From a virus, in the IMG/VR virus record IMGVR_UViG_3300044940_000075, positions 1-24,420 of that record: DNA of 24,420 bases. One strand, given 5' to 3'. Below the pieces are notes generated by a model. The model searched no databases. It was given only the letters and a program-made list of their open reading frames with translations, and was not told the origin of the DNA. Below are positions 1 to 24,420 of the stretch, one piece after another. Each line of letters opens with the position of its first letter. Position 1 is the first letter of the stretch. Made by a program: the position numbers and the translations under genes.

Positions 1-174
1 GACGGTCGGGGCATAAACCTTGCTGGATTGGTTATCCGACGTTTCGCGCAGTGCGAAACCGTAGACGTTGCCTGTGCCGATCTGGCGCAGAGCACCTTTA
101 GCAACGCCGCCGGTGGGCGTGTTAATGACGACGCTGTCAGTATATTGCAGGTCGTCTCTGAGATAGATTGCCAT
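1..174 (-). CDS. Capsid decoration/cement protein, DUF2190-like (C-terminus cut by window edge)
   Basis: Only the first 58 codons lie in the window; the gene runs off the left edge. The start at 174 is preceded by AAGGAGG eight bases upstream. The protein begins MAIYLRDDLQYTD and has a VINTPTGGVAKG segment followed by a short glycine-rich turn, which fits the N-terminus of the small beta-rich DUF2190 proteins that decorate phage heads next to the major capsid gene. Position supports this: it follows terminases, portal and protease/scaffold in the same direction. The family call rests on this N-terminus and the context; the rest of the gene, and the expected major capsid gene downstream, are outside the window. 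Confidence 0.6.
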   Translation of the reverse strand, partial: MAIYLRDDLQYTDSVVINTPTGGVAKGALRQIGTGNVYGFALRETSDNQSSKVYAPTV

Positions 175-191
175 AGAGGCCTCCTTGTAGA

Positions 192-401
192 TTAAGATTT
201 GCGCCTTCGCGCTTGATCTCCTCCAGTCGGCACCTCTCCGGCATCGTTAACAATATACGGCATGTCGCTGCTACTGTCATCACTATTAGATGCGTTAACA
301 GCGACAGTGTCGCTCTGCACTGAGTTATCCATAGCGATATCGCTCAGTGTTATCAGATGCGCAGATAATACTCTACGCAGTCCTGTTTGATTGTCAATCA
401 T
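192..401 (-). CDS. Small acidic phage protein of unknown function between scaffold and decoration genes
   Basis: A 69-residue ORF that starts at 401 with a good ribosome binding site (AAGGAG about 8 bases before ATG). It lies 11 bases after the protease/scaffold gene and 17 bases before the decoration gene, all leftward, so it belongs to the head operon. The middle is rich in Ser, Asp and Asn (SNSDDSSSD), and the C-terminus ends in a basic RRRKS tail. I recognise no domain. Small proteins at this position may be head accessory proteins, but nothing in the sequence proves it. Confidence 0.55.
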   Translation of the reverse strand: MIDNQTGLRRVLSAHLITLSDIAMDNSVQSDTVAVNASNSDDSSSDMPYIVNDAGEVPTGGDQARRRKS

Positions 402-412
402 TGTTCACTCCT

Positions 413-1003
413 TCAGTTCTGCAGGTCAGGATCAATGTCAATGCCGTACGCGTTAGACGATCGGTTAACCCTGTCAGTTCCACCGAGCGCAGGAGCCTGC
501 GCAGGATTGGATTTCTGCTGCGGTTTATCCTCGCGCTTCTGGTTATCCGACGGATTGCCAGCCGCGGCTTCCCATATCTCGCGATATTCTGCAATAAACT
601 CGTCTGCGGATTTCTCAGGGTCATCACCCGGGACAAACCTGTCGATGCGCTTGTTAATCAGTGCCTGCAGGCCGGCTGGCAGAGTAGCAATCTTTTGCTG
701 CAGGACCGGGAAGGCCCTGTATTTAACAAGTTCTCTCTGCAGCTTCTCGGCTTCTGCAGCTTTATTTTGCAGCTCTTCAATCTTCGGCTTGTACTGTTCG
801 GTTAACTCCTCGCGAATCCTATTTTCGAGCTCAATCGCCCAAGCTTGGAACTCTTTATCGCCACCGACGTAGACAGTGCTGCCGTCGCGTCTAACCATTT
901 TGCGCCCCAGAAGCTCTTCTGGCGTGGTTATCTGCCAGATGTGCATGTTTCGCGATCTGAGTTCACGGACTAATTCCTCGAATGATACGTCTTTAAGGTT
1001 CAT
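413..1003 (-). CDS. Possible internally started scaffold protein (in frame, Nu3-like)
   Basis: Within the protease/scaffold gene, an in-frame ATG at 1001-1003 is preceded by GGAGAGG nine bases upstream, a better Shine-Dalgarno match than chance coding sequence usually gives. Starting here gives a 196-residue product, MNLKDVSFEEL..., with the coiled-coil and Gln/Pro-rich parts but without the protease domain. Lambda makes its scaffold Nu3 in just this way, from an internal start in the protease gene C. The site is visible; its use is inferred. Confidence 0.4.
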   Translation of the reverse strand: MNLKDVSFEELVRELRSRNMHIWQITTPEELLGRKMVRRDGSTVYVGGDKEFQAWAIELENRIREELTEQYKPKIEELQNKAAEAEKLQRELVKYRAFPVLQQKIATLPAGLQALINKRIDRFVPGDDPEKSADEFIAEYREIWEAAAGNPSDNQKREDKPQQKSNPAQAPALGGTDRVNRSSNAYGIDIDPDLQN

Positions 1004-1636
1004 TCTTGTTTTCCTCTCCGGTTGTTGTTGATATTCATACTCCTCGGCATATACGACACCAATTTGCCGCGCCTCGGCAAATGCAGGTCGCTGGTCTCTG
1101 CGCAGCAGTGCGATGCCGAGGACGTCAATGATCCTGCGAACAATCGCAATTCTCTTACTACCCTGCGCGTCCTCTGACTGTACTGTTACCTCAATTGAGA
1201 CATGAGGATAGTCGTCCGCCTGCGCTCGATGCTGCGGCGGCCAGTACGCGACAATCACTGCGTATGTTCGCCCGCCTGATCTGATAACAGACGCGCCTAA
1301 CACCTCTGCAAGACCCGGACGGTCTGCAGCTCTCGTTGACTCAGCGATCGTCTGCGCCTCAGTGTGTCCGCCGAATAGTTTCGTCCCGACTTTGATTGAC
1401 TCAACGAGCTGTATGATTGCATCTGCAGTCCATCGGATAACCCCACCAGATCGACCTCTATCAGTTATAACAGACGGCGTAGTATCGCCATCTGCTGCTA
1501 TGACGTATGCGCGAATCATCGGCTCACTATCGAGCCGCTTGATCTCAGCGAGACGATCAGCATCACACATTGCAATGATGTCGTCGCGTGTCAGGCTCAG
1601 TGTCTGTCTGCAGTGCAGTATGATTCGCCGGCTCAT
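413..1636 (-). CDS. Prohead protease/scaffold fusion
   Basis: A 407-residue protein whose ATG at 1636 overlaps the portal stop as ATGA, with GGAGG in the portal tail as ribosome binding site. Residues 1-200 look like a prohead maturation protease domain: a GTKLFGGHTEA segment carries a candidate catalytic His, and DYPHVSIEVTV supplies a second His/Ser pair. Residues about 265-310 are charged and helical (EELTEQYKPKIEELQNKAAEAEKL), typical of a scaffold coiled coil, and the tail is Gln/Pro/Ala rich. The protease is expected to cleave scaffold and head proteins during capsid maturation. Family and catalytic residues are inferred from position and domain layout. A Met at 1003 with its own upstream GGAGAGG may give a separate scaffold. 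Confidence 0.65.
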   Translation of the reverse strand: MSRRIILHCRQTLSLTRDDIIAMCDADRLAEIKRLDSEPMIRAYVIAADGDTTPSVITDRGRSGGVIRWTADAIIQLVESIKVGTKLFGGHTEAQTIAESTRAADRPGLAEVLGASVIRSGGRTYAVIVAYWPPQHRAQADDYPHVSIEVTVQSEDAQGSKRIAIVRRIIDVLGIALLRRDQRPAFAEARQIGVVYAEEYEYQQQPERKTRMNLKDVSFEELVRELRSRNMHIWQITTPEELLGRKMVRRDGSTVYVGGDKEFQAWAIELENRIREELTEQYKPKIEELQNKAAEAEKLQRELVKYRAFPVLQQKIATLPAGLQALINKRIDRFVPGDDPEKSADEFIAEYREIWEAAAGNPSDNQKREDKPQQKSNPAQAPALGGTDRVNRSSNAYGIDIDPDLQN

Positions 1637-2982
1637 TCATCGCCTCCGGATTGCAGTGATAGATTGCGAGTTATCAGATCAGCAAGCTGCACAGATTCGT
1701 TAACCGACCGGGCCGACTCAGCTTCATCCGCCTGTCGTTCGAGCTCAGGATCGATTCCGGGCACCTGTTCGCGCACAGTCTGCTTACTCACGACTCCTGC
1801 TTGATACAGAGGCAGCCATACGTCAGCAACGCGCTGGATCGATGATAGCATAATGACAGGTAGAGTAACGACGATGCTATCAGGTTGTAACTGCTCGCCT
1901 GTTTCCTGCATGTATAACCTGCAGGCTTTCATTGCGTGTTCGCGACATCCTGATTTCCATGCCTCGCGCTCTCGCGCTGTTGTTGCATTGATCAGCTCAT
2001 GCATATCGTCTGCAGTGGCCCTGTTACTCAGTAGCTCCGGGAAGCCCATGTAGTGCACAGGCACGCCAGTAACGCCTGAGATAATCTGCGCGCACATTGT
2101 GATCTCTCGCAGGATCGACTGGTTAGCCTGCCCGGAAGGTTCAGCGTAGGACATTGAGCCGGCCACGACGTAAAACTCGCCTCTGCTGTTATCGAGTCGA
2201 ACGTTAGGCGTACCGCGAGCCTGATCGCCGAACAGTGCCAGTCGTATCTGGTTAGCCGTTGCCTCGTCCTGCGCGGTTAACACTCTAACAGGGCGACCGT
2301 ATAACCTGTTATTGCCGCGTAAATCATCCATAGCTGCGGCGATTGCGTTGATCCTGTCCAGCACAAGGCCCGTTCGCGGGATCGTTGTGTGCATGCAGTA
2401 ACCCGATTGCTCGGCTGTGGCCCCAGCAGTTTTGATGTATGTCGCATTGTTACGATCGATCTCTACTGCCCGACCCGATGCGTCAGAAAACGATACAGCG
2501 CGAAACTCTTCACCGTCCTCTGGATCAGTGAGAATTGTATACTGCCACCTGATCCATGGCAGTGAGCGAGTCCTGATCTGGACATTGCCGTCATCGTCAC
2601 GTGTGACTGTGTTAATCAGGACTGCTCGACCCTCGAGCTCACTATCGCGCACCCATGCGAGACCACGACGCCCGCTAATCTGATTGTACGCAGCCCATCG
2701 CGTTAACCACTCGTTAGTCGCGGGGTCATCGCTGCGAACGTTGATGCCGTTGCCTGCGATCTGAGCTGCGCGAAAATCAACAATCTCCCGGACAAGACCT
2801 GACCCTCGTGTATCTATACCTGAGTATTGACGATAGAGTGCGCCGATGACTGATTCGTACGATGTCGATGTTCCACGCCCGAAGTCCGGCCCGGTTAACG
2901 CTTCAGCATAACCAGCGGCGTAAACCGTGATGCGTCTCATCACTGCATCACGTAACGCAGATATGATGCCCATGTTTCGCAT
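1633..2982 (-). CDS. Portal protein
   Basis: A 449-residue protein between large terminase and protease/scaffold, which is the standard portal position and near the usual length for siphovirus portals (roughly 400-550). The N-terminal part contains GSGLVREIVDFRAAQIAGNGINV, a portal-type segment, followed by mixed alpha/beta sequence and a long C-terminal helical part (residues about 290-400) suited to the stem and wing. Twelve subunits would form the ring at one capsid vertex through which terminase pumps DNA. The start at 2982 has no clear ribosome binding site; Met4 at 2973 is an alternative. The gap to the large terminase stop is 32 bases. Family choice is by context and overall pattern, not by a unique motif. 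Confidence 0.75.
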   Translation of the reverse strand: MRNMGIISALRDAVMRRITVYAAGYAEALTGPDFGRGTSTSYESVIGALYRQYSGIDTRGSGLVREIVDFRAAQIAGNGINVRSDDPATNEWLTRWAAYNQISGRRGLAWVRDSELEGRAVLINTVTRDDDGNVQIRTRSLPWIRWQYTILTDPEDGEEFRAVSFSDASGRAVEIDRNNATYIKTAGATAEQSGYCMHTTIPRTGLVLDRINAIAAAMDDLRGNNRLYGRPVRVLTAQDEATANQIRLALFGDQARGTPNVRLDNSRGEFYVVAGSMSYAEPSGQANQSILREITMCAQIISGVTGVPVHYMGFPELLSNRATADDMHELINATTAREREAWKSGCREHAMKACRLYMQETGEQLQPDSIVVTLPVIMLSSIQRVADVWLPLYQAGVVSKQTVREQVPGIDPELERQADEAESARSVNESVQLADLITRNLSLQSGGDE

Positions 2983-3014
2983 ATAATGTTATTCTGTCGG
3001 TTAACGCAAGCATT

Positions 3015-4361
3015 TTAATACGTCCCGACAATCGGAGCACTCGCGGCACTGTACCTCCGCCACAACTCAAACGCACCGGATACAGCATCGATCATGTCAT
3101 CATGCGCGCCGTCCGGGAACATGTGTGCCTCAGCGAGAAAATCATCGACGTTCGCACCGGGCAGCCTCAGCAGATAGACCCGCCCCTGTTCGACTAACGC
3201 TGACCACTGCTGTGCTCTTTGCACCTTGTCGCGTTCCGGTCTTACAGGCGTCCATGATCTGCCATATCTCGCGGCTAACCCCATGAGCTCATGCGACATT
3301 GCCTTGCCTGATGCCCCGCCCTCCTCTTCACCGCCGTGTATCACATAATCAGGATCATGCTCGATGCATGATCTCACCCATTCGCGAACAGTGGCCCACG
3401 TTGCCCGTCTTCGCTGGACATAGATGTAATAGTTAGTCGAGTCTGTGTATAACACTGCTGTTGCGGTATAATCAGGATCGCTTGATCGCAAACTGCGTTC
3501 AGTCGCTGCAAAGTCCCAGTAGCGGAAGGCCCGCAAACCACGTGGGATTGAATCAACAAACTGAAACCATTGCCGATTAAGAACGAGACCTGACCCCTCT
3601 GCTATGTCCCAGTCGCCATATTTCAGTCGTTGACGCTGTACATAAGGCAGCATGTCCAGATTGCGTCTGTACTCGTCGGTTAACGCTGGGTTATCCGCCC
3701 ACGACATTGGAATATATGTCCTCGACCATGCACCGTCTTCGTGTGACTCGCATTCGACCTCTGATCCGTCCTCGGCTCGTCTGAACCATCGTAGCTCACC
3801 CGGTTTAGCTGGGTTCGGATAACGCCGATCGACCCATGGAGCCCACCTGCGCTTAACCCACTCGCTGCCGGGGTTAGACGATGCAACGACTCGCGTTCTG
3901 ATGCCCGATCCGCGAACAGTGCGAACGCGGCTGAACATGTACAGATACTGCTCCTCCTCAAAATGACTTAACTCATCAAAGCCGATGTACTGCAACTGTG
4001 AGCCCTGATAACGATAATAGTCGTAACGGTTAGCCATGTGGAGGAATCTTATTGTCTCGCCGTTGCGGAACGTCCAGATGTGCTTTGACTCATTATATGT
4101 ACCGCCGGCATACGGATACCAGTCGCGAGATACTGCAATAAGCCCGTCTGCTCCCTCAAGCTCTGGATATGTGCGTCTAACCAGTGCGGCGTTATAACCG
4201 CGCTTGCCGAGCTCAAGCATCGCGCCGATAACCAAACATAGTGACTTACCACCGCCCGCCGCTCCGCCGATAAGAGTCTCGTACGCAGACGTTCGCAGGA
4301 ATTCTGCCTGCGCGTTATTGATCGGTCGGAATATTCTTACTCGACTTTGTGCTGCTATCAT
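3015..4361 (-). CDS. terL: Terminase large subunit (packaging ATPase and nuclease)
   Basis: The motor that drives DNA into the prohead and cuts the concatemer. The 448-residue length is normal. The ATPase domain carries Walker A GGAAGGGKS at residues 32-40 and Walker B with catalytic acid in YIGFDELSHF (Asp129-Glu130), followed by the VVASSNPGS coupling segment. The nuclease half shows an acidic cluster beginning RYWDFAATE near residue 283 and a late HDDMIDAVSGA segment, both expected of the RNase H-like nuclease. The start at 4361 has AAGGTG as ribosome binding site. The gene immediately upstream is not the small terminase but an inserted ORF, and the ribosome binding site lies just beyond the left copy of an 18-bp repeat, so insertion left this gene intact. 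Confidence 0.95.
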   Translation of the reverse strand: MIAAQSRVRIFRPINNAQAEFLRTSAYETLIGGAAGGGKSLCLVIGAMLELGKRGYNAALVRRTYPELEGADGLIAVSRDWYPYAGGTYNESKHIWTFRNGETIRFLHMANRYDYYRYQGSQLQYIGFDELSHFEEEQYLYMFSRVRTVRGSGIRTRVVASSNPGSEWVKRRWAPWVDRRYPNPAKPGELRWFRRAEDGSEVECESHEDGAWSRTYIPMSWADNPALTDEYRRNLDMLPYVQRQRLKYGDWDIAEGSGLVLNRQWFQFVDSIPRGLRAFRYWDFAATERSLRSSDPDYTATAVLYTDSTNYYIYVQRRRATWATVREWVRSCIEHDPDYVIHGGEEEGGASGKAMSHELMGLAARYGRSWTPVRPERDKVQRAQQWSALVEQGRVYLLRLPGANVDDFLAEAHMFPDGAHDDMIDAVSGAFELWRRYSAASAPIVGTY

Positions 4362-4370
4362 TAAGCACCT

Positions 4371-4388
4371 TATCGTTAGGCGACGTCA
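4371..4388. repeat. 18-bp direct repeat, left copy, flanking the inserted gene
   Basis: TATCGTTAGGCGACGTCA, identical to 5060-5077 in the same orientation. The stop codon of the inserted gene falls within this copy, and the large-terminase ribosome binding site and ATG begin just beyond it. Confidence 0.9.
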
Positions 4389-5047
4389 ACAATGGCCCGG
4401 GCAGTGCGCGCCAGCAAGCGGGCAAACGTCTCGCGCTCCATCAAATGGCCCTTCGCCGCCGTTGTGATGGCGCGATCGAACTGAGCTTCAAGCTGCTGGC
4501 GAACGTCGTAATGCCCTTCGACCGAGCCCTGGCAGAGATAGGTGCCCAGGATTTCCGCCGCCTTTGCGAGGTGGTACTGCGTCATCAGCTCCCAGGCAGG
4601 ACGTGCGTCCTTTCGACGCTCAGCCTCCTCAAGGAACTCAGGCTCTCGTTCGCGCTGCTTTTCTCGAAGTTTCGCAACGCCTGACTGTACCCCGTCGAGA
4701 TCTTCCCACCCTTGTTTTCGCAGAAGCCTGATCCAGATATCCATAACCGTTGAACTGACTTCATCACCCCAGTTGGCCGAATCGTGGTAAAGGGATTGCG
4801 TATTAAATGCTGATAGCAACCTCCGAACATCAGGGTTCCGATCGCCCAACACCCCCAGACAACCGATGCGGACCAATTCAGACGCCTTCTGTAGCGGCTT
4901 GTCCGGAAGCGGCAGTGCCCTCGCCATCTGGAACGCCTCAGCCGCGGCTGTACGCAGCGCGTCCGTGTCATCCGATTCCAACAGGGCAAAAACACGTAAT
5001 TCAAGGGCATTCGCAAGAAAGCGCATATTATCGTGCTCCGTTATCAT
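4376..5047 (-). CDS. Inserted helical protein of unknown function between the terminase genes
   Basis: A 223-residue protein starting MITEHDNMRFLANALELRVFALLESDD by frame; Met8 at 5026 is the other possible start and may be better, because the recognisable helical sequence begins there. Neither has a strong ribosome binding site. The sequence is almost all amphipathic helix (ALRTAAAEAFQMARALPLP, GVAKLREKQREREPEFLEEA), with no membrane segment or catalytic motif I recognise; a helical-repeat fold is possible. It lies exactly between two copies of an 18-bp direct repeat, in a place where small and large terminase are normally adjacent. Its sequence looks unlike its neighbours: it has no GTTAAC palindrome and uses more GC-ending codons. 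I read it as a recently acquired passenger gene. Function unknown. Confidence 0.7.
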   Translation of the reverse strand: MITEHDNMRFLANALELRVFALLESDDTDALRTAAAEAFQMARALPLPDKPLQKASELVRIGCLGVLGDRNPDVRRLLSAFNTQSLYHDSANWGDEVSSTVMDIWIRLLRKQGWEDLDGVQSGVAKLREKQREREPEFLEEAERRKDARPAWELMTQYHLAKAAEILGTYLCQGSVEGHYDVRQQLEAQFDRAITTAAKGHLMERETFARLLARTARAIVDVA

Positions 5048-5687
5048 TGACCTGTATCCTATCGTTAGGCGACGTCATGATAATCACCGACGACCCTGCT
5101 TGCTGCGGCTCATCTGTGATCATGCCGGTTAACCTCAGGACGTGTTCACGCGCCTTACTCTTACTGTCGAGTGTGATGTTAACGCGCTCACGTGTGCCGT
5201 GTGGAGTCTCGATGCGCTCCACGCTGATCGACTGGATCGGGCCGCCTGCAGCTCGCACGCGCTTAATATCGATTCGGCCTGATTGATCGAGATATTGCGA
5301 TATATCACTGCTCAATGTCTCATCCAGTGATCTGATGACGAGCTCGCGCAGACGTGCTCTGCGAGCATTGATCGCTCTGTCTGTCTCCTCGTCGATTATG
5401 CGCTGGATGTTAGGATCTCTTAACAACTTAGATGCACTGACTGCAGCACCTCTGCGATCCGCGTCAGGGTACGCAACGCAGTATGCGCGCGTCGCGTTAT
5501 AGTCCTTGAGATACTCGATAATAAATGTTCTGCGGCGCAGGTTGATGCTCTCAGGCCAATCGATGACATGCTCTGCATCTGACTGTTGATCTGTTGCAGA
5601 TTGATCATGTGATTGCTCGACTGATCTACGAGTAGATTTTTTTTTGACTGGTGGTTTGACTGATTTTTTCAGTTTTGCGTCGGCCAT
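5028..5687 (-). CDS. terS: Terminase small subunit (C-terminus replaced by insertion)
   Basis: The DNA-recognition subunit of the packaging terminase. From Met at 5687 it is 219 residues: a Lys-rich head (KLKKSVKPPVKKKSTRR), then a helix-turn-helix region typical of the family, INLRRRTFIIEYLKDYNATRAY followed by SKLLRDPNIQRII. The frame is open further upstream to 5765, but that part overlaps the terminator hairpin and the promoter, so the start at 5687 is preferred even though no ribosome binding site precedes it. The last ten residues (RIQVNDNGAR) come from inserted DNA. Removing the insert and one repeat copy restores an in-frame tail of about 18 residues ending inside terL. Confidence 0.85.
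   Translation of the reverse strand: MADAKLKKSVKPPVKKKSTRRSVEQSHDQSATDQQSDAEHVIDWPESINLRRRTFIIEYLKDYNATRAYCVAYPDADRRGAAVSASKLLRDPNIQRIIDEETDRAINARRARLRELVIRSLDETLSSDISQYLDQSGRIDIKRVRAAGGPIQSISVERIETPHGTRERVNITLDSKSKAREHVLRLTGMITDEPQQAGSSVIIMTSPNDRIQVNDNGAR
5060..5077. repeat. 18-bp direct repeat, right copy, flanking the inserted gene
   Basis: Identical to 4371-4388. It lies in the small-terminase reading frame, encoding part of TSPND. Similarity between the two flanks continues weakly into the following AATGATA start-codon region on the minus strand. Confidence 0.9.
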
Positions 5688-5694
5688 CGCGGTT

Positions 5695-5723
5695 ATAATA
5701 CATGGACGACCAGATTCTGTCAA
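5695..5723 (-). promoter_or_regulatory. Strong sigma70-type promoter for the head operon
   Basis: On the minus strand TTGACA (5723-5718) is followed by a 17-base spacer and TATTAT (5700-5695): a perfect -35 box and a 5/6 -10 box. The expected transcription start, around 5688, is at or within a base or two of the small-terminase ATG at 5687, so the message would be leaderless or nearly so. It lies just downstream of the early-operon terminator, consistent with a separate transcription unit for late genes. Confidence 0.75.
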
Positions 5724-5745
5724 CAATTGTGCGCCGCACACAAAC

Positions 5746-5782
5746 AAAAAGGCCTGCAGTCTCAATCAGCACTGCAGGCCTT
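5746..5782 (-). terminator. Intrinsic terminator ending the leftward early operon
   Basis: Perfect 12-bp stem AAGGCCTGCAGT/ACTGCAGGCCTT (5749-5760 with 5771-5782) and a 10-base loop. Read leftward it is followed by a T-rich tract (TTTTTGTTTG). It lies 22 bases after the last early gene and before the head promoter. Confidence 0.85.
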
Positions 5783-5804
5783 GCGCTGTCTGCAATACTA
5801 TCGA

Positions 5805-5972
5805 TTATCCGTCAATCTCAACCTCGACAATCGCGTAGTAATTCGGTGTGTATATCCCGTCCTCTCTATCTGAGGCCTCGTATGCAGCAAGCTTCTGAAT
5901 CGCCTCTTCGTATGTCGTGCAATCCTCGATAGGATTGCCTGCCTCTCTGTCCTGAATCTGATATACGATCAT
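5805..5972 (-). CDS. Small conserved-looking phage protein, unknown function
   Basis: A 55-residue protein, MIVYQIQDREAGNPIEDC..., starting at 5972. A GGAGG ribosome binding site sits upstream of the ATG, so this start is preferred over a long upstream extension lacking one. The sequence alternates strand and helix with a central TYEEAIQKLAAYEASDRE helix and an acidic C-terminus. Short proteins of this style (DREAGN..., then YTPNYYAIVE) are common in early regions of many phages, but I know of no assigned function. It is the last gene before the intrinsic terminator. Confidence 0.75.
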   Translation of the reverse strand: MIVYQIQDREAGNPIEDCTTYEEAIQKLAAYEASDREDGIYTPNYYAIVEVEIDG

Positions 5973-6024
5973 TTTATTTTCCTCCGATTTGATTTTTGCG
6001 TTTGCGCCTGCGGGCGGTGTGCTG

Positions 6025-6432
6025 TCAACGATGCTTCGGAACCTCGACGATCGGGCCATACTCGCGAACATATCGCAGCAGCTCGTCCTCATCATGCCAT
6101 TCTGTCGGTATTGGCTCTCCCTGCAGGTCCTGATACTGACTGCCGGGGGGGTATACAAGAGCAATCGTCTCCTCGCCCGTTTGACCGCCGCGGATCGGGC
6201 CGGTCTGCGCGAGCAGTGTCTGCTCATCGACTGTCTCGATATATCCAGCAGCAAGCAGCAGCTCGTTGTCTGTCATGCCCGGCTGCCACGCGTTGTTCAG
6301 AGCATCGTTCAGCCATTTGTCGCGCTGCTCCTCGTCTTGATAGATGTAGCGCTCAGTATGCGTAGCGATCTCACGCACGCGCTCGATTTGTGCTTCGTAG
6401 GCCTCGTTGCTGATTGTTTTGTTCGTCGTCAT
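6025..6432 (-). CDS. Acidic hypothetical phage protein
   Basis: 135 residues from the ATG at 6432, which has GAGGAGG about ten bases upstream; the frame is open back to 6492, but the upstream part overlaps the promoter. The protein is acidic and mostly helical in its first half (EAYEAQIERVREIATHTERYIYQDEEQRDKW), followed by a short Gly/Pro-rich loop region and a last helix DEDELLRYVREYG. No known domain. It is the first gene after an internal promoter at 6464-6492 and is followed 52 bases later by the 55-residue gene. Confidence 0.7.
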   Translation of the reverse strand: MTTNKTISNEAYEAQIERVREIATHTERYIYQDEEQRDKWLNDALNNAWQPGMTDNELLLAAGYIETVDEQTLLAQTGPIRGGQTGEETIALVYPPGSQYQDLQGEPIPTEWHDEDELLRYVREYGPIVEVPKHR

Positions 6433-6463
6433 GGTCGTTACCTCCTCAACCCAATCTACATAT

Positions 6464-6492
6464 AATATACGACAATCGCAAAAATTATTCAA
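6464..6492 (-). promoter_or_regulatory. Leftward promoter within the early block
   Basis: Minus strand TTGAAT (6492-6487), a 17-base spacer, then TATATT (6469-6464), with 5/6 match at the -10 box. It lies in the gap after the NinB-like gene and drives the two small genes at 6432 and 5972. The 64 bases between it and the preceding gene are AT-rich and hold only a short hairpin at 6540-6556. Confidence 0.6.
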
Positions 6493-6556
6493 GCATTTTT
6501 TCTTCTCAAAGCCCGCCCGAACACTAATTTTTTTACATTTTGAGACTGTGTCTCAA

Positions 6557-6967
6557 TTAGACCCCGGACTGGTAATCTCCCGGGGATTGCAGCACAATCC
6601 CGTGATGCACCGCAGCCCAGCGCCGAACGCGCTCATAATACTCCTCAGCGTCTGCTGTGGTCATCTCGCTCGTTCTAACGATTCGCGGCGGAGCGAGAGG
6701 ATTGTCAGCATATTCGCGAGAGTGCTCAGACAGCAATATCTCATGCATCTCCGCATCAGAATATCCGAATTCCGCAGCCAGAGGTCTAACGATACAGGAC
6801 CAGTAATATCTGTTCTGTGCGACACTCCTGACTCGCTCAGTACTGACGACGACATGCACACGCCTGCCGGTTAACGTTTTGAGGCGGTTAACGACACTGG
6901 CATCTTCAGGGACAATCTCGCCTGCATCGTTAACCACCGCAGAGAATGTTATCGATCTCCTGCTCAT
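6557..6967 (-). CDS. NinB/Orf-like recombination protein
   Basis: 136 residues starting at 6967, with GGGGAGG seven bases upstream and the HNH stop codon touching its start. The central segment RSVAQNRYYWSCIVRPLAAEFGYSDAEMHEILL matches the pattern of the NinB (lambda Orf) group of phage recombination mediators, which bind single-stranded DNA and SSB. The C-terminal TTADAEEYYERVRRWAAVHHGIVL is also typical of these and related small phage recombination proteins. The window has an SSB gene that would be the natural partner. The family call is from pattern memory, so moderate; a generic phage protein of the same fold is the alternative. Confidence 0.5.
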   Translation of the reverse strand: MSRRSITFSAVVNDAGEIVPEDASVVNRLKTLTGRRVHVVVSTERVRSVAQNRYYWSCIVRPLAAEFGYSDAEMHEILLSEHSREYADNPLAPPRIVRTSEMTTADAEEYYERVRRWAAVHHGIVLQSPGDYQSGV

Positions 6968-7273
6968 CTATACCTCCCCGTATAACCACAGCAACCGATC
7001 CGCATATTCTGCCAGTGCCCGACTGCGCAGCCAACGGACACGATCCGCCAACGTTTTGTTGCGATCATAATCTGCATGGCACACCCGGCACAGGGTTATA
7101 ATGTTATCCGCATCCGCAGGATCGTATCGCACCAGCGCAACGTTGCGCGGGAGCAGGTGCGCTCCATCCAGCATCACAACTGCACCACGCGCACCGCAAG
7201 ACTGACAGGTATAACCATCGCGCTTCTTAGCTGAGCGTATCGCAGCACTGATTCTGCGCGAGCGATTGTTCAT
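6968..7273 (-). CDS. HNH endonuclease
   Basis: A 101-residue protein with the complete small-HNH pattern: Cys23-x2-Cys26 (TCQSC), then GAHLLPRN with catalytic His39, then NIITLCRVCHADYD with Asn57, Cys62, Cys65 and His66. The four cysteines should bind zinc and the His-Asn-His set bind the metal and cut DNA. Small free-standing HNH proteins in phages act in packaging, recombination or as homing nucleases; here it lies in the early block rather than beside terminase, so a replication/recombination or homing role is more likely. It overlaps the preceding octapeptide-repeat gene by 47 bases and abuts the NinB-like gene. Confidence 0.85.
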   Translation of the reverse strand: MNNRSRRISAAIRSAKKRDGYTCQSCGARGAVVMLDGAHLLPRNVALVRYDPADADNIITLCRVCHADYDRNKTLADRVRWLRSRALAEYADRLLWLYGEV

Positions 7274-7721
7274 TCTCTACTACACGGCTATCGTCATAGA
7301 GCTCAGGCGTATTCTCACCGTACAGGTACGCGATAGCGTTCTCATACAGCGTCGCTTGCGACTGACGCAGCATGTAGACGTGTGATTCGGCTAACGCTTC
7401 AGCATACGAGTTATCGCACAGATACACCGTTGCTCTGTCGTATACGTCAGCAGTCGAACGATCGAACAGTAATGCTGCGGACTGATCCATCAGGACAACA
7501 TGCGCCTGATCCCGTAGCAGAGCAAACGCTGTGCCATACAGCACTGCATGAGCATCGCCGCATAGAGTAACATGCCCCCTATCAGCTACATCAACGACAG
7601 CGTTCTGGTAACTATGTCGGATAACTATTCCCCGCGCTTCAATCACGATTCGCGCCTCCTCGTCTAACGTATCAGGCAGCGCATCAAGCTGTTCCTGCGT
7701 CAGTATTCTGATCCGTTGCAT
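7227..7721 (-). CDS. Octapeptide-repeat (beta-solenoid-like) protein, paralogue B
   Basis: 164 residues from ATG 7721, chosen because GAGGAGG lies just upstream; the upstream Met at 7739 lacks one. A short N-terminal head (RIRILTQEQLDALPD) is shared with the gene before it. From about residue 50 the protein is built of 8-residue units with small/hydrophobic residues at alternating positions and Asp/Gly at the unit ends (DAHAVLYG, DQAHVVLM, DQSAALLF, DRSTADVY, DRATVYLC). This periodicity predicts a right-handed beta-solenoid. Tandem copy of the neighbour with the same length of 164. Biochemical role unknown. Confidence 0.75.
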   Translation of the reverse strand: MQRIRILTQEQLDALPDTLDEEARIVIEARGIVIRHSYQNAVVDVADRGHVTLCGDAHAVLYGTAFALLRDQAHVVLMDQSAALLFDRSTADVYDRATVYLCDNSYAEALAESHVYMLRQSQATLYENAIAYLYGENTPELYDDSRVVENEQSLAQNQCCDTLS

Positions 7722-7735
7722 ATTTAACCTCCTCA

Positions 7736-8230
7736 TCAATTTATCACGTTATCAGATTGAGCTTGCAACATCTCTGTCTCGCTGTATACGCGTCTGCTGT
7801 TGTCATACAGGTCCGGATCATGTCTGCCCGTAGCGTACACTATAGCATTGCCGTACAGCCCAGCATGCGCATCCATGAACATATACACACGTGCATGATC
7901 GAACGCGTCTGCATATGCCCGATCGTTGAGATATACGATCGCTCTGTCATAGACGTCTGCGCTCGCTCGATCGTACAATAACGCTGCAGACTGATCGCGC
8001 AGAACAACGTGAGACATATCGCGTGCCACAGCGAAGGATCTACCATAAAGCACAGCGTGAGCATCGCCGTAGAGAGTAACGCAATATCGCCCTCTAACCT
8101 CCACGACAGCGTTATAATAATCCTGTCGAATAACGATGCCCGACCTCTCGATCAGTATTTGCGCCCCATCGCGAAATCCGTCTGGCAACGCGTCAAGCTG
8201 TTCCTGTGTCACTATCCGGATCATCTGCAT
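7736..8230 (-). CDS. Octapeptide-repeat (beta-solenoid-like) protein, paralogue A
   Basis: 164 residues from ATG 8230, with AGGAGGTTAACA directly before it; the frame continues upstream to 8302 over the previous gene and is not needed. Ten or so octads run from about residue 57 to 136: DAHAVLYG, RSFAVARD, MSHVVLRD, QSAALLYD, RASADVYD, RAIVYLND, RAYADAFD and so on. The head MQMIRIVTQEQLDALPD is nearly identical to paralogue B. Octapeptide proteins of this type occur in other phages, but no function is established to my knowledge. The acidic ladder suggests a DNA-mimic surface as one possibility, purely inferred. Confidence 0.75.
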   Translation of the reverse strand: MQMIRIVTQEQLDALPDGFRDGAQILIERSGIVIRQDYYNAVVEVRGRYCVTLYGDAHAVLYGRSFAVARDMSHVVLRDQSAALLYDRASADVYDRAIVYLNDRAYADAFDHARVYMFMDAHAGLYGNAIVYATGRHDPDLYDNSRRVYSETEMLQAQSDNVIN

Positions 8231-8456
8231 TGTTAACCTCCTCTTGAGTTGGCCACCCGGCAAACATAGTCCTCGCCATCGCAGCATGCGCTCGCGCAGC
8301 ATTGCTATTGAGGACGCTCTCGATTATATCAACGTCGATACGTCTGCGATACCAGTGCGACCAGCGAACCAGCATGTCCTGCAGATCATCTGATAGCAGC
8401 TTCCATCGCTGATACGCGGCATCGTCAGCAAACATCCTGTTATCGATCACGCGCAT
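8193..8456 (-). CDS. Small helical protein of unknown function
   Basis: 87 residues starting at 8456, overlapping the end of the winged-helix initiator-like gene by ten bases; AAGGA in that gene's tail is the ribosome binding site. Its own end runs past the start of paralogue A by 38 bases. The sequence is mainly helical and aromatic/basic (AYQRWKLLSDDLQDMLVRWSHWYRRRIDVD) with a polar acidic tail (DDPDSDTGTA). No domain recognised. Because it is translationally coupled to the initiator-like gene, a replication accessory role is reasonable but unproven. Confidence 0.6.
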   Translation of the reverse strand: MRVIDNRMFADDAAYQRWKLLSDDLQDMLVRWSHWYRRRIDVDIIESVLNSNAARAHAAMARTMFAGWPTQEEVNNADDPDSDTGTA

Positions 8457-8746
8457 GACCAGTCCTTGAGCCAGTTCAACAACGCGGCTCGCTCTTCCTC
8501 AGTCACAGTCCTGTTACGTTCAGCGGCTCTTCGCGCTTCCAGCTCTTCATGATACCGCCTGAGTTCCTCAAGCGGGTTGAGGTTAACCGAGCGAGTCTGC
8601 TCTGTCTGATCTGCAACGGCTGGCTGTTTCGCTGTGTCAGTCTGTTCTGCAACGACGTGACGCTCTGTCTCATGCTGGACCTGAGCAACCGGTCGTTCTG
8701 GCTCTGTCTGCATCGCGGTCATTGGCGGTCTCTGTTCGTTTTCCAT
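8447..8746 (-). CDS. Possible internally started C-terminal product of the initiator-like gene
   Basis: In frame within the initiator-like gene, an ATG at 8746 is preceded by a run of eight A and GGAG with eight bases of spacing, a textbook start site. It would give a 99-residue product starting MENEQRPPMTAM, containing the Gln/Glu-rich linker and C-terminal helices without the DNA-binding domain. The signal is visible; use is not shown. The A-rich run is also required to encode KQKKG, so it could be accidental. Confidence 0.3.
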   Translation of the reverse strand: MENEQRPPMTAMQTEPERPVAQVQHETERHVVAEQTDTAKQPAVADQTEQTRSVNLNPLEELRRYHEELEARRAAERNRTVTEEERAALLNWLKDWSCA

Positions 8747-9217
8747 CTGTACATCTCCTTTTTTTTGCTTTTGCGGCTCTGTAATCATATGACTATCATT
8801 GTTATATATGTATATCTGTGTGTCATTCTGTCGGGGTAAGCCAGTCATTCTGTCGGGGTTACCCCGACAATCTGACGTCTCATTCGGCATTTTGACGGGG
8901 TCGGCAATCTGTCGGGGTCGGCAATCTGTCGGGGTAGCCTGCACAGAGAAACCAGCGGCGCGCAGGACCATTGCGCCTCGCTCTGTCACGTAGATATTGC
9001 GCACAGGCCCGCGCAGCTCAATCCGTATCATGTCATTGTCTGCGAGCACGCGCAGATAACGCTGTATCGTGCGCTCGCTGCGACAGTACATGCTCGACAT
9101 GACTGAAGTGCGCAGATAGTAGTTAGTCGCGTAACAGTAACCCGCGTTCCGTGCGAGCTGCTCGATGTCTGACAGCAATCGCAGATGCTGCCCTGTGAGC
9201 CTGCGCTCTGTGCTCAT
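8447..9217 (-). CDS. Winged-helix replication initiator-like protein (lambda O-like layout)
   Basis: 256 residues from Met at 9217, which overlaps the stop of the small membrane ORF as ATGA with AGGTGG upstream; the frame extends to 9253 but without a ribosome binding site. Residues 8-85 form a helix-turn-helix/winged-helix region (GYCYATNYYLRTSVM, then RSERTIQRYLRVLADNDMIRI and a wing ending NIYVTERG). The middle is low-complexity because the DNA there holds iterons and an AT-rich tract; the C-terminus is helical and charged (PLEELRRYHEELEARRAAERN). Lambda O has the same plan: DNA-binding N-terminus, origin inside the gene, C-terminal partner-binding part. Function as initiator is inferred from this architecture. 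A transcriptional regulator is the alternative. Confidence 0.6.
   Translation of the reverse strand: MSTERRLTGQHLRLLSDIEQLARNAGYCYATNYYLRTSVMSSMYCRSERTIQRYLRVLADNDMIRIELRGPVRNIYVTERGAMVLRAAGFSVQATPTDCRPRQIADPVKMPNETSDCRGNPDRMTGLPRQNDTQIYIYNNDSHMITEPQKQKKGDVQMENEQRPPMTAMQTEPERPVAQVQHETERHVVAEQTDTAKQPAVADQTEQTRSVNLNPLEELRRYHEELEARRAAERNRTVTEEERAALLNWLKDWSCA
8756..8825. other. AT-rich candidate DNA unwinding element
   Basis: An AT-rich stretch inside the initiator-like gene, containing T8 at 8759-8766 and alternating TATATATGTATAT at about 8801-8815, directly beside the iterons at 8829-8935. AT-rich DNA next to initiator-binding repeats is the usual form of a melting site. Confidence 0.5.
8829..8935. 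repeat. Iteron cluster (TGTCGGGGT), candidate replication origin
   Basis: The nonamer TGTCGGGGT occurs directly at 8829-8837, 8851-8859, 8910-8918 and 8927-8935, inverted at 8861-8869 and with one change (TGACGGGGT) at 8893-8901. Copies two and three form a perfect 19-bp palindrome, TGTCGGGGTTACCCCGACA (8851-8869). The last two are parts of a 17-bp tandem unit CGGCAATCTGTCGGGGT (8902-8918, 8919-8935). Such spacing of short repeats is not needed by coding and is typical of initiator binding sites. Confidence 0.7.
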
Positions 9218-9333
9218 ATCAGCCACCTTGCTATAAGATACACTGCTGTCCATGCAACGATGGACAGCAGGACGCCCTCAACCGCTGGCACAAACCAGCG
9301 CATATGATCATTGCGCGAATCATGCTCGCGCAT
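9214..9333 (-). CDS. Tiny single-pass membrane protein
   Basis: A 39-residue ORF between the DnaA-like gene and the initiator-like gene. Its ATG (9333-9331) follows the upstream stop by one base (TAATATG) and its TGA overlaps the next ATG as ATGA, so it fills the gap exactly and would be translationally coupled on both sides. The sequence has a polar head (MREHDSRNDHMRW) and one hydrophobic segment of about 20 residues (FVPAVEGVLLSIVAWTAVYL), ending in ARWLI. No function can be assigned. Confidence 0.6.
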   Translation of the reverse strand: MREHDSRNDHMRWFVPAVEGVLLSIVAWTAVYLIARWLI

Positions 9334-9334
9334 A

Positions 9335-9646
9335 TTATGCTCGTGTTCTGTCACTCTGTTCCTCCGTTAGTCTCTTGATCACCTGTTTAACCAGATAGGG
9401 CCAGCGATCGTCGCTGCGCGCATAGCGCAGATAACGCTGATACTGATATGCTGCAGCAGAGTGATCTGACCAGCCCATTTTGTCTGCGATAGCGCGATAC
9501 GTCATCATGTAATGCTCTCGCATAACAGCAATCGCGAGACGACGCACAGTCACTGCCTCCTGCACGCGCAGCGATGCGCAGGACTCATAATCAACGCCCA
9601 GCTCGTCTGCGCAGTGCTGCAATAGTCGGTTAACGTTGATGCGCAT
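9335..9646 (-). CDS. DnaA C-terminal-domain-like DNA-binding protein
   Basis: 103 residues from ATG 9646 with AAGGAG eight bases upstream. Residues about 25-80 resemble the DnaA domain IV DNA-binding fold: VRRLAIAVMREHYMMTYRAIADKMGWSDHSAAAYQYQRYL, where the MGWSDHSAA segment corresponds to the DnaA signature G-x-RDHST. No ATPase domain is present, so it cannot act as a full DnaA; it may bind DnaA-box-like sites at the phage origin or act as a regulator. It lies two genes upstream of the iteron-bearing gene, which supports a replication role. Similarity is by pattern only. Confidence 0.6.
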   Translation of the reverse strand: MRINVNRLLQHCADELGVDYESCASLRVQEAVTVRRLAIAVMREHYMMTYRAIADKMGWSDHSAAAYQYQRYLRYARSDDRWPYLVKQVIKRLTEEQSDRTRA

Positions 9647-9664
9647 GGTTTTCTCCTTATAATA

Positions 9665-9904
9665 TCACGACTGAGCTTGAGGCTCGCGTGGCTCGTGCCG
9701 CGTGCTGCGCTGCGGCGGATCGAGATAGCCTGCAGCTTCGAGACTGCGGCGCAATAATGACGCGACGACAGCTCGCAGCGTCGGACTCGCCAGTCTCAAT
9801 TCGCAACGCGCATACTCGAGCACAGCATCGACCACGTCGTCATCAATGACGACCATTGCGCCATTGATTGAGCGTTTGCCGGTTCGCTTAATAGGTTTCG
9901 GCAT
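9665..9904 (-). CDS. Small basic protein, first gene of the leftward early operon
   Basis: 79 residues starting at 9904 with TAAGGAGG upstream. It begins with a Lys/Arg-rich segment (MPKPIKRTGKRS), then a short strand and helix (MVVIDDDVVDAVLEYARCEL), a second helix (SPTLRAVVASLLRRSLEAAGY) and an Arg/Pro/Glu tail. Size and basic head would suit a small DNA-binding regulator of ribbon-helix-helix type, but the match is not clear enough to assert. Being first in the operon and divergent from the rightward recombination genes, it may be an early regulator. Confidence 0.6.
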   Translation of the reverse strand: MPKPIKRTGKRSINGAMVVIDDDVVDAVLEYARCELRLASPTLRAVVASLLRRSLEAAGYLDPPQRSTRHEPREPQAQS

Positions 9905-10058
9905 AGTATCCTCCTTAGTAGTAAGTGATTATAGACATGTAACATACAATCAGGCATCCGTCAAGCCTCATTTTTTTTCTCATAATTCCGGCTGTAGGAA
10001 TAATTTTTGATTGACTGATAAATGTTTATGCTGTATGCTGAGCGACGAGGAGGTGCAC
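9905..10058. promoter_or_regulatory. Divergent intergenic control region
   Basis: Separates the leftward early operon from the rightward recombination operon and is clearly AT-rich (T8 at 9971-9978, A/T tracts to 10020). It holds the rightward promoter at 10011-10039. Leftward there is a perfect TATAAT (9933-9928), but the only good -35-like box, TTGACG (9964-9959), is 25 bases away, too far for a normal promoter. An inverted repeat ATTCC-N7-GGAAT (9985-10001) lies between the two sides. Confidence 0.5.
10011..10039 (+). promoter_or_regulatory. Rightward promoter for the recombination operon
   Basis: TTGACT (10011-10016), 17-base spacer, TATGCT (10034-10039). Expected transcription start is about 10046, just before the GAGGAGG ribosome binding site of the first gene, giving a very short leader. 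Confidence 0.6.
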
Positions 10059-10280
10059 ATGAAAGAACAAATTACTATTATAATCCCTGTCCGCAGAGGC
10101 AGTCCAGTCTGTGATACTGATCCAGATCGCGACGATCACTCGCAGCTCTGGGCGCATGTGAGACTGCTATGTGCTGCGCGTCTCGGTGACGTGATAGAGT
10201 GCATTGATATAGTGCACGATCAGATTGTCGAGTCTGTCAGCGCGAAACATTATATGTTCGGATACGAGATTAACAACTGA
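10059..10280 (+). CDS. Small hypothetical protein, first gene of the rightward operon
   Basis: 73 residues from ATG 10059, chosen because GAGGAGG lies six bases upstream; a longer frame starting at 10011 would begin inside the -35 box of the promoter. The sequence MKEQITIIIPVRRGSPVCD shows a short beta strand, followed by an acidic stretch and a helix (LWAHVRLLCAARLGDVIECIDIV). No known domain. It ends 11 bases before the ATPase gene, whose ribosome binding site overlaps its tail, so the two are co-transcribed. Confidence 0.75.
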   Translation: MKEQITIIIPVRRGSPVCDTDPDRDDHSQLWAHVRLLCAARLGDVIECIDIVHDQIVESVSAKHYMFGYEINN

Positions 10281-10291
10281 GGAGGTTAACG

Positions 10292-11257
10292 ATGTTTACA
10301 AGAGCAACAAAAAAGCAGGCGCGGCTTCGAGCTGCGCTCTATGGCCCGCCGGGCGCGGGTAAGACGTTTTCAGCTCTGTCTATCGCGACAGGGCTTGGCG
10401 AGAGGATCGCTGTGATCGACACAGAGCGATGCTCAGCGAGCAAATACGCAGGCCAGTATGTGTTTGATGTTTGCGATCTCGACGATCGCAGCGTTGACTC
10501 ATATATCAGAGCAATCACCGCTGCAGCTCAGGCTAAATATGATGTGCTGATCATCGACTCGCTCAGTCACGCATGGCAGGAGCTGCTGGTCGAAGTCGAG
10601 CGACTCGCAGCAGCTAAATTCCGTGGCAACACGTGGTCCGCGTGGTCAGAGGGCACGCCAAAACAGCGGCGGCTGGTCGATGCGATCCTGAGTTATCCGG
10701 GCCACGTCATAGCGACGATGAGAAGCAAGATCGAATATGTGGTCGGCGAACATAACGGCAAAACAGCTCCGCGTCGCGTAGGTCTTGCTCCTGAACAGGG
10801 CAAGGGGATCGAATATGAGTTTGATCTGTTAGTCGAGCTATCTCAGGAGCATATCGCGCACGTCGTGAAGGACCGATCAGGACTTGCGCAGGACAGATTG
10901 ATTGAGAAGCCGGGCCCGGAATTCGGACGCGAGCTTGCCGCATGGCTGAGCGACGGCCAGCCTGTCCAGCAGACACAACCAGCACAGCCCGCACAGCCGC
11001 AAAAGCAGCCAGCACAGCAGGCGGAAACGAAAACCGCTGCGGTTAACGCAGAGATTCAGTATCATCCCTCGCTGCATGATCCGGTCTGGGGTCTGATACC
11101 TGCCCTTCCTCGCGCGCATTCTGTCGATATGGTTAACCAGCTTCGCGAGTGGTGGCAGGGCAAAAAGGCTAAACTGCCGCAGCACGTATATGATTATGGT
11201 CTGAGAATGCTCGCGACGCGCGAAGAAGAACTGCTACCTGAGGAGGTTAAAAAATGA
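10292..11257 (+). CDS. Sak4-like RecA-fold ATPase (single-strand annealing)
   Basis: A 321-residue P-loop ATPase. Walker A is YGPPGAGKT (residues about 17-25); Walker B is DVLIIDSLSHAW near residue 88; AVIDTER after the first helix is a common feature of the group, and VIATMRSK is a sensor-like segment. Residues 215-250 are a Gln/Pro/Ala linker, followed by a small C-terminal helical domain. Phage nucleotide-binding proteins of this kind include Sak4, a RecA-core annealing protein that works with SSB. The operon (nuclease, SSB, resolvase) fits this well. The start at 10292 has GAGGAGG nine bases before it. Annotation as Sak4 itself is inferred from context; the ATPase fold is clear. Confidence 0.75.
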   Translation: MFTRATKKQARLRAALYGPPGAGKTFSALSIATGLGERIAVIDTERCSASKYAGQYVFDVCDLDDRSVDSYIRAITAAAQAKYDVLIIDSLSHAWQELLVEVERLAAAKFRGNTWSAWSEGTPKQRRLVDAILSYPGHVIATMRSKIEYVVGEHNGKTAPRRVGLAPEQGKGIEYEFDLLVELSQEHIAHVVKDRSGLAQDRLIEKPGPEFGRELAAWLSDGQPVQQTQPAQPAQPQKQPAQQAETKTAAVNAEIQYHPSLHDPVWGLIPALPRAHSVDMVNQLREWWQGKKAKLPQHVYDYGLRMLATREEELLPEEVKK

Positions 11258-12132
11258 GACTGACTAACACTCAAGGACTGCCTGACGCTATCGTGCAGGC
11301 GGTCCGGAATGAAAAATACAGCCGCGGCGATGCGGACTACAGCGCGACAGAGCTGATCGCACCTGCTCGCATTGTACAGCTACGCAGACGATATGCAGAT
11401 GAGATCGAGATCGACGTCTCTGAGCGTGTCTGGTCTGTGCTCGGCTCAGCAGTCCATGCGATACTCGACCGGGCGAACGTGTCTAACGCTCTGCAGGAAG
11501 AGCGCATATATGCTGAGCTACTCAATCGTAGAATCAGCGGGGCCAGTGACCTGTACGAGCATGACGGCACGATCACTGACTACAAGGTCACGTCAGTCTA
11601 TACGTCAATTTACTGCAGTCGTATCGATGACTGGACAGCACAGCTCAATATCTATGCGTACCTGTTCAGATCGATAGGGTTCGCGGTTAACCGACTCCAG
11701 ATCGTTGCAATCTATCGAGACTGGCGGGCTTCAGACGCAGAGCGCAATGCAGACTACCCGCGCTCCATGATCGAGCAGATCGACATAGAGCTCTGGCCTG
11801 AAGCTGTGCAGCGATCATATATCGAGCAACGTCTGCAGCAATTGATTGATGCTGAGTCACAGTCAGACGATGAGCTGCCAGAGTGCACGTCTGAGGAGAT
11901 GTGGCAGCGGCCTGCATCGTATGCAGTAATGAAGAAGGGCAATAAAACTGCGCGGCGTGTCCTGCAGACTCGCGAAGAGGCTGAGCAGTATATCAGCGAG
12001 CAGAGTAAGCCTGCTGATTATGAGATTGTGCATCGTCCCGGTCGGCGTATCAGATGCGAGAGCTACTGCGACGTATCTCGCTGGTGCAGTGTCTATCAGC
12101 GATATGCTCAGCAGAGCAATGGCGAGGAGTGA
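11254..12132 (+). CDS. PD-(D/E)XK exonuclease (Cas4/RecB-like)
   Basis: A 292-residue nuclease. The catalytic core is GASDLYEHDGTITDYKVTS near residues 95-113, with the Asp and D-Y-K of the PD-(D/E)XK motif, preceded by an AVHAILD helix carrying a motif-type His and followed by a Gln-containing helix (WTAQLNIYAYLF), as in RecB/Cas4 nucleases. The C-terminus has three closely spaced cysteines (RCESYCDVSRWC), reminiscent of, but not a complete, Cas4 iron-sulphur ligand set because no fourth N-terminal cysteine is evident. It overlaps the ATPase by ATGA with GAGGAGG upstream. It probably resects DNA ends to feed the Sak4-like protein. Confidence 0.75.
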   Translation: MRLTNTQGLPDAIVQAVRNEKYSRGDADYSATELIAPARIVQLRRRYADEIEIDVSERVWSVLGSAVHAILDRANVSNALQEERIYAELLNRRISGASDLYEHDGTITDYKVTSVYTSIYCSRIDDWTAQLNIYAYLFRSIGFAVNRLQIVAIYRDWRASDAERNADYPRSMIEQIDIELWPEAVQRSYIEQRLQQLIDAESQSDDELPECTSEEMWQRPASYAVMKKGNKTARRVLQTREEAEQYISEQSKPADYEIVHRPGRRIRCESYCDVSRWCSVYQRYAQQSNGEE

Positions 12133-12135
12133 TGT

Positions 12136-12522
12136 ATGACAGACATGAATCACGTGTTCATTGTGGGTCGGTTAACCGCCGACCCTGAACTAAAAACGAT
12201 ACAGAATAACGTGCAACTGTGTCGATTCTCAATCGCTGTGAATCGCAGTTACACGCGAGACGACGGACGCGAGGAACAGGAAGTCTCGTTTTTTCAGTGC
12301 ACCGCGTGGGCGCGGATCGGCGATGCGATATATCGCTATGCTGGCAAAGGCCAAAAGATCGCTATAGCCGGGCGATTGCGACAGAATCGCTGGCAGGATT
12401 CTAACGGCGTTAACCGCAGCGCAGTCGAGATTGTAGTCACGTCGTTCCAGCTATTCGGTCAGCCGGGATCGGCTAACTCTCAGAGCGATGCAATAGATGA
12501 TCCGGAGGATGTCCCGTTCTGA
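12136..12522 (+). CDS. ssb: Single-stranded DNA-binding protein
   Basis: 128 residues with the classic SSB OB-fold sequence: MNHVFIVGRLTADPELK, then FSIAVNRSYT, SFFQCTAWARIGDAIYRYAGKGQKIAIAGRLRQNRW and VEIVVTSFQLFG. It ends with the acidic tip DDPEDVPF, the conserved tail by which SSB recruits partner proteins, so a working hub for the phage nuclease, annealing protein and possibly host enzymes is expected. The linker is short, giving a compact protein compared with about 178 residues in E. coli. It sits three bases after the nuclease stop and overlaps the start of rusA. Confidence 0.95.
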   Translation: MTDMNHVFIVGRLTADPELKTIQNNVQLCRFSIAVNRSYTRDDGREEQEVSFFQCTAWARIGDAIYRYAGKGQKIAIAGRLRQNRWQDSNGVNRSAVEIVVTSFQLFGQPGSANSQSDAIDDPEDVPF

Positions 12523-12953
12523 GCACAAGATCAATCGAGATCAATCTACCCTACCCGCCGTCGGTGAATCACTACTGGAGGCGGGCAGGCAATCGAACCT
12601 ATATATCGCGTGAGGCTGTCAGATATATCAGCTCAGTGCATGACGCTGTCATGCAGTCTGGCACCCCTCACTCTCTCACAGACAGAGACATATCAGCAAT
12701 CATATATGTTTATCCGCCGGATAGACGTCGCCGGGACATTGATAACGTTCTTAAGGCGATCCTCGACGCATTGCAGCGCGCTGGTGTGTATAACGACGAC
12801 TCGCAGATCAGCACAGTGTACATTGAGCGATGCGAGCCTGTGTGCGGCGGAGCTGTGCGAGTGATCCTCTCAACGTTAGAGCGCGGGCAAAAAAATTGCC
12901 CGCATTGCGCGGGCGATGAGGTAAGACCGAGCGAGCCCGATAGTCGCTCGTGA
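12519..12953 (+). CDS. rusA: RusA Holliday junction resolvase, probable CTG start
   Basis: Resolves four-way DNA junctions left by recombination or replication before packaging. The family core is present: YPPDRRRRDIDNVLKAILDALQRAGVYNDDSQI, with the catalytic Asp residues of the RRDIDN and NDDSQ segments. The usual N-terminus IEINLPYPPSVNHYWR begins upstream of the first GTG (12564), so translation must start earlier. The only in-frame near-cognate start is CTG at 12519, with GGAGG at 12504-12508 and a CTGA overlap with the ssb stop; the frame is closed by TGA at 12498. The last 20 or so codons also carry the terminator of the opposing operon. Confidence 0.85.
   Translation: MSTRSIEINLPYPPSVNHYWRRAGNRTYISREAVRYISSVHDAVMQSGTPHSLTDRDISAIIYVYPPDRRRRDIDNVLKAILDALQRAGVYNDDSQISTVYIERCEPVCGGAVRVILSTLERGQKNCPHCAGDEVRPSEPDSRS
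12889..12914 (-). terminator. Intrinsic terminator of the leftward tail/lysis operon, inside rusA
   Basis: Read leftward: stem GCCCGC/GCGGGC (12914-12909 with 12903-12898), loop GCAAT, then AATTTTTTT. It lies about 100 bases beyond the end of the lysin gene. The same bases can form a second, mutually exclusive hairpin, GCGGGCAA-A5-TTGCCCGC (12883-12903), on the rusA message. Confidence 0.75.
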
Positions 12954-12968
12954 GGAGGTGCGATCAGG

Positions 12969-13019
12969 ATGAAGACGCATAGACAGATAAGCACAATCGA
13001 TGCAAACGTCAACCGTTAA
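12969..13019 (+). CDS. Possible 16-residue peptide after rusA
   Basis: An ATG at 12969 follows GAGGAGG (12952-12958) by ten bases and opens a 16-codon frame, MKTHRQISTIDANVNR, ending TAA one base short of the convergent lysin stop. A strong ribosome binding site with so short a frame could be a remnant of a lost gene. Low confidence as a functional product. Confidence 0.2.
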   Translation: MKTHRQISTIDANVNR

Positions 13020-13610
13020 TCACTTACGTTGCGCATACATGATGCGGATTTTCCCGACCTGCCCGGTCACGTTCTCTGTATAACCCTTTAGCCATGTTTT
13101 ATTGTAACGAACATAAGCACCATTGCGGATAACGTATGCCGTCGTTGCATCACCGAACGGATCATGCACAATCCAGTTTTCCCCATCATCACCGACAACC
13201 AGCACAATGTGACCACCGCGAAGACCCGGAAGCTTGTTCGTGCCGATGATGACCGGGCCCGAATGTAGAGCTTCGGTTAACTCTTCAGCGGTCCCGTCGT
13301 TGATACGCATAACAACATTATGCTCAGGCAGTCGACTCTCAATCCCGGCTCTTTGTACCGGCCACCAGAGCGATGTATAACCCGTGATCCACTGCATTTG
13401 AGCCATGGCGCGCTTGGCTATTGGTGCGGAACCTACCATGACCTCAATGTCTCTGATATAATCAGCAAGGCCAGCATCATCAGCAGGACGTCTCAGATGA
13501 TAACATATCAGCATCCATGCGGATGTTGAGAAGCATTGTGACCATGCGCCGAATCGCCCGTCGAACGAGTAATTGTCTCGCTGGCTGTTATAGTCTACGG
13601 TTAACCTCAT
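13020..13610 (-). CDS. C39-like cysteine peptidase, probable endolysin
   Basis: 196 residues, last gene of the lysis block. The papain-like C39 pattern is visible: GAWSQCFSTSAWMLI with nucleophile Cys26 preceded by the oxyanion-type Gln25, GGHIVLVVGDD with His134, and VHDPFGD with Asp150. Such peptidases occur as phage lysins that cut peptidoglycan peptide bridges. No signal peptide is visible, so release would depend on a holin. The start overlaps the lipoprotein stop by ATGA. Fold and catalytic triad are well supported; use as the lysin is inferred from position beside small membrane proteins and the lack of another wall hydrolase in the window. Confidence 0.75.
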   Translation of the reverse strand: MRLTVDYNSQRDNYSFDGRFGAWSQCFSTSAWMLICYHLRRPADDAGLADYIRDIEVMVGSAPIAKRAMAQMQWITGYTSLWWPVQRAGIESRLPEHNVVMRINDGTAEELTEALHSGPVIIGTNKLPGLRGGHIVLVVGDDGENWIVHDPFGDATTAYVIRNGAYVRYNKTWLKGYTENVTGQVGKIRIMYAQRK

Positions 13611-14014
13611 CGCTCATACTCCTTAAGACATTCTGGTTCTGGTATCGTGCATGATTGCCCCGGTACGATACGAGCAGGCAGCCATGATTGCTCAAGCTCT
13701 CGGACCCTCAGCCACGCGCAGCGGGCATCACGCTCAGCGGCCCTCTTATAACACTGCTGTCGGATAACCTCAGCGCGAAGGTCTTTTGCATGTTTAGCAA
13801 GTGCATTATATTCGCGCCATGTCGGCCCGCGGTTAACGTCTGTTACAATAGCAGCATCAGGTATACGCACACGGCCTGCAGTGTAACGATTATTGCCTGC
13901 CAGTGTGCTGCAACCTATCATACTCGCGAGCATCAGGAACGATAGAATCAGGACGTTCAACGGGCTCTGGCAGTGTGTATCTCTGTGACAATCGTGCATA
14001 TGCATAGTAACCAC
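13607..14014 (-). CDS. Probable lipoprotein in the lysis block (outer-spanin candidate)
   Basis: Up to 135 residues; Met4 or Met6 may be the true start. Residues about 19-35 are a hydrophobic signal segment (LNVLILSFLMLASMIGC) that ends in a lipobox-like MIGC, followed by STLAGNN, so acylation at Cys35 is likely. The mature part is charged and helical (REYNALAKHAKDLRAEVIRQQCYKRAAERDARCAWLRVRELEQ) with several cysteines. It overlaps the preceding 69-residue membrane gene by 125 bases in another frame, an arrangement that recalls Rz/Rz1 spanin pairs. If so, it would be the outer-membrane partner. Role inferred. Confidence 0.6.
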   Translation of the reverse strand: MVTMHMHDCHRDTHCQSPLNVLILSFLMLASMIGCSTLAGNNRYTAGRVRIPDAAIVTDVNRGPTWREYNALAKHAKDLRAEVIRQQCYKRAAERDARCAWLRVRELEQSWLPARIVPGQSCTIPEPECLKEYER

Positions 14015-14099
14015 CGATCGAGAGCACTATAATCAGTATAACGATGACCTCGAAGATTCGATCAAGGCGGGCGGAGTATAACCTTTCAAGCATCGTCAT
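13890..14099 (-). CDS. Small single-pass membrane protein (inner-spanin candidate)
   Basis: 69 residues with a basic N-terminus (MTMLERLYSARLDR), one transmembrane segment (IFEVIVILIIVLSIGGYYAYA, residues 15-35) and a Pro/Asp-rich outside tail of about 33 residues. It overlaps the two-TM gene by 14 bases on one side and the lipoprotein gene by 125 bases on the other. A type II or N-in topology with a short external part suits a small inner spanin or an antiholin-like protein. It lacks the long coiled coil of Rz, so the assignment is uncertain. Confidence 0.6.
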   Translation of the reverse strand: MTMLERLYSARLDRIFEVIVILIIVLSIGGYYAYARLSQRYTLPEPVERPDSIVPDAREYDRLQHTGRQ

Positions 14100-14334
14100 T
14101 GCCTCTTTTAGATCGATCCTGTACCAGCAACCACGCTTCGCGAGCGAGCGGATACAGTAACAGTATGAATCCCGTTATCTGGATCAGATTGCTGTGCAGC
14201 TCAATCTCCCAGATGCGCACAGGCGACGTCTCAAGGAGCTGTCCTGCAATGAGCATGATTGCTCCGACAATGCGATAGACATTGCTCGATCGCAGAATCG
14301 GTCGGTTAACTCTGTCAGTCCTGTTTCTGGCCAT
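14086..14334 (-). CDS. Two-TM membrane protein, holin candidate
   Basis: 82 residues with an Arg-rich head (MARNRTDRVNRPILR), transmembrane segment 1 (YRIVGAIMLIAGQLLE, residues about 20-36), a short polar loop, transmembrane segment 2 (LIQITGFILLLYPLAREAWLL, residues about 50-70) and a charged tail (QDRSKRGNDDA). Size, two segments and charged C-terminus fit class II-type holins, and it lies between a membrane-anchored coiled coil and the small membrane proteins just ahead of the probable lysin. Overlaps both neighbours by 14-20 bases. No family motif distinguishes it. Confidence 0.55.
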   Translation of the reverse strand: MARNRTDRVNRPILRSSNVYRIVGAIMLIAGQLLETSPVRIWEIELHSNLIQITGFILLLYPLAREAWLLVQDRSKRGNDDA

Positions 14335-14737
14335 GTTTAAGCTCGTACAGTATGGATCGTTGAAATTCTGTCAGGTTATCAGTTATACGCCTCTCCAGCT
14401 CAGTGATTCGGTCATCAAGACGTTCTTCGAGACGCAGAAGCCTGTTTGTAAGATCGTTCATAAATCGTTTATCTTCATCGCGAAGGGCCTGTATAATCTG
14501 CACGGACGTCCGTAACTGTTCGATCGCCTCATCAGTGCGCCGTGTATGCGCTTTGATCTGGTCAATACTATTACGCAGGTCTGCAATCGTGTCGCTGTTA
14601 CTCGATATGATAGCCTCACGTATCTCATCAATGTGCCCTCTGTGCAGTAGCTGAGGTATTATCCGCGCGTAATGCGTTGCTATCGCGCCGACGATCAACG
14701 CAATCAGGCCGGTTATGATGTAGTCGTCGCGTATCAT
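14315..14737 (-). CDS. Membrane-anchored coiled-coil protein
   Basis: 140 residues with one N-terminal transmembrane segment (YIITGLIALIVGAIATHYARII, residues 6-27) and then an almost continuous coiled coil to the end (heptad-rich DLRNSIDQIKAHTRRTDEAIEQLRTSVQIIQAL and RLLRLEERLDDRITELERRI). The layout, N-in anchor plus long periplasmic coiled coil, is that of an inner spanin such as Rz, and it starts the lysis block; a phage holin-associated or superinfection protein is possible too. The ATG overlaps the SGNH gene stop as ATGA (14734-14737). Confidence 0.65.
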   Translation of the reverse strand: MIRDDYIITGLIALIVGAIATHYARIIPQLLHRGHIDEIREAIISSNSDTIADLRNSIDQIKAHTRRTDEAIEQLRTSVQIIQALRDEDKRFMNDLTNRLLRLEERLDDRITELERRITDNLTEFQRSILYELKHGQKQD

Positions 14738-15525
14738 GTTATGATGCGCCCGTTGTCTGCATAATGTGCGCGATTGAGCAGCGCGTCAAATCGAATAAAT
14801 CCTCTATCACTCAGATGCACGCCGTCTGAGAATAACCGTGCCCGCGGCCAAAGGCCCATTGTCGCGAACCGTTTCAGAGAAACAAACACAGCATTGTTAC
14901 CCTGCGTCACGTCACCGCGCACAGTATCAATCATAAGCTGCTCGGCTAACCATGTGTGCTGCGTCAGATATAAGTCGAACACAGGCGGCAAACCATACAG
15001 GATTATTCGAGCTTGTGGCCATGTACGCCTTGCGTCTGAATATACCTGCCGGAACTCACTCTCGCATCGGCTCCACGCATAACGCGATAACAGCATATTG
15101 CCGACGATGCAGCCAAGAACCACAAACGCGGGCGAGATGTTAACCGATCGCAGTACCGGTGCGATGTCGCGTATAACTCTACTGTACTGCAATCCACCGA
15201 GGCCTGAGATGCCGCAGTGTATATCCACCGCTGTGCATTGCTCGGCTCTCAAGGCGATGAGAGAATCATTGATGCTGATTGTAACATGACGCTCGCGTGA
15301 TGGTCGTCTCGCATATCCGCGTATGTTTGCGATCATCTGTTGCAGAGCATAATCATGCATGAGATGCGCCGGGAACGGTTGATCTATCACGTCAGTCTGT
15401 GTGATATTGCGCAGAGCAGCCATGTGACGGGCAGCCTGCCACAGGTCCCGCTCAGCACGTGTGCGGATCATTGCATCGAGATGCAACCGGAGTACAGGCA
15501 GAATATCACGCATGTATAACCTCAC
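14734..15525 (-). CDS. SGNH-fold hydrolase in the fibre region
   Basis: 263 residues with four SGNH-like blocks: SINDSLI (nucleophile Ser88; the usual GDS has become NDS), GISGLGG (107-111), VVLGCIVGNML (Asn143) and LFSDGVHLS (Asp234, His237) as block V. These esterases often remove acetyl groups from cell-surface sugars or teichoic acids during adsorption. It sits between fibre-associated and lysis genes, and overlaps both neighbours by ATGA, so a virion-borne or host-surface-modifying esterase is likely. The altered block I may change activity; I am sure of the fold at a moderate level. Confidence 0.65.
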   Translation of the reverse strand: MRLYMRDILPVLRLHLDAMIRTRAERDLWQAARHMAALRNITQTDVIDQPFPAHLMHDYALQQMIANIRGYARRPSRERHVTISINDSLIALRAEQCTAVDIHCGISGLGGLQYSRVIRDIAPVLRSVNISPAFVVLGCIVGNMLLSRYAWSRCESEFRQVYSDARRTWPQARIILYGLPPVFDLYLTQHTWLAEQLMIDTVRGDVTQGNNAVFVSLKRFATMGLWPRARLFSDGVHLSDRGFIRFDALLNRAHYADNGRIIT

Positions 15526-15935
15526 AGTACAGCCGCAGATCTAAACATATCATCGATCTGGTTGTCGGTTAACCCAAGGTAGACACCAATAGCCGCCACA
15601 GTTGGCGAGTCTCTGCGAATCTCTGTCGCATATTCCCACTCGATCTGTATCTCTGCTGATGACGCAGCAATAGCCTCCTCTACTGCCGTTAGAAGATTAT
15701 TCTGCAGGAGGATCAGTCGGGCCTGCCTCGGCGATATGCTTGCCGGAACAGGCAACACTGGCGGAACAGGATGCTCTGTTACTGTTTGCGTGTCTGGATC
15801 GTAACACGGTTGAGCGATCCCCTCGACAAGCGCATGGTCGATCTCATAGACATTGCTGATCGAGGGCTGCGGGCAATCGAATGTCCCGATAATCCTGTTG
15901 TAGTCTGCTGGATCAATTTGTACAAATACTGTCAT
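15522..15935 (-). CDS. Tail fibre-associated protein
   Basis: 137 residues starting at 15935 with AGGAGG about twelve bases upstream. The N-terminal half is a strand-rich, Pro-rich region; the C-terminal half, SPRQARLILLQNNLLTAVEEAIAASSAEIQIEWEYATEIRRDSPTVAAIGVYLGLTDNQIDDMFRSAA, is a helical pattern found in small proteins coded next to phage tail fibres (a fibre chaperone or fibre-attached subunit). It follows the fibre gene by 18 bases and is coupled to the SGNH gene. The precise role is not known. Confidence 0.65.
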   Translation of the reverse strand: MTVFVQIDPADYNRIIGTFDCPQPSISNVYEIDHALVEGIAQPCYDPDTQTVTEHPVPPVLPVPASISPRQARLILLQNNLLTAVEEAIAASSAEIQIEWEYATEIRRDSPTVAAIGVYLGLTDNQIDDMFRSAAVL

Positions 15936-15953
15936 TGTGTTATCCTCCTGTGG

Positions 15954-17135
15954 TTAACTATTGCGAGAGTCAAAATAGCCGAAGAGCTGGACGGTGGTCT
16001 GGTGGTTACCGTCCAAGTAACTGCCAGTCCGCCTCATTGCTATTTGTGATGATGTGTCAGTGTATATCAGCATGTTAGTCGCGGATGAAACCCGATCGAA
16101 TGGGGAGTCAATATAACGAGACCCAACCACACCCCTGAAGCTGCTGTCCCAGAGTACACTATTCGGCACCTGCGATGTCTGAGATGGGTCCTGTACTGAT
16201 ATTGCCAAGTTGGTACCTGCAGCCGCCAGTCCGCAGCTTATAACAATATCAGCCAGCACTCTGATTCCAGCCGGCGTGCCGAGGCTGTATAACGCTCCTG
16301 AGGTTGATATTGCGACGCCGTTGATCGGCACTCTCACGGTCTCATACAGATGCCAGTCACCCCTTTGAATGACTCTAATCAGGTTAGCCGATCCGTCTGT
16401 TGTTCGCGAGGTTATCCGACGCTTCCGCGTAAATCCAGTTGGTAACGTTGGGTTGAGTGACGTACTAACACAGTAATCTACTGTAGTGCCGTCCGAGTTT
16501 GAAATAGCAAAGACATGATAGGTAGAGTTAGGCGACAAGGACGACGCACCAACCAGTTTGCCCTGATTGTTTCCAGCGGACCAAGCTGCATTGCAGTTGA
16601 TCGTCCATGCAGGTAACGTGATAACCGCTGCCCGATCATCAGTAGCATAAAGGCCGGCGGTTATATCGAGATGTGTGTTAGGGTTAGTCGCGTTAGGCGT
16701 AACGTCACCACCAATCTTGATGTGCGGGCCGTAAGCATTGCTGACAGCGGTCTGCAATGCTGTGATAGCCTGTTGTATTGCCACAATCTCTGCCAGCCTG
16801 ATGATCTTACCCAGCCCCTTGTACGACACACGCACCGTCTTACCGTTATCCGCAGGATTAAACAGTATCACGCCTGTGCCATACTCAGCATCACCCTCAT
16901 AATCGACCCAGAATTGGTTAGCCGACGGGGTTATGCGGGCAAGCTGCTCGGTAAACGGTGCGGTGGTAGAGTTATCCACAACGGTCACACTGCTCGGATT
17001 GGTCCTCTGCGGTGACTGCGTTAACCGAATGCCATAAGCGTTCATATTTTCCAGCCACGCGATAGTATGCAGCTCGTTGGTGATCTGCTGAGGGTTAAAC
17101 TGTCCTGTTAGTGGATTATATCGTATCTCGCTCAT
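15954..17135 (-). CDS. Tail fibre or receptor-binding protein
   Basis: 393 residues. The N-terminus is short and Gln/Asn-rich, followed by a beta-rich region (about 60-110, VWDYEGDAEYGTGVIL-like strands) and a helix (IVAIQQAITALQTAVSNAYG) that can trimerise. Residues 150-393 are rich in Ser, Thr, Asn and Gly with alternating strands, typical of receptor-binding fibre or baseplate tip domains. Its place immediately after the hub gene (ATGA overlap, 17132-17135) is the normal place for the host-recognition protein. No catalytic motif seen. Function inferred from order and composition. Confidence 0.65.
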   Translation of the reverse strand: MSEIRYNPLTGQFNPQQITNELHTIAWLENMNAYGIRLTQSPQRTNPSSVTVVDNSTTAPFTEQLARITPSANQFWVDYEGDAEYGTGVILFNPADNGKTVRVSYKGLGKIIRLAEIVAIQQAITALQTAVSNAYGPHIKIGGDVTPNATNPNTHLDITAGLYATDDRAAVITLPAWTINCNAAWSAGNNQGKLVGASSLSPNSTYHVFAISNSDGTTVDYCVSTSLNPTLPTGFTRKRRITSRTTDGSANLIRVIQRGDWHLYETVRVPINGVAISTSGALYSLGTPAGIRVLADIVISCGLAAAGTNLAISVQDPSQTSQVPNSVLWDSSFRGVVGSRYIDSPFDRVSSATNMLIYTDTSSQIAMRRTGSYLDGNHQTTVQLFGYFDSRNS

Positions 17136-18775
17136 CGTATCTGTCCTACCATTTTCGCGTCATTAGCCTGTTGTTGTAATGCTGATACATAATCATATAC
17201 CCGCCTCGGCGGCGGACCGAACTCGGCTGAACTGATCATGATACCGTCCGGAGCGAACTTGTACGTGGCCTTTGTTAACTCTGCAATATAATGTTTAGAA
17301 CCGACCACATCGAACTGGATGCTGTCAATCCAGACACGCCGGAATGTACCTGCATCGTCGTCAATGATGATACCGACCTCATTGATATGACTCAATCCAA
17401 GCGAGCTTATGTCAACCTCAATCGGTATCCAGACATTCGCGACGTTAACCGGCAGCGCGAACAGGTGCTGCGTAAATGACCCGTAACCGATACCGAAGCG
17501 TAGCCACGTGCTTGAGTTTATTGTTGTTCTGGCATATAACCGGACCTTCTTGATCGTGCCCTTAACGTTAACCGACGATCGCAGTTGTGCTGTTGCAGCG
17601 TTAGACCATTCAAGCTTGAGGCTGCCGGCCCCGGTGACCAGTATATCTGTGTCTACTGTAACTGATAGATCAGACGATGGTGGAGCGTTAACCGTCCACT
17701 GCGCTGCATTGTCGCATTCCTGCGCAATGATCCTGTGAGTTGACACTGGCATAACGATCCGATACAGACCGGGCCGCAGGTAGTCGTCTGGTGACCTGAT
17801 AGGAATGCCGCTGATTGATATGTAAGGTTTTGGGTCCTTATGTTCCGCAAGCAGTGCATCTGCTACTGCTTCACAATCCGCATCTGAGAAATATCCGGGC
17901 ATCTGATAGTTAAGCACGCGCTCACCATATCGGGCCCGTGACGTGGCGTCACTGCGCACCGCGGCAACGACCCAACCTGCTCCACCAGAGCCTTTGCCCT
18001 GTTGACGCTTAACGACGATAGTGTTATAAACAACGTTATCCACCTGCATCTCGACCTCGATGCTCTCGCAGCTAACGCCGGCCCAGAACGTACGCAGGAT
18101 GTTATTGTTCCGACGATAGTAATAAAACTCACCATCGCCATTAACGCCCCAGTATGCGTTAGCCATGTCGGAGTATGTCTTAAGTATCTTCTCGATCTCT
18201 GCGTTAGCCAGATCGTTAGTCGATACGACTGGCGTGTCTGTATCAGTCTCGATCAGCGATGCATTGTATTTGATACTTGTGGCTGGTGCGATTTTATTGA
18301 GCGCGATGTCATTGACTATCTGGCCGACGTCTATCGGCGGGCTGTACTCTCCTTCAAGGTTAACCAGTGATAACTCCTTTCTCAGTCCAAATCCTTTATA
18401 AACATATTGCGTGTTGCCTGTGCTGTCGTCCGGGGCACTTTCGATTGATCCGACGAACCAGTTAAACTGAGTATTGAAGACGTTAACCGACACCTGCATA
18501 ATCGGCTCAAGCGGCCACGGTGGTAGCTCATTGAGAGTGAGCTTGAAATCTGCGCATCCATGTTCATCGATTGTGAACTCCAGTGAGTGGACTAAAGTCC
18601 GCTCAATATCTGTACGTATCCGGCCGAGTAACGCACCGCTTGACGTCGCGAACGTAATATCAGCGATTCCGCCTCGACGACCCGAGCTGCGAACGTATGG
18701 CGTTAACCGATACGGCTTGCCATAGATCCAGCCGCCAAACATGCCCCGGCCGGATGCTGCTGATCTGCGACTCAT
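17132..18775 (-). CDS. Tail hub/Tal-like baseplate protein with carbohydrate-binding-type insert
   Basis: 547 residues from Met at 18775, which makes an ATGA overlap with the Dit-like gene and has AGAGGTGG seven bases upstream; the longer frame from 18796 lacks a ribosome binding site. Residues about 40-340 have the tail-hub pattern (strand-rich, SVNVFNTQFNWFVGSIES, FGLRKELSLVNLEGEY, then ALLAEHKDPKPYISI). Residues about 350-500 look like a jelly-roll carbohydrate-binding module (VTGAGSLKLEW, VRLYARTTINSSTWLRFGIGY, WIDSIQFDV). It would form the tail tip and contact surface sugars. Hub call is by position and pattern. Confidence 0.65.
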   Translation of the reverse strand: MSRRSAASGRGMFGGWIYGKPYRLTPYVRSSGRRGGIADITFATSSGALLGRIRTDIERTLVHSLEFTIDEHGCADFKLTLNELPPWPLEPIMQVSVNVFNTQFNWFVGSIESAPDDSTGNTQYVYKGFGLRKELSLVNLEGEYSPPIDVGQIVNDIALNKIAPATSIKYNASLIETDTDTPVVSTNDLANAEIEKILKTYSDMANAYWGVNGDGEFYYYRRNNNILRTFWAGVSCESIEVEMQVDNVVYNTIVVKRQQGKGSGGAGWVVAAVRSDATSRARYGERVLNYQMPGYFSDADCEAVADALLAEHKDPKPYISISGIPIRSPDDYLRPGLYRIVMPVSTHRIIAQECDNAAQWTVNAPPSSDLSVTVDTDILVTGAGSLKLEWSNAATAQLRSSVNVKGTIKKVRLYARTTINSSTWLRFGIGYGSFTQHLFALPVNVANVWIPIEVDISSLGLSHINEVGIIIDDDAGTFRRVWIDSIQFDVVGSKHYIAELTKATYKFAPDGIMISSAEFGPPPRRVYDYVSALQQQANDAKMVGQIR

Positions 18776-19602
18776 CGCAGCCACCTCTCTCGCCATCTAA
18801 CAGTGATCTCTGCGTTAGCATACCCGGACTCGTAGACGAGTGTATTCGCGCCCGGAAACAAACGTATCAGCGTTGATCCGTCGGCTAACGATGCGGCGGA
18901 TATATCTGAGTTATTGAGGATTATTGATCCATCAATGCTGCTGATGACGATAGTGCTCCCAGCGTTAAACTGAGAGACGCCCAGCTCAATAAACTCTCCT
19001 GTTGTAACGTTAGTTAACCGAAATGCCGGGTTAGCCGCCTGCGCGGTCACCTCAATGACAGGATACGCTATACGCCTCGATGTGTTAGTGACTGATAACG
19101 TTCCACCTGTACCGATCCCGCCCGACGGAGTCGATGCTGTATATTCTGTCTGCGTCTCCCAGCAACCATCGAGCATGATCATGTTGATCATGCCTCGACC
19201 GATACGCATGTCAAGGCCGTCCTGTGTTGTTATATCCTCTGAGGATAACGCGACACGGGCCCTCAGTGGTAATGAGCCGCCGTCATCCTGATCATCATAA
19301 ACATAGATCGGAGCATAACGACTGTCAAACATGCTGATAATGTCATCATAGGCGTCTCTGTATGATGTATCACTGTCTGCTGTTATATCAATGCCGATCT
19401 GCAATCGTCTCGCTCCTACGCTGTTATCGCCCGTAAGTATAACACCATCGCGACCGTAACGCTCACGAGCTCCGGTACGGGGCTCGACGTTAGACGTGCG
19501 CACACTGTTAACACTCACTTTCGCACCAGAGGCAAGCGTTATCCGCTCCTTTGTGTCGAGCGTGAGCGTTCTAACTGTGTTAACTATCCTGAGTGTCCTC
19601 AT
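18772..19602 (-). CDS. Distal tail protein (Dit-like)
   Basis: 276 residues between tape measure and hub, the standard Dit position. The tape-measure stop and this start overlap by one base (TGATG). The N-terminal half contains RLQIGIDITADSDTSYRDAYDDIISMFDSRYAPIYVYDD, resembling the Dit N-terminal ring domain. The C-terminal part from about residue 165 (GTLSVTNTSRRIAYPVIEVT... SIDGSIILNNSD ... FPGANTLVYE) is like the galectin-fold domain of phage tail proteins, with the FPGANTL motif that is nearly diagnostic. It joins the tail tube to the tip. Confidence 0.8.
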   Translation of the reverse strand: MRTLRIVNTVRTLTLDTKERITLASGAKVSVNSVRTSNVEPRTGARERYGRDGVILTGDNSVGARRLQIGIDITADSDTSYRDAYDDIISMFDSRYAPIYVYDDQDDGGSLPLRARVALSSEDITTQDGLDMRIGRGMINMIMLDGCWETQTEYTASTPSGGIGTGGTLSVTNTSRRIAYPVIEVTAQAANPAFRLTNVTTGEFIELGVSQFNAGSTIVISSIDGSIILNNSDISAASLADGSTLIRLFPGANTLVYESGYANAEITVRWRERWLR

Positions 19603-22523
19603 CAGTATAACCTCTGTTGCACACGTTCTGCGAGGGCAGCGGCCAGTCTGTCTATCATTGCGCTGTCCATGTTACCGTTAACCACGATTGCCCCCGGCTC
19701 GATAGTGATTGCTACACTGTTTTTGGGCTCTGATATGTACTGGTCCAGCCGTGTCGTGAGGTCACGCGATAGAAACGCCTCACCGCCCTCCGCGTTAACC
19801 ATGACGCCACCCTGTGCATGACGCGGGCCCTGTATAACACCACCTTCGGCAGCAAACAGTTCGGCAGGTGGGATATACTGCTGCGATGATATCAATGCGC
19901 GCGATAGATGATAAGCCTGTGTAGCCTGTGCTATAAGCGCAGCGGTTAACGCCGGGCCGAGGAATGGACCAATTAAAGGTAATGCTGCAGCCAGCGAAGC
20001 CCCGGCCTGAACCGCAGACATAATGCTCATAGCATAGCTGATCGTAGCCTGAGCCAGTTGCAGTTGTTTAGAGGCCTGAAATGCTCGATATTCTAACATT
20101 GTTCGCATTATAAGGCCCTGCTTCTTAACGCGTGCCTCTTCCTCTGCATGTCTCTGTTGCGCTTCGGTTAACGCCTGATTCTTTGCCTCCTCGGCAGCCT
20201 GTATGGCAAGAGACAGTTCATCGTTACCAGACTTTATCTTCCGGTTCTTCTCTTCTTCAGAATCGAGTATACGCCGATTGTACTCTGCATTGATACGCTC
20301 GACGTATAGCCTCCAGTCCTCTTCCAATTGCGTTCTGTTGAGAGCGCGCAGACGTTCTGATTGTTGTTCTCGTTCCATTATAGCGAGCTTCTGCTCAAAC
20401 TGCCTGCGTTCAGACTTGATAAACTCATCACGCTCCTGTTCAAGCGCACGTTTGCGCGCCGCGAACTCCTCACTGATCCAAGCCATCTTTTCAATGTGAG
20501 CTGATCGTAATATCGCAATCTTCGCGTTCTCGGTCTGTTCGATCATCTTGATCTCGCGCTCGTGTCTCTGTTTCATCTTGAGGAGCGCGACGTCCTCGAG
20601 GAATGAGATCTTGTCGATCGTTGACCTGATCTTCTCAATGGTTAACCGCGATTGCAGCTCCATGTTTTTCATCGCACCGTCGAAAACTTTGCGAAAGCCC
20701 TCGTCGATCTTCTCAGCGTGTTTTGTTATCTCTGGCAGTACCTTGTTGTCCGGGAATAATTGCGAGGCTAACATCGCGAAACCTTTTGTATAACTCTTCG
20801 CGAATGCCTCTGCAAGACTCTCGCCAGCTATGTCACCTGCGGCCTGTGCAACTTCTTTCGATTTTTCTTTCAGTTCGTCTATTGCTTCGGCTGTCTCTTC
20901 TATCTTTTCTGCTGCCTCTGGTGATCTGGTGATAATGTCGCCGAACAGTCTGCGTATTTCATTCCCCGCTTCCGCAGCTACGCGGCCCGACTCGACGAAC
21001 GCATTTTTCATGCCTGTTCCAATCGATTCAAAGGCCTGCTTGATTCTCTCTGGCCCACCACCCTGCACCCACGCGATAAGGCTATCAGTTGAGAGCAGTG
21101 CTCTTAACAGCTCGCCTAACTCTCGTATAACGTTAACCAGTGGCGATGCTGCACTGACAAGACCAGTGATCAGTGTGTGTAACGCGCGAAATCCACCTGT
21201 TAGAGCTGTTATCGTTGCCACTGTTGGAAACAAAGCAGCCTTGATGACGGATGCAAATATGTCGATGCCTTTGGTCATATCAGTGATCTTCTCAACGATC
21301 CCTGACATTGATTTAATGGATATTGCATCAATAAGGCTGTTGAACGCATCGCGGGCCTGCGCGAGCAGGTTAGTCACAGGCGCGAAGAAAGATGCAAACC
21401 GGTCCCATTCGCGATAGAGCTTGAAGACTGCCGCGGTTAGCACCGCTACAGCCGCAGCGATGCCTGTTATAATAAGACCAACAGGGTTAGTCACAAACGC
21501 TGCAGTGATAGCAGCACCTGCGGCCTGTATGCCGGAGATCAATAATGGTAATGCTAACACAAGCGCACCGATCGCTGTGCCGACCGTTACAAACGTTACG
21601 ATCATGTCTTTGACCGGCTGTGACAGGATCATCCATGCCTCAAGCATCCCCTGCACCGCAGCGTTAACCGCGAGCAGCGCAGGTTTAAGCAGGTTGTTAA
21701 GCGTCATGCCTATGTCGGATAACAGTGAGCCGAAAGTTCCCTGAATCGTTGACAGAACGCCGTTAAACGTTGCGGACTGTTCCTGCATCATGTTAAAAAA
21801 CAGGCCGCCTTGCGATGTCATGTCTGCGAAGGCTTGATGCAGGTCCGTGAAGCGGATCTTGCCTTCGCTGCCTAACTTCTTTACCTCACTCTCTGCAACT
21901 TTGAATTGTTGTGCGAGTTGTTTGATGATCGGAACGCCTGCTTCGGATAACTGATTGAGCTCCTCAGCCTGCACAACGCCGGCCGTCATGGCCTTGCCAT
22001 AAATCAATGCGAGCTCATTGAAATCTTTACCGGTACCCGCCGCGATATCGCCAATGATGCGAAGACGCTCTGCGATCTCGTCTGCGTTAGCTCCGAATGC
22101 GAGAAGCTGTTTACCCGCCTTGAGAATCTGGTCGTTCGTATATGGAGTAACGTTAGCCAGTGTGTTCAGTTCGTTAACCAGCGCACGTGTAGCTGCCTCA
22201 CTACCACCGAGCAGAGTCTTGTATGATACAAGCGTCTGCTCCATCGCAGCACCTGCAGAACTGACTGCAGCAAATGCTGCTGTTATGCCGGCGACGGATA
22301 ACCCTGCCCCGATACCGGAGAGAACCTCGCGAAGGGACACTGCAGACGACTCCACGTCGTCAAAGGAATCGATCATCTCCTTCGCTGCGTTATCCACAGC
22401 GTCGCTTGTTTTATTGACGTTCGTCGCGAAAGTCTGACTGGCCTGACCGGCCTTCTTGATCGGCTCCGTGAAGTTGTCCTGCAGGACTATACGACCGACG
22501 ATTGCGCCCACGTCAAATGCCAT
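19602..22523 (-). CDS. Tape measure protein
   Basis: 973 residues, the largest gene here. The N-terminal part up to about 250 is the conserved tape-measure domain (ITAAFAAVSSAGAAMEQTLVSYKTLLGG, then GNELNTLANVTPYTNDQILKAGKQLLAFG-type sequence and EELNQLSEAGVPI). Hydrophobic, Gly/Ala-rich segments at about 310-375 fit the membrane-spanning parts released during DNA ejection. Residues 600-830 form a long coiled coil. The C-terminal EGGVIQGPRHAQGGVMVNAEGGEAFL is a typical tape-measure tail. From the rule of about 0.15 nm per residue the tail would be near 145 nm. The start has AAGGTGG upstream. Confidence 0.95.
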   Translation of the reverse strand: MAFDVGAIVGRIVLQDNFTEPIKKAGQASQTFATNVNKTSDAVDNAAKEMIDSFDDVESSAVSLREVLSGIGAGLSVAGITAAFAAVSSAGAAMEQTLVSYKTLLGGSEAATRALVNELNTLANVTPYTNDQILKAGKQLLAFGANADEIAERLRIIGDIAAGTGKDFNELALIYGKAMTAGVVQAEELNQLSEAGVPIIKQLAQQFKVAESEVKKLGSEGKIRFTDLHQAFADMTSQGGLFFNMMQEQSATFNGVLSTIQGTFGSLLSDIGMTLNNLLKPALLAVNAAVQGMLEAWMILSQPVKDMIVTFVTVGTAIGALVLALPLLISGIQAAGAAITAAFVTNPVGLIITGIAAAVAVLTAAVFKLYREWDRFASFFAPVTNLLAQARDAFNSLIDAISIKSMSGIVEKITDMTKGIDIFASVIKAALFPTVATITALTGGFRALHTLITGLVSAASPLVNVIRELGELLRALLSTDSLIAWVQGGGPERIKQAFESIGTGMKNAFVESGRVAAEAGNEIRRLFGDIITRSPEAAEKIEETAEAIDELKEKSKEVAQAAGDIAGESLAEAFAKSYTKGFAMLASQLFPDNKVLPEITKHAEKIDEGFRKVFDGAMKNMELQSRLTIEKIRSTIDKISFLEDVALLKMKQRHEREIKMIEQTENAKIAILRSAHIEKMAWISEEFAARKRALEQERDEFIKSERRQFEQKLAIMEREQQSERLRALNRTQLEEDWRLYVERINAEYNRRILDSEEEKNRKIKSGNDELSLAIQAAEEAKNQALTEAQQRHAEEEARVKKQGLIMRTMLEYRAFQASKQLQLAQATISYAMSIMSAVQAGASLAAALPLIGPFLGPALTAALIAQATQAYHLSRALISSQQYIPPAELFAAEGGVIQGPRHAQGGVMVNAEGGEAFLSRDLTTRLDQYISEPKNSVAITIEPGAIVVNGNMDSAMIDRLAAALAERVQQRLY

Positions 22524-22525
22524 CG

Positions 22526-22858
22526 TTAACCACCTTCGCTTTCGCGCTGCTGTGCCTCTCTGATCCTCTCGCGGATAACGCTCCAGCCATCCGGCAATCT
22601 CTCATCGTCTTCGCCGAGTAGCTGCTTGAGATTGCGCTGCATCCTGTTGAGTGCTGCCGATTTGCGTGCATGATCCCTCTTGTCCGACGCAGGAGAGCCG
22701 AGAGCGATTGCGTTAACCAGCATCAGGCGGTCGTATAACTCCAGAGCATCAGCCGCCCGCTCAAACGACTGAAACTCATATACTCGCATGCGATTGATTA
22801 CCTCAATCGATACGCCGAGGCGAGTTAACCTCAGGATGCTGAATGCGCGCCGGGTCGT
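22526..22858 (-). CDS. Tail assembly chaperone T part (made by -1 frameshift)
   Basis: The frame continues from the A9 slip site at 22858-22866 without a stop to 22526, so the upstream G-type protein and this part would make one 227-residue GT protein. Its sequence after the slip is TTRRAFSILRLTRLGVSIEV, then INRMRVYEFQSFERAADALELYDRL and a Lys/Arg/Glu helical tail. The 87-residue frame beginning at ATG 22789 is only the second part; no good ribosome binding site precedes that ATG. The fusion assists tail-tube assembly around the tape measure, which starts two bases after its stop. Confidence 0.8.
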   Translation of the reverse strand, partial: TTRRAFSILRLTRLGVSIEVINRMRVYEFQSFERAADALELYDRLMLVNAIALGSPASDKRDHARKSAALNRMQRNLKQLLGEDDERLPDGWSVIRERIREAQQRESEGG

Positions 22859-23208
22859 TTTTTTTTGGTCTCGACAGAGACCGCATCATCAGCACCCATT
22901 GCCCGATTGACAGCATACGCAATCATCTCGCGCAGACGATTGATGTTGATGCCAGCCAGATCATCGATCGTAATGGTCGGGCAGAGTAACTGTAGCTGCC
23001 TGATAGCCAGCTCGATGGCTCTTGTTGTAGCATCCTGCATTCCCGCTTCGTCATCTGGATCAGCGGTTAACCTTCGAGCCTCATCGGCCAGCCTGCGATA
23101 CTCATCCCATGCCCCAACATCAAGCACGCGAATCCTGTGCTCGACCACAACGCCATTTCTCTCGATGCCGATTGTACCGGCATAATCCTCTGCGCGAAAC
23201 ACTTTCAT
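22831..23208 (-). CDS. Tail assembly chaperone G part
   Basis: 125 residues from ATG 23208 (GGAG upstream), ending at 22831. Layout: small beta-rich N-terminus (VFRAEDYAGTIGIERNGVVVEHRIRVL), then helices (AWDEYRRLADEARRL, AIELAIRQLQLL) and a Lys-rich tail KKKRPGAHSAS that comes from the A9 slip site. Length and position between tail tube and tape measure match the G protein of the lambda G/GT pair, which forms the non-virion chaperone and is made in excess over GT. Call rests on order plus frameshift geometry more than on domain sequence. Confidence 0.8.
   Translation of the reverse strand: MKVFRAEDYAGTIGIERNGVVVEHRIRVLDVGAWDEYRRLADEARRLTADPDDEAGMQDATTRAIELAIRQLQLLCPTITIDDLAGININRLREMIAYAVNRAMGADDAVSVETKKKRPGAHSAS
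22858..22866 (-). other. Programmed -1 ribosomal frameshift site (A9)
   Basis: Nine A on the coding strand give A-AAA-AAA followed by CGA in the zero frame, an ideal tandem slip. After a -1 slip the next codon is ACG, and the frame stays open for 110 codons to 22526. This is the standard arrangement for phage G/GT chaperones. Confidence 0.85.
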
Positions 23209-23240
23209 CTCTCATCTCTCCGTTATCCGATGGTTAACCA

Positions 23241-23801
23241 TCACGCGTAATTGATGCCCCAGAACGTCGGACGACCAAGTGCGTCCAGATGGTTCGGATC
23301 AGCGTAACACGTGAGCGTGACCTTGATAATCGATTGCGAAGCTGCATCAAACGTTCTCTCGATTGATCCAGACGGGGCAGCTCTCCAGATTCTCAGCGTG
23401 TCCTGCGGCGCAGTAGACTCAGCACCACCATAAACGCGAACGATCTTGACCTGCTTCCAGATGTCGCTATCGCGTTGACCGAGCGGGACTGCGAACGTGA
23501 CGTTAGTAATGTTGTTCGAACCATCCTTCACGATATGGATGCCCTGAATCATCGCCTTGACGCGTTCCTCAGTCGCGTTAGTCAACCCGAGCTCGACCTC
23601 CATAGTCGTCCCGGTAACGCCACGATCGGCAGCAGTCGATCCATACTGCGAATAATTTAGATCCGTCTTCTCATGGCTTGCGCGGATAACCACAGAATCC
23701 ACACCGCCAAGGAACAGGTTAGCCCCCCCAGTCGCAGTGTCCCAGTAGACGTTACATGGTCCGAAATCTAATTGATCAGAACCAAAAACCCAGTTTGCCA
23801 T
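23241..23801 (-). CDS. Major tail (tube) protein
   Basis: 186 residues starting at 23801 with AAGGAG about eight bases upstream. The sequence is strand-rich, with a start pattern typical of tail tube proteins: N-terminal Asp/Gly-rich turns (FGPCNVYWDTATGG), then VVIRASHEKTDLNYSQYGSTAADRG, a segment with the tube-forming TDLNYSQYG pattern, a central helix (EERVKAMIQGIHI) and C-terminal strands ending FWGINYA. It is followed directly by the G/GT genes and preceded by the terminator-like gene. Multiple copies would stack to make the tail tube. Confidence 0.85.
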   Translation of the reverse strand: MANWVFGSDQLDFGPCNVYWDTATGGANLFLGGVDSVVIRASHEKTDLNYSQYGSTAADRGVTGTTMEVELGLTNATEERVKAMIQGIHIVKDGSNNITNVTFAVPLGQRDSDIWKQVKIVRVYGGAESTAPQDTLRIWRAAPSGSIERTFDAASQSIIKVTLTCYADPNHLDALGRPTFWGINYA

Positions 23802-23876
23802 TGTTAAGCTCCTTGTGAATAGTAGTATAGCATCTCATGCTGTGCTGCCTCTCAGGCATCAGTATAAATGATTGCG

Positions 23877-24272
23877 TTAACCGGAATACGTCAACACGTA
23901 TTCTGAGCGATACGCGAACAGTCCATCTGCATCCCTGCCCATCGGATAAGGTCGATTGATCGCGTGCATGTAAATGACAGTAATGACCACACCGTCAGTG
24001 CCCTGATCGGGATGCGGAGGCAGCGTCAGATAATGCCTGTCTCTCATCGCGTCGAATATCAGCCGGGCAGTGATATAACACTGGTACATATTGCTATCTC
24101 TCACTGTAATCTGTACGTGATCATCTGATCTGCGATCCGGATAACCGGTTACCCGCCCCGGTACGGTTAACACCTCAACGCGATTATGAGGAGATTGTTG
24201 AGTAACACCATCAGCGACAAACGTAATCGACGGAAACTGCTGCTGCAACCAGTGCAGCAAATTGTAGATCAT
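23877..24272 (-). CDS. Tail terminator/completion-like protein
   Basis: 131 residues; ATG 24272 overlaps the upstream stop as ATGA and is preceded by GGAGG. The order (cut gene, this gene, tube protein) and size match the head-tail joining/tail terminator group of about 120-140 residues. The sequence has an N-terminal helix (YNLLHWLQQQFPSITFV), a VEVLTVPGRVTGYPDRRSDDHVQITVRD strand-turn-strand segment and a YRSEYVLTYSG end, similar to DUF3168/minor capsid-type proteins that cap the tube. The stretch 23802-23876 between it and the tube gene carries nothing clear beyond the tube ribosome binding site. Confidence 0.6.
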   Translation of the reverse strand: MIYNLLHWLQQQFPSITFVADGVTQQSPHNRVEVLTVPGRVTGYPDRRSDDHVQITVRDSNMYQCYITARLIFDAMRDRHYLTLPPHPDQGTDGVVITVIYMHAINRPYPMGRDADGLFAYRSEYVLTYSG

Positions 24273-24420
24273 TGCCCGCCTCCGAGATAACGTCGCAGTC
24301 TGTCTGATACTATGCGCGTGTAACGATCGCGGAATCGGTTGAGCTTGAGTGACAGGAACAACCCGCCTACTCCACCAGCCTGAATGCTCTTCGGTCCGGG
24401 AGTTAGAATGCGCCCGTCGG
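24269..24420 (-). CDS. Head-tail connector-region protein, only C-terminus present
   Basis: The last 49 codons of a gene that enters from the right edge, in frame and open: ...DGRILTPGPKSIQAGG, then VGGLFLSLKLNRFRDRYTRIVSDRLRRYLGGGQ and TGA at 24269-24271, overlapping the next ATG. The tail is basic and helical. By order it lies where HK97 gp10-like or neck proteins are found. Nothing more can be said from the part seen. Confidence 0.55.
   Translation of the reverse strand, partial: DGRILTPGPKSIQAGGVGGLFLSLKLNRFRDRYTRIVSDRLRRYLGGGQ

Follow-up and report, generated by a model that had tools for sequence, protein, structure and literature searches.

The terminase operon of the virus described here is interrupted by a gene which, by sequence homology, is a fragment that the phage took from an anti-phage gene of a host, namely the PDC-M23B helicase of a Hachiman-like (HamAB-type) pair. 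The insert encodes the N-terminal alpha-helical (NAH) domain of this HamB-like protein and nothing of its helicase. Tentatively, and at somewhat less than even likelihood, the phage would turn the nuclease-binding domain of a Hachiman-type system, recently captured from a host helicase gene and with an 18-bp scar still visible, against that very system.

The interrupted terminase junction

The window, that is, the whole stretch of DNA analysed, comes from a virus record and comprises 24,420 bases (Table 1). Its minus strand carries, in order, terS, a 223-codon ORF, and terL. The exact 18-bp direct repeat that the original prediction had placed around this ORF was recovered: TATCGTTAGGCGACGTCA is present in exactly two copies, with no further copy in the window when up to 3 mismatches are allowed, and lies far above chance, shuffles giving an expectation of 0.01 matches. 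As had also been proposed, removal of the insert and one repeat copy leaves a single frame running into terL, in which the flanks fused at the remaining copy encode a 227-aa terS ending ...TSPNDKVLNDSSTKSSKNIPTDQ within terL. In the interrupted state, terS owes both its tail, RIQVNDNGAR, and its new stop to the insertion, and overlaps the start of the insert by 20 nt. The insert in turn draws its TAA from the repeat, 14 nt ahead of the terL ATG, and terL is intact and retains its own leader AAGGTGCTTAATG, all in agreement with the earlier description. The likeness of the start regions (AATGATA) that had been pointed out is real but weak, with about 3-4% of shuffles aligning equally well. No inverted repeats were found at the two ends of the insert, its ORF has no transposase match, and the insert encodes neither a transposase nor a site-specific recombinase.

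Table 1. Features of the insertion locus and of the recombination module in the 24,420-base window
Feature	Position	Strand	Remarks
terL	3015..4361	-	Terminase_6N/6C; phrog_979 E 3e-97
Repeat copy, terL side	4371..4388	-	contains insert stop codon TAA
Inserted ORF, 223 aa	4376..5047	-	NAH (HamA-binding) domain of M23B/HamB-like helicase, without helicase domains
TGAC, 4 bp common to donor (GTTGAC) and phage repeat	4385..4388	-	microhomology, terL-side junction
Stretch homologous to chromosomal M23B genes	4385..5034	-	90-94% DNA identity, ACGATAA to GTTGAC
terS	5028..5687	-	Terminase_2 E 1e-14
25 bp, matched to neither donor nor phage origin	5035..5059	-	between repeat and donor homology
Repeat copy, terS side	5060..5077	-	encodes terS ...MTSPND
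Recombination module: Sak4-like/AAA_24 protein, exonuclease, SSB, RusA-like resolvase	10292..12953	+	candidate capture agent

Of the terL genes in the phage collection, the nearest (40% identity) is that of psiM2, a phage of Methanobacterium, in which terS shares 56 bp with terL and no gene lies between them; several prophages with a related terL have an ORF that stops at most a few bases from where terL starts. Because of this overlap and these abutting ORFs, an uninterrupted terS-terL arrangement is likely to be ancestral, as judged from sequence. The proposal of a foreign insert with a target duplication is supported by the terS-terL adjacency in psiM2, by chromosomal homology, and by host-like codon use. 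The insert-free junction that had been proposed as something to look for in related genomes has a counterpart in the psiM2 overlap, but an empty site was seen in no close relative: a search of IMG/VR with the 18-mer did not find one, a search for terS relatives gave none, and the only close relative found (G001, 97% DNA identity) stops inside terL. Other phages and plasmids yielded no copy of the fragment. The terL genes closest among deposited phages are those of archaeal viruses; by contrast, the nearest copies of the captured gene are in Moorella and in a genome of the same phylum.

Origin and fold of the inserted domain

Searches of Pfam, PHROGs, NCBIfam, and PDB sequences with the insert gave nothing significant; the matches to HEAT and phrog_1875 were insignificant and were dropped. 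The PADLOC profile PDC-M23B (PDLC04531), however, matches it with E 2e-54, over positions 43-263 only of the 1060-position model. A genome scan then recovered an intact M23B of 1065 aa in Moorella thermoacetica (L004), with 88% aa identity across the fragment, an open M23B frame of 1070 aa in another genome from that phylum (G052), to which the fragment is 94% identical in DNA, and a further match in a contig binned as Uliginosibacterium (L005). Taken together, the Moorella and G052 copies have 91-94% DNA identity with the insert. A second match of the phage in G052 fell in a low-complexity PAQPQ stretch and was discarded. The fragment corresponds to about codons 52-268 of the Moorella gene and ends ahead of the helicase core, which starts near residue 300; the phage protein, 223 aa without a helicase match, is thus a HamB domain and not a HamB. 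The earlier view of a cargo-gene insertion was largely right as to the insertion, but what was inserted comes from within a defence helicase gene and is not a whole gene. Codon use of the insert resembles that of chromosomal genes and differs from that of all 15 phage genes tested (-0.017 vs +0.047 to +0.187). A short decayed M23B relic, with a 109-aa ORF, was also observed in a chromosome (L029:1474-1803; G346:C41).

An AF2 model of the phage protein, built with eight homologues, is all-helical (pLDDT 91.9), with helices covering residues 2-222, and forms one complete domain. In VIA-align, three E. coli HamB structures (8vx9/8vxa/8vxy) rank first, all at HamB 47-269, with 183-203 residues aligned, rmsd 2.5-2.9, and 13% sequence identity. 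Their Z scores are 17.7, 15.0, and 14.6, as compared with about 10 for the next unrelated chains; high scores come easily for helical bundles, but in this case the alignment also falls on the part of HamB that is homologous in the parent protein. Foldseek likewise gives a TM-score of 0.70 to 8vxy_B, and at most 0.40 for other, non-HamB chains among the matches listed. Designed helical proteins and 14-3-3, with lower Z, were judged to reflect common helical arrangements.

M23A, the gene directly before M23B, adjoins it in 6 of the 6 loci examined, and whereas it has no sequence match in Pfam, its model matches HamA (Z 16.7, 240 of 259 residues; Foldseek E 1e-5) and it carries a conserved motif, GADLVGF...FGEVK, of the D-E(X)K type. 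M23B itself has a Ski2/Brr2-type helicase core (Pfam DEAD and Helicase_C), which matches HamB 8vx9_B over residues 300-714 (E 8e-26) and the PADLOC HamB profile (E 1e-60), preceded by the NAH domain, the part modelled here. Since M23A models as HamA and the modelled part of M23B matches the HamB NAH domain, M23AB is, on these models, a Hachiman-like pair with a putative role in protection against phages. In PADLOC, which covers both known and candidate systems, M23 carries a PDC name. The phage protein is thus the same helical domain as the NAH domain of E. coli HamB across the captured length, but stands alone, without the helicase, OB, and C-terminal parts of the latter; likewise, it is 88% identical in protein to the N-terminal part of an M23B, but the phage has only about codons 52-268 of the 1065 and no M23A.

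Capture and junctions

The two junctions differ in structure. On the terL side, donor homology stops at GTTGAC and the phage repeat starts with TGAC. On the terS side, a 25-bp stretch separates the repeat from the donor homology; it supplies the start codon (5045-5047) with a weak AGG ahead, matches the rest of the window and the tested loci over 10 bp at most, and belongs to a region in which GATA is found 4 times in 45 nt. Derivation of the 25 bp from the terL start was rejected for weak likeness (p about 0.03), as was an apparent continuation of the donor homology across the repeat (RRL..TIG), which is not significant (p 0.055), and short local DNA matches to donors were judged to be due to chance.

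While the phage replicated, its DNA would have been joined to the host M23B by annealing at short homologies or by template switching, and re-entry into phage sequence 14-18 bp upstream of the point of departure would have created the direct repeat. Short-homology recombination or template switching is the best explanation of the repeat, as a patchwork reading made after the fact. The statement that no recombinase is present proved wrong: besides the module listed in Table 1, with its Sak4-like annealing protein, exonuclease, SSB, and RusA-like resolvase, the phage encodes a NinB/Orf-like mediator (6557-6967). Sak4 together with its SSB anneals single strands (PMC5928155), and the Sak4-like/SSB system of the phage is a plausible agent of the capture. 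An assembly chimera was judged unlikely, as no copy of the 18-mer turned up in the donor loci.

Two other origins were considered. A donor allele might have been cut at TTGAC by an IS200/IS605-type element, and the TTGAC at which the fragment ends is indeed followed directly, in L005, by an element with a Y1 transposase (Pfam E 1e-30, hairpin z -3.5). This origin is nevertheless unlikely: the insert is without a transposase, TTGAC occurs three times in the Moorella gene, a closer allele than that of L005 exists (93% vs 90%), and such elements are not known to produce an 18-bp target duplication. The two breaks at one TTGAC, in the phage fragment and in L005, may be due to chance or to a donor allele already cut there. 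Alternatively, an 18-nt staggered break made, for example, by the terminase or another nuclease, into which a host fragment was joined during fill-in, would give a duplication, and the exact repeat does lie beside the terminase genes. Yet no cos or nuclease site is known at this locus, and blunt capture does not predict the 4-bp microhomology on the terL side; we consider such a break improbable, slightly more so than the cut donor allele.

The L005 locus has features of its own. Its first part (L005:1-1420; G003:C110) holds the tail of M23A and codons 1-267 of M23B, cut directly after TTGAC. The cutting element is of the IS200/IS605 type, with a hairpin at its left end and a transposase frame with an in-frame TAG. 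It is followed by a phage regulator, terS, terL, and portal, and phage head and tail genes are present on the contig.

Possible roles of the captured domain

In Hachiman, the NAH domain of HamB binds the nuclease HamA; HamB keeps HamA in check, and defence needs formation of the complex (PMC12278908). A free NAH domain would replace the full helicase as the partner bound by the HamA-like nuclease M23A, and the nuclease pool so bound could be neither assembled with nor activated by the sensor helicase. Fold and ancestry point, with the balance about even, to a dominant-negative anti-Hachiman decoy made from the captured domain of the host M23B. A benefit of such a decoy is plausible because an SSB is among the proteins encoded here and the SSB of phages is believed to be what Hachiman responds to (PMC12904381).

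The changes found only in the phage copy comprise 14 silent and 9 replacing ones, where about 28% silent are expected (p 0.001 vs neutral; ratio about 0.25). This excess of silent changes argues against long neutral drift; it may predate the capture and have arisen in the host, and the silent-to-replacing ratio of the phage is no different from that of the host branches (Fisher p 0.47). Several observations count against the decoy. Part of the nuclease interface may be missing from the fragment, because M23B residues 1-51 and the helix after 268 are absent. The position among packaging genes also counts against an inhibitor, since expression of such genes is usually late and many inhibitors do their work early. 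Also counted against it are the single phage carrier, the presence of M23B debris in chromosomes (L029), and the unexplained 25-bp stretch.

Carriage by a single phage and the decay of M23B fragments in chromosomes equally speak for a serious rival, namely that a random host fragment was captured recently, is functionless and tolerated, terS and terL having been spared, and has not yet decayed. Host-like codon use also suggests recent entry, and any gene piece in frame is open by default. What was captured is, however, one complete folded domain, with a start codon at its beginning, and replacement changes are not in excess; we regard a functionless passenger as less likely than the decoy, though a real possibility. 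A third reading is that the fragment helps the phage in another way, by binding its terminase, tuning terS-terL expression, or excluding competing phages. The location within the terminase operon, overlapping terS and just ahead of terL, would suit such a role, but fold and ancestry indicate a nuclease-binding NAH domain and psiM2, with the closest terL, has no gene at that place, which leaves this reading improbable.

For the anti-Hachiman decoy, comparisons can be drawn with known cases. A virulent phage is reported to have taken a functional methylase domain (type IIA) from the lactococcal plasmid pTR2030 (Hill et al. 1991, cited in PMC3475682). By that report, capture of a single domain from a host defence gene is already known, and the present case is a variant of it: both involve a phage-taken domain of a host defence gene, in that instance of restriction-modification, but there an enzyme domain shields the phage from restriction, whereas here a binding domain would jam a complex. 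With pseudo-ToxI or hijacked ToxI, PhiTE phages hold the neutralising component of a host system, acquired in PhiTE-F by recombination (PMC3475682), and AdfB of ICP1 is an antitoxin mimic (PMC11481870). In these cases, too, the phage bears a neutralising part of the host's own system; they are, however, antitoxins of toxin-antitoxin systems, whereas the present domain is cut from a sensor helicase. The phage anti-Hachiman protein Had1, compared by description only, would share the target system; the reviews consulted do not give its mechanism.

If the decoy works, it illustrates how a specific inhibitor can arise in a single step, when a phage copies from a defence complex the domain that mediates its interactions. 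The domain would then offer a reagent for probing how HamA-type nucleases are held and released, and the case suggests a search rule, that is, to look for domain-sized fragments of defence genes in phages. The visible scar moreover opens the mechanism of capture to study.

Elsewhere in the window, two adjacent paralogous ORFs (7227-8302) contain regular short repeats (RIVTQEQLDALP... then ALYGxAxAxLYDRA...), a pattern that suggests a beta-helix-like protein.
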